In this document: in pieces, positions 1 to 64,000 of the stretch
How the letters are laid out: the number at the start of each line of letters is the position of its first letter
Numbering within the stretch: the first letter of the stretch is position 1
NCBI RefSeq assembly: GCF_021390595.1
Contig: NZ_JAJEJR010000001.1
Span: 496,001 to 560,000, forward strand
Length of the DNA: 64,000 bases
Direction of reading: 5' to 3'
DNA from: Paraburkholderia sp. HP33-1
GTDB lineage: Bacteria; Pseudomonadota; Gammaproteobacteria; Burkholderiales; Burkholderiaceae
Made by a program: the position numbers and the translations under genes
The notes under the pieces: model-generated
The model's input: only the letters and a program-made list of their open reading frames with translations
The model's database searches: none
Told to the model about the DNA's origin: nothing

Positions 1-801
1 GGCGCGCAGGTGCGCTTCGACAACGTGAGCTTCGCATACGAGCCTTCGCGCGCGATTCTGCACGACGTGAGCTTCACGATTCCAGCCGGCACGACGACCG
101 CGGTGGTCGGCCACAGCGGCTCGGGCAAGTCGACGCTCGCGCGGCTGCTGTTCCGTTTCTACGATCTCGACCGCGAGACGGGCGGCGCGATCCGGATCGA
201 CGGGCAGGATATTCGCGACGTCACGCAGGATTCGCTGCGCGCGTCGATCGGCATCGTGCCGCAGGACACGGTGCTGTTCAACGACTCGATCTACTACAAC
301 ATCGCGTACGGGCGGCCATCGGCGACGCGCGACGAGGTGATCGCGGCGGCGCGCGCCGCGCATATCCACGACTTCATCGACAGTTTGCCGAAGGGCTACG
401 ACACGCCGGTCGGCGAGCGCGGGCTCAAACTCTCAGGCGGCGAAAAGCAGCGCGTCGCGATCGCGCGGACCATTCTCAAGAATCCGCCGATCCTGCTGTT
501 CGACGAAGCGACATCCGCGCTTGATTCGCGCTCCGAGCGTGCGATCCAGCATGAACTCGACCAGATCGCGCGCGAACGCACGACGCTGATCATTGCGCAC
601 CGGCTGTCGACGGTCGTGCACGCGCAGCAGATCATCGTGATGGACAAGGGGCGCATCGTCGAGCGCGGAACGCATGCCGAGTTGTTGCGCGCGAACGGCC
701 TGTTCGCGCAGATGTGGGCATTGCAACAGCGCGCCGCGCAGACCACGGACGCGGCGGAGAGGGTGGAAGCGGTCGGCGCAGGCGAGAGCGCGGCGAAGTG
801 A
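1..801 (+). CDS. Atm1-type ABC exporter, C-terminal ATPase part (partial)
   Basis: This is the nucleotide-binding half of a fused membrane/ATPase exporter; the reading frame is open to the window edge, so the transmembrane part lies outside. Visible motifs in order are Walker A (GHSGSGKST), the Q-loop region, the signature LSGGEKQR, Walker B ([12 protein letters not shown]) and the H-loop (IIAHRLST). The wording around them ([23 protein letters not shown], split here as DGQDIRDV and [12 protein letters not shown]) resembles the Atm1/HMT1 family, which exports glutathione-linked or metal-related compounds. The substrate cannot be read from this fragment. It converges on murU, whose stop lies 3 bases beyond this one. 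No terminator is visible in that gap. Confidence 0.85.
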
Positions 802-804
802 AGC

Positions 805-1518
805 TCAGCGCGCGCGCAACAGGCTATCGAGCGCGTCCAGTTGCGCCTGCGTGCCGACGTTCTCCCACAAGCCTTCATACAGCTCGCCGCTCGCCAGCCC
901 ACGCGCGATCGTCTCGCGGTAATACGGGCTCAGCGCGCGCCGCGTGCCGCGCGGCAGATCACGGAACATGCGCGTGTCGTAGAGCCCGAAACTGCCGAAC
1001 GTGAGGCGCGGCTGCGAATCGAGCGACAGCACGCCGTCCACGAGACCGAAGTCGCCGTTCGGGTGAAACACCGGGTTCGGTACCATCACCAGATGCATGC
1101 CGGGATCGGGCAGCGCCTTCAGCTTACCGGCGCGTGCGTGCAGCGCGGCGTAATCGTATTCGGTGTACACGTCACCGGCCACCGCGACGAAGATGTGATC
1201 CGCGCCGTCATCGGTCAGCAAAGGCAGCGCCTGGGCGATGCCGCCCGCGGTCTCCAGCGCTTCGTGCTCAGGCGAGTAGCGCAACTCGACCTGCCAGCGC
1301 GAACCGTCGCCGAGCGCGGCTTCGAGCTGCGCGCCGAGCCACGCATGATTGATCACGATGCTGCGGATGCCGGCCCGCGCGAGCCGTTCGATCTGCCACA
1401 CGATCAGCGGCTTGCCGCCTACTTCGAGCAAAGGCTTCGGGCATGCGTCCGTCAACGGACGCATGCGCTCGCCGCGGCCCGCGGCGAAAATCATCGCTTT
1501 CTTCACGGACATCGTCAT
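805..1518 (-). CDS. murU: N-acetylmuramate 1-phosphate uridylyltransferase MurU
   Basis: 237-residue nucleotidyltransferase of the sugar-phosphate family. The N-terminal signature AAGRGERMRPLT followed by PKPLL (about residues 12-31) binds the nucleotide. In the recycling route described in Pseudomonas putida, MurU converts MurNAc-1-phosphate and UTP into UDP-MurNAc, bypassing de novo synthesis and conferring intrinsic fosfomycin tolerance. The start is 3 bases after the amgK stop, so the two are translationally coupled; a second ATG two codons in is an alternative. A mannose-1-phosphate guanylyltransferase is the alternative by family, but adjacency to the kinase gene and lptD favours MurU. 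Confidence 0.85.
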   Translation of the reverse strand: MTMSVKKAMIFAAGRGERMRPLTDACPKPLLEVGGKPLIVWQIERLARAGIRSIVINHAWLGAQLEAALGDGSRWQVELRYSPEHEALETAGGIAQALPLLTDDGADHIFVAVAGDVYTEYDYAALHARAGKLKALPDPGMHLVMVPNPVFHPNGDFGLVDGVLSLDSQPRLTFGSFGLYDTRMFRDLPRGTRRALSPYYRETIARGLASGELYEGLWENVGTQAQLDALDSLLRAR

Positions 1519-1521
1519 CGG

Positions 1522-2589
1522 TCAGAAGGTGTAGCCGATTTCCTGCGCGCGGCCTTCGAGGTCGTCGAGCAGTTTCGCAAACCCGCGCAGCGGCGCGTAA
1601 CGCTCCGCCACCTTGCGCGCATAGCCGATGAAGCGCGGCAGGTCGTTCATGTAATGCGCCTTGCCGTCGCGATAGTTGATGCGGCAGAAGAGGCCAAGCA
1701 CCTTGATGTGGCGCTGCAGGCCCATCCATTCGAGCTGGCGGTAGAACTCGCCGAAATCGCCATCCACCGGCAGGCCGGCTTTTTTCGCTCGCTCCCAGTA
1801 GTACACGAAGCAGTCGAGTTCGAACTCCTCGTCCCAACTGAGGAACGCGTCGCGCAGCAGCGACACGACGTCGTACGTGATCGGGCCGTACACCGCGTCC
1901 TGGAAGTCGAGCACGCCAGGGTTCGGCTCCGCGATCATCAGATTGCGCGGCATGAAATCGCGCAGCATGAAGCTCTGCGGCTGTGCGCGCGCGCTCGCGA
2001 TCAGCAGCGCGAACGTGCGATCGAGCTGCGCGCGGGTAGCGGCGTCGACCTCGCGCCCAAGGTGCCGGCCGATGAACCATTCGGGCATCAGTTCCATTTC
2101 ACGATGCAGGAACGCTTCGTCGAACGGCGGTAGCACGTCTTCGCGCGAGCTGAGCTGCCAGCGGACCAGCGCGTCGAGCGCGTCGCGCATCAGCGTGCGA
2201 GCCGCGCGCATGTCGCACGCGGCTTGCGCGTCAGTCAGCGCGGCGAGGTACGACGCGGTGCCGAGATCGGTGACGAGCATGAAGCCCGCGTCGAAGTCGA
2301 CTTCGAGCACGCGCGGCACGTGTACGCCGGCGGCGTCGAGCAACTGCGCGATCTGCGCGAATTCGCGGCATTTTTCGGGCGGCGGCGCGTCGACGGCGAT
2401 CAGCGTGGCCGCTCCATCGCCTTTCGCGGCCTTACCGGCGAGCCGGAAATAACGGCGGAAACTGGCGTCGGATGAGGCGGGAACGAGGGTGTCGGGCTCA
2501 AGCGCATGGCGCGCCGCGTGGCCTTGCAGCCAGGCCTTGAGCAGGGAGAGACGGGTGTCGGTGAAATCTTGGGTGGAAGGCAGCGTCAT
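1522..2589 (-). CDS. amgK: Sugar kinase AmgK (N-acetylmuramate/N-acetylglucosamine anomeric kinase)
   Basis: 355-residue aminoglycoside-phosphotransferase-fold kinase. The catalytic loop reads LRDFMPRNLM and the metal-binding Asp follows in LDFQDAVYGP, the usual APH-type pair. AmgK phosphorylates MurNAc at the anomeric carbon and hands it to MurU. I chose the ATG at 2589 over an upstream TTG at 2604 because known family proteins begin near this point. No strong ribosome binding site is visible. The gene is divergent from lptD across about 224 bases. Pairing of amgK-murU next to lptD is also seen in pseudomonads. Confidence 0.85.
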   Translation of the reverse strand: MTLPSTQDFTDTRLSLLKAWLQGHAARHALEPDTLVPASSDASFRRYFRLAGKAAKGDGAATLIAVDAPPPEKCREFAQIAQLLDAAGVHVPRVLEVDFDAGFMLVTDLGTASYLAALTDAQAACDMRAARTLMRDALDALVRWQLSSREDVLPPFDEAFLHREMELMPEWFIGRHLGREVDAATRAQLDRTFALLIASARAQPQSFMLRDFMPRNLMIAEPNPGVLDFQDAVYGPITYDVVSLLRDAFLSWDEEFELDCFVYYWERAKKAGLPVDGDFGEFYRQLEWMGLQRHIKVLGLFCRINYRDGKAHYMNDLPRFIGYARKVAERYAPLRGFAKLLDDLEGRAQEIGYTF

Positions 2590-2628
2590 GAAAAGCGGCA
2601 GCAAATTCTTGGGGACAACGTCTTGCCA

Positions 2629-2634
2629 TATAAT
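2629..2634 (+). promoter_or_regulatory. Candidate -10 box upstream of lptD
   Basis: A perfect TATAAT lies in the amgK-lptD divergent gap, about 180 bases before the lptD start. The -35 region at normal spacing (around 2606-2611, TTCTTG) is weak, so this is a candidate only. Confidence 0.35.
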
Positions 2635-2813
2635 ACCCCACGACTTTTTTGACGCGACTCACACGCCAGCTTTCGCGTGCTCCGTTTTACCGCCCGCCTT
2701 ATCACTCGGCAAATTGGGAATCCAGATGTGCAGCCGACTCTCCCGGTCGCGGTGTGCAGGCGGTGGATCGTGATAACGGAAGCTTGCGCACGAGTCGACT
2801 CGCCAAACGATAC

Positions 2814-5186
2814 ATGCCGCCCAGACAGCTTTCCGATACCACTCCTTCCTGTGCAGTAGCGCCGCGCAAAAGGCGGCTCGTCGCGGCGTTGATCGCCGTT
2901 CCGGGTCTGATGCCCGCGCTTGCGCACGCCCAGCTGACGGGGGAAGCTGCACAGCCGCAACCGGTCTACCCGCCGTGGGGCATGCAACTTGCGCCGCAGC
3001 TCGAAGAGCATCCGTTGCAAACGGGCCAGCGGCCGGCCACCTTCGTGCTCGGCGATCACGCGAGCGGCACGATCGACCAGGATCTGGCCGCCAAGGGCTC
3101 GGCCGAAGTGCGCCACAACACGTCCGTGATCAAGGCCGACGACCTGCACTATGACCAGGACACGGACATGGCCGATGCGTACGGCAATGTCCACGTGATC
3201 AATACCGGCAACACCTTCATCGGACCCGAAGCGCATTTGCGCGTCGATTCGACCGAAGGCTTCATGACCGCGCCGAAGTACCACTTCACGCTGACGGGCG
3301 GTTCGGGCAGCGCGCAGCGCGTCGACCTGCTCGACGCCGAGCGCTCGGTGTTCACGAAGGGCACCTACACGGCGTGCGCGTGTACGGACAATCCGGCCTG
3401 GTACATCAAGGGCAGCGAGTTCGATTTCGACACCGGCGCGGACGAAGGCGTCGCTTACAACAGCGTGCTGTTCTTCCAGGGCGTCCCGGTGTTCGCGTCA
3501 CCGTGGCTGTCGTTCCCGTTGTCGGGCGACCGCCGCAGCGGCCTGTTGCCGCCCACGTTCTCGCTGAGCTCGACGAACGGTTTCGAGCTGTCGGTGCCGT
3601 ATTACTTCAACATCGCGCCGAATCGCGATCTGACCGTCACGCCACGTCTGATCTCGAAGCGCGGTGTGCAACTGCAGAGCACGTTCCGTTACCTTTCGCC
3701 GACGTATTCCGGGTCGATCACCGGTGAATTTCTGCCCGACGATCGCCTGACGAAGACCAATCGCTACGCGCTGTACATCCAGCACAACCAGAATTTCGGT
3801 AACGGCTTCGGCGGCTACATCTATTACAACAAGGTTTCGGATAACACCTATCCGCAAGACCTGTCGTCGTCGGTCAACCAGTTCATGAACGGCACCCAGC
3901 TCCTGTACCAGCAGGAAGCCGGGTTGACCTACAACAACGGACCGTGGTCCGTGCTCGCGCGCGAGCAGCACTGGCAGACGCTGGAGCCGTCGGTCGCGCC
4001 GTACGGCCGCGAGCCGCAGTTGAACGTGAAGTACGCGAAGTACAACATCGGCGGCTTCGACTTCGGCGCCGAAGCCGATTACACGAATTTCCGCATCACC
4101 ACCGCGGATCTGACCGAAGGCCAGCGGGTGCTGTTCAACCCGTACCTGTCGTATTCGGTGGTGGGGCCGGGTTACTTCGTCACGCCGAAGGTGCAGTGGC
4201 ACTTTGCGTCGTACAACCTGAACAACATCGGCACCGATCTGGCGAGCGTGCCGGGAGCGCAGAAGAATTTCACCGAGTCGATCCCGACCTTCACGTTCGA
4301 CACGGGCCTGACGTTCGAGCGCTCGGTGCGCATTTTCGGCGCGGACTTTATCCAGACGCTGGAGCCGCGCCTGTACTACGTGTACACGCCGTACCGCAAC
4401 CAGAACAACGCGCCGCTGTTCGATACCGCCGAGTCCGACTTCGGTCTAGCGGAGATTTTCACGCCGAACACGTTCGTCGGTAACGACCGGATCGCCGATG
4501 CGAACCGCCTGACCGCCGGTCTCACCACGCGCTTCATCAACCCGGCCACCGGCGACGAACGCGCGCGTTTCGTGATCGCGCAGCAGTATTACTTCCGGGA
4601 TCAGCGCGTCACGCTGGAGCCGACCCAGACCAGCACCGAGGCCACGCATTCGGACCTGATCGCGGGTGCGTCAATCAAGCTGGGCGCTGGTTTCGCTTCG
4701 GAAACGGCGTTCCAATATAATGCCGACAATAACCAGCTCACGAAGGCGAGTGTCGGCTTCGGGTTCAGTCCGGAGACCGGCAAGGTCGTCAACGTCGCGT
4801 ATCGCTACACGCGCGCCAACACCACGCTCGACAACCAGCCGATCAATCAGGTGCTGATTTCGGGCCAATGGCCGCTGTCGCATCGGATGTACGGGGTCGG
4901 CCGGTTCAACTACGACGTGGGTGGGCACCGTATCGTCGACGGCCTGATAGGCCTGCAATACGACGCGGACTGCTGGACGCTCGGCGCCGGCATCCAGCGC
5001 TATGCGAACGGTGTGAACACGTCGGGGCAGAATCAGTCGAGCACGCGGTTTCTGGCGCAGTTGACGTTCAAGGGCCTGTCGAGCGTCGACAACGGACTGA
5101 TGACCGCGTTCCGCAGCAGTGTGGCCGGCTATACGCCGTTGCCGCCGCCGCCGCCGCCGGAGTCCCGGTTCACCAACCTCGAATGA
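2814..5186 (+). CDS. lptD: LPS-assembly outer-membrane protein LptD
   Basis: 790-residue LPS translocon barrel that, with LptE, inserts lipopolysaccharide into the outer leaflet. The start chosen gives a clean signal peptide (KRR, hydrophobic stretch, cleavage after ALAHA). An LptA-like OstA domain follows (roughly residues 80-190, including [15 protein letters not shown]), then the large beta-barrel. The mature protein has only three cysteines: a CAC pair early in the barrel ([11 protein letters not shown]) and one near the C-terminus (YDADCWTL). E. coli has four in two disulfides. The C-terminus carries a poly-proline run before ESRFTNLE. surA follows 65 bases later, as in many proteobacteria; SurA assists LptD assembly. 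Confidence 0.95.
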
Positions 5187-5251
5187 CGGTCGCCCGGTCA
5201 TTCATCGCTTGCGAAAAGACGGGCGAAGCGCCCGACATCACTGGAGTATTT

Positions 5252-6616
5252 GTGGCAATCATGAAACAGCTTCGCTTGGCAACGCTCGCGGCGAGTCTCG
5301 TCGCTGCGGCGTCTTTCCTTCCGGTTGCGTCGGTGCAGGCGCAGGCGTTGGGCGGCAATAGCGGCCAGACGGTCGACACCATCGCCGCGGTGGTCAACAA
5401 CGGTGTCATCACGCAGCGCGAACTCGACGAGCGGGCCGGCCTGATCGCGCACCGGCTGAACCAGCAGAACGCCCCGGTGCCGCCGATGGACCAGCTGCGC
5501 CAGCAGGTGCTCACGCAGATGGTGCTCGAGCGCATCCAGTTGCAGAAGGCCAAGGAAGACGGCATTACCATCGACGACGCAGCCGTGCAGCGCACGCTCG
5601 AGCGTCTCGCGCAGGCGAACAACATGTCGCTCGAAATGTACCGCGCGCGCATCGAGGCGCAAGGCGTGCCCTGGACCACCTTCATGAACGACGCGCGCAC
5701 GGAGTTGACGCTGTCGCGTCTGCGCGAGAAGGAAGTGGACAGCAAGATCACGGTGACGGACGCCGAGGTCGCGAACTACATCGCCAGCCAGCGCGGCCCG
5801 GGCGCCGGCCAGACGAACGACCTGCACATGCAGCACATTCTCGTGAAGGCGCCGCTGAACGCGTCGCAGACCGACATCGAGGCGGCACAGAAGAAAGCAG
5901 AGGGGCTGCTCGCCGAAGCGAAGGGCGGCGCGGATTTCGAAAAGCTGGCGAAAAACAATTCGCAGGCGCCGGACGCGTCGAAAAACGGCGGCGATCTCGG
6001 CTTCCTCGCACCGTCGAAGCTGCCGCCAGAGTTCGCGAAAGCCGCGGCGGCGCTGCGTCCGGGTGAGGTCAATCCGGAACTGATCCGCACCAACGACGGC
6101 TTCGAAATCGTGCGTCTCGTCGAGCGCCGCGCCGGCCAGGGCAACAGCTCGGACGCGCCGAAGCTCGTGCAGACGCACGTGCGCCACATTCTGCTGCGCG
6201 TCGGCGACGGTCTGTCCGAACCGCAGGCACGCCAGAAGCTGCTCGACATTCGTGACCAGATCGCCGCGGGCGGCGACTTCGCGAAGTTCGCGCGTACCTA
6301 CTCGCAGGACGGCTCCGCGTCGCAAGGCGGTGACCTCGGCTGGATCAGCCCGGGCGAGACCGTGCCCGAATTCGAGCGCGCGATGAACTCGCTGCAGGAC
6401 AACCAGATCAGCAATCCGGTGCGCAGCGAATACGGCTACCACCTGATCCAGGTGCTCGGCCGCCGCGATGCGGAAGGCTCGATTACACAGCAGATGGATC
6501 TCGCGCGCCAGGCCATCGGGCAGCGCAAGGCGGAGCAGGCCTACGCCGACTGGCTGCGCGAGCTGCGCGACACCGCGTTCGTCGAAGTGAAGCCGACCGC
6601 GGCGAGCGTGCAGTAA
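5252..6616 (+). CDS. surA: Periplasmic chaperone/peptidyl-prolyl isomerase SurA
   Basis: 454-residue periplasmic chaperone for outer-membrane proteins. It has a signal peptide ([12 protein letters not shown]..., cleavage near VQAQA), a SurA_N domain (about 40-165) and two parvulin domains, each opening with a similar motif (LHMQHILVK and THVRHILLR), then a short C-terminal helix. GGAG at 5243-5246 is 5 bases from the GTG at 5252 but 14 from the ATG at 5261, so GTG is preferred; the ATG (451 residues) is the alternative. It lies between lptD and pdxA in a conserved operon-like string. Confidence 0.93.
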
Positions 6617-6629
6617 CAGAGCTAATGTC

Positions 6630-7640
6630 ATGACAAGCGCTGCCGAGTCCGTCCACCGCCCGCTGCAGATCGCGATCACGACCGGCGAGCCCGCCGGCGT
6701 CGGTCCCGAGCTGAGCGCGCAGGCGCTGGCCGGCGCGGCGGCACACTGGCCCACCGCGCAGTTCACCGTGCTCGGCGATGCTGCGCTGCTCGCTGAGCGG
6801 GCGCGCGCGGTCGGCGTCGACTGGGCCGCGCTCATCGCGCAGGGCCCGCGCGTGCGGGTCGAGCATCGTGCGCTCGGCGCGCCGTCGCAGGCGGGCAAGC
6901 TCGACGCCGCGAACGGCCGCTATGTACTCGATCTGCTCGATGCGGCCATCGACGGCGCGGTGGCCGGCACGTATGACGCGATCGTCACCGCACCGCTGCA
7001 AAAAAGCACGATCAACGATGCCGGGGTGCCGTTCACCGGCCACACCGAGTATCTGGCCGAGCGCACCCATACGCCGCGCGTCGTGATGATGCTCGCGGGC
7101 ACCGGCAAGCGGCCGTTGCGCGTCGCGCTCGCGACCACGCATCTGCCGTTGAAGGACGTGTCGGCGGCCTTGACGATCGAAAGCCTCGTCGAGACGCTGC
7201 GTATCATCGATCACGACCTGCGCCACCACTTCGGCTTGCCCGCGCCGCGCATCCTCGTGACAGGGCTCAATCCGCACGCGGGCGAAAACGGCTATCTGGG
7301 CCGCGAGGAAATCGACGTGATCACGCCTGCGTTGCAGCAGGCGGACGGCGAGGGCATCGACGCGCGCGGTCCCTATCCGGCCGACACGCTGTTCCAGCCG
7401 CGTTACCTCGAAGAAGCCGACTGCGTACTCGCGATGTTTCATGATCAGGGCCTGCCGGTGCTGAAGTATGCGACGTTCGGCGAAGGTATCAACGTGACGC
7501 TCGGCCTGCCGATCATCCGCACGTCGGTCGACCACGGCACCGCGCTCGATCTGGCCGGCACCGGCCGCGCCGACGCGGGCAGCCTGATCGCCGCGATCGA
7601 CACGGCGGTGTCGATGGCGCAGCAGCGTCGCGCGGGCTGA
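6630..7640 (+). CDS. pdxA: 4-hydroxythreonine-4-phosphate dehydrogenase PdxA
   Basis: 336-residue enzyme of pyridoxal-5'-phosphate biosynthesis. It oxidises 4-phosphohydroxy-threonine with NAD, and the product is condensed by PdxJ. The N-terminal [12 protein letters not shown] motif, TGHTEYLA with a metal-ligand His, and [11 protein letters not shown] with a second His are all present. Length matches the family. The start is 13 bases after the surA stop, and rsmA follows after 100 bases, the same order as surA-pdxA-rsmA in E. coli. Confidence 0.94.
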
Positions 7641-7740
7641 GGCCGAGGTCCAGGTTACGTGAGCGGTTGCGGCGCGCGGCGCCGTATTTCCACCGTGACG
7701 TATTTCATTCTCAAGCAGTTTTCTTTCTAGCGTTTCTTCG

Positions 7741-8583
7741 ATGTCCACCAGCAGACAGCAAGGCCGGCACCAGGGCCATCTCGCGCGCAAGCGTTTCGGT
7801 CAGAACTTTCTGGTCGACATGGGCGTGATCGATTCGATCGTCGACGTGATCCGGCCGCAGCGCGGCGAGCGCATGGTCGAAATCGGGCCGGGCCTCGGCG
7901 CGCTGACCGAGCCGCTGATCGAGCGGCTCGCCACAGCCGAGGCGCCGCTGCACGCCGTCGAACTGGACCGCGATCTGATCGGCCGTCTGAAGAAGAAGTT
8001 CGGCGACCTGCTCGAACTGCACGCGGGCGACGCGCTCGAATTCGACTTCGGCTCGCTCGCGGCGCCTGGCGAGAAGGCGTCGCTGCGCATCGTCGGCAAT
8101 CTGCCGTACAACATCTCGAGCCCGCTGCTGTTTCATCTGGCGGCGTTCGCGGACCGCGTGATCGATCAGCACTTCATGCTGCAGAACGAGGTGGTCGAGC
8201 GGATGGTCGCGGAGCCGGGCACGAAGGCGTTCGGTCGCCTGTCGGTGATGCTGCAATACCGCTATGTGATCGACAAACAGCTCGACGTGCCGCCCGAGGC
8301 CTTCCAGCCGCCGCCGAAGGTCGATTCGGCGATCGTGCGGATGATTCCGTACGAGCTGCACGAACTGCCGGTGGTCGATGAAAACGTGCTGGGCGAGGTG
8401 GTGACGGCGGCGTTCTCGCAGCGTCGCAAGATGCTGCGCAACACGCTTGCCGCACTGCGCGATACGGTCGATTTCGACGCGCTCGGCTTCGATCTGCAAC
8501 GCCGTGCGGAAGACGTGCCGGTCGCCGAATACGTGAGCGTTGCGCAGGCGGTGGCGGCGCGCTCGGCGGCTGCGCCGGAATAG
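7741..8583 (+). CDS. rsmA: 16S rRNA dimethyladenosine transferase RsmA (KsgA)
   Basis: 280-residue SAM-dependent enzyme that dimethylates two adjacent adenines near the 3' end of 16S rRNA during late 30S assembly. Motif I ([10 protein letters not shown]) and the catalytic NLPYNIS are intact. The start sequence KRFGQNFL, a family hallmark, lies close to the N-terminus. It is the last plus-strand gene of the lptD cluster and converges on the DMT transporter gene. Confidence 0.95.
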
Positions 8584-8592
8584 TCCCGACGC

Positions 8593-9540
8593 TTACCGCT
8601 TCGCCGGTGCGTTGACGAGTGCGATGCCGGTCAGCACCAGCAGCGCGGCGATCAGAAAGCGAGCACTGAACGACTCACCGAGCAACAGCACGCCGAAGGT
8701 CACGCCGAACAGCGGCGTCAGAAACGAAAACACCGACAGCCGCGACGCGGTATAACGCGTCAACAACCAGAACCACAGCAGATAGCTGACGAACGCGACG
8801 ATCACGGCCTGATACGCGAGGCTCGCGAGCGCGAGCGGCGTCACGCTTTCCACGCGTACCTGGCCGAGCCCGAGCGCCAGCGCGAGCAGCACTACCGCCG
8901 ATACCGTCAACTGATAGAGCAGCGTCTTGCTTGCGCTCGTCTGCGCGAGCCGTGATCCGCGCACGACGACCGTGGTCGCGGCCCACGTGATGCCGGCGAG
9001 CACGCCGAGTGCATCACCGGCCGCGCCCGCGAGCGTCGAGCCGTGGGTTGCGCTTGCACCGGGACTGGAGCCCGCGTGCAGGAAGCCGTCGGCGAACGCG
9101 AGCGCCATCCCCGCGAACGCGACGGCGATGCCGAACCACTGGATGCGCCGCATGCGCTCGCCATCGACGAACCAGTGCAGGCCAAGCGCCGTGAAGCACG
9201 GCGCCGTGTACAGAAACACTGCCATGCGCGACGCGGTCGTCAGCGTCAGGCCGAGAAAGATGCACACGAACTCGGCCGCGAACAGCACACCCGCGAGCAG
9301 CCCCGCGCCGAGCGTGCCGTCGTCGCGAAAGAGCGGCGTGCCTCGCGAGCGCGCCCACGCCCATACGAGCAACGCCGCGATCGTCGAGCGCAGCCCCGCC
9401 TGAAACACCGGTGGAACCGCCGCATTGGTGGTCTTGATCGCGACCTGTTGAAGCCCCCAGATTGCGCACAGGCCGATCATCAACAGGATGGCGAAGCTAT
9501 CCGGGGCGCGGCGCGCCGGCAGGGCGGTGGTCGTGCTCAT
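8593..9540 (-). CDS. EamA/DMT-family transporter
   Basis: 315-residue inner-membrane protein with about ten hydrophobic segments arranged as two EamA repeats (roughly residues 15-150 and 175-310). Family members export amino acids or other metabolites; the substrate here cannot be assigned. The residues between the repeats (about 160-180) are Gly/Ala/Ser rich. The stop lies only 9 bases from the rsmA stop. gloA is upstream on the same strand, 40 bases away, so they may be co-transcribed. Confidence 0.85.
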   Translation of the reverse strand: MSTTTALPARRAPDSFAILLMIGLCAIWGLQQVAIKTTNAAVPPVFQAGLRSTIAALLVWAWARSRGTPLFRDDGTLGAGLLAGVLFAAEFVCIFLGLTLTTASRMAVFLYTAPCFTALGLHWFVDGERMRRIQWFGIAVAFAGMALAFADGFLHAGSSPGASATHGSTLAGAAGDALGVLAGITWAATTVVVRGSRLAQTSASKTLLYQLTVSAVVLLALALGLGQVRVESVTPLALASLAYQAVIVAFVSYLLWFWLLTRYTASRLSVFSFLTPLFGVTFGVLLLGESFSARFLIAALLVLTGIALVNAPAKR

Positions 9541-9580
9541 GGCTTTATTTTCATCGTTCTGGCGCCGAGCCCAGGACCCA

Positions 9581-9976
9581 TTAGTCGACTCGGCCCTTCT
9601 TCTGTATCAGCTCGATCTTGTACCCGTCCGGATCGGCGACGAAGGCGATGACGGTCGTGCCGTGTTTCATGGGTCCGGCCTCGCGAGTAACGACACCCCC
9701 GCGTTTCTTGACTTCTTCGCACGCCGCATAGGCGTCGTCGACCTCGAGGGCGATGTGGCCGTACCCGGTTCCGAGGTCGTACTTGCTCGTGTCCCAGTTG
9801 TAAGTCAGTTCGATCGCCGCGCCTTTGGATTCGTCCTCGTAACCGACGAATGCGAGGGTGAACTTGCCGTCCGGGTAGTCGCTCTTCCGAAGCAGGCGCA
9901 TGCCGAGAACTTCAGTGTAGAAACGGATCGATGCGTCCAGATCACCGACTCGAAGCATGGTATGCAAGATGCGCAT
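9581..9976 (-). CDS. gloA: Lactoylglutathione lyase (glyoxalase I)
   Basis: 131-residue metalloenzyme that isomerises the methylglyoxal-glutathione hemithioacetal to S-lactoylglutathione. The four expected metal ligands are visible: His in MRILHTML, Glu in AIELTYNW, His in GYGHIALEV and Glu in YKIELIQ. The start was set at MRILHTML because AAAGGA lies about 6 bases upstream and the length then matches the family (E. coli 135). A long in-frame upstream extension has no family similarity. Confidence 0.94.
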
Positions 9977-10327
9977 GATTAATCCTTTGGTGGTTTGTCG
10001 ATAAGTGCATTGACATGCGGCGATTGTAAATGATCGCCTCAAACCTTGAGCGAAGCCGCACGGACCAGCCGGCGCCCAGCAAACCCGATGCGCGTTGTCG
10101 AAACATTCAACTCGACCTATTCGAACAAAAACGAGACAGCAATAGGTGTTGTGTCCAGTTGCCCGTCTGATATTAGTGTCCAAAACTCAACATCAATCCG
10201 GTTTGCCAGATAGTAGTCTGATATATCGGACAATCGATGCGTGACCCGGCGAATGTCGAGCATGCCGAAAGGTGCTGAAGCCGATTTGTCCGCTCCGGAA
10301 TACTCCTCTCCGTTTAGGACCCTGTCC
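9977..10327. other. Intergenic region between gloA and the ABC transporter
   Basis: 351 bases without a convincing gene, noticeably more AT-rich than its surroundings. It carries the divergent gloA and ABC-transporter promoters, although I cannot place -35/-10 boxes with confidence. The main structure is the pair of operator-like sequences annotated separately. Confidence 0.6.
10165..10231. promoter_or_regulatory. Candidate regulator operator pair upstream of the ABC transporter
   Basis: GTCTGATAT occurs twice in direct orientation (10165-10173 and 10216-10224), 51 bases apart, close to five helical turns. The second copy is part of a near-palindrome, GTCTGATATATCGGAC (10216-10231), with GATATATC at its centre. 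The spacing and form suit a dimeric regulator. The IclR-family gene at 13448 is the obvious candidate, but this is inference. Confidence 0.4.
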
Positions 10328-11164
10328 ATGAAACTTGCCCAACGAGGCGCCAAAGCCGCCTTTCTGTTCGCTGTTGCCGGATTGCTCGCAATCACTGGCT
10401 GCACCAAGGTTGCCACGCCGGAGCAGGGTGCTGCGGCATCCCCGTCGACGCTTCAGGCCGTGTTGCAGCGAGGCACGCTGCGGGTCGGCGACTGTCTGAC
10501 GTTCGCGCCCTTCGGGTTCTACAACAAGGATGGCCAACCGGACGGTTATGACGTGGACCTCGCGAAGGAACTCGCGAAGCAGATGGGCGTGAAGCTCGAG
10601 GTCGTGAATACGACGAGCGCGAACCGGATTCCGAATCTGCAGACCAGCAAGGTGGACGTCGTGTTCTGCAACTTCACGCGTAATCTGGAGCGCGCGAAAG
10701 TGATCGAATTCACGACCCCCTACGTGGTTGCCAGCGAAGCCCTGCTGGTCAGAAAAAAAAGCGGCATTCAGTCGATCAAGGACATGGGCGGTCGCACGAT
10801 TGCGACGGTCAAGGGCTCGACCAATGGCGACGAAGTTCGCTCGCTGAATATCCCGGTCAAGATCCAGGAATACGACAGCTCGCAGGCCGCGATTCTCGCC
10901 GTCAAGCAGGGACAGGCCGACGCGATGATCGAGGACAACAACTTCCTCGCGTATCAGGCCAAGCTCGATCCTGAGCTCGCGGTCACGAACGAAGCGCTAG
11001 TCCCGCTCGAATACAACGCGTTCGGCGTCAAGGCCGGCGATCAGGAATGGCTCAGTTACCTGAATCTGTTCCTCTTCAACATCAACGCGTCGAAGCTCAA
11101 CGCGCAGCTCTACAACAAGTGGTTCGGCACCGATCCGCGCTACCCGCTCAACCCGCAGTTTTAA
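10328..11164 (+). CDS. Amino-acid ABC transporter substrate-binding lipoprotein
   Basis: 278-residue periplasmic binding protein of the SBP_bac_3 (polar amino acid) family. The N-terminus is a lipoprotein signal with the lipobox AITGC (Cys about residue 22), so it is probably membrane-anchored. Typical motifs follow: LRVGDCLTFAPFGF, DGYDVDLAKELAKQMG and the ligand-binding-domain stretch VDVVFCNFTRNLERA. It is the first gene of a four-gene transporter cassette read in one direction. Glutamate, glutamine or cystine-like substrates are typical, but specificity cannot be read. The start has a weak AGGA about 10 bases upstream. Confidence 0.88.
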   Translation: MKLAQRGAKAAFLFAVAGLLAITGCTKVATPEQGAAASPSTLQAVLQRGTLRVGDCLTFAPFGFYNKDGQPDGYDVDLAKELAKQMGVKLEVVNTTSANRIPNLQTSKVDVVFCNFTRNLERAKVIEFTTPYVVASEALLVRKKSGIQSIKDMGGRTIATVKGSTNGDEVRSLNIPVKIQEYDSSQAAILAVKQGQADAMIEDNNFLAYQAKLDPELAVTNEALVPLEYNAFGVKAGDQEWLSYLNLFLFNINASKLNAQLYNKWFGTDPRYPLNPQF

Positions 11165-11215
11165 GGAGCGGGAGATGTCGATGTCCGATGAAACCCGAAC
11201 GGTCGGGAGTACGTG

Positions 11216-11932
11216 ATGAGTTACGAGTGGCTGACTTTGTGGGGCTACGTGCCTGAGTTTTTGAGTGCGAGCTGGTTGACGTTGCAGGTGACCGTTCTGG
11301 CTTTCGTATTGGCGGTACTGCTTGGTCTGCTGACCGCGGTCGCCGGTGCTTCTCCGCTCGCGCTGATTCGGTGGATCGCCCGTGGCTACGTTGAAATCAT
11401 CCGCAATACGCCTGTACTCCTGCAGATTTTCATCGTTTTCTTCGGTCTGCCATCGGCGGGTATTTCGCTCGACGCATACTGGGCGGGCGTCATTGCGCTC
11501 GGCCTGAACGTTGGTGCTTACCTATCGGAAGTGTTCCGCGCAGGCATCCAGTCGGTGCCGCGCGGTCAAATCGAGGCCGCCGGCATTCTCGGACTCGAGC
11601 GCGCGCAGATCTTCGCGGAGGTCGTGCTGCCGCAGGCCACGCGCGCGGTCTATCCGGCCATCGTCAACTACCTGATCCAGTTGCTGCTCGGCACGTCGTT
11701 GCTGTCCGCGATCGCGTTGCCGGAGTTGACCGGCACGGCGACCGTGATCAATTCGCGCACGCTTCTCTACCTTCAAACGTTCAGCGTGACGCTCGTCGCT
11801 TATCTCGTGCTCAGCAACGTACTGTCCTGGCTCGCGGACCAGCTCGGAGCGCGAATCTTTCATCCTCCCCTCGTCATGCCGGCGCGCAACGGTTTCGGGC
11901 GAGGATTCATGCGCCGGACGAAGCGGGCCTGA
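11216..11932 (+). CDS. Amino-acid ABC transporter permease (first)
   Basis: 238-residue inner-membrane permease of the HisMQ/GltJK type with about five transmembrane segments. The cytoplasmic EAA loop that docks the ATPase reads EAAGILGLERAQIFAEVVLPQ (given as EAAGILGLERAQ plus VVLPQ). GGGAG lies 6 bases before the ATG at 11216; a GTG one codon upstream is too close to it. It forms a pair with the next permease and is 51 bases after the binding-protein gene. Confidence 0.88.
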   Translation: MSYEWLTLWGYVPEFLSASWLTLQVTVLAFVLAVLLGLLTAVAGASPLALIRWIARGYVEIIRNTPVLLQIFIVFFGLPSAGISLDAYWAGVIALGLNVGAYLSEVFRAGIQSVPRGQIEAAGILGLERAQIFAEVVLPQATRAVYPAIVNYLIQLLLGTSLLSAIALPELTGTATVINSRTLLYLQTFSVTLVAYLVLSNVLSWLADQLGARIFHPPLVMPARNGFGRGFMRRTKRA

Positions 11933-11953
11933 TTCCCGGATTGGAGTTGGATC

Positions 11954-12598
11954 ATGTCAGTCGAATTACTGAAAACCAGTCTCTCGATCCTGCTGCAGGG
12001 GCTGGTGACGACGCTGGTGCTGTCCGTTGCGGCCATCGTGGGCAGCACGCTGATCGGCCTTTTCGCCGCGGTGTTGCGCTCGTTCGGACCGTGGGGCACG
12101 CCCCGCATCGCCAGGCTCTACACGGAGCTGTTTCGCGGCACGCCCGTGCTGATCACGCTGATGTTCATCTATTTCGGCGTGTCGTACTTCGGTTATGCGA
12201 TCGATGTGTTCGCAGCTGGCGTCATTGGCTTGAGCGTGTACCAGGGCGCCTACATCGCCGAAATTTTCCGCTCAGGGATCGAATCGGTACCCAAGGGCCA
12301 ATGGGAGGTATCGCAAATCCTTGGCCTCACGCGGGCTCAGGCGTTCTCGTTCGTGGTGCTGCCGCAGACCGGAAAGATCGTGCTGCCGCCTCTCGTCGGG
12401 CAGTATCTGTCGCTCATCAAGGACACGTCGATCGTCAGCATGATCGGCATGTCCGAGTTGATGCACGGTGGCCAGGCCATTGTCGACCGAATCGGAAAGC
12501 CCGTGGAAATCTACGGACTCGTCGCGCTCATTTACTTCGCCGTGTGCTTCCCGCTCTCGCAATGGGTACGCCACCATGACCGCAGGAGATTGTCGTGA
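11954..12598 (+). CDS. Amino-acid ABC transporter permease (second)
   Basis: 214-residue partner permease with the same topology and its own EAA loop ([21 protein letters not shown], abbreviated here as ILGLTRAQ plus VVLPQ). Heterodimeric permeases are usual in this transporter class. The stop overlaps the start of the ATPase gene by four bases (GTGA), showing translational coupling. Confidence 0.88.
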
Positions 12599-13347
12599 GC
12601 AACCAAAGCCAACCCAGGCCCATCATTTCACTGACGGGCGTCAGCAAAGCATTCGGTTCGACCCGCGTGTTGAACGAAATCAATCTCGAGGTCCGCCCGG
12701 GTGAAGTGCTGGTGCTGATTGGCGCGTCCGGCTCGGGCAAGAGCACCGTCCTGCGAATCATGGCGGGACTGGAGACGACCGATTCCGGCGAGGTCTGGGT
12801 TAACGACGTGCCGTTGCATGATCCGCGCCGGGCACCTGAGATTCGTGGCCATGTCGGCATGGTCTTCCAGCAGTTCAATCTGTTTCCTCACAAGACGGCG
12901 CTCGGCAATGTCACGCTCGCGCTCATCAAGGCGCGCCGCATGAGTCCGGCCGATGCGCGCAAGCGTGCGATGGACGTGCTCGACCGCGTCGGGCTCGCGG
13001 ACCGCGCGGAACATTATCCGAGCCAGCTGTCGGGCGGTCAGCAGCAGCGTGTGGCGATTGCGCGAGCGCTCGCGGTCGAGCCCGGCATCATGTTCTTCGA
13101 CGAGGCGACGTCCGCGCTTGACCCGGAGCTGGTCGGCGAGGTCACCGAGGTGATGCGCGGACTCGCCCGAGACGGCATGACGATGGTCGTCGTCACGCAT
13201 GAAATGGGCTTTGCCCGCAAGACTGCCGACCGCGTCGTGTTCATGGACAAGGGTGTCATCGCCGAGCAGGGCGATCCGGAACAGATCTTCGTCAATCCCG
13301 CGAACGAACGCACCCGGCAGTTCCTGCATCGCGTTCTCGACCATTGA
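12595..13347 (+). CDS. Amino-acid ABC transporter ATPase
   Basis: 250-residue ATPase of the GltL/GlnQ/ArtP class. It carries Walker [10 protein letters not shown], signature LSGGQQQR, Walker [15 protein letters not shown] and H-loop [10 protein letters not shown]. The start is a GTG that overlaps the upstream permease stop. Together with the two permeases and the binding protein it forms a complete importer. Class members energise uptake of polar amino acids. Confidence 0.93.
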
Positions 13348-13447
13348 CGTCGCGCGGCCTGAAAGTCGCTTTCGCGGGTGTGCCGCGCGATACACTCACG
13401 TCGCTTGAAACACAACCGGTCGGATGAACGCTTTACGGAGTGATTGC

Positions 13448-14197
13448 ATGGCTGTTACAGAATCGTCACGGGCGAGAGGCGTGGACCGCGTCATCGAGAT
13501 CTTCCGGCAATTGCATATCGCCCAACGCCCGCTGACGATGCGCGAGTTAATCGAGGCAACCGGCGCGCCGCGGTCGAGCATTTACGAGTTGGTGGCGATT
13601 CTCGCGGAGGTGGGCTGGCTCGAGACGGCGGGGGATGGGAGCGTGTTCTTCGGGCGCGAGATGCACTACTACGGGTCCGACTATGCAACCCACAACGATC
13701 TGATCAGCCGCGCGCATCAATCCATTCTGGCATTGGTGAGGAAGTACGATGAGACCACGCAGCTGTGCATGCTGGAAGGCAACAAGTACACGGTCGTGTT
13801 GTCCGAGCAAAGCGCCCGGCCATTCAACATCAGTTCGGACATCGGCGTGAGAGTGCCGATTCCGTGGACCGCCACGGGCCGTCTGCTGCTAGGCCACCTT
13901 AGCGCCGACGAGATTCGCGCGCTCATTCCGGCGGAGGATTTCGTCCTCGACAACGGGGTGAGTATCGGATTCGCCGAATTCCTGAAGGACGTGCAGGCCG
14001 CCAAAGAGCAGGGCTATTGCTGCACCGAAGGACTCTCGAATGCGTTCAGGCTTTGTATGGCGGCGCCGATTCGCGATCGCGCGGGCCTGCCGATTGCAGC
14101 GCTGTGTTTCATGACCGGCCGCGACACGAGCCCGGACAGACGCGGCGCGATGCTCGACGATCTATTGCAGTCCGCGAAGGCGCTCTCGCAGAGATAG
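13448..14197 (+). CDS. IclR-family transcriptional regulator
   Basis: 249-residue regulator with an N-terminal winged helix (about residues 8-70; RGVDRVIEIFRQLH and MRELIEATGAPRSSIYELVAIL) and a C-terminal IclR effector-binding domain ending near FMTGRD. GGAG at 13437-13440 lies 7 bases before the chosen ATG; an in-frame ATG eight codons upstream lacks one. It follows the transporter genes by 100 bases on the same strand, so it probably controls them, perhaps through the repeated GTCTGATAT sites upstream of the binding protein. The effector is unknown. Confidence 0.88.
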   Translation: MAVTESSRARGVDRVIEIFRQLHIAQRPLTMRELIEATGAPRSSIYELVAILAEVGWLETAGDGSVFFGREMHYYGSDYATHNDLISRAHQSILALVRKYDETTQLCMLEGNKYTVVLSEQSARPFNISSDIGVRVPIPWTATGRLLLGHLSADEIRALIPAEDFVLDNGVSIGFAEFLKDVQAAKEQGYCCTEGLSNAFRLCMAAPIRDRAGLPIAALCFMTGRDTSPDRRGAMLDDLLQSAKALSQR

Positions 14198-14239
14198 CAT
14201 CTTGCGTTCGATGCGCGGCGAGCGGTTTGCCGCCCGGCT

Positions 14240-15133
14240 TCAAAGCGTCGGCAACAACTCCGGCGGATGCGACTTCAGCGTCTGCCGCGCCTCGCGGAAT
14301 TCCGGAAAAATCGATTCGACCGTCTGCCAGAAGCGAGGACTGTGATTCATCTCGCGCAGATGCGACAGCTCGTGCGCGACGACGTAGTCGATGATCGACA
14401 GCGGAAAGTGAATCAGCCGCCAGTTCAGGCGGATCTTGCCGTCGCTCGAACAACTGCCCCAACGCGTCGCCGCGGAAGATAGCGCATACGCGCGATAGTT
14501 GACCCCGAGCTTCTGTGCGTAAATCGCAAGACGCTCGCCGAACACCCGCTTCGCTTCGCCCTGCAGCCAGCCCTGCACCCGATCCTTGATCTGCTGCGGA
14601 TCGGCTTGCAACGGCAGCGGCAATTGCAGCGCTGCGTGCTCGGCGCTGTACGCGAGCATGCCTCGCGGTGCGCCGAGCGTCACGCGCACCGGTTGACCGA
14701 GGTAGGGCACTTCGGCGCCGTCTTTCCAGTCGATCTTCGGCAACGCACGCTGCTCGACGCGCGTTTGCCATTCGATCAATTTCGTGAAAATCCAGCGCTG
14801 TTTTTCGGTGATCGCGGTTTCGATATCGGTGAGCGTGACCCAGCGCGGTGCGGTGATCGTGAGGCCGGTGCTGTCGATCGCAAAGCCGATCGAGCGGCGT
14901 GAGGAACGCTTGAGCGCGTAGTACAGCGTGCGTGAACCGATGGTGAGACTGCGCAGCTTGCTGCCGTCCGGCGCGAGCGGCACGGCGGGCGGCATGACCG
15001 GCGCTGAGTCCGATGAACGAGGCGCGGAAGGTGAAGGAGACGACGACGTGGACCCCGGCTCGGCGAAGAGCGGGAGATCGAGCTGCCGGTTTTCAAGCGC
15101 CGCGGCGGGCTGCGGCGTGGGAGACTTCTGCAT
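14240..15133 (-). CDS. YgjP-like (SprT/M48-type) metallopeptidase domain protein
   Basis: 297 residues. The C-terminal half is the DUF45/YgjP domain with the zinc motif VVAHELSHLREMNHSPRFW (HExxH followed by a third His five residues on). The N-terminal 70 residues are Pro/Ser/Ala rich and probably disordered. Family members are predicted zinc peptidases of unclear physiological role. The ATG at 15133 was preferred to a TTG six codons upstream. It converges on the IclR gene with 42 bases between stops and is next to the acyltransferase gene, as in other Burkholderia-type genomes. Confidence 0.82.
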   Translation of the reverse strand: MQKSPTPQPAAALENRQLDLPLFAEPGSTSSSPSPSAPRSSDSAPVMPPAVPLAPDGSKLRSLTIGSRTLYYALKRSSRRSIGFAIDSTGLTITAPRWVTLTDIETAITEKQRWIFTKLIEWQTRVEQRALPKIDWKDGAEVPYLGQPVRVTLGAPRGMLAYSAEHAALQLPLPLQADPQQIKDRVQGWLQGEAKRVFGERLAIYAQKLGVNYRAYALSSAATRWGSCSSDGKIRLNWRLIHFPLSIIDYVVAHELSHLREMNHSPRFWQTVESIFPEFREARQTLKSHPPELLPTL

Positions 15134-15181
15134 CGGCTTCGCTTCGCGCAATACGCCTTCCGGCTTCGAAGGCGTGGCGCG

Positions 15182-15940
15182 TCAGATGGGAGCGGCGGCG
15201 GAACCACCTGCCGCTGCGCTATAGGCAGTCGGATCGATGCGGCGCATTTCGGCTTCGATCCACTGTTCGACGCGCGTGTTCACTTCTTCGGGCGTGAGCC
15301 CCGTCGTGTCGATCGGCTTGCCAATCGACACCGTGACTATACCCGGATATTTCGTAAACGAGTTACGCGGCCACACGCGGCCCGCGTTGTGTGCGATCGG
15401 CACCACGGGCGCGCCGGTCGCGATCGCGAAGCGCGCGCCGCCGGTCTTGTACTTGCCCTGCTTGCCGGTCGGCGTGCGCGTGCCTTCCGGAAACATGATG
15501 ACCCACGCGCCTTCGGCCATGCGCAGCTTGCCCTGGTTCGTGACCGATTCGAACGCGTATTTGCCTTCCTTGCGGTTGATGTGAACCATCTTCAGCATGC
15601 CGAGGGCCCAGCCGAAGAACGGCACGTACAGCAGTTCGCGCTTGAACACGTAGCACAGCGGGCGCGGCATGAGCGCTGGAAACGCGATCGTTTCCCACGC
15701 CGACTGATGCTTCGACAGCAGCACGGCCGGACCGGTGGGCAGGTTCTCGAAGCCTTCGATGCGGTAGCGGATGCCGTTCAGGAAGCGCACCGTCCACAGT
15801 GTGAGACGGCACCAGCCGGCCGCCATCCAGTAGCGGTTTTCCGCGCGCAAAAACGGAAACGCAATAAAGCATGCGGTCGCGTACGGCACGGTGGCGACAA
15901 CGAAATAAATCAGCAGCAGCAGGGAGCGGATAAAGCGCAT
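15182..15940 (-). CDS. 1-acyl-sn-glycerol-3-phosphate acyltransferase (PlsC family)
   Basis: 252-residue membrane acyltransferase that makes phosphatidic acid or a related lipid. An N-terminal membrane segment (about residues 5-28) precedes the acyltransferase motifs: KHQSAWE (the HX4D-type motif with Glu in place of Asp), MFPEGTRTPTGK and VVPIAHNAG. The start at 15940 gives the family length; a long upstream extension overlaps gmhB. The gene follows gmhB by about 40 bases on the same strand. Paralogues are common, so I give no gene symbol. Confidence 0.87.
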   Translation of the reverse strand: MRFIRSLLLLIYFVVATVPYATACFIAFPFLRAENRYWMAAGWCRLTLWTVRFLNGIRYRIEGFENLPTGPAVLLSKHQSAWETIAFPALMPRPLCYVFKRELLYVPFFGWALGMLKMVHINRKEGKYAFESVTNQGKLRMAEGAWVIMFPEGTRTPTGKQGKYKTGGARFAIATGAPVVPIAHNAGRVWPRNSFTKYPGIVTVSIGKPIDTTGLTPEEVNTRVEQWIEAEMRRIDPTAYSAAAGGSAAAPI

Positions 15941-15980
15941 CGGCGTGGTCGGTGAGGGTTGGAAACGCGCGGTGCGCGGG

Positions 15981-16535
15981 TCACTCGTGGACGCGGGCAA
16001 GGAAGTCGAGCGCGAACGCGCGCAGGTCGTCGTGCACGAGCGTGCCTTCGGGCAGGCCACCGGCCGCGAGGGTCTTGCGACCCTTGCCCGTCAGCACGAG
16101 GTGGGTCGGATGACCGAGCGCCGCACCCGCCTGCAGATCGCGCAGCGAATCGCCGACCGTCGGCGTATGCGCCGGATCGATCTCGAATCGCTCGGCGATC
16201 ATCTTCAGCATGCCGGGCTTCGGCTTGCGGCACTCGCAGTGATCTTCCGCCGTGTGCGGGCAGAAGAACACCGCGTCGATGCGCGCGCCGACGGACGCCG
16301 CCATCCGATGCATCTTCAGATGCATCGCGTTCAACGCGTCCATGTCGAACAGACCGCGGCCGATGCCCGACTGGTTCGTCGCGATCGCAACGCGATAGCC
16401 CGCCTGGTTCAGGCGCGCGATCGCTTCCAGTGCGCCAGGCAGCGCGACCCATTCGTCCGGCGACTTGATGAACGCGTCGGAGTCGACGTTGATCACGCCG
16501 TCGCGGTCGAGGATCACCACTTTCTTGATCGGCAT
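15981..16535 (-). CDS. gmhB: D-glycero-beta-D-manno-heptose 1,7-bisphosphate 7-phosphatase
   Basis: 184-residue HAD phosphatase of LPS heptose biosynthesis. The nucleophile motif is LDRDGVIN at the N-terminus. The zinc-binding loop CPHTAEDHCECRKPKPGM carries the Cys-x-His...Cys-x-Cys pattern typical of GmhB. It lies 10 bases downstream of glyS on the same strand, so it is likely co-transcribed with the glycyl-tRNA synthetase genes, a frequent arrangement in Burkholderia relatives. Related histidinol-phosphatases lack this close fit. Confidence 0.92.
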   Translation of the reverse strand: MPIKKVVILDRDGVINVDSDAFIKSPDEWVALPGALEAIARLNQAGYRVAIATNQSGIGRGLFDMDALNAMHLKMHRMAASVGARIDAVFFCPHTAEDHCECRKPKPGMLKMIAERFEIDPAHTPTVGDSLRDLQAGAALGHPTHLVLTGKGRKTLAAGGLPEGTLVHDDLRAFALDFLARVHE

Positions 16536-16545
16536 GGCGCGGTGC

Positions 16546-18645
16546 TCAGGCGGCGAGTCGGGAAATGTCGGCGACGCAGTTCATCTGCTGATGCAGCGCG
16601 CCGAGCAGAGCCAGACGGTTCGCGCGCAACGCCGGGTCTTCGGCGTTGACCATTACGTCGTTGAAGAACGTGTCGACCGGTTCGCGCAGCGCGGCGAGTG
16701 CCGTGAGCGCGCCGGTGTAGTCGCGCGCGGCCAGTTGCGACTGCACGCGCGGCGTCACCTGTTCGAGCTGCGCGTTCAGTGCCTTCTCCGCTGCCTCGGT
16801 GAGCAACGCGGGCTGCACGCCGCCGTTCGTCACGCCTTCCGACTTCTTCAGGATGTTCGAGATGCGCTTGTTGGCCGCCGCGAGCGATGCTGCTTCGGCG
16901 AGCGACGCAAATTCGCGTACCGCGTCGAGGCGCGCGACGATGTCGTCGAGCCGCGTCGGGTTCAGCGCGAGCACTGCGTCGATTTCACTGGCCGCGTGGC
17001 CGCGTTCGCGCAACAGGCCGCGCAGGCGGTCCATGCTGAATTCGTAGATCGCGTCGGTCGAGTCGGCGACGTTCGCCACGCCGGCGAATTGCGCATAGGC
17101 CGCACGCAGTAGCTCGACGAAGTCGACGTTCAGTTGCTTCTCGACCAGAATGCGCAGCACGCCGAGCGCATGACGGCGCAGCGCGAACGGGTCTTTCTCG
17201 CCGGTGGGTTGCAGGCCGATGCCCCAGATGCCGACCAGCGTTTCGAGCTTGTCCGCGAGCGCGACGACCGTGCCGGTCGCGGTGGTGGGCAATGCGTCGC
17301 CCGAGAAGCGCGGCTGATAGTGCTCCGAGCACGCGAGCGCGACTTCTTCCGGCTCGCCGTCGTGGCGCGCGTAGTACGTGCCCATCGTGCCTTGCAGCTC
17401 GGGGAATTCGCCGACCATGTCGGTGATCAGGTCGGCCTTCGCGAGACGCGCGGCGCGCTTCGCGAGCGCGACGTCGGCGCCGATCAGTCCGGCGATCGCG
17501 CCGGCCAGCCCTTCGAGCCGCTCGACGCGTTGCAGCGCCGAGCCGAGCTTGTTGTGATAGACGACGTTCGCGAGCAGCGGCACGCGCTCCGCGAGCGGCT
17601 TCTTCTTGTCCTGCGTGAAGAAGAACTTCGCGTCGGCGAGACGCGGACGCACCACGCGCTCGTTGCCTTCGACGATCTCGACCGGCGTCGCCGTCTCGAT
17701 GTTCGATACGATCAGGAAGCGCGAGCGCAGCTTGCCGTTCGCATCGGTCAGCGCGAAGTACTTCTGGTTCGTTTGCATCGTGAGGATCAGGCATTCCTGC
17801 GGCACTTGCAGGAATTCGTCCTCGAAGCGGCACTCGTAGACGACCGGCCATTCGACCAGCGACGTCACTTCGTCGAGTAGCGCTTCGGGCATCACGACCT
17901 GGTCGTCACCGGCCTGCGCGAGCAGTTGCGAGCGGATCGCTTCCTTGCGCTTCGCGAAGCTCGCGATCACGCGGCCCCGGTGTTCGAGCGTTTCGGCATA
18001 CGTCTGCGCATGCTGGATCTGCACGAAGCCTTCGGACAGGAAGCGGTGGCCGAGCGTGGTGTCGTCGGCGTCGATGCCGAGCGCGGTGACGGGCACGATT
18101 TCCTCACCGTGCAGCGCGGTCAGACGATGCACCGGGCGCACGAACTGCACGCTCGAACCGTCCGGGCGTTGATACGTCATCACCTTCGGAATCGGCAGCT
18201 TCGCGAGCGTTTCGTCGAGCACGCCCTGCAGGCCGTCGGTGAGCGTCGCGCCCGGCGCGGCGTAGCGCAGGAAGAACGCCTCGGCCTTGCCGTCCGGCGC
18301 GCGTTCGAGGTCGTTCACCGTGAAGTCGGGGAAGCCGAGCGCGGCGAGCTTCTTCGCGAGCGGCGCGGTGGGCTGGCCGTCCTTATCGAGTGCGACGGAA
18401 ACGGGCAGCACTTTTTCGCGCACGTGTTTTTCCGGCGCGACCGCGCGCACGTTGTGAATCGTCACCGCGAGGCGACGCGGCGTGGCATAGCGTTCGAACG
18501 ACGGCTCGCCTTCGATCAGGTCGCGCGCCGCGAGGCGCTGCGCAATGCCTTCGGCGAAGGCGTCGCCGAGGCGCGCGAGTGCCTTCGGCGGCAGTTCTTC
18601 GGTCAGCAGCTCGACGAGCAGGGTAGCGTGTTGAGATTGAGTCAT
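16546..18645 (-). CDS. glyS: Glycyl-tRNA synthetase beta subunit
   Basis: 699-residue beta subunit of the tetrameric bacterial glycyl-tRNA synthetase; it recognises tRNA(Gly) and carries HD-like and anticodon-binding (DALR) regions. The opening [15 protein letters not shown] is the family hallmark. Length is usual (E. coli 689). The gap to glyQ is 15 bases and both are read in the order glyQ-glyS. Confidence 0.96.
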
Positions 18646-18660
18646 TGGTTGAAGTTCTCG

Positions 18661-19668
18661 TCAGTCCTGGTCGATCTTGCGTTCGACTTTCAGCGGCGGC
18701 GCCCACGCGGGCATCGCGGCTTCCTGCTCGTCGGTGGTGAGGCCGGGCACGCCGTGCACCGGGTTGCCGAGCATCGGGAAGCCGAGCTTTTCGCGCGAGT
18801 CGTAGTAGGCCTGCGCGACCAGACGCGACAGCGCGCGAATCCGGCCGATGTACGCCGCTCGTTCCGTGACCGAGATCGCACCGCGCGCGTCGAGCAGGTT
18901 GAACGTGTGGCCGGCCTTCAGCACGAGCTCATAGGCGGGCAGCGCGATCTGCGAGTCGATCATGCGCTTCGCTTCGGCTTCGTAGCTGTTGAAGAACGTG
19001 AACAGCAGATCGACGTTCGCGTGCTCGAAGTTGTAGGTGGACTGCTCGACCTCGTTCTGGTGGTACACATCGCCGTAGGTCAGGCGGCGCAGTTCGGGGC
19101 CGTTCGGGCCTTGCTCTTCCCACTCGGTCCAGACGAGGTCGTAGACGTTCTCGACCTTCTGCAGATACATCGCGAGGCGCTCGAGACCGTAGGTGATTTC
19201 GCCGAGCACCGGCTTGCAGTCGAGACCGCCGACCTGCTGGAAGTACGTGAACTGCGTCACTTCCATGCCGTTCAGCCACACTTCCCAGCCCAGACCCCAC
19301 GCGCCGAGCGTCGGGTTTTCCCAGTCGTCCTCGACGAAGCGCACGTCGTTCTGCTTCAGGTCGAAGCCGAGCGCTTCGAGCGAGCCGAGGTACAGATCGA
19401 GAATGTTTTCCGGCGCGGGCTTGAGCACCACCTGGTACTGGTAGTAGTGCTGCAGGCGGTTCGGGTTCTCGCCGTAACGGCCGTCCTTCGGGCGGCGCGA
19501 CGGTTGCACGTAGGCGGCGCGCCACGGCTCGGGGCCGATCGCGCGCAGGAACGTATGGACGTGGGACGTGCCCGCGCCGACTTCCATGTCGATCGGCTGG
19601 AGCAACGCGCAGCCCTGCTTGTCCCAGTAGGACTGCAAGGTCAGGATGATTTGCTGAAACGTGAGCAT
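18661..19668 (-). CDS. glyQ: Glycyl-tRNA synthetase alpha subunit
   Basis: 335-residue catalytic subunit. It begins [20 protein letters not shown], and the class II active-site region includes [20 protein letters not shown] (residue runs as in the family). The ATG at 19668 was chosen because all close relatives begin MLTFQ; an in-frame ATG six codons upstream is unlikely. It is the first gene of glyQ-glyS-gmhB-acyltransferase. A candidate -10 (TTAAAAT on the minus strand) lies around 19750-19756. Confidence 0.96.
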
Positions 19669-19831
19669 GAAGTGCCTTTCGGGCATGGGGCCATGCCGCG
19701 TGTGCCTAAGCGCGCGACGGGGCCGTGGAGCGAAGTGCTAAACCCGAGATTTTAACGGAAAGGAAGGGGGGCGGCCCGATTTGCGGGGTCGGACGGGCGC
19801 GGATGCGGTTTCTGGGCGACAGATGGGATGA

Positions 19832-19853
19832 GACGGGCCGTGAAGGGCCCGTC
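19832..19853 (-). terminator. Possible weak terminator of the glutamate-synthase-like gene
   Basis: An 8-base inverted repeat (GACGGGCC/GGCCCGTC, six-base loop) lies just past the stop at 19888. No T-run follows on the minus strand, so it may only be an RNA-stabilising hairpin. Confidence 0.35.
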
Positions 19854-19887
19854 AAGGCCGCCGCAACGCCAGCCCACACGTTGCCTC

Positions 19888-21498
19888 TCAGGTCGCCGCC
19901 AGCTCCGTCTTCGGCGCAAACGAATCGCTTTGCGCGACCGGCCAGTACTTCTTGAACAGCGTATAGCGATAGTTGCCGTTGAGCAGATCGTTCGGTTCGA
20001 GATACTTGAGCAGATCCGACATCAGCCGCACCTCATGCGACGACACGCGCCGCACGATGTGATGCGCGCGCAACTGCGCCGGATGCCTGAGCCCGGCCGC
20101 CTGGATGATCTCCTGCAACGCGTGCAGCGTGTTGCGGTGGAAGTTGAACACGCGATCGGCCTTGTCCGGCACGACGAGCGCGCGCTGGCGCACCGGGTCC
20201 TGGGTCGCAACGCCGGTCGGGCAGCGGCCGGTGTGGCAGGTCTGCGCCTGGATGCAGCCGACCGCGAACATGAAGCCGCGCGCCGCGTTGACCCAGTCCG
20301 CGCCGATCGCGAGCGTCTTCGCGATATCGAATGCAGTGATCATCTTGCCGCTCGCGCCGATGCGGATGCGCTGCCGCAGACCAATGCCGACCAGCGTGTT
20401 GTGCGCGAGCAGCAGTCCCTCCTGCAACGGCACGCCGACGTGATCGGTGAACTCGAGCGGCGCCGCGCCGGTGCCGCCTTCGGCGCCGTCGACAACGATG
20501 AAGTCCGGCAGGATCCCCGTTTCCAGCATCGCCTTGGCGATGCCGAAGAATTCCCACGGATGCCCGATGCACAGCTTGAAGCCGGTCGGCTTGCCGCCCG
20601 AGAGCGTGCGCAGCCGTTCGACGAATTCGAGCAGCTCGCGCGGCGTCGAGAACTCGGAGTGGGTCGCGGGGGAGATGCAATCACGGCCCATTGGCACGCC
20701 GCGCGTTTCGGCGATTTCGGGCGTGATCTTCGCGGCCGGCAGCACGCCGCCGTGACCCGGCTTCGCGCCTTGCGACAGCTTCACCTCGATCATCTTCACT
20801 TGCGGCTCGGCGGCCTGTTTCGCGAATTTTTCGGCGTTGAAGGTGCCGTCGTCGTTACGGCATCCGAAATAACCCGACGCGATTTCCCAGATGATGTCGC
20901 CGCCATGTTCACGGTGATACTTCGACATCGAGCCTTCGCCGGTGTCGTGCGCGAAGTTGCCTTTCTTCGCGCCGAGGTTCAGCGCCATGATCGCGTTGGC
21001 CGACAGCGAGCCGAAGCTCATCGCCGACACGTTGAAGATCGACATCGAATACGGCTGCGCGCGATCGGGGCCGACGACGATGCGAAAGTCGTGACCGTCG
21101 AGCGTGGTCGGCGCGAGCGAATGGCTGATCCACTCGTGCGCGACCGCCTTCACGTCGAGTTCGGTACCGTACGGGCGGCTGTCGACGTCGTTCTTCGCGC
21201 GCTGGTAGACGATGCTGCGTTGCGCGCGCGAGAACGGCTTTTCGTCGGTATCGTCTTCGACGAAATACTGACGGATCTCCGGGCGGATGAATTCGAAAAT
21301 GAAGCGCAAGTGGCCCCACAGCGGGTAATTGCGCAGGATCGCGTGGCGCTGTTGCGTCAGGTCGAACACGCCGAGCGCGATGAGCGCGGCCGGCACGACG
21401 ATCCAGAACCACGACAGGTGGTGGTTCGCCGCGAGCGCGGCGCAGAACGCGAGCAGCGCAGTTGCGCACCACATGGCCAGATAACGTCGAGAGAACAT
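19888..21498 (-). CDS. FMN-binding glutamate-synthase-family protein
   Basis: 536 residues. An N-terminal pair of hydrophobic segments (about residues 5-40) precedes a domain like the FMN/central part of ferredoxin-type glutamate synthase, with FNVSAMSFGSLS, KLSQGAKPGHGG, VVDGAEGGTGAAP and the cluster-binding-like CIQAQTCHTGRCPTGVATQD. No glutaminase domain is present, so it cannot be a complete glutamate synthase. Family members are membrane-associated oxidoreductases of uncertain substrate. GGAG sits 6 bases before the ATG at 21498. It lies alone between glyQ and mnmA on the minus strand. Confidence 0.85.
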   Translation of the reverse strand: MFSRRYLAMWCATALLAFCAALAANHHLSWFWIVVPAALIALGVFDLTQQRHAILRNYPLWGHLRFIFEFIRPEIRQYFVEDDTDEKPFSRAQRSIVYQRAKNDVDSRPYGTELDVKAVAHEWISHSLAPTTLDGHDFRIVVGPDRAQPYSMSIFNVSAMSFGSLSANAIMALNLGAKKGNFAHDTGEGSMSKYHREHGGDIIWEIASGYFGCRNDDGTFNAEKFAKQAAEPQVKMIEVKLSQGAKPGHGGVLPAAKITPEIAETRGVPMGRDCISPATHSEFSTPRELLEFVERLRTLSGGKPTGFKLCIGHPWEFFGIAKAMLETGILPDFIVVDGAEGGTGAAPLEFTDHVGVPLQEGLLLAHNTLVGIGLRQRIRIGASGKMITAFDIAKTLAIGADWVNAARGFMFAVGCIQAQTCHTGRCPTGVATQDPVRQRALVVPDKADRVFNFHRNTLHALQEIIQAAGLRHPAQLRAHHIVRRVSSHEVRLMSDLLKYLEPNDLLNGNYRYTLFKKYWPVAQSDSFAPKTELAAT

Positions 21499-21768
21499 GG
21501 GGACTCCAGTACAGTGAAGATCACTGCGGCGGGATCGTCTGCGCGAAAGGCGCGGGCGGAATCCGTCGCGAAGGAAAACTGGCGTCTGCAGGTCACGGCA
21601 TGGCGCGGACCGGGGAAGCCGGAAGATAAGGCATGCGAATGAAAGCCAAGCGTCGCACGCAAAGGTGAAGCGTGTGTGACTGCGTCGAGCGGGGGAAACG
21701 AGGTGATCGGCGCGTACGGCGCGCGCGTCGCAGTTGTACGACCCGTCGCGCTCGCCGCTATGCATCGT

Positions 21769-23019
21769 TCAGCACGCGCCGAGCAGCGCCGCTTTTTGCC
21801 GTGAGGTTTGCGGCGCATCCTTCGCTTGGCCTTGCGGCTGCCGGGGTTTGTGCGCCTGCTTGCGCCGCTGGGATCGCGTCTGTTTCGGCGCCTGATCCTG
21901 GGGCAGCTCGGCCGGCTGCCCGGTCATCGCGCGCTCGATGATGCCGCCCCCGAGGCACACGTCGCCGTCGTACAGCACCGCCGATTGGCCCGGCGTGACC
22001 GCCCATTGCGCGGCGTCGAAGGTCAGCTCGAACAGGCCTTCGCCCGCGCCCGCAGCCGCCGCATTGAACGTGCACGGCGCGTCCGCTTGCCGGTAGCGCG
22101 TCTTCGCGCCGCACGCGAAGCCGTCGGCCGGCGGTTCGCCCGCGACCCAGCTCGTATTGCCCGCCGACAGCGTATGGCACAGCAGCCACGGATGGTCGTG
22201 TCCCTGCGCGACGTACAGCGTATTCGTCGGAATATCCTTGCCCGCGGCGAACCACGGTTCGCCGCTGCCGTCCTTGCTGCCGCCGAGGCCGATGCCCTTG
22301 CGCTGGCCGAACGTGTAGAACGCGAGGCCGATGTGCTCGCCGACGGTCTTGCCGTCGGTGGTCTTCATCGGGCCGGGTTTGGTCGGCAGGTAGCGGTTCA
22401 GGAAGTCGCGGAACGGCCGCTCGCCGATGAAGCAGATGCCGGTCGAATCCTTCTTCTTCGCGTTCGGCAAGCCGATCTGCGCGGCAATCTCGCGGACCTT
22501 CGTCTTGGGAATCTCGCCGAGCGGGAACAGCGTCTTCGACAACTGCGCCTGGTTCAGCCGATGCAGGAAGTACGACTGATCTTTCGTATGATCGAGCGCC
22601 TTCAGCAGCTCGAAGCGGCCGTCGTTCTCGCGCACGCGCGCATAGTGGCCGGTCGCGATGGTTTCCGCGCCGAGCGACATCGCGTGATCGAGAAAGGCCT
22701 TGAACTTGATTTCGGCGTTGCAAAGCACGTCCGGGTTCGGCGTGCGGCCGGCCGAATATTCACGCAGGAACTCGGCGAACACGCGGTCCTTGTACTCGGC
22801 CGCGAAGTTGACCGCCTCGACGTCGATGCCGATCAGGTCCGCGACCGACACCACGTCGATCCAGTCCTGCCGCGTCGAGCAGTATTCGCTGTCGTCGTCG
22901 TCTTCCCAGTTCTTCATGAACAGGCCGACCACGTCGTAGCCCTGTTCCTTCAGCAGCCACGCGGTGACCGACGAATCGACGCCGCCCGACATGCCTACTA
23001 CGACTTTGCGCTTGCTCAT
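21769..23019 (-). CDS. mnmA: tRNA-specific 2-thiouridylase MnmA
   Basis: 416-residue enzyme that thiolates U34 in the anticodons of tRNA Lys, Glu and Gln. The PP-loop is [13 protein letters not shown] at the N-terminus. The catalytic cysteines are in [12 protein letters not shown] and [10 protein letters not shown]. The catalytic core ends near [12 protein letters not shown], and about 45 extra residues rich in Gln, Lys, Arg and Ala follow, making it longer than E. coli MnmA (368). The start at 23019 matches the family. The Nudix gene lies 86 bases upstream on the same strand, as nudJ-mnmA in E. coli. Confidence 0.94.
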
Positions 23020-23105
23020 AAGGTACTCACTGGGTGCTGCATGACTGCATGGATCGTGTGGGCCGCTCGTGACGGCCTTACCGTGATGGTTCTCGCGAGG
23101 TTGGT

Positions 23106-23585
23106 CTATCGCCTGGGCCCGACCGAATGCGTATGCACGAAGTCGAGCGGGAAACGCCGGCCGGCCAGGTAATCGTCGATGCACTGCATCACGAGCGGCG
23201 TGCGATGCCGCTCGGGACACGCGCGAAGTTCGTCGGCGCTCATCCACAGCGTGCGGACGATGTCGGGATCGAGCGCGCGCGCCGGGTCAGGTTCGCCGCC
23301 CGCGCCGCAATAGGTGAAGCGCAGGTACGTGGTGCCCTCGCGGGCCGGCCGCTCGAAGTGGGTCATGTACATGCCGACGAGCGCCTCGGGCGCGAACGGA
23401 TGGGAGGTTTCCTCGAGTGTTTCGCGGACCACCGCTTCCAGCAGCGTTTCGCCCGCCTCCAGGTGCCCGGCGGGCTGGTTCAGGCGCAGGCCGGTGGCGG
23501 TGTGTTCCTCGACCAGCAGGAAGCGCCCGTCACGCTCGACGATTGCCGCGACGGTGACGTGCGGCAGCCAGGTTTCCGGTTTCAT
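23106..23585 (-). CDS. Nudix hydrolase, NudJ-like
   Basis: 159 residues with a full Nudix box ([22 protein letters not shown], given in parts: GHLEAGET and RETLEET). NudJ in E. coli hydrolyses HMP-pyrophosphate and nucleoside di/triphosphates, and its gene also precedes mnmA. The physiological substrate here is inferred only from that context. It is divergent from pntAA. Confidence 0.87.
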
Positions 23586-23658
23586 GGGTGCGCATTTTAC
23601 CGGTTATGCGCGCCGGCTGCCGGGCGGCGGGTCGGCGCCGGCTCGGGCCACGGCCGGT

Positions 23659-23696
23659 GGCGGCTGGCAGCCGGTTCTGAGCGGCTGCCAGCCGCC
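23659..23696. repeat. Perfect 15-base inverted repeat between nudJ-like gene and pntAA
   Basis: Arms GGCGGCTGGCAGCCG (23659-23673) and CGGCTGCCAGCCGCC (23682-23696) flank an 8-base loop. The region is between divergent genes, so it is not a normal terminator of either, and no T-run follows on either strand. Confidence 0.7.
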
Positions 23697-23862
23697 CGAA
23701 AGGGGTTTGGAGGTCTGCCGCGCATTCGCATCGCCCCCGATTTTGGCGAGGCGGCCGTTTCGGTTAAAGTGGGGCCTGCGTTAGCCGTTGCATTTGCATT
23801 TGCGTGCCGGCGTGCCTCGTCGGCAGATCTGTCGTCAAACAGGAAGTCGAGGAGGATCAACG

Positions 23863-25005
23863 ATGCACATCGGAGTGCCAGTCGAGACGCGCGCGCATGA
23901 AACCCGCGTTGCCGCGACACCCGAAACGGTCAAGAAGTACGTGGCGCAAGGCCATCGGGTCACCGTCCAGAGCGGCGCCGGCGCCGGCGCGAGCTTTCCC
24001 GATGATGCCTATACGGCCGTGGGCGCGGAAATCGTCGATGCCGCCACCGCGTTCGGCGCCGATCTCGTCCTCAAAGTCCAGTTCCCTACCGATTCCGAAC
24101 TGCCGCTCCTGAAGCGCGGCGCGACGCTGGTCGGCATGCTCGACCCGTTCAACGCCGACAATGCGGGCAAGCTCGCCGCGGCCGGCGTCACCGCGTTCGC
24201 GCTCGAAGCCGCACCGCGCACGACGCGCGCGCAAAGCCTCGACGTACTGTCGTCGCAGGCGAATATCGCCGGCTACAAGGCGGTGCTGCTCGCGGCGACG
24301 CTCTATCCGCGCTTCATGCCGATGCTGATGACCGCGGCCGGCACCGTGAAGGCCGCGCGCGTGCTGATTCTCGGCGCGGGCGTGGCTGGCCTGCAGGCGA
24401 TCGCGACCGCGAAGCGCCTCGGCGCGGTGATCGAAGCGTCCGACGTGCGCCCGGCCGTCAAGGAGCAGATCGAATCGCTCGGCGCGAAATTTCTCGACGT
24501 GCCCTACGAAACCGACGAAGAGCGCGAGGCCGCGCAGGGCGTCGGCGGCTATGCCAGGCCGATGCCGCCGTCGTGGCTCGCGCGCCAGTCGGCGCTCGTG
24601 CACGAGCGCGCCAGGCAGGCCGATGTGGTGATCTCCACCGCGCTGATTCCGGGCCGCCCCGCGCCGACGCTGCTTCCGGTCGACACCGTGCGGGCGATGA
24701 AGCCGGGCTCGGTGCTGGTCGACCTCGCGGCCGGCCGCGGCCCGGAGATCGACGGTAAGCGCGGCGGCAACTGCCCGCTGACCGAGACGGACCAGGTGGT
24801 GGTGCGCTACGGCGTGCAGATCGTCGGCTATACGAACCTCGCCGCGATGGTGCCCGCCGACGCCTCGTCGCTGTACGCGCGCAACCTGCTCGACTTCCTG
24901 AAGCTGATCGTCACGAAGGAAGGCACGCTGAACATCGATCTCGCGGACGACATCGTCGCGGCCACGCTGCTGGCTCGCGACGGCCAGGTCACGCGCAACA
25001 CATAA
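23863..25005 (+). CDS. pntAA: NAD(P) transhydrogenase subunit alpha, part 1
   Basis: 380-residue soluble dI domain that binds NAD(H) in the proton-translocating transhydrogenase. It opens MHIGVPVETRAHETRVA. The Rossmann motif is LILGAGVAGLQAIATAKRLGA (here abbreviated as GAGVAG), followed by ASDVRP. A strong GGAGGA lies 6-7 bases before the ATG. In E. coli PntA is one polypeptide; here it is split from its membrane part, as in Rhodospirillum rubrum. It leads the pntAA-pntAB-pntB operon, which couples the proton gradient to NADPH production. Confidence 0.94.
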   Translation: MHIGVPVETRAHETRVAATPETVKKYVAQGHRVTVQSGAGAGASFPDDAYTAVGAEIVDAATAFGADLVLKVQFPTDSELPLLKRGATLVGMLDPFNADNAGKLAAAGVTAFALEAAPRTTRAQSLDVLSSQANIAGYKAVLLAATLYPRFMPMLMTAAGTVKAARVLILGAGVAGLQAIATAKRLGAVIEASDVRPAVKEQIESLGAKFLDVPYETDEEREAAQGVGGYARPMPPSWLARQSALVHERARQADVVISTALIPGRPAPTLLPVDTVRAMKPGSVLVDLAAGRGPEIDGKRGGNCPLTETDQVVVRYGVQIVGYTNLAAMVPADASSLYARNLLDFLKLIVTKEGTLNIDLADDIVAATLLARDGQVTRNT

Positions 25006-25014
25006 CGCACTAAC

Positions 25015-25066
25015 GTGCATGGGACCAGAGTAAGGCGCTAAAGCGCCAACTTTGATCGACAGGAGG
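25015..25066 (+). repeat. Structured intergenic repeat, single-module copy, between pntAA and pntAB
   Basis: The sequence GTGCATGGGAC (25015-25025) is followed by a stem CAGAGT (25026-25031)/ACTTTG (25049-25054) and, inside it, GGCGCT (25034-25039)/AGCGCC (25042-25047) around an AA loop. ATCGACAGGAGG follows (25055-25066). The last six bases are the pntAB ribosome binding site, 7 bases before its ATG. The same arrangement occurs three times, nested, at 57907-58054. Stem positions differ between copies but remain paired, so the structure is probably formed as RNA. Confidence 0.7.
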
Positions 25067-25073
25067 CCGGAAG

Positions 25074-25399
25074 ATGGAAGTCATCAATCACACGGTGATC
25101 AATCTGATCATCTTCGTGCTGGCGATCTACGTCGGCTATCACGTGGTCTGGAACGTCACGCCCGCGCTGCATACACCGCTGATGGCGGTGACCAATGCGA
25201 TCTCGGCGATCGTGATCGTCGGCGCGATGCTCGCGACGGGTCTCACGGTCGGCGGCGCGGGCAAGTTCTTCGGCACGATCGCGGTCGCGCTCGCGGCCGT
25301 CAACGTGTTCGGCGGCTTTCTCGTCACGCGGCGCATGCTGGAGATGTTCAGGAAGAAGGAACCGAAGAAACTCCCGGCAGCCGTTAAGGAGGGCGCGCA

Positions 25400-25403
<4 letters not shown>
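25074..25403 (+). CDS. pntAB: NAD(P) transhydrogenase subunit alpha, part 2
   Basis: 109-residue membrane subunit with three predicted transmembrane helices (about residues 5-24, 35-58 and 62-85). It corresponds to the C-terminal membrane part of E. coli PntA. A charged C-terminal tail ([10 protein letters not shown]) follows. The stop overlaps the pntB start by four bases (ATGA). The upstream gap of 68 bases carries the structured repeat whose 3' end supplies the ribosome binding site. Confidence 0.93.
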
Positions 25404-26851
<1,448 letters not shown>

Positions 26852-26866
26852 GTCGTCAGCCGTGAA

Positions 26867-26895
26867 GATCGCGGCGAGCCGCCGCGATCCCTTTT
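26867..26895 (+). terminator. Intrinsic terminator of the pnt operon
   Basis: Perfect 10-base stem GATCGCGGCG (26867-26876)/CGCCGCGATC (26880-26889), AGC loop, then CCTTTTAT. It overlaps the last codons of the convergent WYL regulator gene. Confidence 0.8.
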
Positions 26896-27583
26896 ATCTG
26901 TTCGGCTTCGCGTTCAGATGCCGCAGCAGATCCGCGAGCCGCCTGCCTTCCTGATCCGGATACGTCTCGAGCACTTCGAGATCGCGCATCTTCTCCAGTC
27001 CGAAATTGCGGAAATCATGACGCAGTTCGCACCAGGCGCCGAGCGTCCAGCGCGCGCCCCAATACGCGAGCGCGAGCGGCCAGACGCGGCGTTCGGTGTC
27101 GGCGCCGTTGGCGTCGGTGTAGGCAAAGCGCACCACCTGGCGCGTATCGATCGCGCGATGCAGCGTGTCGAGCTGCGTCGAAAAATCCCCCTTGATGTGA
27201 AACGACGGCGCGAAGATCGCGAGCCGTTCGAGCGCCGCGCGCTTGTCGGCGGGCATCGCCGATGCGATCTTCGCCAGTGCGCCGCGCGCGCCGCTCGCGA
27301 AGCCCGCGCCGCCCCACGATTCGAGCATGCGCGCGCCGGCCGCGAGCGCGGCGAGTTCGTCCGCGGTGAAGGTGAGCGGCGGCAGACTCGCCGAGCGCGA
27401 CAGCCGATAGCCGATGCCCGCTTCGCCTTCGATTGGCACCCCTGACAATTGCAGATCGCGCACGTCCCGATAGACCGTGCGCGGCGAGACGTTCAGCCAG
27501 TCTGCCAGTTGCTGCGCGGTGGTCAGACGCCGGCCGCGCAGCAGCTCGGCGATCTGGAACAGGCGGTCGGCGCGGCGCGTCAT
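26894..27583 (-). CDS. YafY-type HTH/WYL transcriptional regulator
   Basis: 229 residues. An N-terminal HTH_11/DeoR-like helix-turn-helix (about 1-60; TTAQQLADWLNVSPRTVYRDV) is followed by a WYL domain (about 130-220; RQVVRFAYTDANG ... WTLGAWCELRHDFRNFGLEKM). WYL domains sense ligands, often nucleic acid or nucleotide related, but in the YafY group the targets are commonly the neighbouring glyoxalase-fold genes. The ATG at 27583 is chosen over a longer in-frame version because it starts right at the HTH. The VOC gene lies 92 bases upstream on the same strand. Confidence 0.85.
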   Translation of the reverse strand: MTRRADRLFQIAELLRGRRLTTAQQLADWLNVSPRTVYRDVRDLQLSGVPIEGEAGIGYRLSRSASLPPLTFTADELAALAAGARMLESWGGAGFASGARGALAKIASAMPADKRAALERLAIFAPSFHIKGDFSTQLDTLHRAIDTRQVVRFAYTDANGADTERRVWPLALAYWGARWTLGAWCELRHDFRNFGLEKMRDLEVLETYPDQEGRRLADLLRHLNAKPNR

Positions 27584-27675
27584 CGTGGGCGTCGGGTCAA
27601 GGAGGAGGGGGATCGTCCCGCGATGATAGCGCCGCATGGCGGCCTTCGGTTGGGGCGCGGCGGCGTCAGGCGCGC

Positions 27676-28059
27676 TTAGCCGTTGGTGCGCGAATGCAGA
27701 CCGAGGCGGTTGCCTTCGGTATCGGTGAAGAACGCGATATAGCCGATGTCCTGCGGCAGCTTGATCACCGGGCCGTCGGTCTTGCCGCCCGCCCGTTCGA
27801 TGCGTGCAAGCGCGGCGTCGACGGTGGGCTGCGCGTTCAGGTAGACGATGACGCCGTCTTCGGCCGGTGTCATCGACGGACTATGGACGATCGCGCCGCC
27901 GGTGGCGGGCTCCTCGTAGCCGAACACGGCGATCGGCTGGCCGCCGAACTCCTGGCGAGTCAGCGTGACGTCGAGCGTGGCCTCGTAAAAGCGCACCGCG
28001 CGATCGAAATCGATGGACGGAATCTCGAACCAGGCAACGAGTTTGGGCAATGCGGACAT
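27676..28059 (-). CDS. VOC (glyoxalase/bleomycin-resistance fold) family protein
   Basis: 127 residues with two beta-alpha-beta-beta-beta repeats: LVAWFEIPSIDFDRAVRFYEATLD in the first half and the GPVIKLPQDIGYIAFFTDTEGN stretch in the second (runs shortened: FEIPSIDFDRAVRFYE; FFTDTEGNRLGLHS). The family covers glyoxalases, dioxygenases and resistance proteins; no substrate can be assigned. AAAGGAG precedes the ATG at good spacing. The downstream WYL regulator is its likely controller. Confidence 0.82.
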   Translation of the reverse strand: MSALPKLVAWFEIPSIDFDRAVRFYEATLDVTLTRQEFGGQPIAVFGYEEPATGGAIVHSPSMTPAEDGVIVYLNAQPTVDAALARIERAGGKTDGPVIKLPQDIGYIAFFTDTEGNRLGLHSRTNG

Positions 28060-28076
28060 GACATTCTCCTTTGGTT

Positions 28077-28153
28077 GGCAGTAGGCCGTTCAAGCGCCGG
28101 ATGGCGTGAGAAGGAGTGTGCGGGGGTGCTGCTGACAGCGTGGTGGCAGTAGG
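28077..28153. promoter_or_regulatory. Direct repeat GGCAGTAGG upstream of the VOC gene
   Basis: GGCAGTAGG occurs at 28077-28085 and 28145-28153, both upstream of the VOC gene. It could be a regulator site, for example for the YafY-type protein, but support is weak. Confidence 0.25.
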
Positions 28154-28171
28154 GTGGGAAAGGCGACAGCG

Positions 28172-29722
28172 TCACTGCGCCGGCAACTGAAACACCCCCA
28201 CCACCTCGCCCATGCACGCCGCCTGCTCTTCGAGCGACGCCGCCGCGGCCGAGGCCTGCTCGACGAGCGCCGCGTTGCGCTGCGTGACTTCGTCCATCTG
28301 CGAGACGGTGCGGTTGACCTGCTCGATGCCGTCGCTCTGTTCTTCCGATGCGGCCGCGATCTCGGCCATGATGTCGGTCACGCGGCGCACCGCTTCGTTG
28401 ATCTGCGTCATGGTCTTGCCGGCCCGGCCGACCAGTTCGGTGCCGTTGCCGACGCGCTCGACCGACTCGCTGATCAGCGTCTTGATTTCCTTCGCCGCTG
28501 ACGCGCTGCGCTGCGCCAGCGTGCGCACTTCTCCCGCGACCACCGCGAAGCCGCGGCCCTGTTCGCCGGCGCGCGCCGCTTCGACGGCGGCGTTCAACGC
28601 GAGGATATTGGTCTGGAACGCGATGCCCTCGATCACGCCGATGATCTCCGCGATCTGCTTCGAGCTCGCGTCGATCTCGCCCATCGTCAGCACCACCTTC
28701 GAGACGACGTCGCTACCTTCGCTGGTGACGCCGACCGCGGCCCGCGCGAGTTCGCTCGCCTGACGCGCGTTGTCGGCGTTCTGGCGCACGGTCGAGGTCA
28801 GCTCGGCCATGCTCGACGCGGTCTCCTCGAGCGACGCGGCCTGCTGTTCGGTGCGTTGCGACAGATCGGTGTTGCCCGCCGAAATCTGCGCGGTCGCCGT
28901 GGAAATGGACTGCGTGCCGTCGCGTACCGACTGCAGCGCTTGCCCGAGGCGCGACTGCATCACGCGCAGGTCTTCCATCATGCGCCCCATCTCGTCGCGC
29001 GAACGTACGTCGATACGTCGGCTCAGATCGCCATTGGCAATCGCGCGGAAGTGCCCGGTGGCTTCTTCGAGCGGACCGGCGATCGACTTGCGCAGCGCAT
29101 GCCATGCGAACGCGGCCATCGACAATCCCAGCAGAAGACCGGCCCCGGCAATCGCGAGAATCGTGTGGAAGCGGTCCTGCGCCGCTTCGTAGCGCTGCCG
29201 CGCGTTGTCTTGCTGGATCTTTTCGAGCTTCGCGGAACGGTCCGTGATCTCATTGAACGGGTCCGTCATTTTGTTCGAGATCAGATCGGCGAGCTGCGTG
29301 GCGTCGCGTCGTTCGATCGCGGCGAACACCTGCGCGACCGGGCCGTTCAGCGCCTCGGCCCGTTTGGCCTCGAGCGCATCGGCGAGTTGACGCTCCTGCG
29401 CATCGGCGGGCAGCGCGCGGTAAGCCGCCCAGGCTTTGTCGCCGATCGCGAACTGCTCGCGCGCATGTTGTTCGAGGCTCGCGATGTCCGCACGGTCAGG
29501 CTGGGCCGCGATACGGTCGAGCGCGAGCCGGCCGCGCGCGTAGTAGAAGTCGAACTTGCCGAGTGCGCTCGCCGATGCAAGATCGTCGGTGTACAGCCCC
29601 TTCTGGTCGGCATTGCTCATCGCAATACCGGTGACGCCGAGCGCGGCGCCGATCGCCATCAGCAAGCCGAGGAAACCCATAGCAAGGGCCAGGCGCGTAC
29701 GAATCGTGAGGTTCGAAAACAT
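28172..29722 (-). CDS. Methyl-accepting chemotaxis protein
   Basis: 516-residue inner-membrane chemoreceptor. Predicted order: TM1 (about 11-33), periplasmic four-helix-bundle sensor (40-190), TM2 (192-213), HAMP (214-266) and the cytoplasmic signalling coiled coil. The conserved hairpin tip IAFQTNILALNAAVEAARAGEQGRGFAVVAGEVR is intact (quoted in two parts: IAFQTNILALNAAVEAARA and GEQGRGFAVVAGEVR). It ends FQLPAQ, with no NWETF-type CheR tether. The ligand is unknown. A GCAAACGTTTGC palindrome lies 70 bases upstream. It is a single-gene unit. Confidence 0.92.
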   Translation of the reverse strand: MFSNLTIRTRLALAMGFLGLLMAIGAALGVTGIAMSNADQKGLYTDDLASASALGKFDFYYARGRLALDRIAAQPDRADIASLEQHAREQFAIGDKAWAAYRALPADAQERQLADALEAKRAEALNGPVAQVFAAIERRDATQLADLISNKMTDPFNEITDRSAKLEKIQQDNARQRYEAAQDRFHTILAIAGAGLLLGLSMAAFAWHALRKSIAGPLEEATGHFRAIANGDLSRRIDVRSRDEMGRMMEDLRVMQSRLGQALQSVRDGTQSISTATAQISAGNTDLSQRTEQQAASLEETASSMAELTSTVRQNADNARQASELARAAVGVTSEGSDVVSKVVLTMGEIDASSKQIAEIIGVIEGIAFQTNILALNAAVEAARAGEQGRGFAVVAGEVRTLAQRSASAAKEIKTLISESVERVGNGTELVGRAGKTMTQINEAVRRVTDIMAEIAAASEEQSDGIEQVNRTVSQMDEVTQRNAALVEQASAAAASLEEQAACMGEVVGVFQLPAQ

Positions 29723-29791
29723 GGATGCCTCGGAACAACGGAACGGGAAAGCGGCGCGCCGGGACAGTACGCGGGGTCATTAGGGTTTACG

Positions 29792-29803
29792 GCAAACGTT
29801 TGC
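29792..29803. promoter_or_regulatory. LacI/PurR-type palindromic operator candidate
   Basis: A perfect 12-base palindrome, GCAAACGTTTGC, 70 bases upstream of the chemoreceptor start. It has the CG centre and half-site typical of LacI/GalR-family operators (the E. coli PurR box contains the same core). No LacI-family gene is in this window. Confidence 0.5.
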
Positions 29804-29905
29804 AAATATGAAGGGCGGGATCAAATGCGGGCGCGTTCGAAGAGAGGGAAACAGCGGGGAGGGGGAGGCGGGGTGTTGCGGGACGGCACGGCGGTCACGT
29901 GGCGC

Positions 29906-29941
29906 AATAAAAAACCGCGGCACGAAGTCCGCGGTTTCCAT
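29906..29941 (-). terminator. Intrinsic terminator of the RlmL-type methyltransferase gene
   Basis: Read on the minus strand, AACCGCGG and CCGCGGTT form an 8-base stem around ACTTCGTG, followed by TTTTATT. It lies about 55 bases past the stop at 29994. Confidence 0.8.
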
Positions 29942-29993
29942 GTCAACGATCACGACAACGACGACGACAGCGCGCTGCCCTGCCGACGCAGCC

Positions 29994-31277
29994 TCAAGGC
30001 GCCGGCGTCTCGCCCTGCGGACGCTGCCGCACGCTGCCCGCGATCAGATCGAAGCGGAACAGCCGGCATTCGAGCGCGCCGTTAAAGAGCGGCGTCTTCG
30101 TCGATTCGCGCAAGCGCAGTTGGCCCGGCAGCTTGCGATCCGACGTCAGGATGAACGCATGCCATCCGGCAAAGCGCTGCTTCAGCGCATTGCCGAGCAA
30201 CTGGAAAAATTCACTGTCCGGCGCTTCTTCCTGAACGCGGCGAAAGCCCTCGTCGTCGCGATTGCCGCGGCCTTCGCGAAGTTCGCCGCGTGCATTGCGC
30301 CCGCGCACTTCGATCCGCTCGCCATACGGCGGATTTGCGACGAGTATGCCGGCCGTCGATGTCGGGGGCGTCATGTCGCGTGCGTCGAGCTGCTTGAGCG
30401 GAACGGACGGCAAGCCGGCGCGCTCGAAGTTGGCGCGCGCTTTCTCAAGCATGTCGCCGGAGATGTCGCTGCCGAAAATCTGCAGGTCGGCGCGGGAGCT
30501 GCGTGCCGCGTTTTTCGCTTCGAGTGCGGCCCCCTTCAGCGCTTGCCAGGCTCGCGAGTCGAACTGTTTGAGCATCTCGAAGCCGAAGCGGCGCTCGACG
30601 CCCGGTGCGATGTTCATCGCGACCTGCGCCGCTTCCGCGAGGAACGTGCCGCTGCCGCACATCGGATCGTAGAGCGGCGTGCCGGCCTGCCAGCCGGTCA
30701 GACGCAGAATGCCCGCCGCGAGGTTCTCGCGCAGCGGCGCCGCGCCCTTGTCCAGACGCCAGCCGCGCTTGAACAGCGGATCGCCCGAGGTATCGAGGTA
30801 GAGCGTGCAATCGGTGGCAGTCAGGAACGCAAACACGCGCACGTCGGGCATCGCGGTGTCGATGCTCGGCCGCGCGCCGCTTTTTTCGCGCAGGCGATCG
30901 CAGATCGCGTCCTTCACGCGCAGCGTCGTGAACTCGAGGCTGCGCAGTGGCGACTTGATCGCGGTGACGTCGACGCGCAGCGTCTCGTGCGCGGAGAACC
31001 ACTGCTCCCAGCGCTGTTCGAGCGCGAGCGCGTAGATGTCCTGCTCGCTGCGATAGGGCCGCTGCGCGATTTTCAGCAGCACGCGGCTCGCGAGACGCGA
31101 GTGCAGATTGGCGGCCATGCCGGCGGCCCAGCCGCCGCGGAAATGCACGCCGCCCGGCACCTGGGCGCCGGCCGTGAAGGCGGCGCCGTTCAGATGTTTG
31201 GCGGCAATTTCGGCGAGTTCGGCCGCGAGCGGAGCTTCGAGCCCGCGCGGGCAAGGAAGGAAAAAATCGAAGGACAT
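29994..31277 (-). CDS. THUMP-domain 23S rRNA guanine-N2 methyltransferase (RlmL type)
   Basis: 427 residues: an N-terminal THUMP RNA-binding domain (about 45-155) and a Rossmann-fold SAM methyltransferase. SAM motif I is LYDPMCGSGTFLAEA and the catalytic motif IV is NPPYGER. It corresponds to the N-terminal (m2G2445) half of E. coli RlmL; the RlmK half is absent, which is usual in beta-proteobacteria. It stands alone with a terminator downstream. The C-terminus (RQRPQGETPAP) is low-complexity. Confidence 0.87.
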   Translation of the reverse strand: MSFDFFLPCPRGLEAPLAAELAEIAAKHLNGAAFTAGAQVPGGVHFRGGWAAGMAANLHSRLASRVLLKIAQRPYRSEQDIYALALEQRWEQWFSAHETLRVDVTAIKSPLRSLEFTTLRVKDAICDRLREKSGARPSIDTAMPDVRVFAFLTATDCTLYLDTSGDPLFKRGWRLDKGAAPLRENLAAGILRLTGWQAGTPLYDPMCGSGTFLAEAAQVAMNIAPGVERRFGFEMLKQFDSRAWQALKGAALEAKNAARSSRADLQIFGSDISGDMLEKARANFERAGLPSVPLKQLDARDMTPPTSTAGILVANPPYGERIEVRGRNARGELREGRGNRDDEGFRRVQEEAPDSEFFQLLGNALKQRFAGWHAFILTSDRKLPGQLRLRESTKTPLFNGALECRLFRFDLIAGSVRQRPQGETPAP

Positions 31278-31359
31278 TGAGGTTGCCGCAAGGCGTTGGA
31301 TAACGCGCTATTGTACGCGCTCGGGGTCGGCGGACCGGCCGGCGCGTCGCTCTATCCTG

Positions 31360-32130
31360 TCAGGCGCCGGCTCCCGCGGCCGTTTCCGCGGAAGGACAGG
31401 GCGGCACGACCGGCGCCGCCGATTGGGCCGACGAGGCATTCCTGCCCGTTGTGGCCGTGGCAGCGACGGGCATTGCCGCCATCGCCCGCACCCCCGCCGC
31501 GATCTGCGTCGACACTTCCGCGAGCGCGCGCCGATGTCCATCGACGAGCGCGTCATACCCGCCGCCAACCGTCTCGCTGACCACGCTGCGACACGTCATC
31601 ACCGCGTTGCTGCGCACGGCCCGCACGCTCCACACCGCATCGATCAACGCATGCGAGCCGGGCCACGACTCGAAGCGCTGCACGTTCATCGCGATCCGGT
31701 ACACGGCCGCGTCGTCCGGCCGCGCGGTGCCGAACGCATCGATGGTGCCGAGCTGCTGCGTCAGATTCGTCGATAGCGCGCGACGGATTTCGTCGCCGGG
31801 CAGCGACGCCCAGCGCTCCTCTTCGAGCAGCTGCACCTGAGTCGGCCCGGTCTGCACGACGAGCTGATTTCTCGATACCTGCGGCGGCACGTTGACCGCC
31901 GCGACTTCGATCAGCCACGCGGGCGCGGCGCCGGTGCGCGCGAGCGCCGGTGCGGCGCCATTCGCGGCAGTGCCCGTGCTATCCGCGCCGCCCAACGTAT
32001 AAAAACGGCTCGACGGCGACGAGCACGCCGCGATGGCGAGCGCCGCGGCCAGCGCGGTGCCATACGCGACGCCGCGTACGGCACCGCGCACGAGCGCGCG
32101 CGGCGAGCGGGGGAGCCGGGCAAACATCAT
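31360..32130 (-). CDS. PqiC-family ABC-type transport auxiliary lipoprotein
   Basis: 256-residue lipoprotein; signal peptide with lipobox AIAACSS (Cys about residue 36). The domain of PqiC/YmbA (DUF330) spans about 45-215, with the conserved SRFYTLG opening. Members sit in the outer membrane and dock the periplasmic MCE tunnel of PqiB. The last 35 residues are Ala/Ser/Thr rich. Its start overlaps the pqiB stop by four bases. It is the last gene of the four-gene pqi operon. Confidence 0.85.
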   Translation of the reverse strand: MMFARLPRSPRALVRGAVRGVAYGTALAAALAIAACSSPSSRFYTLGGADSTGTAANGAAPALARTGAAPAWLIEVAAVNVPPQVSRNQLVVQTGPTQVQLLEEERWASLPGDEIRRALSTNLTQQLGTIDAFGTARPDDAAVYRIAMNVQRFESWPGSHALIDAVWSVRAVRSNAVMTCRSVVSETVGGGYDALVDGHRRALAEVSTQIAAGVRAMAAMPVAATATTGRNASSAQSAAPVVPPCPSAETAAGAGA

Positions 32131-33788
32131 GGTTTATCTCCTGATTTACCGCGCAACAGCGATTCGGGATGACGCTCGAGGTAATCCGACAGCGCGTTCA
32201 GCGACTGCAACGTGCGCGTCAGTTCCTGCAACGCCTGATGAACGTCGGATTGCAACGGCGAGTCCTGCTGCAAGGTCGCCTGGGCCGAACTGAAGGTCTG
32301 TTTCGCGGCCGTCAGCGTATCGCGCGCCTGCGGCACCACTTCCTTGTCGAGACGCGCGAACAGCTGGTCGGCGTTCTTCAGCGCGCTGTTCAGGTTGTCG
32401 CCGATCTGGTCGAACGGCACCTTGTCGAGCTTCTTCGCGATGTCGGCGACCTGCAGCTGCAATTCGTCGAGCGTGTTCGGAATGGTTGGCAGCTCGAGCG
32501 GATCGCGCGTCACGTCGACCTTGGCCGGCGCCGCTTTCGGGAAGATATCGAGCGCCACGTACAGCTGGCTCGTGATCAGGTTGCCGGTGCGAAGCTGGCC
32601 GCGCAGGCCGTGTCTGACGAGCTCCTGCAACATGTTCTCGCCGGCGAGCGTGCCCGGCTGCGGCGCGGTCTCGCGGAAGCGCTTGCCGAGGCGGTCCGGG
32701 TAGATGTTCATCGTGACCGGCATCGTGAAGCTCTGCGTCTTCGGATCGTAGTCGATGCCGATATTGGTCACCTGGCCGAGCACGATGCCGCGGAAGTCGA
32801 CCGGCGCGCCGATCGACAGGCCGCGCAGCGACTGGTTGAAGTTCATCACGACGTGCAAGGGGATGCCGTCCGGTTCGCGCATCGCGTCCGCTTCGTCCGA
32901 GCCGAGGCGGAACGTCTCGTTGTTCGGCGCCTGCGGGCCCGTGTTCTGGCCTGGCGGCGACTGGAACGACAGACCGCCGACGATCACCGTCGCGAGCGAC
33001 TGCGTGTTCAGCTTGAAGCCGCTCGAATCGAGCCGCAGATCGACGCCGCTCGCGTGCCACCACCGCGTGTTGGTGCCGACATACTGGTCGAACGGCGACG
33101 ACACGAACACCTGCATCGTCACGCCGGTGCCGTCCTTGTCGAGCGAGAAGCCGACCACCTGGCCGACCTGCACGCGCCGGTAGAAGATCGGCGAGCCGAT
33201 GTCGATCGAGCCGAGCGAATCGCCGTGCAGCGTGTACTGACGGCCTTTCTGGTCGCCGGTGATGGGCGGCGGCGTTTCGAGGCCGACGAAGTTGCTCTCG
33301 CTGTCGGTCGAACGGCCCGCGTCGGCGCCGATGTACGAGCCGGACAGCAGTGTGGTCAGACCCGACACGCCGCTCGCGCCGACGCGCGGACGCACCACCC
33401 AGAAGCGCGAATCCTTGACCGCGAACTTGCCGCCTTCCTTGGTGAGCTGCACCTGCACGAGCACATGCGACAGATCCTGCGACAGCGTGATCGTCTTCAC
33501 CGAGCCGACGGTGACGTCCTTGTACTTGACTTGGGTCTTGCCCGGCTCGAGCCCTTCGGCGCTGATGAAGCTGATCGTGATCACGGGACCGCGCTCGGTC
33601 ACCGACTTGATCACGAGCGCGATGCCGATCAGCGCGGCGATCAGCGGAATCACCCAGACGAGCGACGGCAGCCAGCGGCTGCGTGGCTCGATGTCGGGGT
33701 CGGGCAGTTGGGGCGGCAGTGTGGGTCCGTTCGAATCGTTGCGCGGCGCATCACCGGAAGCGGGCGTCGGTCCTTGCGGGCTAGTCAT
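32127..33788 (-). CDS. pqiB: PqiB-type MCE (MlaD) intermembrane lipid-transport protein
   Basis: 553 residues: cytoplasmic Pro-rich N-terminus (1-40), one transmembrane helix (about 43-64; LPSLVWVIPLIAALIGIALV), then three MCE/MlaD domains (first begins near GPVITISFISAEGLEPGKTQVKYKDV, here only GPVITISFISAEGLEPG) and a long helical C-terminal part (about 430-550) that forms the tunnel needle in PqiB. It spans the periplasm and carries phospholipids between membranes. Its start overlaps the stop of the upstream pqiA-like gene by eight bases. Confidence 0.9.
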   Translation of the reverse strand: MTSPQGPTPASGDAPRNDSNGPTLPPQLPDPDIEPRSRWLPSLVWVIPLIAALIGIALVIKSVTERGPVITISFISAEGLEPGKTQVKYKDVTVGSVKTITLSQDLSHVLVQVQLTKEGGKFAVKDSRFWVVRPRVGASGVSGLTTLLSGSYIGADAGRSTDSESNFVGLETPPPITGDQKGRQYTLHGDSLGSIDIGSPIFYRRVQVGQVVGFSLDKDGTGVTMQVFVSSPFDQYVGTNTRWWHASGVDLRLDSSGFKLNTQSLATVIVGGLSFQSPPGQNTGPQAPNNETFRLGSDEADAMREPDGIPLHVVMNFNQSLRGLSIGAPVDFRGIVLGQVTNIGIDYDPKTQSFTMPVTMNIYPDRLGKRFRETAPQPGTLAGENMLQELVRHGLRGQLRTGNLITSQLYVALDIFPKAAPAKVDVTRDPLELPTIPNTLDELQLQVADIAKKLDKVPFDQIGDNLNSALKNADQLFARLDKEVVPQARDTLTAAKQTFSSAQATLQQDSPLQSDVHQALQELTRTLQSLNALSDYLERHPESLLRGKSGDKP

Positions 33789-34431
33789 GGTGAAGATCCT
33801 GAGGTGTTGGGGTACTGCCTTCCACGGGGTCCCAGATGAGTCGTGGATCGAATTGCATGGAGGCCAGCATCGTCAGGATCACGACCGAGCCGAACGCGAT
33901 CGCGCCCGGCCCGGCCGTGATCACGGCCAGCGATTTGAAGCGCACGAGCGCCACGGTGAGCGTGACGACGAACACGTCGAGCATCGACCAGCGGCCGATT
34001 CGCTCGACCATCCGGTACAGCGTCGTGCGCTGCTGCGGGCGCCAGCGCGAGCGGCGCTGCGCCGTGACGGTGAGCAGCACGAGCACCGTGAGCTTCAGCA
34101 TCGGCACCAGGATGCTGGCGATGAACACGATCACCGCGAGCGGCCAGTCGCCGGAGGTCCAGAAATAGACGACGCCGCTCATGATCGTGTCGTCCTCGGA
34201 GCCGAGCAGCGACGACGTGTGCATCACCGGCAGCAGGTTCGCCGGAATATACAGCAGCGCCGCGGCGATCAGCAGTGCCCATGTGCGCATCAGGCTGTCG
34301 GGATTGCGCGAGTGCAGCGGCGCGCCGCAGCGGCCGCAGGGCTGCGGCGTGACCGAGCGGTCGCGCGGTTCGACGCGTCCGCACGCATGGCAGGACAGCA
34401 GGCCGGCGCGTTTCGCGGTGACGTATTTCAT
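33781..34431 (-). CDS. Paraquat-inducible protein A, second half-length copy
   Basis: 216-residue membrane protein with a zinc-ribbon-like N-terminus (SCHACGRVE ... PCGRCGAPLHSR, four Cys) and four transmembrane helices. E. coli PqiA has two such units fused; here they are two adjacent genes. The ATG at 34431 is directly before the zinc ribbon. It is seven bases from the upstream copy. Confidence 0.87.
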   Translation of the reverse strand: MKYVTAKRAGLLSCHACGRVEPRDRSVTPQPCGRCGAPLHSRNPDSLMRTWALLIAAALLYIPANLLPVMHTSSLLGSEDDTIMSGVVYFWTSGDWPLAVIVFIASILVPMLKLTVLVLLTVTAQRRSRWRPQQRTTLYRMVERIGRWSMLDVFVVTLTVALVRFKSLAVITAGPGAIAFGSVVILTMLASMQFDPRLIWDPVEGSTPTPQDLHHD

Positions 34432-34438
34432 CGCCGGC

Positions 34439-35086
34439 TCATCCTTCGCGCGACGTGCGCGGCAATGGCCGGTCGCCACGCGCGCCGATCTCGTCGGCGA
34501 CATCCCACAGCACGCGCGGATCGAACGTGACGACGACCGCGAACATGAGCGTCAGCGCGCCGAACGCGAACAACGCCGCCTCGGGAATCACGCGCGCGAG
34601 GCTCACCATCTTCACGATCGTGACCAGCACGCCGAGCATGAACACTTCGATCATGCCCCACGGCCGCACGAACTGGATCGCGCGCAGCACGCGGTTGAAG
34701 TGCGCGGGTACGTAGCCGGCGCGCAGCGGCACCAGCACGTACAGCAGAGCGACGAGTTCGGTGAGCGGAAAGAGGATCGTCGAGCAGAACACCATCACGG
34801 CGACGATCTCCATGTCCTCGCCCCACAGCGCGACCAGCGCGCCGAACAGCGTGGTCTGCGAGGTGATGCCGTTGGTTTCGAGTTCGACGATCGGAAAGCC
34901 CTGGGCGATCACGAACGTGATCAGCGCGGCGAGCGTCAGCGCGCAGATCACGTCGAGCTTGCGCGAGACGCCGAGATAGAGCGTCGCGCCGCAGCGCGGA
35001 CAGCGCGCGACGGTGCGCCCGACAAGCGTTGGCTTGCGGAACAGCGTATCGCATTCATGGCACGCGATCAGGTTGTCATGTTCCAT
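34439..35086 (-). CDS. Paraquat-inducible protein A, first half-length copy
   Basis: 215-residue paralogue of the next gene: zinc ribbon (ACHECDTLF ... ARCPRCGATLYLG, four Cys) plus four transmembrane helices. It is the first gene of the pqiA1-pqiA2-pqiB-pqiC operon. PqiA proteins are the inner-membrane partners of PqiB in lipid transport. The upstream gap to cytochrome b561 is 323 bases and divergent. Confidence 0.87.
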   Translation of the reverse strand: MEHDNLIACHECDTLFRKPTLVGRTVARCPRCGATLYLGVSRKLDVICALTLAALITFVIAQGFPIVELETNGITSQTTLFGALVALWGEDMEIVAVMVFCSTILFPLTELVALLYVLVPLRAGYVPAHFNRVLRAIQFVRPWGMIEVFMLGVLVTIVKMVSLARVIPEAALFAFGALTLMFAVVVTFDPRVLWDVADEIGARGDRPLPRTSREG

Positions 35087-35409
35087 GCGGCGGGTGGGCT
35101 AACGACGTGGTGGCGGGGTGCGAGGCACTTTCTTGACGATGGGTCAGGCGGCGGCGAGGAGCAATGGTACCAAACGCCGCCCCGCGACCGGCGCGAACCG
35201 CTGCACCGCAATATCCGGGCCTGTTCCGCTGATGCGCTTCAGCCAGCTTTTCGCGCTTGGGGTAGCATGGCGGCCTTGGCATGCGCGGCGGCCTGTTCCG
35301 GCGATGATGCCCGCCGGATCGGCCGCGCGCCGCACCGATGTACTGCGGTTACCGCGGAATAGGCGGCCGCGGGACGCCGTTAACTTCTACCTGCCTGCGT
35401 TGATCTGTC
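35087..35409. other. Divergent intergenic region, pqi operon / cytochrome b561
   Basis: 323 GC-rich bases. I see no convincing gene, promoter box, riboswitch or terminator. It must contain the divergent promoters of both operons. Neither neighbouring gene has a clear Shine-Dalgarno sequence. Confidence 0.5.
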
Positions 35410-35970
35410 ATGACACTCAATCCATCGTTCGGTACCCGGGAGTCGTACACGCGGACCGCCATCGCTTTTCACTGGCTGATCGCGCTGCTGATCGTCTGCG
35501 GCTTTGCGCTCGGCTGGGTGATGACCGACATTCCGGGCTTCACGCCCACCAAGCTGCGCTATTTCTCGTGGCACAAATGGATCGGCGTGACCGTGTTCGC
35601 GCTCGCGATCGTGCGGATCGTATGGCGCGCGATCCACGGCGCGCCGCCGATGCCGCGCCGCATGCCGACCTGGCAGCGCGGCGCCGCGCATCTCGTGCAT
35701 CTGCTGCTGTACGTGCTGATGATCGCGATTCCAGTGTCCGGCTATCTGTATAGCTCGGCGGCGAACGTGCCGGTCGTCTATCTCGGGCTGATTCCGCTGC
35801 CGCGCCTCATCGCGCCCGATCCGCACCTTAAGGAAGTGCTGAAGAACATGCACATCGCGCTGAACTACACGCTGCTTGTGCTGGTCGGGCTGCACGTCGC
35901 GGGCGCGCTCAAGCATCAATGGCTCGATCGGGACGGCCTGCTGTCGCGCATGCTCCCCTTCCTCAAATAA
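35410..35970 (+). CDS. Cytochrome b561-type membrane protein
   Basis: 186 residues with four transmembrane helices. Two His pairs that can bind two b hemes are visible: AIAFHWL and FSWHKWIG near the N-terminus and HLVHLLLYVL and KNMHIALNY...GLHVAGALKHQW later. CybB-type proteins move electrons from ubiquinol or superoxide. Two YceI genes follow immediately; b561-YceI pairing is common and suggests a shared role with an isoprenoid quinone-like ligand. Confidence 0.88.
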   Translation: MTLNPSFGTRESYTRTAIAFHWLIALLIVCGFALGWVMTDIPGFTPTKLRYFSWHKWIGVTVFALAIVRIVWRAIHGAPPMPRRMPTWQRGAAHLVHLLLYVLMIAIPVSGYLYSSAANVPVVYLGLIPLPRLIAPDPHLKEVLKNMHIALNYTLLVLVGLHVAGALKHQWLDRDGLLSRMLPFLK

Positions 35971-35978
35971 GGACAACC

Positions 35979-36542
35979 ATGAAGGTCTCGTTTTATCGCT
36001 ACATGCTCGCCGCGTTTGCGGCCGCGTCGCTGAGCACCGCGGGCGCGGCGCTCGCGCAGGTCGACGTCGCGAAGAGTTCGGTGACGGCCACCTCGAAGCA
36101 GATGAACGTGCCGGTCGAAGGCAAGTTCGGCAAGTTCACCGCCCAGGTCAGCTTCGATCCGGCAAGGCCCGAGTCCGGCAGCGCACAGATCAACATCGAC
36201 GTCGCCAGCTACGATCTCGGTGACGAGAGCTACAACGAGCAGGTGCGCGGCAAGGAATGGTTCGACGCGAAGACCTATCCGGGCGCGACGTTCGTGTCGA
36301 GCGCGATCGCGCCGGCTGGCGGCAACAAGTTCAATGTGACTGGCAAGCTGACCATCAAGGGCAAATCGCAGACGGTCGTCGTGCCGGTCACGGTCAGCCA
36401 GCAGGGCGCGACCCAGACCTTCGACGGCGCGCTGCCGATCAAGCGCTCGCAGTTCGACATCGGCACTGGTGAATGGAAGGACACGTCGGTCGTCGCCGAC
36501 GAAGTGGTGATCAGGTTTCATATCGTCGCCGCGCACACATAA
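35979..36542 (+). CDS. YceI-family periplasmic protein (first)
   Basis: 187 residues: signal peptide (cleavage near ALAQ, residue 25) and a lipocalin-like YceI barrel, which in characterised members binds a polyisoprenoid. Motifs include GKFGKFTAQVSFDP and FVSSAIAP followed by the GKLTIKGKSQ stretch. AGGACA lies a few bases before the ATG. It begins eight bases after the b561 stop, so the two are co-transcribed. Confidence 0.88.
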   Translation: MKVSFYRYMLAAFAAASLSTAGAALAQVDVAKSSVTATSKQMNVPVEGKFGKFTAQVSFDPARPESGSAQINIDVASYDLGDESYNEQVRGKEWFDAKTYPGATFVSSAIAPAGGNKFNVTGKLTIKGKSQTVVVPVTVSQQGATQTFDGALPIKRSQFDIGTGEWKDTSVVADEVVIRFHIVAAHT

Positions 36543-36641
36543 CGCGTGCGGCGTTCGCGATGTCCGGCGCGCCACGTGGGGCGCGGCCGTTTTTCCACCG
36601 CAGGTTGCACCGCGATTTTCAACGCAAAACAGGAGCATGAA

Positions 36642-37223
36642 TTGAAAACGTCCATGTTGATCGCTGTTGGCGCGCTGGCTTCGTCGCTGTCGCTCGGCGC
36701 CTTTGCTGCCGATACCTATGTGCTTGATCCGATGCATACGTTTCCGAGCTTCGAGGCCGACCACTTGGGCGGTCTGTCGATCTGGCGCGGCAAGTTTACG
36801 AAGAGTACCGGCACGGTGACGCTCGATCGCGCGGCCAGAACCGGCAGCGTCGACGTGAGCGTCGATCCCGCTTCGGTGCAGACCGGCAACCCTAAGCTCG
36901 ACGATCATCTGAGGTCCAACGAGTTCTTCGACGTCGAGAAGTATCCGGCGGTGACGTACAAAGGCACCCAGATCAAGTTCGACGGCGACAAGCCGGTCGA
37001 GGTGATCGGCGATCTGACGATTCGCGGCGTCACGAAGCCGGTGAACCTTAAGATCGATTCGTTCAAGTGCATGCCGCATCCGATGCTCAAGCGTGAAGTG
37101 TGCGGCGTCGAGGCGAGTACCGAATTCAACCGCGCCGACTTCGGCATGGACTTCGGCACGAAGTACGGCTTCAGCATGCAGACGCGCCTGCATATCCAGT
37201 CGGAAGGCATCAAGCAGCAGTAA
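36642..37223 (+). CDS. YceI-family periplasmic protein (second)
   Basis: 193 residues counted from a TTG start: signal peptide ending at GAFAA, then a YceI domain ([16 protein letters not shown] ... [13 protein letters not shown]). AGGAG at 36631-36635 is 6 bases from TTG 36642 and 18 from the next in-frame ATG (36654), so TTG is preferred; it also gives the expected MKTS-type signal start. A two-codon frame ATG-AAT-TGA (36637-36645) overlaps the TTG. The mature region differs clearly from its neighbour, so this is an old duplication. Confidence 0.85.
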
Positions 37224-37275
37224 GCGCAATCGCGCCTTTACGCTGCGCCGCAACACGACGCACGGTGTAAACGCA

Positions 37276-37310
37276 AAAGGCCGGTTCGCAAGAACCGGCC
37301 TTTCCTGTTT
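37276..37310 (+). terminator. Intrinsic terminator after the YceI genes
   Basis: AAAGGCCGGTT (37276-37286) pairs with AACCGGCCTTT (37293-37303) around CGCAAG, then CCTGTTT. The A/T flanks make it usable from both sides, so it may also end secF transcripts coming from the right. Confidence 0.85.
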
Positions 37311-37334
37311 GCGCAATGAGCAGCTACGCGCGCA

Positions 37335-38285
37335 TCAAACCTGTGCACCTGCGTTCGGATCGTCCGGATCGGCGCGTTCCTTCTTGTCCTTCAGCAGGTC
37401 TTCGCGCTTGACGCCGAGCCACATGGCGAGCGCCGCGGCGACGAATACCGACGAGTAGATACCGAACAGAATACCGACCGTCAGCGCGAGCGCGAAGTAG
37501 TGCAGCGTCGGGCCGCCGAACAGGAACATCGACAGCACCATCATCTGCGTACAGCCGTGCGTGATGATGGTTCGCGACATCGTGCTGGTGATCGCGTGGT
37601 TGATCACTTCGATCACGGTCATCTTGCGTTCGCGGCGGAAGGTCTCGCGAATCCGGTCGAAGATAACGACCGACTCGTTGACCGAATAGCCGAGCACCGC
37701 GAGCACCGCGGCCAGCACCGACAGCGAGAACTCCCACTGGAAGAACGCGAAGAAGCCGAGAATGATCACGACGTCGTGCAGGTTCGCGATCACGCCGGCC
37801 ACCGCGTACTTCCATTCGAAGCGGAACGACAGATAGATGACGATACCGGCCACCACGCACGCGAGCGCGAGCAGACCGTCGGTGGCGAGTTCCTTGCCGA
37901 CCTGCGGACCGACGAACTCAACGCGCTGCAACTGCACCTCCGGCGTGTCGGCCTTCAGCGCGCCCATCACCTGGTCGCTCTGCTGCGCGGACGTGAAGCC
38001 CGACTTCAGCGGCAGACGGATCAGCACGTCGCGCGAGGAGCCGAAGTTCTGCACCTGGGCGTCCGCATAGCCGAGCTTGCCGAGCGTATTGCGCACCGGG
38101 TCGAGCGGCACCGCGCCCGGATACTGCACCTCGATCACGGTACCGCCGGTGAATTCCACCGACAGATGCAGCCCGCGATGCACGAGGAAGAACACGGCGG
38201 CGAGGAAGGTGATCAGCGAGATCGCGTTGAAGATCAACGCGCGCTGCATGAACGGAATGTCTTTACGGAAGCGGAAAAATTCCAT
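37335..38285 (-). CDS. secF: Protein translocase accessory subunit SecF
   Basis: 316-residue RND-like membrane protein with six transmembrane helices and a large first periplasmic loop. Motifs such as VEFTGGTVIEVQYPG and ALGYSVNESVVIFDRIRE (the D/R proton-relay helix) identify it. It pulls exported proteins through SecYEG using the proton gradient. The gap to secD is 18 bases. A charged tail (KREDLLKDKKERADPDDPNAG) follows the last helix (residues here shortened: KKERADPDDPN). Confidence 0.95.
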   Translation of the reverse strand: MEFFRFRKDIPFMQRALIFNAISLITFLAAVFFLVHRGLHLSVEFTGGTVIEVQYPGAVPLDPVRNTLGKLGYADAQVQNFGSSRDVLIRLPLKSGFTSAQQSDQVMGALKADTPEVQLQRVEFVGPQVGKELATDGLLALACVVAGIVIYLSFRFEWKYAVAGVIANLHDVVIILGFFAFFQWEFSLSVLAAVLAVLGYSVNESVVIFDRIRETFRRERKMTVIEVINHAITSTMSRTIITHGCTQMMVLSMFLFGGPTLHYFALALTVGILFGIYSSVFVAAALAMWLGVKREDLLKDKKERADPDDPNAGAQV

Positions 38286-38303
38286 GGTCTTGTTCTCCGG
38301 GAC

Positions 38304-40385
38304 TCAGCGGGATGAACCCGGTTTTTGCGGCGTCGAGTCGTTCGACGTCGGCGTGCCCGGCGCATTGCGACGACGCACGGTCGGCTTCGCGCGACCCTGC
38401 GCGCCGGCCGCGGCCGGTGCCTTCGAGCGTGCCTTCGCCTTGGCGATGGCCTGTGCCGTGTCGGTCGCGGCGTCGTTGTCGCCCAGGCTGTCGCCGACAT
38501 ACGCAGCCGAGCCTGCGGCCGCCGTTTGCGGACGCCACACCTGGCCGATCGACAGCGACTTCAGCTTCTTCTTGCCGCCGTACCAGAAGTTGACGAGGCC
38601 GCGCGAGAAGAACACCGCCGAGAACATCGACGTCAGAATGCCGATACAGTGGACGATCGCGAAGCCGCGCACCGGACCCGAGCCGAACGCGAGCAGCGCG
38701 AGGCCGGCGATCAGCGTGGTCACGTTCGAGTCGAGAATCGTCGCCCATGCATGCGCGTAGCCGTTCTGGATGGCCAGTTGCGGCGGTGCGCCGTTGCGCA
38801 GTTCTTCGCGCACGCGCTCGTTGATCAGCACGTTCGCGTCGATCGCCATACCGAGGGCGAGCGCGATAGCGGCGATACCCGGCAGCGTGAGCGTGGCCTG
38901 CAGCATCGACAGCACCGCGACCAGCAGCAGCAGGTTCACGGACAGGCCAATCATCGAGATCACGCCGAACAGCATGTAGTACGCGATCATGAACACGGCG
39001 ATGGCCGCGAAGCCCCACACGACCGAGTGGAAGCCCTTGTTGATGTTGTCTGCGCCGAGGCTCGGGCCGATCGTGCGTTCCTCGATGATTTCCATCGGCG
39101 CGGCGAGCGAACCGGCGCGCAGCAGCAGCGCGAGGTCGGCGGCGGCTTGCGGGGTTGGCTGGCCAGTGATCTGGAAGCGGTCGCCCAGTTCCGACTGGAT
39201 CGTCGCGACCGTCAGCACTTCGCCCTTGCCGCGTTCGAACAGCACCATCGCCATCGGCTTGCCGATGTTATCGCGCGACACTGCGCGCACCGCGCGGCCG
39301 CCGGCCGAGTCGAGACGGATGTTGACCGACGGACGCTGATGCTCGTCGAAGCCCGCGGACGCGTCGATGATGCGGTCGCCGGTGAAGATCACCTGCTTGC
39401 GCAGCAGCACCGGCGCCTGATTGCCTTGCGTGAAGAGTTCATCGCCTGCCGGCACCGGGTCGTTCGGGTTCGGGTGCGTGTTGACCGGATCGGCGAGGCG
39501 CGCTTCGAGCGTCGCCGTACGGCCGATGATGTCCTTCGCCTTCGCGGTGTCCTGCACGCCCGGCAGCTCGACGACGATGCGGTCCGATCCCTGTTGCTGG
39601 ATCACGGGCTCGGCCACGCCAAGTTCGTTCACGCGGTTATGGAGTGTCGTGATGTTCTGCTTGAGCGCGGCGTCCTGCACCGCGCGCTGCACGGCCGGCG
39701 TGAACGTGCCGACGAGCTGCACGCCGCCGTCCGCGCCGGTGTTCGGCTGCGACGCCCACTGGAGTTCGCTGACGCTACGGCCGAGCAGCTTGAGTGCCGC
39801 ATCCGCCGTGGCCTGGTCGGCCAGATTCACCACCACCGACTGGTTCACGCGATTCACGCCGCCGTCGCGCACGTTGTTGTCGCGCAGAAGCGTGCGCACG
39901 TCCGAGGCGTCGGAGTCGAGCTTCTTGTTCAACGCGCCGGCCATGTCGACCTGCAGCAGGAAGTGCACGCCACCGCGCAGGTCGAGACCGAGGTACATCG
40001 GCAGTGCGCGCAGCGCGGTCATCCAGCTCGGCGACGCGCTTTGCAGGTTCAGTGCGACGATGTACTGCGGATCGTTCGGGTCGCTATTGAGCGACTTCTG
40101 CAGCAGGTCTTTCACGCGCAGCTGCGTGTCCGTGTCCGTCAGGCGCACGCGAATGTTCGCGTTGGTCTGCGAGTTGTCGAACGTGACCGCGGTCGGCTTG
40201 ATCTGACTGGCCGCGAGCGCGGCTTCGACCGATGCGAGCGTGGTGGCGTCGAGCCTGACCGTCGCCTTGCCGCTCGACACCTGCACCGCCGGTGCTTCGC
40301 CGTACAGATTGGGCAGCGTGTACACGAGGCCGATGACCAGAGCCACCAGCATCACGGCGTATTTCCAGAGGGGGTAGCGATTCAT
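38304..40385 (-). CDS. secD: Protein translocase accessory subunit SecD
   Basis: 693-residue partner of SecF: one N-terminal helix, a large periplasmic domain (about 30-480), then five helices. LGLDLRGGVHFLLQVD and IALALGMAIDANVLINERVREE (quoted as ALGMAIDANVLINERVRE) are family signatures. A C-terminal extension of about 75 residues (from AAAGSAAYVGDSLGDND) is rich in Ala, Lys, Arg, Thr and Pro and is absent in E. coli SecD. Confidence 0.95.
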   Translation of the reverse strand: MNRYPLWKYAVMLVALVIGLVYTLPNLYGEAPAVQVSSGKATVRLDATTLASVEAALAASQIKPTAVTFDNSQTNANIRVRLTDTDTQLRVKDLLQKSLNSDPNDPQYIVALNLQSASPSWMTALRALPMYLGLDLRGGVHFLLQVDMAGALNKKLDSDASDVRTLLRDNNVRDGGVNRVNQSVVVNLADQATADAALKLLGRSVSELQWASQPNTGADGGVQLVGTFTPAVQRAVQDAALKQNITTLHNRVNELGVAEPVIQQQGSDRIVVELPGVQDTAKAKDIIGRTATLEARLADPVNTHPNPNDPVPAGDELFTQGNQAPVLLRKQVIFTGDRIIDASAGFDEHQRPSVNIRLDSAGGRAVRAVSRDNIGKPMAMVLFERGKGEVLTVATIQSELGDRFQITGQPTPQAAADLALLLRAGSLAAPMEIIEERTIGPSLGADNINKGFHSVVWGFAAIAVFMIAYYMLFGVISMIGLSVNLLLLVAVLSMLQATLTLPGIAAIALALGMAIDANVLINERVREELRNGAPPQLAIQNGYAHAWATILDSNVTTLIAGLALLAFGSGPVRGFAIVHCIGILTSMFSAVFFSRGLVNFWYGGKKKLKSLSIGQVWRPQTAAAGSAAYVGDSLGDNDAATDTAQAIAKAKARSKAPAAAGAQGRAKPTVRRRNAPGTPTSNDSTPQKPGSSR

Positions 40386-40500
40386 GAGTGGTCCAACGGG
40401 AAGGTTGGCTTGGATGCGATGCGTCCGACGATGAGCGCGGGCCGTTCAGCGAAGTGCCTGAACTGCCGGCGAGGCCGCGCCGGACGCAGGAGAGCAGGCC

Positions 40501-40830
40501 TTAAAGCGACTTGATCGTGCCCTTCGGCAGAATCGTCGTAACCGACGCCTTTTGCACGGTGATTTCCGTGCCTTCCGAGATTTCGATGCCGACGTAGGCT
40601 TCGCCCACCTTCGTCACCTTGCCGACGATGCCGCCGTTCGTCACGACTTCATCGCCCTTGGCCATCGCTGCGAGCATGTTGCGATGTTCCTTCTGGCGCT
40701 TCATTTGCGGGCGAATCATGATGAAGTACAGCACGCCGAACATCAGGATCAGCGGCAGGAAGCTCATCAGGTTCGATTCGATACCGCCTGCTGCAGCGCC
40801 TTGCGCGAAGGCATTGGAAATGAACGACAC
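40501..40830 (-). CDS. yajC: Preprotein translocase subunit YajC
   Basis: 109 residues with one transmembrane helix (about 22-42; LMSFLPLILMFGVLYFIMI) and a basic cytoplasmic domain (RPQMKRQKEHRNML ... KGDEVVTNGGIVGKV). It associates with SecDF. GTG at 40830 has GGAG 9 bases upstream and gives the usual length; an ATG at 40854 lacks a binding site. The order tgt-yajC-secD-secF is the classical one. Confidence 0.92.
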   Translation of the reverse strand: MSFISNAFAQGAAAGGIESNLMSFLPLILMFGVLYFIMIRPQMKRQKEHRNMLAAMAKGDEVVTNGGIVGKVTKVGEAYVGIEISEGTEITVQKASVTTILPKGTIKSL

Positions 40831-41012
40831 GTTGGTCTCTCCGTTATCAGTCAAACGAACATAAAAGTTAGCCGATTATTCTACCACCGGCCACGCGCGC
40901 GCCGGCACGGCGAATCGGCTTTGCGATCAACCGTTTAAAGGTCCGCGTCGAGGCAAATCCAGTGACAGGCGAAAGTGGATTGTAAGCTGCCCGCGTGCGA
41001 CGCGGGGCGGCA

Positions 41013-41039
41013 GCGCGGATTCCTCAGCGGAATCCGCGC
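41013..41039 (-). terminator. Hairpin just downstream of tgt
   Basis: Perfect 11-base inverted repeat GCGCGGATTCC/GGAATCCGCGC with a five-base loop, 10 bases past the tgt stop. No T-run follows on either strand, so it may limit 3' decay or act with Rho instead of terminating alone. Confidence 0.45.
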
Positions 41040-41048
41040 GCCGGGCCG

Positions 41049-43411
<2,363 letters not shown>

Positions 43412-43599
43412 GCGAACGACTGGAAGCGGGTTGGGGCTGATTTGGGAGTGAATTGAGCCGAAGCCGGAGCCGGGCGGCTATGATGGCGGGACGCCGATGC
43501 GGCCCGCGCGCCCTGTGCCGCGTCCTGCTTACGATGTATGCGTGAAGGGCGGCACGACTTTTTTCGACAGCAGCCGATATTGTACTTGCGAAGCAGCCT

Positions 43600-45849
43600 A
43601 TGCCTTTGTCCGACCGCCGATCGTCCGTTGCCACCCTCGAAGCGGGCGCCGCACCGCGGCGCCGCGGTGCGCGAGCGCAGGCGCGGGAAGGTGATACGGC
43701 GCAAGCGGCTGCGGAAGGCGGCATGACGGCCGCCGGCCACGATGTCGGACGTGACGACGGCAAACCCGCCGCCAAAACCAAAGCCCCAGTCAAAACCGCC
43801 GACAAGCTCGCCAAACTCGGCCTCACCCGCGACATCGACCTCGTGCTGCATCTGCCGATGCGCTACGAGGACGAAACCTCGCTGACGCCGATCGGCCACC
43901 TGCTGCCGGGCGGCATCGCCCAAACCGAGGGCGTGGTGTTCGACAACGAGATCGCGTATCGCCCGCGCCGGCAGCTCCTCGTGAAGCTGCGCGACGCCGA
44001 CGGCGACGAACTCGTGCTGCGCTTTCTGAATTTCTACGGCTCGCAGGTCAAGCAGATGGCGCCCGGCGCGCGCCTGCGCGTGCGCGGCGACGTGCGCGGC
44101 GGCTTCTTCGGCATGGAGATGGTGCATCCGAGCGTGCGCGTCGTCGAGGAAGACACGCCGCTGCCGCAGGCATTGACGCCGGTCTATCCGAGCACGGCGG
44201 GCGTGTCGCAGGCGTATCTGCGCAAGGCGATCGACAATGCGCTCGCGCGCACCTCGCTGCCGGAGTTGCTGCCCGCGCCGGTCGCGCGCGCGTTTCTCGA
44301 ACCGCTCGGCGTGCCGGCGCTGATGGACGCGGTACGCACGCTGCATCATCCGGGCGCGCAGTCGGACGAAACGGCGCTGATCGACGGCACGCATCCGGCG
44401 TGGGTGCGCATCAAGTTCGAGGAACTGCTCGCGCAGCAGATGTCGTTGAAGCGCGCGCACGACGAGCGCCGCACGCGTGCCGCGCCGGCGATGCCGCGCC
44501 GCAAGCTCGGCGACGAATCCGCGCTGGTCGCGCGCCTGCTGAAGGCGCTGCCGTTTTCGCTGACGGCAGCGCAGGAGCGCGTCGGCGGCGAGATCGCGCT
44601 CGATCTGACGCAGCCGCATCCGATGCAGCGGCTGTTGCAGGGCGATGTCGGCAGCGGCAAGACGATCGTCGCGGCGCTCGCCGCCGCGCAGGCGATCGAC
44701 GCCGGCTATCAGGCCGCGCTGATGGCGCCGACCGAAATCCTCGCCGAGCAGCACGCGCGCAAATTGCGCGGCTGGCTGGAGCCGCTCGGCGTGCAGGTCG
44801 CGTGGCTCGCGGGCAGTCTGAAGACGAAGGAGAAGCGCGCCGCGATCGAAGCGGCCGCGCTCGGCACCGCGCAGCTCGTGATCGGCACGCACGCGATCAT
44901 CCAGGACGCGGTCGAGTTTGCGCGCCTCGGGCTCGTGATCGTCGACGAACAACATCGTTTCGGTGTCGCGCAACGGCTCGCGCTGCGCGCGAAGGCGCAG
45001 GGCGCCGCCGAAGGCGCGCCCGATTTTCAGCCGCATCAATTGATGATGTCCGCGACGCCGATTCCGCGCACGCTCGCCATGACCTACTACGCGGACCTCG
45101 ACGTCTCGACGATCGATGAACTGCCGCCCGGCCGCACACCGATTCTCACGAAGCTCGTCTCCGACGCGCGCCGCGAAGAGGTGATCGGCCGTGTGCGCGA
45201 GGCGGCGCTGACGGGGCGTCAGGTGTACTGGGTGTGTCCGCTGATCGAGGAAAGCGAGACCCTGCAGCTGCAAACCGCGGTCGAGACCTACGAGACGCTG
45301 GTGGCCGCGCTACCGGAGCTGAAGGTCGGGCTCGTGCACGGGCGTCTCGCGCCCGCCGAAAAGGCCACGGTAATGGACGCGTTCTCGCGCAACGAGATCC
45401 AGTTGCTGGTCGCGACCACGGTGATCGAAGTGGGCGTCGACGTGCCGAACGCGTCGCTGATGGTAATCGAGCATGCGGAGCGCTTCGGTCTCGCACAGCT
45501 GCATCAGTTGCGCGGGCGCGTGGGGCGCGGCAGCGCCGCGTCGGTCTGCGTGCTGCTGTACACCGGGCCGCTGTCGATGACCGCCCGTGCCCGCCTGCAG
45601 ACCATGCGCGAAACCACCGACGGCTTCGAGATCGCCCGGCGCGACCTCGAAATCCGCGGGCCCGGCGAGTTCCTCGGCGCGCGGCAGTCAGGTGCGGCGA
45701 TGCTGCGCTTCGCCGACCTGCAGAACGATCAGCACCTGATCGAGCCTGCGCGCGAAGCCGCCGCGACGCTGCTCGACCAGTATCCGGACGTGGTCATCCA
45801 GCATCTGGCGCGCTGGCTCGGCGCCCGCGAGCAGTATCTGAAGGCCTGA
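43600..45849 (+). CDS. recG: ATP-dependent DNA helicase RecG
   Basis: 749-residue branch-migration helicase that regresses stalled forks and processes Holliday junctions. The N-terminal OB/wedge domain begins near TADKLAKLGLTRDIDLVLHLPMRYED (here TADKLAKLGLTRDIDLVLH). Helicase motifs include GDVGSGKTIVA (Walker A), IVDEQHRFGVAQR (DEQH box) and MSATPIPRTL. It is longer than E. coli RecG (693): the first 50 residues are Ala/Arg/Gly rich and a second ATG at 43723 with GGAAGG upstream is a possible start. It is divergent from queA. Confidence 0.93.
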   Translation: MPLSDRRSSVATLEAGAAPRRRGARAQAREGDTAQAAAEGGMTAAGHDVGRDDGKPAAKTKAPVKTADKLAKLGLTRDIDLVLHLPMRYEDETSLTPIGHLLPGGIAQTEGVVFDNEIAYRPRRQLLVKLRDADGDELVLRFLNFYGSQVKQMAPGARLRVRGDVRGGFFGMEMVHPSVRVVEEDTPLPQALTPVYPSTAGVSQAYLRKAIDNALARTSLPELLPAPVARAFLEPLGVPALMDAVRTLHHPGAQSDETALIDGTHPAWVRIKFEELLAQQMSLKRAHDERRTRAAPAMPRRKLGDESALVARLLKALPFSLTAAQERVGGEIALDLTQPHPMQRLLQGDVGSGKTIVAALAAAQAIDAGYQAALMAPTEILAEQHARKLRGWLEPLGVQVAWLAGSLKTKEKRAAIEAAALGTAQLVIGTHAIIQDAVEFARLGLVIVDEQHRFGVAQRLALRAKAQGAAEGAPDFQPHQLMMSATPIPRTLAMTYYADLDVSTIDELPPGRTPILTKLVSDARREEVIGRVREAALTGRQVYWVCPLIEESETLQLQTAVETYETLVAALPELKVGLVHGRLAPAEKATVMDAFSRNEIQLLVATTVIEVGVDVPNASLMVIEHAERFGLAQLHQLRGRVGRGSAASVCVLLYTGPLSMTARARLQTMRETTDGFEIARRDLEIRGPGEFLGARQSGAAMLRFADLQNDQHLIEPAREAAATLLDQYPDVVIQHLARWLGAREQYLKA

Positions 45850-45897
45850 GCGCAGCCCTCGCTGCAAGCGGAACGGCTAAAAGGTTGGCGAACCGAC

Positions 45898-45936
45898 CCT
45901 ATAGGTGTATAACTAGAACCTATCGAATCCATCGGA
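45898..45936 (+). promoter_or_regulatory. Candidate OxyR autoregulatory region
   Basis: CCTATAGG (45898-45905) and CCTATCGAAT (45919-45928) lie just before oxyR. The second sequence recurs in the catalase promoter (46974-46983), which fits one regulator acting at both places. ATAG/CTAT-like half-sites are typical of OxyR, but spacing here is imperfect. Confidence 0.4.
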
Positions 45937-45951
45937 CTGATTGATCCCCGA

Positions 45952-46911
45952 ATGACGCTCACCGAATTGAAATACATTGTGGCGGTGGCCCGCGAGCGGC
46001 ACTTCGGCCGGGCCGCCGAAGCGTGTTTCGTCAGCCAGCCCACGCTGTCCGTCGCCATCAAGAAGCTCGAAGACGAGCTGAACGTGCAGATCTTCGAGCG
46101 CGGCACCAGCGAGGTCAGCGTCACGCCGATCGGCGAACAGATCGTCACGCAGGCGCAACGCGTGCTGGAGCAGACGCTCGCGATCAAGGAGATCGCCAAG
46201 CAGGGCAAGGACCCGCTGGTCGGCCCGCTGCGCCTCGGCGTGATCTACACGATCGGGCCGTACCTGCTGCCGACGCTCGTCAAGCAGATGATCCAGCGCG
46301 TGCCGCAGATGCCGCTGATGCTGCAGGAAAACTACACGCTGAAGCTGATCGAGCTGCTCAAGCAGGGCGAAATCGACGTCGCGATCATGGCGCTGCCGTT
46401 TCCCGAAACCGGTCTGATGCTGCGCCCGCTCTACGACGAGCCGTTCGTCGTCGCGCTGCCGTCCGGCCACGCGTGGGAAAGCCGCCCGAAGATCGACCCT
46501 GATGATCTGAAGCAGGAAACCATGCTGCTGCTCGGCAGCGGCCATTGCTTCCGCGATCACGTGCTCGGCGTGTGTCCCGAGCTGATGCGCTTCTCGCAGA
46601 ACGCGGACGGCATCCAGAAGACTTTCGAGGGCTCGTCGCTCGAAACGATTCGCCATATGGTCGCGAGCGGCGTCGGCATTACGGTGCTGCCGCGCATGTC
46701 GGTGCATGAGGTCAAGCCGCATGCGGGCGGGATCGACGCGGGCCTGCTCAGCTACGTCGCGTTCGACGAGCCGGTGCCCGATCGCCGCGTCGTGCTCGCG
46801 TGGCGCAAGAGCTTCACGCGCATGCCCGCGATCGATGCGATCTGCGACGCAATCGCTGCCTGCGACCTGCCGGGCGTCAAGAAGCTCGATCTGCCGGCCG
46901 CCGTCAACTGA
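45952..46911 (+). CDS. oxyR: Peroxide-sensing LysR-type regulator OxyR
   Basis: 319 residues: LysR winged helix (about 1-60; RHFGRAAEACFVSQPTLSVAIKKLE, quoted as FVSQPTLSVAIKKLE) and a regulatory domain with the two redox cysteines in GSGHCFRDHVLGVCPE, at positions 199 and 208, the same numbers as in E. coli. Oxidation by peroxide joins them and activates target transcription. Targets probably include the adjacent catalase and perhaps dps. It follows recG by about 100 bases on the same strand. Confidence 0.95.
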   Translation: MTLTELKYIVAVARERHFGRAAEACFVSQPTLSVAIKKLEDELNVQIFERGTSEVSVTPIGEQIVTQAQRVLEQTLAIKEIAKQGKDPLVGPLRLGVIYTIGPYLLPTLVKQMIQRVPQMPLMLQENYTLKLIELLKQGEIDVAIMALPFPETGLMLRPLYDEPFVVALPSGHAWESRPKIDPDDLKQETMLLLGSGHCFRDHVLGVCPELMRFSQNADGIQKTFEGSSLETIRHMVASGVGITVLPRMSVHEVKPHAGGIDAGLLSYVAFDEPVPDRRVVLAWRKSFTRMPAIDAICDAIAACDLPGVKKLDLPAAVN

Positions 46912-46972
46912 CGCGCCTTCTCTGCGCAGCCGCGCCGGACACCGGGGCGGCCCGCCGCAAAAAGGGCCCAAG

Positions 46973-47018
46973 CCCTATCGAATAGATTAAATTAATCAAA
47001 TACGAATATTCGATAGGG
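46973..47018 (+). promoter_or_regulatory. Probable OxyR binding site before the catalase genes
   Basis: A perfect 12-base inverted repeat, CCCTATCGAATA (46973-46984) and TATTCGATAGGG (47007-47018), surrounds 22 bases that begin with the smaller palindrome GATTAAATTAATC (46985-46997). It is AT-rich in an otherwise GC-rich region and abuts a candidate -10 (TATAGT, 47023-47028) whose -35 is poor, as expected for an activator-dependent promoter. Confidence 0.65.
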
Positions 47019-47120
47019 TTGCTATAGTTTCCTCCACGGATCGCCCGATCCCCTTATTCGACAAGGCTCAGCGCCCTGACCCAATGCTCGGGGCCTGAGG
47101 CAAGCCAGGAGGAAAACACC

Positions 47121-47240
47121 ATGCAAGCAGATTCACAGCCCACTCAAGCTTTGCCTGCGCAACTGGCCACGATGGCCGCGGAACCGAGTTTTCGCACGAT
47201 CGCCGTGTCGTTGCTGGTCGACCGGGTGCTGGCCGCCTGA
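47121..47240 (+). CDS. Small protein, 39 residues, between oxyR and katA
   Basis: An open frame of 39 codons with AGGAGG (47107-47112) 8 bases before its ATG, ending TGA at 47238. The product begins MQADSQPTQALPAQLATMAA and ends SLLVDRVLAA: a polar, Gln/Ala/Pro-rich first half and a short hydrophobic second half (FRTIAVSLLVDRVLAA). I do not recognise it. It is the first coding frame after the probable OxyR promoter and is followed 80 bases later by katA, so it should be co-induced by peroxide. The strong ribosome binding site argues that it is translated. Confidence 0.55.
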   Translation: MQADSQPTQALPAQLATMAAEPSFRTIAVSLLVDRVLAA

Positions 47241-47320
47241 CGTGCCGACCATGACGGCATCCGTCGCGCGGATGCCGTGCGCATTCTCCCTGATTCAACA
47301 AAAACCACGCAGGAGTACTC

Positions 47321-48781
47321 ATGTCCGAACGTAAGCTCACCAACGCCGCCGGCGCACCCGTCGCCGACAACCAGAACTCGATGACCGCCGGCCCGCGCGG
47401 CCCGGTCGTGCTGCAGGACGTCTGGCTGCTCGAAAAGCTCGCGCACTTCGATCGCGAAGTGATTCCCGAGCGCCGCGTTCACGCGAAGGGTTCGGGAGCA
47501 TTCGGCACGCTGAAGGTGACGCACGACATTTCGCGCTACACCAAGGCCAAAGTGTTCGCCCGGATCGGCAAGGAAACGCCGCTTTTCATGCGCTTTTCGA
47601 CGGTGGCCGGCGAGCGTGGCGCGGCCGATGCCGAGCGCGACGTGCGCGGTTTCTCGATCAAGTTCTATACCGAGGAAGGCAACTGGGATGTGGTCGGCAA
47701 CAATACGCCGGTGTTCTTCATCCGCGATCCGCTGAAATTTCCGGACTTCATCCATACGCAGAAGCGCGATCCGTATACGAATCTTCGCAGCAACGTCGCC
47801 GCGTGGGATTTCTGGTCGCGTCATCCGGAGTCGCTGCATCAGGTGACGATTCTGATGAGCGATCGCGGCATCCCGAAGAACTACCGGCAGATGCACGGCT
47901 TCGGCTCGCACACGTACTCGTTCATCAACGCGAACAACGAGCGCTTCTGGGTCAAGTTCCACTTCAAGTCGCTGCAGGGGATCGAGAATTTCACCGACGC
48001 CGAAGCCGCGCAGGTGGTCGCCAATGACCGCGAAAGCGCACAGCGCGATCTGGTGAACAGCATCGACGCGGGCAACTTCCCGAAGTGGCGCTTCGCGATT
48101 CAGGTGATGCCCGAAGCGGATGCGGCGAACTACCGCTTCAACCCGTTCGACATCACGAAAGTGTGGTCGCAGAAGGACTATCCGTTGATCGACGTCGGCA
48201 CGATCGAGCTGAACCGCAACGCGGCGAACTATTTCGCGGACGTCGAGCAGGCGGCGTTCACGCCGGCGAACGTGGTGCCGGGCATCGGCTTTTCGCCGGA
48301 CCGTCTGTTGCAGGGGCGCCTGTTCTCGTACGGCGATACGCAGCGTTACCGGCTCGGTATCAATCACCATCAGATTCCGGTGAATGCGCCGCGCGTGCCG
48401 GGCGCACATTCGTTCCATCGCGACGGCGCGATGCGCACCGACGGCAATCTCGGCGGCAACGTGAATTACGAGCCGAATCGCTTCGGCGACTTCGCGCAGG
48501 ACGCGAACGCGTCGGAGCCGCCGCTCGCGGCGGGGGTGGTCGCACGTCACGAGCATCGCGAGGATGACGACTACTACACCCAGCCGCGCATGCTGTTCGC
48601 GCTGTTCGACGAGGCGCAGCGTGAGCGTCTGTTCGGCAATATCGCGCGACATATCGACGGCGTGCCGCAGGAGATCGTCGCGCGTCAGATCGACCATTTC
48701 CGGCGGGCCGATCCGGCCTACGCGGAAGGGGTGATCGCGGCGCTCGCCGCGTTGCAGGAAGGCAAAGCAGTACTAAAGTAA
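47321..48781 (+). CDS. katA: Monofunctional heme catalase
   Basis: 486-residue small-subunit (clade 3 type) catalase degrading hydrogen peroxide to water and oxygen. The active-site His is in [12 protein letters not shown] (about residue 54), the Asn in [10 protein letters not shown] (about 127) and the proximal heme Tyr in [12 protein letters not shown] (about 337). GGAG lies 10 bases or so upstream of the ATG. The upstream OxyR gene and inverted repeat point to peroxide induction. Confidence 0.94.
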
Positions 48782-48837
48782 CCGACGGCGCGGCGCATCG
48801 CGCTGCGCCCGTCACGATACGATCCGGGAGCACGGTC

Positions 48838-49002
48838 ATGATTCGGATGATGATGGCAACCATCGGCGCTCCGGCCACCACGCGCGGCATGCGGGCGCGT
48901 CGGCAGGTCTTAATGTTGCGCAAGGTGGTGGGCTTCGCGATCGTCGCGAGCGGCTTTGCGGTGATCGCCGAGCAGGCGTTGCAACACGCGCTGGGCGCCT
49001 GA
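48838..49002 (+). CDS. Small membrane-protein candidate, 54 residues, downstream of katA
   Basis: A 54-codon frame with GGGAG 7 bases before the ATG, starting 56 bases after katA. The first half is Met/Arg rich (MIRMMMATIG ... RGMRARRQV) and a single hydrophobic segment follows (about residues 32-46; VVGFAIVASGFAVIA), then a short tail. The pattern is that of a one-helix membrane protein with the N-terminus inside. I do not recognise a family. It is placed to be co-transcribed with katA. Confidence 0.5.
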   Translation: MIRMMMATIGAPATTRGMRARRQVLMLRKVVGFAIVASGFAVIAEQALQHALGA

Positions 49003-49042
49003 GCACGGTCCCGCCGCAATGGCCGCGTAGCAAGGCTTTCAG

Positions 49043-49064
49043 GCAAGGCTTGCGCAAGCCTTGC
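49043..49064. repeat. Perfect 22-base palindrome upstream of dps
   Basis: GCAAGGCTTGC followed directly by its complement GCAAGCCTTGC, about 95 bases before dps; AGCAAGGCTTTC at 49030-49041 repeats part of one arm. There is no T-run, so it is not an obvious terminator. It could be an operator or a cruciform. Confidence 0.6.
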
Positions 49065-49156
49065 GGCGTTTCACGCTACACTGTCGAACGTTTTATGTCT
49101 GTTTCTGCAGACCGTCATTTGCCGACCGGTTCGTATCACTCTTCAAAGGAGTAGTC

Positions 49157-49651
49157 ATGGCCAAGAAGGAAGCCGCAGCCGTACAGCACGTCAATATCGG
49201 GATCAGCGACAAGGATCGCAAGAAGATCGCCGAAGGGCTGTCGCGTCTGCTCGCCGATACCTACACGCTGTACCTGAAGACCCACAACTTCCACTGGAAC
49301 GTCACGGGTCCGATGTTCAACACGCTGCATCTGATGTTCGAAACGCAATACAGCGAACTCGCGCTCGCGGTCGACGCGATCGCCGAACGCATCCGCGCAC
49401 TGGGCGTGCATGCGCCGGGCAGCTACAAGGACTTCGCGAAGCTGTCGTCGATCCCCGAAGCGGATGGCGTGCCGGCGGCCGAAGACATGATCCGCCAGCT
49501 GGTCGAAGGCCAGGAAGCCGTGGTGCGCACCGCGCGCGCGATTTTCCCGTCGACCGAAGCCGCCAACGACGAGCCGACCGCCGACCTGCTCACGCAACGC
49601 ATGCAAACGCACGAAAAGACCGCGTGGATGCTGCGCTCGCTGCTCGCTTGA
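49157..49651 (+). CDS. dps: Dps-family DNA-protecting ferritin-like protein
   Basis: 164-residue four-helix protein that forms 12-mers, oxidises iron(II) with peroxide and protects DNA. The ferroxidase ligands are in [18 protein letters not shown] and the paired [11 protein letters not shown] helix. AAAGGAG lies 6-7 bases before the ATG; an upstream in-frame extension lacks family similarity. Its position near oxyR and katA fits the oxidative-stress response. An intrinsic terminator follows. Confidence 0.94.
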
Positions 49652-49715
49652 GTTGCCCTTGAGTCACAACTGAAGCCGGCTCGGGCCACCCCCAAGCCGC
49701 GCTGAAAACGAACAG

Positions 49716-49744
49716 GCCTCCCCGCACGGGAGGCTTTGTTTTTT
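49716..49744 (+). terminator. Intrinsic terminator of dps
   Basis: Seven-base stem GCCTCCC (49716-49722)/GGGAGGC (49728-49734), loop CGCAC, then TTTGTTTTTT. Confidence 0.9.
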
Positions 49745-49828
49745 GCGCCGCCGCCGCTCGTATCCAGGCGCACCCAGCGCTTCCCGTAGAATAGGCGCAC
49801 CGTGTTCGCACTTCACCGAATTCGCCCC

Positions 49829-50692
49829 ATGTTCGCCCGACTTCCCCTGTATCTGCGCCTCGTGCGCATGGACAAGCCGATCGGCAGCCTGCTGCTGCTG
49901 TGGCCGACGCTCAACGCACTGTGGATCGCGTCCGGCGGACATCCGTCGTGGCAGTTGCTGGTCATCTTCACGCTCGGCACGGTGCTGATGCGCTCGGCCG
50001 GCTGTGCGATCAACGACTATGCGGACCGCGATTTCGACCGTCACGTGAAGCGCACCGAAAACCGGCCGATCACGTCCGGCAAGATCAATGCATGGGAAGC
50101 GGTCGCGCTGGCCACTGCGCTGTCGCTGATCGCGTTTCTGCTGATTCAGCCGCTCAACGCGTTGACGAAGGAGTTGTCGGTGGTCGCGCTGTTCGTCGCT
50201 GGCACGTATCCGTTCATGAAGCGCTTCTTCGCCATTCCGCAGGCGTATCTGGGGATCGCATTCGGCTTCGGCATTCCGATGGCGTTCGCGGCGGTGCAGG
50301 ACCATGTGCCGCTGCTCGCCTGGGTGATGCTGGTCGCGAACATCTTCTGGGCCGTTGCGTACGACACCGAATACGCGATGGTCGATCGCGACGACGACAT
50401 CAAGATCGGCATCCGCACGTCGGCGCTGACGTTCGGCCGCTTCGACGTGGCCGCGGTCATGCTGTGCTACGCGGTGACGCTCGGCATCTACGTCGGTATC
50501 GGCGTGACGCTCGGGTTTGGTCTGCTGTACTGGCTGGGCTGGGCGGTCGCGGTGGGTTGCGCGATCTATCACTACACGCTGATCCGCCATCGCGAGCGCA
50601 TGCCGTGCTTTGCCGCGTTCCGTCACAACAACTGGCTCGGCGGCGCGTTGTTCGCGGGGATCGCCGCGCATTACGCGGTGACTTCGTTTTAA
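49829..50692 (+). CDS. ubiA: 4-hydroxybenzoate octaprenyltransferase
   Basis: 287-residue integral membrane prenyltransferase of ubiquinone synthesis with about eight helices. The two Asp-rich, magnesium-diphosphate binding motifs are present: [13 protein letters not shown] and [16 protein letters not shown]. The ATG at 49829 fits the family; a GTG nine codons upstream (49802) is possible. It follows the dps terminator and so has its own promoter. Confidence 0.94.
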
Positions 50693-50699
50693 TTCACGT

Positions 50700-50752
50700 A
50701 CGCCGTAGGCGCCTGCCCTGATTGAAAGCGGCAGTCGCTCTACGGCGTGTCT
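50700..50752. terminator. Convergent terminator, ubiA / proC
   Basis: ACGCCGTAG (50700-50708) pairs with CTACGGCGT (50740-50748); an inner TGCC/GGCA extends the hairpin. GTCTGTTT follows on the plus strand. It lies between the convergent ubiA and proC stops. Confidence 0.6.
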
Positions 50753-50785
50753 GTTTCCGCTGCTTCTTTTCGACGCCGGTTCGCG

Positions 50786-51601
50786 TTACTGCTTGCCGAA
50801 CTCGTCGCCCATCTCGCGCGCTCGCGCATCGGCGGCCAGGGTGCCGCGCACAATTGCATCCTTGATGCCGCTCGCGTCGAATGAGGCGAGCGCCGCCGCG
50901 GTCGTGCCGCCTTTCGATGTCACGCGCTCGCGCAGCACGCTCAAAGGCTCGTCGGAATTGGCCGCGAGTTGCGCGGCACCCGTGAACGTCGCGACCGCGA
51001 GCGCGCGACCCTGCGCTTCGTCCATGCCGAGCTGGCGCGCGGCTTCCTGCAGCGCTTCGATGAAATAGAACACGTAGGCCGGCCCGCTGCCCGAGATCGC
51101 GGTTACCGCGTCGATTTTCGCTTCGTCGTCGAACCAGACGGTTTCGCCGACGGCGCCGAGCAACTGCGACGCGAGCGCGCGGCCTGCTTCGTCGACGCTG
51201 CTGGTGGCGACGAGACCTGTCACGCCCATGCCGATCAGCGCCGGCGTATTCGGCATGACGCGCACGATACGGTTGTGGCCAGCGAGCCAGCGCGACATGT
51301 CACCGATGCGAATCCCCGCGACGATGCTGACGATGAGCTGCGACGCGCGCAGATGTGGCGCAACCGTCTCGGCGACGCTCTTCAGGATCTGCGGCTTCAC
51401 CGCGAGCACGACTGCGTCGTAGTCGGCGAGCGTGCCGTCGGCGGCCGTGCCGGTGCGGATGCCGAATTGCTGCTCGTTGCGCTTGCGCGCGTCTTCGTTC
51501 GGATCGATCGCGTACAGGTTAGCGGGCGCAACGCCCCGTTTGATGAGGCCGCCGATCAACGCGGCGGCCATGTTGCCGCCGCCGATAAACGCAATTTTCA
51601 T
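50786..51601 (-). CDS. proC: Pyrroline-5-carboxylate reductase
   Basis: 271-residue NAD(P)H-dependent last enzyme of proline synthesis. The Rossmann motif is MKIAFIGGGNMAAALIGGL, and the C-terminal dimerisation region has the family motif SGSGPAYVF and TSKGGTTAAAL. The ATG at 51601 starts the Rossmann fold exactly. It is 79 bases downstream of yggS on the same strand; yggS-proC pairing is very common. Confidence 0.95.
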   Translation of the reverse strand: MKIAFIGGGNMAAALIGGLIKRGVAPANLYAIDPNEDARKRNEQQFGIRTGTAADGTLADYDAVVLAVKPQILKSVAETVAPHLRASQLIVSIVAGIRIGDMSRWLAGHNRIVRVMPNTPALIGMGVTGLVATSSVDEAGRALASQLLGAVGETVWFDDEAKIDAVTAISGSGPAYVFYFIEALQEAARQLGMDEAQGRALAVATFTGAAQLAANSDEPLSVLRERVTSKGGTTAAALASFDASGIKDAIVRGTLAADARAREMGDEFGKQ

Positions 51602-51680
51602 GATGGTCCGGATAAGTTCAGTTGAGATGCGGAAATGCGATGAGGGTCGGGCGCAGGCACGCGCAACGCCGTGCTGAAGT

Positions 51681-52391
51681 TCAGCGCGAATAATCGCGCG
51701 CGCCGAAGATCGCGGTGCCGATACGCACGATCGTCGCGCCTTCGAGCACGGCTGCTTCGAGATCCGCCGACATGCCCATCGACAGCGTATCGAGCGCGAG
51801 CCCGTCGTTGCGCAAGCGCTCGAACAGCATGCGCAGTTCGCGATGCGGCGCGCGTTGCGCGTCGAGATCACCGGCCGGTTCGGGAATCGACATCAGTCCG
51901 CGCAGCTTCAGCTTCGGCAGCGCGGCGATCTGTTGCGCGATAGCGGGCGCCTCGGCGATCGCGACGCCGCTTTTCGATGCTTCGCCGCTGACGTTGACCT
52001 GCAGGCACACGTTGAGCGGCGGCAGGTCGTCGGGGCGCTGCTCCGATAGCCGCTGCGCGATCTTCAGGCGATCGACCGAATGCACCCAGTCGAAATGCTC
52101 GGCGACCGGCCGCGTCTTGTTCGATTGCAGCGGCCCGATGAAATGCCATTCGAGCGACGCGCGCAGATCGGCGAGCGTCTGGATCTTGTCGAGCGCTTCC
52201 TGCACATAGTTTTCACCGAACGCGTGCTGAGCGGCCGCATAAGCGGCGCGCACGGCATCGGCGGGAAACGTTTTGGAGACCGCGAGCAACGTCACGGACT
52301 GCGCATCGCGGCCGGCCGCTTGCGCAGCCCTGGCGATGCGCTGCTGCACGTCAGCGAGGTTGTGACCCAGGTGGTGAAGCAGATCGGACAT
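51681..52391 (-). CDS. PLP-homeostasis protein, YggS family
   Basis: 236-residue alanine-racemase-like TIM barrel that binds pyridoxal phosphate without known enzymatic activity and controls PLP pools. The PLP lysine is in LLAVSKTFPADAVR, and FGENYVQEALDK plus SMGMSADLEAAV are signatures. Its adjacency to proC supports the assignment. Confidence 0.93.
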   Translation of the reverse strand: MSDLLHHLGHNLADVQQRIARAAQAAGRDAQSVTLLAVSKTFPADAVRAAYAAAQHAFGENYVQEALDKIQTLADLRASLEWHFIGPLQSNKTRPVAEHFDWVHSVDRLKIAQRLSEQRPDDLPPLNVCLQVNVSGEASKSGVAIAEAPAIAQQIAALPKLKLRGLMSIPEPAGDLDAQRAPHRELRMLFERLRNDGLALDTLSMGMSADLEAAVLEGATIVRIGTAIFGARDYSR

Positions 52392-52427
52392 GGAACGAAC
52401 CGGTGTTTAGCAAAGACGATGCCCCGA

Positions 52428-53654
52428 TTATACGGACAGCATGTGCTCCACCAGTTCGATCCAGTGCGCGACCGGCGTCGACGTGCCGCTTTGCAGATGC
52501 GCGATGCAGCCCACGTTCGCCGACACGATCACCTGCGGTTCCTGCGCCTGCAAACGCTCGAGCTTCTGGTCGCGCAGCGCGTAGGAAAGCCGCGGCTGCA
52601 TCAGCGAGTAGGTGCCGGCCGAGCCGCAGCAGAGATGGCTGTCGGCGGGCAGTCGCACTTCGACGCCGAGCGCGCCGAGCAGCTGTTCGACCTTACCGCG
52701 GATCTGCTGGCCATGCTGCAGCGTGCAGGGCGGATGAAACGCGACCGTGTGCACCGAACGGCGCCGCGTGATCGCGACGAGGTGTTCTTCGAACTCGGGC
52801 AGGATCTCGGAGACGTCGCGCGTCAGCTCGACGATGCGGCGCGCCTTTTCCGCATAAGCGGGATCGTGGCGCAGCAGATGCGCGTATTCCTTGACCATCG
52901 CGCCGCAGCCCGACGCGTTCATCACGATCGCTTCAACGCCTTGTTCGACGTAGGGCCACCATGCGTCGATGTTCGTGCGCAGGTCGTCGAGCGCTTCGTC
53001 GTGATAGCCGAGGTGCAGGCGGATCGCGCCGCAGCAGCCGGCTTCGGGCGCGATCAGCGTTTCGATGCCGAGCGCGTCGAACACGCGCGCGGTCGCGATG
53101 TTCACGTTCGGCATCATCGAGGGTTGCACGCAGCCCGCGAGCATCAGCACCTTGCGTTCGTGTTTCGCACTCGGCCACTCGAGCGGACGCTGGCGCGCGG
53201 GCACCTTGTCGCGCAGCTTCTTCGGCAGCAGACCGCGCACGTGCTGGCCCAGCCGCATCGCCGGCGTGAAGATCGCGCTGTTCGGCAGCACGCTTGCGAG
53301 CAGGCGGCGCATCAGCCGCTGATTGAGCGGACGCGTGACTTTCTCTTCGGTTAGCTTGCGGCCGATTTCGACGAGCCGCCCGTATTGCACGCCGGACGGA
53401 CAGGTCGATTCGCAGTTGCGGCAGGTGAGGCAGCGGTCGAGGTGAAGCTGCGTGCTGCGCGTGACCGGCGCACCTTCGACCATCTGCTTGATCAGATAGA
53501 TGCGCCCGCGCGGGCCGTCGAGCTCGTCGCCGAGCAGTTGATAGGTCGGGCAGGTTGCCGTGCAGAAACCGCAATGCACGCATTTGCGCAGGATGGAGTC
53601 TGCTTCGTCCCCATCGGGCGTATTGCGAATGAAGTCCGCGAGGTTGGTTTGCAT
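52428..53654 (-). CDS. glcF: Glycolate oxidase iron-sulfur subunit
   Basis: 408 residues. Two 4Fe-4S motifs lie near the N-terminus (CVHCGFCTATCP and CLTCRNCESTCP), followed by two CCG-type domains (EAGCCGAIRLH and DSHLCCGSAGTYS). It carries electrons from the flavin subunits to the membrane quinone pool. It starts eight bases after the glcE stop and ends the group. Confidence 0.94.
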   Translation of the reverse strand: MQTNLADFIRNTPDGDEADSILRKCVHCGFCTATCPTYQLLGDELDGPRGRIYLIKQMVEGAPVTRSTQLHLDRCLTCRNCESTCPSGVQYGRLVEIGRKLTEEKVTRPLNQRLMRRLLASVLPNSAIFTPAMRLGQHVRGLLPKKLRDKVPARQRPLEWPSAKHERKVLMLAGCVQPSMMPNVNIATARVFDALGIETLIAPEAGCCGAIRLHLGYHDEALDDLRTNIDAWWPYVEQGVEAIVMNASGCGAMVKEYAHLLRHDPAYAEKARRIVELTRDVSEILPEFEEHLVAITRRRSVHTVAFHPPCTLQHGQQIRGKVEQLLGALGVEVRLPADSHLCCGSAGTYSLMQPRLSYALRDQKLERLQAQEPQVIVSANVGCIAHLQSGTSTPVAHWIELVEHMLSV

Positions 53655-53662
53655 CGCGTCGC

Positions 53663-54751
53663 TCAGAAGTCGGGGTAGAGACGGCCGCGGTTGAAGATGC
53701 GGGCCGGGTCGAAGGCGTGTTTGAGGCCGCGATGGATTTTCATCAACGGCGCGGGCAGCGGCGTGAACACGCCGGCGCTGCGGTCGTAGCCGTGGCCGCT
53801 ACGGAAGATCGTCGCGTGGCCGTCGGCCTGCTTCGCGCTGATGCGCACGGTTTGCGCGTCGGTGTCGGTGATCCACCAGCGCTGGCCGCCGCCCCATTCC
53901 ATCAGTTGCGCGCCGGGCAGTTGCAGCGGCTCGGTGATCGACGGTAGCGCGAGACGCCACAGCGCGGCCTTCGGGGGAATCCCCGCAAAAAACGAATCGG
54001 TCTGCTCGCGCAGGCCGGCCCAGAAACGTTCGGCTTCGACCGCATCGACGACTTCGCCGCCGAGCCCGGTGCGCGCGGCCTTGACGGCAGCTTCCGCGCC
54101 GCCGAGCCGGACCGCGAGCGTGCCATTGCGCCATGCGCTCGCCGTGATCGGCAGCGGCCGGCCGCCCCATTCGTTTAGCTTGCGTACCGCGTCGGTGCCG
54201 TTCATGTCGAACTTTAGCGTGGCTTCGGCCTGCGGCAGGGGCAGCACTTTGACCGACAGTTCGAGGATCAGCCCGAGCGTGCCGAGCGAGCCCGCGAGCA
54301 GCCGCGATACGTCATAGCCCGCGACGTTCTTCACGACCTGGCCGCCGAAGTGCAGCACCTGGCCCTGGCCGTTCATCACGACGGCGCCGAGCACGAAGTC
54401 GCGCGCGGCGCCGACGGCCGGCCGGCGCGGCCCGGAAATCCCGGCGGCGATGCAGCCGCCGAAGGTGGCCTGCGGGCCGAAGTGCGGCGGCTCGAACGGC
54501 AGCATCTGGTCGTGCTCGGCGAGCGCGGCTTCGATTTCCAGCAGCGGGGTGCCCGCGCGCGCTGTGATCACGAGCTCGGCCGGATCGTACGCAACGATGC
54601 CGCGATAAGCTCGCGTGTCGAGGATCTCACCTTCCAGCGTCTGGCCATACCAGTCCTTGGTGCCGCCGCCACGTATGCGCAACGCGCGTCCCTCGGCGCT
54701 GGCCGAACGCACGCGTTCGGACCATACGGCGACGATGTCGTCCTCTTCCAT
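53663..54751 (-). CDS. glcE: Glycolate oxidase FAD-binding subunit GlcE
   Basis: 362-residue FAD-binding (PCMH-type) subunit of glycolate oxidase. Motifs: LRIRGGGTKDW, FGGCIAAGISGPRRP and GGQVVKNVAGYDVSRLLAGS. AGGA precedes the ATG at 54751; the longer in-frame upstream frame has no similarity. The gap to glcD is 175 bases, the longest within the group, so a separate internal start of transcription is possible. Confidence 0.92.
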   Translation of the reverse strand: MEEDDIVAVWSERVRSASAEGRALRIRGGGTKDWYGQTLEGEILDTRAYRGIVAYDPAELVITARAGTPLLEIEAALAEHDQMLPFEPPHFGPQATFGGCIAAGISGPRRPAVGAARDFVLGAVVMNGQGQVLHFGGQVVKNVAGYDVSRLLAGSLGTLGLILELSVKVLPLPQAEATLKFDMNGTDAVRKLNEWGGRPLPITASAWRNGTLAVRLGGAEAAVKAARTGLGGEVVDAVEAERFWAGLREQTDSFFAGIPPKAALWRLALPSITEPLQLPGAQLMEWGGGQRWWITDTDAQTVRISAKQADGHATIFRSGHGYDRSAGVFTPLPAPLMKIHRGLKHAFDPARIFNRGRLYPDF

Positions 54752-54926
54752 GGTGTCCTGCTCGTTGTGTTTCGTTTGATTGTACCGGGCGGGGGCTTGC
54801 TGGCAACCCGGAGCGCACCCGCATTGGGGGCGCGTCGCATCGGTCTGAAGAAGACGCCATGCGCTGCCCAGGCCGCGCCCGCGCCGGGACTCCCGCGGGC
54901 GTGGCGAACGGTGGATGCGTCGGCCG

Positions 54927-56420
54927 CTAGAAGCGCGGCAGCTCGGGATGAGGCAGCAGCCCGCCGCGCACGTGCATCTTGCCGTATTCGGCACAGCGCG
55001 CCCGCGTGGGGATGCCTTTGTCGGGGTTCAGCAGGCCGGGCGCGTCGAATGCACGCTTGACCGCGTGGAACGTGTCGCGCTCCTCGGGCGAGAACTGCAC
55101 GCACATCGAATTGATCTTCTCGATACCAACGCCATGCTCACCCGTCACCGTGCCGCCCAGCTCGACGCACGCTTCCAGAATGTCGCAACCGAACAGTTCG
55201 GCGCGGTGCCACTCGTCCTGGTCGTTGCCGTTGAACAGGATCAGCGGATGCATGTTGCCGTCGCCGGCATGGAACACGTTGATGCAGCGCAGTTGGTACT
55301 TCTTCTCCATCTCCTCGATGCGCGCGAGCAGTGGCCCGATACTGCGGCGCGGCACGGTGCCGTCCATGCAGTAGTAGTCCGGCGAAATGCGGCCGGCGGC
55401 CGGAAACGCGTTCTTGCGCCCGGACCAGAAGCGCAACCGCTCCGCTTCCGTGCGCGAAATCTGGATGCGGGTCGCGCCGTGCTCGCGCAGCACCGCGGTC
55501 ATGCGCACGATCTCGTTCGCGACTTCCTCGGGCGTGCCGTCCGACTCGCACAACAGGATCGCCGCCGCGTCGAGGTCGTAGCCCGCGTTGACGAATTCCT
55601 CGACCGCGCGCGTGGCGGGCTTGTCCATCATTTCCAGGCCGGCCGGAATGATGCCCGCCGCGATGATGCCCGCGACCGCATCGCCGCCTTTGACGACGTC
55701 GTCGAAACTGGCCATGATGACCTGCGCCATTTGCGGCTTCGGAATGAGCTTGACGGTCACCTCGGTGACGATCGCGAACATGCCCTCGCTGCCGATCAGC
55801 ACCGCGAGCAGATCGAGCCCCGGCGCGTCCGGCGCCAGCGAGCCGAATTCGACGATCTCGCCTTCCATCGTCACAGCGCGCACGCGCAGCACGTTGTGCA
55901 CGGTGAGGCCGTATTTCAGGCAATGCACGCCGCCGGAATTCTCGGACACGTTGCCGCCGATCGTGCAGGCGATCTGCGACGACGGGTCAGGTGCGTAGTA
56001 AAGGCCGTACGGCGCCGCGGCCTCGGAGATCGCCAGATTGCGCACGCCCGGCTGCACGGTCGCGGTACGCGCATACGAGTCGACCTCGATGATCTTGCGA
56101 AAGCGGGCGAGCGACACCACCACGCCGTGCTGAATCGGCATGGCGCCGCCGGACAGCCCGGTGCCCGCGCCGCGAGGCACGATGGGCACCTCGAGGCGAT
56201 GGCAGATCTGGATGATGCGCTGCACCTGCGATTCGGTTTCCGGCAACGCGACCGCAAGCGGCAGACGCCGGTACGCGGCGAGGCCGTCGCATTCGTACGC
56301 TACGGTGTCTTCCTCGCGATACAGCAGACAGTGGGTCGGCAATACGGCCATCAGCGCCTGCACGACTTCGCGCTGACGCTGCGCGAGGACTTCGGCCGAC
56401 AGTTCAGCGGGTGCGTTCAT
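54927..56420 (-). CDS. glcD: Glycolate oxidase FAD-linked subunit GlcD
   Basis: 497-residue flavoprotein that oxidises glycolate to glyoxylate together with GlcE and GlcF. The FAD-binding motif PRGAGTGLSGGA and the FAD-oxidase C-terminal signature HAGDGNMHPLIL ... TGEHGVGIEK are present. GGAG lies 9 bases before the ATG. It differs clearly from the next paralogue upstream. Confidence 0.93.
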   Translation of the reverse strand: MNAPAELSAEVLAQRQREVVQALMAVLPTHCLLYREEDTVAYECDGLAAYRRLPLAVALPETESQVQRIIQICHRLEVPIVPRGAGTGLSGGAMPIQHGVVVSLARFRKIIEVDSYARTATVQPGVRNLAISEAAAPYGLYYAPDPSSQIACTIGGNVSENSGGVHCLKYGLTVHNVLRVRAVTMEGEIVEFGSLAPDAPGLDLLAVLIGSEGMFAIVTEVTVKLIPKPQMAQVIMASFDDVVKGGDAVAGIIAAGIIPAGLEMMDKPATRAVEEFVNAGYDLDAAAILLCESDGTPEEVANEIVRMTAVLREHGATRIQISRTEAERLRFWSGRKNAFPAAGRISPDYYCMDGTVPRRSIGPLLARIEEMEKKYQLRCINVFHAGDGNMHPLILFNGNDQDEWHRAELFGCDILEACVELGGTVTGEHGVGIEKINSMCVQFSPEERDTFHAVKRAFDAPGLLNPDKGIPTRARCAEYGKMHVRGGLLPHPELPRF

Positions 56421-56483
56421 GTGAGTTGTCTCCTCGTGGCTTGCGCCGGTCCGGCTTGCTGCGGCCAGGCTTTGCAGCATCGA

Positions 56484-57902
56484 TCAGGCCGCCGCCCAGG
56501 CGAAGATCTTGCCCGGATTCATCAGGTTGCGGGGATCGAGCGCGTGTTTGATCGAGCGCATCGTGTCGACCGCGACGTCGCCATGTTCTTCGAGCAAAAA
56601 GCCCATCTTGTGCAGGCCGATGCCATGCTCGCCGGTGCAGGTGCCGTCCATGCGCAGCGCGCGCTGCACGATGCGATGGTTCAGGCGCTCGGCTTCCTCG
56701 AGCTCTTCGGGCTTGTCCGGGTCGATCAGGATCGCGACGTGGAAGTTGCCGTCGCCGACATGACCGACGATCGGGCAGGGCAGCGGCGACGCCACCAGAT
56801 CCTGCTCCGTTTCGACCACGCACTCGGCCAGACGCGAGATCGGGACGCAGACGTCGGTGGTGACCGCGCGCGAGCCGGGCTTTAGCTGCAGCATCGCGAA
56901 ATAGGCGTTGTGGCGCGCGTTCCATAGACGGCTGCGGTCTTCGGGGTGCGTCGCCCATTCGAAGCCTTCCCCCGCGTTCTGCGCGGCGATTTCCTGGACG
57001 AGTTCGGCCTGTTCCTTGACGCCGGCCTCGGTGCCGTGAAATTCGAAGAACAGCGTGGGCGCTTCGCGCAGCGTCAGATTCGAATGACGATTGATCGAGC
57101 GGATCGCGAGCGAATCGACGAATTCGACGCGTGCAATCGGCACGCCGATCTGGATCGTCTCGATGACCGCGCGAACCGCATCGCCCATCGAGGGGAACGT
57201 GCACACCGCGGCCGACACCGCTTCGGGCTGCGGATAGAGGCGCAAGGTGATTTCGGTGATCACGCCGAGCGTGCCTTCCGAGCCGACGAACAGACGTGTG
57301 AGGTCATAACCCGCCGACGATTTGCGCGCGCGCGAGCCGGTTTTGATCGCGCGGCCATCGGCGAGCACGACCGTCAGGCCGAGCACGTTTTCGCGCATCG
57401 TGCCGTAGCGCACGGCGTTGGTACCCGACGCGCGGGTGGCCGACATACCGCCGATGCTCGCGTCCGCGCCCGGGTCGATCGGGAAAAACAGGCCCGTGTC
57501 GCGCAGCGCTTCGTTCAGCTGTTTGCGTGAGATGCCGGGCTCGACGGTGACGGTCAGGTCTTCGGCGTTGATCGACAACACGCGGTTCATTTGCGACAGA
57601 TCGATCGACACGCCGCCTTGCACGGCAAGCAGATGTCCTTCGAGCGACGAGCCGTTGCCGTATGGGATGATCGGTACGTCGTACTGGCCGGACAGCCTGA
57701 CGGCGGTCTGCACGTCTTCGGTTGTGCGCGCGAAGACGACGGCGTCAGGCAGTTGCGGATCGAAGGGCGATTCGTCGCGGCCGTGGTGCGCACGCACGGC
57801 TTCGGCAACGGACACGCGCTCACCGAAAGCGGCCTTGAGCTGGTTCAGCAATTCGGCGGGAAACGGCCGGCGCAGCGGGGCCGGTGGCACGGGATGGTTC
57901 AC
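56484..57902 (-). CDS. FAD-binding 2-hydroxyacid oxidoreductase (D-lactate dehydrogenase-like)
   Basis: 472-residue FAD-linked oxidase. The FAD loop reads IPYGNGSSLEGH and the C-terminal signature is HVGDGNFHVAIL ... TGEHGIGLHKMG. This combination is closest to cytochrome-type D-lactate dehydrogenases (Dld1-like) rather than GlcD. It starts with GTG at 57902, which has GGAG 6 bases upstream; an ATG four bases further up is out of frame. It leads the group before glcD-glcE-glcF, and the three-module structured repeat lies directly in front of it. Confidence 0.87.
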   Translation of the reverse strand: MNHPVPPAPLRRPFPAELLNQLKAAFGERVSVAEAVRAHHGRDESPFDPQLPDAVVFARTTEDVQTAVRLSGQYDVPIIPYGNGSSLEGHLLAVQGGVSIDLSQMNRVLSINAEDLTVTVEPGISRKQLNEALRDTGLFFPIDPGADASIGGMSATRASGTNAVRYGTMRENVLGLTVVLADGRAIKTGSRARKSSAGYDLTRLFVGSEGTLGVITEITLRLYPQPEAVSAAVCTFPSMGDAVRAVIETIQIGVPIARVEFVDSLAIRSINRHSNLTLREAPTLFFEFHGTEAGVKEQAELVQEIAAQNAGEGFEWATHPEDRSRLWNARHNAYFAMLQLKPGSRAVTTDVCVPISRLAECVVETEQDLVASPLPCPIVGHVGDGNFHVAILIDPDKPEELEEAERLNHRIVQRALRMDGTCTGEHGIGLHKMGFLLEEHGDVAVDTMRSIKHALDPRNLMNPGKIFAWAAA

Positions 57903-57906
57903 GCAT

Positions 57907-58054
57907 GTCTCCAGTCGATCAGGGTAAGTGCAAAGCTGTCGATCCGGAGTTGGCGCTTTAGCTGTCGATCCGGAGTTGGCGCTTTAGCGCCTACTCCGGT
58001 CCCATGCAAAGCACCTACTCCGGTCCCATGCAATGCACTTACCCCGGTCGCATG
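57907..58054 (-). repeat. Structured intergenic repeat, three nested modules, before the 2-hydroxyacid oxidase group
   Basis: Read on the minus strand, three helices are nested: CGGGGTAAGTGCA/TGCACTTACCCTG (58034-58046 with 57920-57932), CGGAGTAGGTGCTTT/AAAGCGCCAACTCCG (58008-58022 with 57945-57959) and CGGAGTAGGCGCT/AGCGCCAACTCCG (57986-57998 with 57971-57983). They are separated by internal loops that keep GCATGGGAC on the 5' side and ATCGACAG on the 3' side. On the plus strand a perfect 26-base tandem duplication (57936-57961 and 57962-57987) is the 3' side of two modules. The outermost 3' loop is ATCGACTGGAG, containing the ribosome binding site of the gene starting at 57902. The remaining gap to 58223 holds only the pduO upstream region. 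Confidence 0.75.
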
Positions 58055-58223
58055 AAAGTTTCTTTAGGTAGCAGCCTGTTTGCCGCAGCTGTTTCATTTT
58101 ACGCCGTTCACCCGCCAGCCGGCGTCGGGCCGGCTCCCACTCATATAGTGGCGGCGATTTCGCGATGCGTGCAATATGGATAAACGTGGTGGCCGTATCA
58201 CCACTGAATGTATGGGAGACATC

Positions 58224-58778
58224 ATGGGCAATCGCCTCAGCAAAATCGCCACTCGCACCGGCGACGACGGCACCACCGGTCTCGGCGACGGCAGCCGCGT
58301 GCGCAAGGACAGCGCGCGCATCGCTGCGATTGGCGACGTGGACGAACTCAATTCGAATCTCGGCGTGCTGTTGTGCGAGACCTTGCCCGAGAACGTGCGC
58401 GCGGCGCTGGTCGCAATTCAGCACGACCTGTTCGATCTTGGCGGCGAGCTGTGCATTCCCGGTCACGCGGTGATGACCGACCAGCAACTCGCGCAGCTCG
58501 ACGGCTGGCTTGCCGACTACAACGCCGCGCTGCCTCCGCTGAAGGAATTCATTCTGCCGGGCGGTTCGCGCGCGGCTGCACTTGCGCATGTGTGCCGTAC
58601 GGTTTGTCGCCGCGCGGAGCGCACGATCGTCGCGCTCGGTGAACACGAGGCCCTGAACGCGGCGCCGCGCCAATACGTGAACCGGCTGTCCGATCTGCTG
58701 TTCGTGCTGGCGCGCGTGCTCAATCGCGCGGACGGCGGCACCGACGTGCTGTGGCAACGCGATCGCGACGCGCGTTGA
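58224..58778 (+). CDS. PduO-type cob(I)alamin adenosyltransferase
   Basis: 184-residue trimeric enzyme that transfers adenosyl from ATP to cob(I)alamin. The opening MGNRLSKIATRTGDDGTTGL (ATP loop) and the C-terminal RYVNRLSDLLFVLAR-like QYVNRLSDLLFVLAR are hallmarks. GGGAG lies 5 bases before the chosen ATG; an in-frame ATG at 58212 is an alternative. No cobalamin riboswitch is visible upstream. A GC-rich hairpin (GCCGGC/GGCCGGC) lies near 58120. Confidence 0.93.
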   Translation: MGNRLSKIATRTGDDGTTGLGDGSRVRKDSARIAAIGDVDELNSNLGVLLCETLPENVRAALVAIQHDLFDLGGELCIPGHAVMTDQQLAQLDGWLADYNAALPPLKEFILPGGSRAAALAHVCRTVCRRAERTIVALGEHEALNAAPRQYVNRLSDLLFVLARVLNRADGGTDVLWQRDRDAR

Positions 58779-58832
58779 ATGGCGAACCACATGCGCGTTT
58801 AGATACGCGCGGTGCTGTGCACGAGCCGACGC

Positions 58833-59165
58833 TCAACCTACGGCGAGCGTCACCGGCTTGCCGATGCGGCTCAACATTTCGACGAGCGTGTCGATCGTGA
58901 ACTTGCTGGTTTTCTTGTTAACGACGTCGGACACGCGAGGGCGCGACACCATCAGAATTTCGGCCGCCTCCGCCTGCTTCAGATGATGCTGTTCGATCCA
59001 CGTGGACAGCTCGGTCATCAGCTGCTCCTTGAGCAGCCGCGTGTCGTTGATCTGCTTTTGCGACGCCGCGTGAAGGCGCTTCGCCTCCTCGGCGGAAAAA
59101 CCGAGTTCGAGGAACACGTTCGCGCCGGCTCGCGTTACGTGACGAATGTTCGTGTCGATCGTCAT
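58833..59165 (-). CDS. HigA-type HTH antitoxin
   Basis: 110 residues. The C-terminal part is an XRE helix-turn-helix (about 55-100; QAEAAEILMVSRPRVSDVVNKK). The N-terminal half (about 20-50) is helical and is probably the toxin-binding part. Its start overlaps the toxin stop by four bases (ATGA), so the order is toxin first, as in higBA. Such antitoxins repress their own operon; a matching palindrome lies before the toxin gene. Confidence 0.85.
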   Translation of the reverse strand: MTIDTNIRHVTRAGANVFLELGFSAEEAKRLHAASQKQINDTRLLKEQLMTELSTWIEQHHLKQAEAAEILMVSRPRVSDVVNKKTSKFTIDTLVEMLSRIGKPVTLAVG

Positions 59166-59506
59166 GATTCGATGGTCCTGTAATGGGTGATGGCGCGGTA
59201 GCGCGCTTCGGCAATTTTTCTGTCGAGCAGTCCGAGCTTCTGCGTTTTCTTCTGAAAGCAATGCAGCACGTACAGCGCTTCGGCGTATTTCGCGACATAC
59301 ATCACGCGAAAAATGCCGTCTTCGTCTCTGATGCGAATTTCGCGCGTTCCCGCGCCGATGGAGTCGAACGGTTTCCAGTCGTCGGGGTCGAGTCCCGACT
59401 GAATCTTGTGAAGCTGAAACCCGGCCAGACGACGCGCTTCATTGGGGAAAGCGAGCAAATCACGGTAGCTGGAGCCCAGCCAGCGAATTTCTTTTTCCTG
59501 CTCCAT
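59162..59506 (-). CDS. RelE/HigB-type toxin (Gp49-like, DUF891)
   Basis: 114 residues with the family motifs EIRWLGSSYRDLLAFP near the N-terminus and IRDEDGIFRVMYVAKYAEALYVLHCFQKKTQK in the middle (quoted as FRVMYVAKYAEALYVLHCFQ). Relatives are ribosome-dependent mRNA interferases. The ATG at 59506 has GAGGTG just upstream; a GTG two codons earlier is possible. It is first in a two-gene operon with the HigA-type antitoxin. Confidence 0.85.
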   Translation of the reverse strand: MEQEKEIRWLGSSYRDLLAFPNEARRLAGFQLHKIQSGLDPDDWKPFDSIGAGTREIRIRDEDGIFRVMYVAKYAEALYVLHCFQKKTQKLGLLDRKIAEARYRAITHYRTIES

Positions 59507-59517
59507 CGCCACCTCAT

Positions 59518-59533
59518 GTATAAAATCTTATAC
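59518..59533 (-). promoter_or_regulatory. Toxin-antitoxin operator palindrome
   Basis: GTATAA-AATC-TTATAC, a perfect inverted repeat 12 bases upstream of the toxin start. Its TTATAC/TATAAG content also makes it a plausible -10 region, so repressor binding would block the promoter. Confidence 0.65.
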
Positions 59534-59630
59534 GCGTTCTCCAGCCCGGTCAAGTCTTGCGTACGACCAGGCAACGAGCTATGACGATATCGAGGCGGCA
59601 GGCTGAGTACCATTCGTCCGAATGGCCAAT

Positions 59631-59664
59631 AAAAAACCCAGTTCGAAATCGAACCGGGTTTTTC
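59631..59664. terminator. Bidirectional intrinsic terminator, aroG / toxin-antitoxin gap
   Basis: GTTCGA (59641-59646) pairs with TCGAAC (59649-59654); CCC/GGG extends it past one mismatch, and A-runs and T-runs flank both ends. It lies 45 bases past the aroG stop and terminates minus-strand transcription. Confidence 0.88.
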
Positions 59665-59708
59665 TACGAAGTGCTGACAAGTCGCCGAAGTGGCGACAGG
59701 GCGGGTGA

Positions 59709-60782
59709 TCAGTTGCCGCTGCCGCGCGCGATGCGGCGCTGCCTGACCGCGTCGGCGAGGCCTTCGAGCACGGCGACGCTTTCGTCCCAGCCGATGCACG
59801 CATCGGTAATGCTCTGGCCATACGTGAGCTCGCAGCCTTCCTGCAGATCCTGACGGCCTGCGACGAGGTGCGACTCCACCATCACGCCGACGATCCGCTC
59901 GTCACCCGCGGCAATCTGACGGCCGATGTCTGCGCACACCGGAATCTGGTTCTCGTGCTTCTTCGAGCTGTTCGCGTGGCTCGCGTCGATCATCAGACGC
60001 GCGGCGAGACCCGCCTTGCCGATGTCCGCGCACGCCGCGTTGACGCTGTCGGCGTCGTAGTTCGGCGTTTTGCCGCCACGCAGGATCACGTGGCAGTCCT
60101 CATTACCCGCGGTCGAGACGATCGCCGAGTGGCCGCCCTTCGTGACCGACAGGAAATGGTGCGGCTGCGAGGCGGCCTTGATCGCATCGACGGCGATCTT
60201 CACGTTGCCGTCCGTGCCGTTCTTGAAGCCGACCGGGCATGACAGTCCCGACGCCAGTTCGCGGTGCACCTGCGACTCCGTCGTGCGCGCGCCGATCGCA
60301 CCCCACGAGATCAGATCCGCGATGTACTGCGGGCTGATCATGTCGAGGTACTCGGTACCGGCCGGCAGGCCGAGTTCGTTAATGCGCAGCAGCAGCTCGC
60401 GCGCGGTGCGAAGACCTTCGTTGATCTTGAAGCTGTTGTCCATGTGCGGATCGTTGATGAGGCCCTTCCAGCCCACCGTCGTGCGCGGCTTTTCGAAGTA
60501 CACGCGCATCACGACCTCGAGTTCGCCGGCGAAGCGCTTGCGCTGCTCGATCAGACGGCCCGCATATTCGATTGCGGCCTTCGGATCGTGGATCGAGCAC
60601 GGGCCGATCACGACGATCAGACGGTCGTCCATGCCGTGCAGAATGCGATGCATCGCGGTGCGCGAGTCGTAGATCACGTTGGACGCCGTCTCGTCGCAGG
60701 GAAACTCGCGGATCAGGTGAGCGGGCGGCGTGAGTTCCTTCAATTCGCGGATGCGGACATCGTCGGTATTGTGCGGGGGCAT
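59709..60782 (-). CDS. aroG: 3-deoxy-7-phosphoheptulonate (DAHP) synthase
   Basis: 357-residue class I (AroF/G/H-type) enzyme joining phosphoenolpyruvate and erythrose-4-phosphate, the first step of the shikimate pathway. Motifs include VIGPCSIHDPKAAIEYA, MRVYFEKPRTTVGWKGLINDP (shortened to FEKPRTTVGWKG), ARTTESQVHRELASGLSCPVGFKNGTDG (shortened to GLSCPVGFKNGTDG) and MIDASHANSSKKHENQ. AGGAG precedes the ATG. Which amino acid inhibits it cannot be read. The leader carries an attenuator reading Phe, Tyr and Trp codons. Confidence 0.95.
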   Translation of the reverse strand: MPPHNTDDVRIRELKELTPPAHLIREFPCDETASNVIYDSRTAMHRILHGMDDRLIVVIGPCSIHDPKAAIEYAGRLIEQRKRFAGELEVVMRVYFEKPRTTVGWKGLINDPHMDNSFKINEGLRTARELLLRINELGLPAGTEYLDMISPQYIADLISWGAIGARTTESQVHRELASGLSCPVGFKNGTDGNVKIAVDAIKAASQPHHFLSVTKGGHSAIVSTAGNEDCHVILRGGKTPNYDADSVNAACADIGKAGLAARLMIDASHANSSKKHENQIPVCADIGRQIAAGDERIVGVMVESHLVAGRQDLQEGCELTYGQSITDACIGWDESVAVLEGLADAVRQRRIARGSGN

Positions 60783-60883
60783 GTGGTTCTCCTGAGTCGG
60801 TTCGTAGCGTGTTCGCGCGGGCAGCGACGATCAAAAAATAGTCAACGACAAAATGTCAGATAGGTGTCGAAAAGCGTGAGGCG

Positions 60884-60915
60884 AAAAAAAACCGCCAGGC
60901 TGGCTGGCGGTTTTT
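60884..60915 (-). terminator. Attenuator terminator in the aroG leader
   Basis: On the minus strand AAAAACCGCCAG (60904-60915) pairs with CTGGCGGTTTTT (60887-60898) around CCAGC; the T-run continues to eight. It ends about 100 bases before the aroG ATG, on the same strand, with a promoter and leader peptide upstream, so it is an attenuator rather than the end of a gene. Confidence 0.85.
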
Positions 60916-61007
60916 CGGGAATTCTCGGTGTCCTGCGTGCACTAACACCCCTCTCGATCCGCCAGCGGTCTGAGATACCAAAAAAAGTAAAAATAAAACT
61001 TGGCGGA
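60903..61007 (-). promoter_or_regulatory. Alternating pairing segments of the aroG attenuator
   Basis: Segment 1, TCCGCCA (61001-61007), is in codons 2-4 of the leader. Segment 2, GCTGGCGGA (60958-60966), is in codons Pro-Leu-Ala-Asp. Segment 3, CCGCCAGC (60903-60910), is the 5' arm of the terminator. Segment 2 can pair perfectly with either 1 or 3, and 3 can pair with 4 (terminator). Confidence 0.8.
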
Positions 61008-61010
61008 CAT
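60942..61010 (-). CDS. aroG leader peptide (attenuator sensor)
   Basis: A 22-codon frame: MSAKFYFYFFWYLRPL followed by ADREGC and TAG. Codons 5-12 are TTT TAT TTT TAC TTT TTT TGG (7 codons) and TAT, eight aromatic residues in a row covering Phe, Tyr and Trp. Stalling there when aromatic aminoacyl-tRNA is scarce would free segment 2 to disrupt the terminator. No strong Shine-Dalgarno precedes the ATG, which is the main weakness. Confidence 0.8.
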   Translation of the reverse strand: MSAKFYFYFFWYLRPLADREGC

Positions 61011-61053
61011 GGCGAAGTGAAATGCGTCGCTGGTCAAAAAAGGGTGAGTGACT

Positions 61054-61082
61054 TTATAACCCGGCACAGGCTCGGTTGACAA
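61054..61082 (-). promoter_or_regulatory. Promoter of the aroG leader
   Basis: Minus-strand TTGTCA (61077-61082), 17-base spacer, TTATAA (61054-61059). This is close to the sigma-70 consensus and predicts a start around 61047, about 37 bases before the leader-peptide ATG. Confidence 0.7.
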
Positions 61083-61102
61083 GCCAGGACGTCGAAAAAT
61101 GC

Positions 61103-61144
61103 GGAAAACCCGCACGCTTCGCGCTTTGCGTGCGCGAAGCGTGC
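61103..61144 (-). terminator. Intrinsic terminator of tldD
   Basis: Perfect 13-base stem GCACGCTTCGCGC (61112-61124)/GCGCGAAGCGTGC (61132-61144), seven-base loop, then GGGTTTTCC on the minus strand, 14 bases past the tldD stop. It insulates tldD from the aroG promoter. Confidence 0.8.
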
Positions 61145-61157
61145 ATTCATCTCGAAA

Positions 61158-62624
61158 TCAGGCCGTGCCGCCGACCGTCATGCGTTCGATGCGCAGCGTC
61201 GGCTGACCGACGCCCACCGGCACGCTCTGGCCTTCCTTGCCGCACACGCCGACGCCCGAATCAAGCTTCATGTCGTTGCCGATCATCGTGACGTACTTCA
61301 GCGATTCCGGGCCGCTGCCGATCAGCGTCGCGCCTTTGACCGGGTACGTGATCTTGCCGTTTTCGATCATGTAAGCCTCAGAAGCCGAGAACACGAACTT
61401 GCCGTTGGTGATGTCGACCTGACCGCCGCCGAAGTTCACTGCATACAGGCCGTTCTTCACCGACTCGAGAATCTCCTGCGGATCCTTGTCGCCGTTCAGC
61501 ATGTACGTGTTGGTCATGCGCGGCATCGGCAGCGCCGCGTACGATTCGCGCCGCGCGTTGCCGGTGATCGGCATCTTCATCAGACGCGCGTTCAGCGAGT
61601 CCTGGATGTAGCCCTTCAGGATGCCGTCCTCGATCAGCGTCGTGCACTGGGTCGGGTTGCCTTCGTCGTCGATATTGAGCGAACCGCGGCGGTTCGGCAG
61701 CGTGCCGTCGTCGACCACGGTGACGCCCTTCGCGGCGACCTGCTCGCCGATGCGTCCCGCGAACGCCGACGACCCCTTGCGGTTGAAGTCACCTTCCAGC
61801 CCGTGGCCGATCGCCTCGTGCAGCAGCACGCCGGGCCAGCCCGGGCCGAGCACGACGGTCATCGCCCCGGCCGGCGCCGGTCGCGCGTCGAGATTGACGA
61901 GTGCGGCGTGCACCGCGTCGTCGACGTAGCGCGACAGCACTTCGTCGGTGAAGTAGCCGTAGTCGAAGCGCCCGCCGCCGCCGCCGCTGCCGATTTCGCG
62001 GCGGCCGTTCTGCTCGGCGATGACCGTCACCGAGACGCGCACGAGCGGGCGGATGTCGGCCGCGAAGCCGCCGTCGCTGCGAGCGACCAGCACCACGTCG
62101 TATTCGCCGGCGAGGCCCGCCATCACCTGCTGGATGCGCGGATCGCGGCCGCGCGCCATCTGCTCGATGCGCTCGAGCAGCTTGACCTTTGCGGTTGCGT
62201 CGAGCGAATGGAGCGGGTCGGAGGGCAGGTACAGATCGCGCCCGGCGATGCCGGTCAGCGACGACGCCACCTTGATCTTCTGCTTGCCGCCGCCTGCCTT
62301 GGCGATCGCGCGCGTGGCGATGGCCGCCTGGCGGATCGCTTCGGGCGACAGGTCGTCCGAGTAGGCGAACGCGGTGCGGTCGCCCGACACGGCGCGCACG
62401 CCGACGCCCTGATCGATGCTGAAGCTGCCCGACTTCACGATGCCTTCCTCGAGACTCCACGCTTCGCTGCGGGTGGCCTGGAAGTAGAGGTCTGCGTAGT
62501 CGACGCGGTGCGTGAAGATTTCGGCGAGCGTGCGCGTGAGCAGCGATTCGTCGAGACCATAGGGCGTGAGAAGGATGTCCTTGGCGGCGGCGAGATTACG
62601 GATACCGGGTTCGATGATGTTCAT
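61158..62624 (-). CDS. tldD: Metalloprotease TldD
   Basis: 488-residue catalytic subunit of the TldD/TldE (PmbA) protease, which trims unfolded peptides and modified-peptide precursors. The zinc motif LLHEAIGHGLEGDFNRKG (HExxxH) is intact. LNIDDEGNPTQCTTLIEDG and FVFSASEAYMIENGKITYPVKGA (shortened here to EAYMIENGKITYPVKGA) are typical. tldE is not in the window. The nitrilase-family gene and yhdP lie upstream, as in E. coli and many relatives. Confidence 0.95.
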   Translation of the reverse strand: MNIIEPGIRNLAAAKDILLTPYGLDESLLTRTLAEIFTHRVDYADLYFQATRSEAWSLEEGIVKSGSFSIDQGVGVRAVSGDRTAFAYSDDLSPEAIRQAAIATRAIAKAGGGKQKIKVASSLTGIAGRDLYLPSDPLHSLDATAKVKLLERIEQMARGRDPRIQQVMAGLAGEYDVVLVARSDGGFAADIRPLVRVSVTVIAEQNGRREIGSGGGGGRFDYGYFTDEVLSRYVDDAVHAALVNLDARPAPAGAMTVVLGPGWPGVLLHEAIGHGLEGDFNRKGSSAFAGRIGEQVAAKGVTVVDDGTLPNRRGSLNIDDEGNPTQCTTLIEDGILKGYIQDSLNARLMKMPITGNARRESYAALPMPRMTNTYMLNGDKDPQEILESVKNGLYAVNFGGGQVDITNGKFVFSASEAYMIENGKITYPVKGATLIGSGPESLKYVTMIGNDMKLDSGVGVCGKEGQSVPVGVGQPTLRIERMTVGGTA

Positions 62625-62711
62625 GCGAAGTATGTTCTGCTCGATACGAAGGGGTCGGGGAGCGCCTGCGTCGTTATATGTGTGGCAGGCGCCGCAGTTT
62701 CAATGTCGGTT

Positions 62712-63575
62712 TCAGGTCAGCACGCGATGACGCCATGCCGGCAGGCTCTGCCGCACTTCGTCGATGCGCGCGCGATCGAGGTTGCCCGCGACCACGCCGG
62801 CGCCCTCGTCGCGCACCGCGACGATCTCGCCCCACGGGTCGATCAGCATGCTGTGGCCCCAGGTGCGGCGGCCGTTCTCATGTTTGCCGCCTTGCGCCGC
62901 GGCAAGCACGTAGCACTGATTTTCGATCGCGCGGGTGCGCAGCAGCAGCTCCCAGTGCGCGCGGCCAGTCGTGTAGGTGAACGCGGACGGCACCACGATC
63001 AGCGCGCAGTCGCCCATGCGCCGGTACAGCTCGGGAAAGCGCAGATCGTAGCAGACCGACAGGCCGACCCGGCCGAATGGCGCGTCGAAGCCTCGCACGG
63101 CGGTGCCGGGGCGAATCGTGCGCGCTTCGTCGAACGATTCTTCGCCCTTTTCGAAATTGAACAGGTGGATCTTGTCGTAGCGCGCGGCTTCGTTGCCGTG
63201 CGGATCGAACACGAGGGTCGTGTTCAATACGCGCGACGGCTCCGGCGCGGTCAGCGGCAGGGTGCCGCCGATCACCCAGATGCGGTGGCGGCGCGCGGCG
63301 TCGGCGAGAAAGCGCTGGATCGGACCGTCCTGATACGGCTCGCGTACGGCGAGCTTGTCGGTGTCCTTGAAACCCATGAAGCAGAAGTATTCAGGCAGCA
63401 GCACGAGTTGCGCGCCATCGGCGGCGGCTTCGGCGATCAGGCGCTCTGCATCGGCGAGATTGCGCTCGCGATCCGGCGTGCTGACCATCTGCAGCGCGGC
63501 GACCCGGAAGGGGCTGCCCGATGGACCGCCGGATGCCGCGTCGGATAGAGAAGAAGAGGCGTGTGTTTCGCTCAT
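62712..63575 (-). CDS. Nitrilase-superfamily amidase (Nit1-like)
   Basis: 287 residues of the carbon-nitrogen hydrolase fold. The Glu-Lys-Cys triad is in LVLLPEYFCF, ARYDKIHLFNFE and LSVCYDLRFPELYR. This motif set resembles Nit1 enzymes that hydrolyse deaminated glutathione (metabolite repair). The start at 63575 leaves a 20-residue Ser-rich leader before FRVAALQMVST; an in-frame longer form has no similarity. The neighbourhood yhdP-nit-tldD is conserved. Confidence 0.88.
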   Translation of the reverse strand: MSETHASSSLSDAASGGPSGSPFRVAALQMVSTPDRERNLADAERLIAEAAADGAQLVLLPEYFCFMGFKDTDKLAVREPYQDGPIQRFLADAARRHRIWVIGGTLPLTAPEPSRVLNTTLVFDPHGNEAARYDKIHLFNFEKGEESFDEARTIRPGTAVRGFDAPFGRVGLSVCYDLRFPELYRRMGDCALIVVPSAFTYTTGRAHWELLLRTRAIENQCYVLAAAQGGKHENGRRTWGHSMLIDPWGEIVAVRDEGAGVVAGNLDRARIDEVRQSLPAWRHRVLT

Positions 63576-63782
63576 GAGCGTGTCGAAAGGCTCCTTGCAG
63601 GGCAGCGACGCAAAGCGTGGGCGCCGCATGCATGGTTCTGGGCTGGCTCGGCCCCGTTGGCGCATTGAGTCGGCGAGGTTGCGCGAGCGGCCGCGAGGTG
63701 CGAGACAGCGGCGCCGGCGACACCGGAGTGGACCGGACAAGCGAGGCCGCCGGGAGGCGAAACCGCGCGAACCCGGCGAAAC

Positions 63783-64000
63783 TCAGTGCGCTTCCACGGA
63801 CGAAGCCGGAGCGTCAATCTTACCCCGTTCGGTCGTCACCCGCTCGACGTGCGGATGCGTCCACGAGCCGGTGATCGCGTACTCGCGCGCGAACACCTGC
63901 GACACGCCATGCGAGAACGCGACGTCGGCGACCAGCGCGCCGAGGCCGATCAGCGGATTGATGATCGTCGCGGCGATCACCGCGGAGCCGGCGCTGACGG
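63783..64000 (-). CDS. yhdP: YhdP-family AsmA-like protein, C-terminal end (partial)
   Basis: The reading frame is open to the window edge, so only the last 72 codons are visible. The sequence NPLIGLGALVADVAFSHGVSQVFAREYAITGSW (quoted as FAREYAITGSW) with a final tail matches the conserved C-terminal end of YhdP (DUF3971/AsmA-like), an inner-membrane bridge protein of phospholipid transport. Position next to nit and tldD supports this. Confidence 0.75.
   Translation of the reverse strand, partial: VSAGSAVIAATIINPLIGLGALVADVAFSHGVSQVFAREYAITGSWTHPHVERVTTERGKIDAPASSVEAH

Follow-up and report, generated by a model that had tools for sequence, protein, structure and literature searches.

A putative ribosome-mediated transcription attenuator with a mixed aromatic codon run upstream of aroG in Burkholderiales

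Does the region between tldD and aroG in Paraburkholderia sp. HP33-1 encode a transcription attenuator, and if it does, which aromatic amino acids would it read? The window analysed here is a stretch of 64,000 nucleotides from one of the four contigs of this 7.35-Mb genome. The gene product was identified as AroG by the NCBIfam model NF006723 (600.6 bits; cut-off, 568), and comparison of AroG places the genome nearest, among named relatives, to a Burkholderia sp. and Paraburkholderia species (96%). An earlier note on this DNA had described four elements ahead of the gene: a promoter (TTGTCA-17-TTATAA), a 22-codon frame in which codons 5–12 specify a run of aromatic residues, a single segment perfectly complementary both to TCCGCCA and to the 5' arm of a terminator, and a terminator with a 12-base stem and eight T about 100 bases before the aroG ATG. 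Re-reading of the minus strand recovered all of them, and the coordinates are collected in Table 1. Segment 2, GCTGGCGGA, is complementary to TCCGCCA in codons 2–4 and to the terminator arm CCGCCAGC; the terminator stem pairs 60904–60915 with 60887–60898, and the eight T occupy 60884–60891, 101 nt from the ATG at 60782.

Table 1. Features of the aroG leader region, in their order along the minus strand
Feature	Position	Strand	Basis or remarks
tldD, upstream neighbour, outside the switch	61158–62624	minus	NF008006
13-bp perfect hairpin then GGGTTTT, directly behind tldD, outside the switch	61112–61144	minus	fold −28.4 kcal/mol
Putative promoter, −35 box TTGTCA	61077–61082	minus	re-read; TTGTCA or TTGCCA at the equivalent place in eight rows
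Putative promoter, −10 box TTATAA/TATAAA	61053–61059 (TTATAA, 61054–61059)	minus	17-nt spacer from −35
Segment 1, outer arm, in 5' UTR	61013–61041	minus	outer-stem swap 0/10000; fold
Leader peptide ORF, 22 codons, MSAKFYFYFFWYLRPLADREGC plus stop	60942–61010	minus	ATG 61008–61010; stop 60942–60944
Segment 1, inner arm, TCCGCCA, codons 2–4	61001–61007	minus	pairs with segment 2; inner-stem swap 277/10000
Control codons 5–12, Phe-Tyr-Phe-Tyr-Phe-Phe-Trp-Tyr (FYFYFFWY)	60975–60998	minus	parsimony changes by codon position
Segment 2, GCTGGCGGA, within leader ORF; partner, segment 1 or 3	60958–60966	minus	2:3 swap 3/5000; 97.9% of cells paired
Outer 1:2 stem, 3' side, beyond segment 2	60921–60952	minus	window outer-stem duplex; fold
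Predicted intrinsic terminator, segments 3:4, 12-bp stem, 5-nt loop, eight T	60884–60915	minus	99.3% of cells paired
Segment 3, CCGCCAGC; partner, segment 2 or 4	60903–60910	minus	re-read sequence; alignment; swap set
aroG, DAHP synthase, shikimate-pathway entry, presumed regulated gene	59709–60782	minus	NF006723/TIGR00034

The fold of the 169-nt leader is better than that of 200 out of 200 shuffles (z −3.09). TATAAA is found 20–75 nt 5' of the leader ATG in 53 of 53 loci (the window and L032–L083), a count made without a shuffle control, and in 42 of these the distance is 40–45 nt. A simple consensus scan reported neither a promoter nor a terminator at the aroG leader, and the hairpin at 61112–61144 is likewise absent from its listing. 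In our reading, the misses at the leader arise because the rules of the scan admit neither a second hexamer ending in a letter other than T nor a stem into which the T run is taken up; the negative result stands all the same.

A short frame over a U-rich stretch might arise by chance, and its conservation was therefore compared with that in shuffled sequence. The ORF rule used here calls for an ATG frame of 10–60 codons with at least five F/Y/W in eight residues, 10–400 nt upstream of aroG. All 29 genus loci, representing 29 of the 57 other genomes, pass this rule, against 1.49% of their dinucleotide shuffles. At the level of the order, 26 of 89 loci pass (shuffles, 0.30%) and 63 fail; these are 89 of the 96 aroG matches other than the genome's own, which came from 92 of 160 genomes, seven having been left out. 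Among the best 29 such matches in other orders of the class, a single locus passes (shuffles, 0.34%). The reverse strand gives no pass in the genus, order (0/89) or class sets. Moreover, in 80 named Burkholderiales loci, which were collected through the AroG match and not through the leader, an ATG frame with at least five aromatic residues in eight followed by the segment-2 core is present in 79. The sole exception is L088, from Candidatus Vallotia, whose genome is reduced and whose leader frame ends after MLAKFYFIF; Candidatus Pandoraea novymonadis (L109) retains the leader frame. In L088, segment 2 has changed, and a terminator is still present, though a weaker one (−10.7 kcal/mol). The conservation of the aromatic run in relatives, on which the earlier note had made its proposal depend, is thus borne out. 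The comparison of the genus and order loci with shuffles, together with the codon-position changes described below, rules out a chance ORF, and on this comparative evidence we consider that chance is excluded as the source of the aromatic frame at aroG.

Structural comparisons were made on a set of 110 loci consisting of the window, the 80 named loci, L211 from another order of the class, and 28 loci hand-picked from the 89 of the order. These 28 comprise 25 of the 26 that pass the ORF rule (L171 was dropped), L126 and L137, which have GTG starts, and L184, which has a weaker run. Removal of L088 and L109, for which the script chose the wrong ORF, left 108, and the 45 dissimilar ones among them served as representatives.

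The aromatic run evolves as translated codons. Parsimony on the aroG tree places 3, 5 and 60 changes at the first, second and third codon positions, respectively, of a six-codon core, a count that covers 101 of 110 tips (the nine omitted being seven with a different core pattern plus L088 and L109) and that leans towards conserved cores because its 29 genus rows were found by the string FYF at codons 5–7. All but 2 of the 60 third-position changes are synonymous exchanges of T and C, and four of the five second-position changes sit in the sixth core codon, where Tyr occurs besides Phe. Change that is so nearly purely synonymous implies that the codons have been kept for the amino acid they specify. 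Since the leader start has no Shine–Dalgarno (SD) sequence, it is this codon evolution that points to translation. An SD-like 4-mer at −17 to −4 is found in none of 59 leaders as against all 59 aroG genes examined in equal windows, the rows being those whose aroG match starts at residue 1. Three of the 45 representatives have such a 4-mer at the leader start, and the corresponding region of the window (61014–61027) has none; measured against base composition, the frequency (3/44, with 4.8 predicted) amounts to no depletion.

The nearest gene upstream on the same strand, tldD, ends about 240 nt before the aroG-proximal hairpin, as it would if that hairpin did no more than end tldD and the short frame had arisen by chance in U-rich sequence. 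However, tldD has a 13-bp hairpin followed by GGGTTTT of its own, which is likely to be its terminator, so that the terminator before aroG is not needed for ending tldD. In addition, the promoter conserved in 53 of 53 loci lies between tldD and the hairpin, the U-rich stretch varies by T–C exchange at third positions, and segment 2 and the terminator arm match one another in the swap test presented below. The intervening promoter and tldD's own hairpin lead us to reject the simple tldD terminator, which we hold to be extremely improbable, in favour of an element belonging to aroG.

In three loci, L041, L042 and L061, the frame shifts at the end of the Phe run and the segment-2 DNA is nevertheless retained, which shows the tail of the leader to be conserved as RNA and the run as codons. 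As judged from their sequences, these loci are a natural separation of the codon constraint from the RNA constraint. Translated tails indicate that the frame also differs after the Phe run in the genus loci L018, L021, L025, L026 and L028–L031. The three shifted loci bear on a further possibility, that the terminated leader RNA or the hydrophobic peptide additionally acts in trans, for which the trp leader of Sinorhizobium is a reported precedent (PMC7298713, in excerpt). In its favour, conservation of the peptide is strong, and termination would yield a discrete RNA of about 160 nt. The C-terminal half of the peptide frame, however, is kept in these loci as RNA and not as peptide, and we think an additional role in trans unlikely.

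For an attenuator acting in cis, the alternative RNA partners should be fitted to one another within each leader. This was examined by a swap test, in which a segment's own partner is compared with partners exchanged between loci. The sets used for swapping and for the ribosome masking described below were chosen for having both a run and a terminator. In the 45 representatives, among which the relatedness of rows is reduced but not removed, own partners give −25.96 kcal/mol for 1:2 as against −24.15 kcal/mol for swapped ones, with none of 5000 permutations as good, and −19.18 as against −18.00 kcal/mol for 2:3, with 3 of 5000 as good. The control pairing 1:3 shows no preference for the own partner (1269 of 5000 as good). 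The signal in 1:2 is strong for the outer stem, formed by the 5' UTR with the region past segment 2 (0/10000), whose sequence varies between families; the inner stem alone gives a weak result (277/10000). The alternative partners thus fit one another.

Beyond the segment-2 core, at 60948–60957, lies a purine-rich, SD-like stretch (GAGAGGGG; in many relatives, GGAGAGGG). SD-like 4-mers occur after this core in 40 of 44 leaders, with 29.4 expected after shuffling; the stretch may be no more than the 3' strand of the outer 1:2 stem, or it may keep the ribosome near the stop codon.

The helices were also compared in an alignment, A2, of 36 Burkholderiaceae-type leaders (the window and 35 of the 80 named loci). 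The terminator is paired in 99.3% of cells, has two compensated pairs and gives a covariation score above those of all 500 column shuffles. For 2:3, 97.9% of cells are paired, a level reached by 6 of 500 column shuffles; its covariation score is no better than that of shuffles (92/500) and it has no compensated pairs. The inner 1:2 helix is paired in 90.9% of cells, which is no better than shuffles (149/500), again with no compensated pairs. Covariation of the segments, which the earlier note had put forward as a check, is therefore seen in the terminator and in neither the inner 1:2 nor the 2:3 helix. Single changes in segment 3 are expected to be costly because it must match both segment 2 and segment 4. 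When the 2:3 and inner 1:2 helices are slid along A2, there is far less pairing. In 4 of 43 representatives, three letters beside the core have changed jointly, reading C-G-C in place of the usual T-A-T.

The effect of ribosome position was explored by folding RNA cut before segment 4, with a ribosome footprint from −14 to +16 around the P site masked. With pairs spanning the ribosome barred, the mean probability of 2:3 pairing, P(2:3), over 45 leaders is 0.97 when the A site lies three to five codons before the last aromatic codon, 0.91 at one codon before it and 0.76 at it, falling to 0.56 and 0.38 at one and two codons past the run and to 0.16 at the stop. With spanning pairs allowed, the values at −3, −1, 0, +1 and +2 codons are 0.85, 0.58, 0.36, 0.24 and 0.17, and that at the stop is 0.47. 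The fall-off implies that a stalled ribosome starts to cover segment 2 at about the end of the aromatic run, and the distance from the run end to the GGCGG core is 8–17 nt in 41 of 43 representatives. In the window without a ribosome, 1:2 dominates (0.98, as against 0.07 for 2:3), and codons 10–12 switch the RNA only when pairing across the stalled ribosome is barred. Over the 45 leaders at equilibrium without a ribosome, the mean P(2:3) is 0.49, with values below 0.5 in only 24; basal termination in the other leaders must then rest on the order of folding.

By its sequence, the region has the parts expected of an attenuator: a short leader ORF with a run of codons for end products of the pathway, a predicted intrinsic terminator between this leader and aroG, a putative antiterminator 2:3 mutually exclusive with that terminator, and a 1:2 hairpin that would protect against antitermination, albeit with an inner stem that is weak on its own. 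From the conservation of the leader, the synonymous change in the run, the swaps and the masked folding, we conclude that it is very probably a ribosome-mediated transcription attenuator of aroG, present in many families of the Burkholderiales. The same lines of evidence uphold the 1:2, 2:3, 3:4 logic proposed in the earlier note.

The course of transcription start, stalling, termination and amino-acid response that we infer is as follows. Transcription would start at the conserved promoter, near 61047, and a ribosome would translate the leader while RNA polymerase moves ahead. With ample charged aromatic tRNAs, the ribosome would reach the stop codon and cover segment 2, or leave so that 1:2 pairs; 3:4 would then form the terminator and the RNA would end at about 60884. 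If charged tRNA-Phe or tRNA-Tyr were short, or tRNA-Trp where a Trp codon exists, the ribosome would stall in codons 5–12 and block 1:2, the free segment 2 would take segment 3, and aroG would be read.

Which amino acids are read is a separate question, and the earlier note had proposed a joint sensor of Phe, Tyr and Trp. Among the 45 representatives, the run contains Phe in all 45 and Tyr in 41 (4 have no Y), but Trp, which is found in 25 and absent from 20, is not constant. Phe and Tyr are likely to be the main inputs. Trp is plausibly a recurrent, weaker third input. That this species senses it is less certain, since several lineages lack Trp in the run and its place is where the switch model is weakest: the Trp of the window is codon 11, near the run end, where the model hinges on the assumption made about spanning pairs.

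The same attenuator might accordingly be a sensor of Phe and Tyr only, in which a Trp codon is a tolerated aromatic and no input. This would agree with the 20 representatives devoid of Trp, with the presence of Ser, Gly or Ala at the Trp site of several loci from Cupriavidus and Pandoraea (and of Gly in the genus locus L007), with the switching of window codons 10–12 only when spanning pairs are barred, and with the separate Trp-rich leader frame of trpE in the same genome. Trp is usually the rarest residue in proteins. When runs are defined by F and Y alone, however (41 distinct cores from 55 leaders, with 173 F, 82 Y and 23 W), the most frequent of the other residues is W (23 of 73), followed by A (12), G (10) and S (9), and the mean P(2:3) at 28 Trp codons is 0.91 without spanning pairs and 0.58 with them. 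A sensor restricted to Phe and Tyr is a real possibility, to which we give somewhat less than an even chance.

Elsewhere in the genome, trpE (L231:1065–1139) is preceded by a 24-codon frame ending GAWPWRRWSR, which is probably trpE's own Trp leader. Aromatic leaders were looked for at the second aroG copy and at pheA of this genome and none was seen; the ORF ahead of pheA we take to be serC. Directly 3' of aroG, at 58833–59512 on the minus strand, are genes for a Gp49-like protein (PF05973) and then an HTH_37 protein (PF13744), a pair that we presume to resemble a toxin–antitoxin module of the HigB/HigA type.

The range of the element was surveyed with a covariance model built from A2 with the inner 1:2 and 3:4 helices. 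The window locus scores 161.5 bits and the next best place in the same genome 27.3 bits, so that the covariance search gives no second strong copy there. In 200 genomes of the order, 69 (its own included) match at E ≤ 0.01. The best 30 matches, its own included, are all upstream of an aroG homologue and carry 12 family labels; an automatic scan found an aromatic leader in 29 of them, and for the 30th (L242) it picked the same wrong ORF as for L109, the leader of which was read by hand. Among matches below the best 30, nine (G115, G213, G147, G151, G167, G143, G075, G184 and G180) are placed by their coordinates just upstream of an aroG match, and many of the lower-ranked ones fit the terminator part only. 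As the U-rich run and the terminator are both part of the model, independent evidence comes solely from the position before aroG. Outside the order, L211 has a leader of the same style, ARFYRWYYFPKPPAEEGVRAF, before aroG, which would reflect either horizontal transfer or an older origin.

An Rfam scan of 60000–62000 gave no match on the leader strand; up to E 1, it returned two matches, each of which falls within aroG on the opposite strand and scores below the gathering threshold. With no match to a curated covariance model on the leader strand, the known Rfam leader families (Phe, Trp and others) are ruled out. The extended, structured 1:2 stem could also suit an RNA that binds an amino acid or a protein directly, as a riboswitch or a protein-dependent attenuator in which the ORF is secondary. 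Against this stand the lack of an Rfam match on the leader strand, the evolution of the run as codons and the differences in outer-stem sequence between families, and we judge direct binding very unlikely by comparison with ribosome-mediated attenuation.

Attenuation through a leader peptide is textbook knowledge for trp, pheA, his, thr, ilv and leu, and the trp leader (trpL) follows the same 1:2, 2:3, 3:4 logic as the aroG leader. In E. coli trpL, the Trp codons lie within segment 1 and the stop precedes segment 2, whereas in the aroG leader segment 1 flanks the codons and the stop comes after segment 2. Relative to the textbook leaders, the aroG leader thus has its control codons in the 1:2 loop, a translated segment 2 and no Shine–Dalgarno sequence. 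In multivalent leaders such as those of ilvGMEDA and thrABC, a single leader responds to several amino acids of a common pathway; these leaders have branched-chain or Thr/Ile codons and precede other genes, whereas the codons of the aroG leader are aromatic. The Phe leader of pheA and pheST in gammaproteobacteria resembles the aroG leader in having a Phe-run peptide, a terminator, a competing antiterminator and a gene of the aromatic pathway. It differs in that the aroG leader targets DAHP synthase with mixed Phe/Tyr/Trp codons, has segment 2 inside the ORF and has its control codons in the 1:2 loop. The control of aroF, aroG and aroH by TyrR and TrpR concerns the same decision on pathway entry; these are DNA-binding repressors, whereas the aroG leader element would be an RNA switch.

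Attenuation of pheA and trp in gammaproteobacteria is covered in PMC5343134, and that of pheST in PMC1262725 (both in excerpt). The former, a regulon study of 2016, reconstructed how TyrR and TrpR regulate aromatic synthesis in gammaproteobacterial lineages, and the excerpt shows no counterpart for the Burkholderiales. We found no earlier description of the aroG leader of Burkholderiales in the open literature, a scope outside which most subscription papers fall, nor did a term search find it in the accessible portions of PMC2965389, PMC1262725, PMC4603805, PMC2864571, PMC7563307, PMC10175445 and PMC5343134. A motif named Burkholderiales-1, marked ambiguous in the accessible part of PMC2864571, may be identical with the aroG leader element.

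The mechanism is of a known kind; what sets the aroG leader apart is the gene that it targets, its mixed codon run, its geometry and how widely it occurs within the order. In its fullest form, our proposal is of an old attenuator of the Burkholderiales, spread over 12 families and found once outside the order, through which DAHP synthase would answer a shortage of any aromatic amino acid as an OR gate weighted Phe > Tyr > Trp. It would have a geometry of its own, with the codon run as loop of the protector hairpin, a translated segment 2 and a start lacking a Shine–Dalgarno sequence, and it would assume the task that falls to TyrR and TrpR in enteric bacteria. We regard this full proposal as evenly poised between right and wrong. 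An RNA switch at the entry enzyme would fill a regulatory gap in a large group to which Burkholderia, Paraburkholderia, Caballeronia, Cupriavidus and Ralstonia belong. The diverged natural leaders allow comparison of three-way competition between RNA segments, of run length and of ribosome position, and the element may prove useful for making chassis such as Cupriavidus necator overproduce aromatics.
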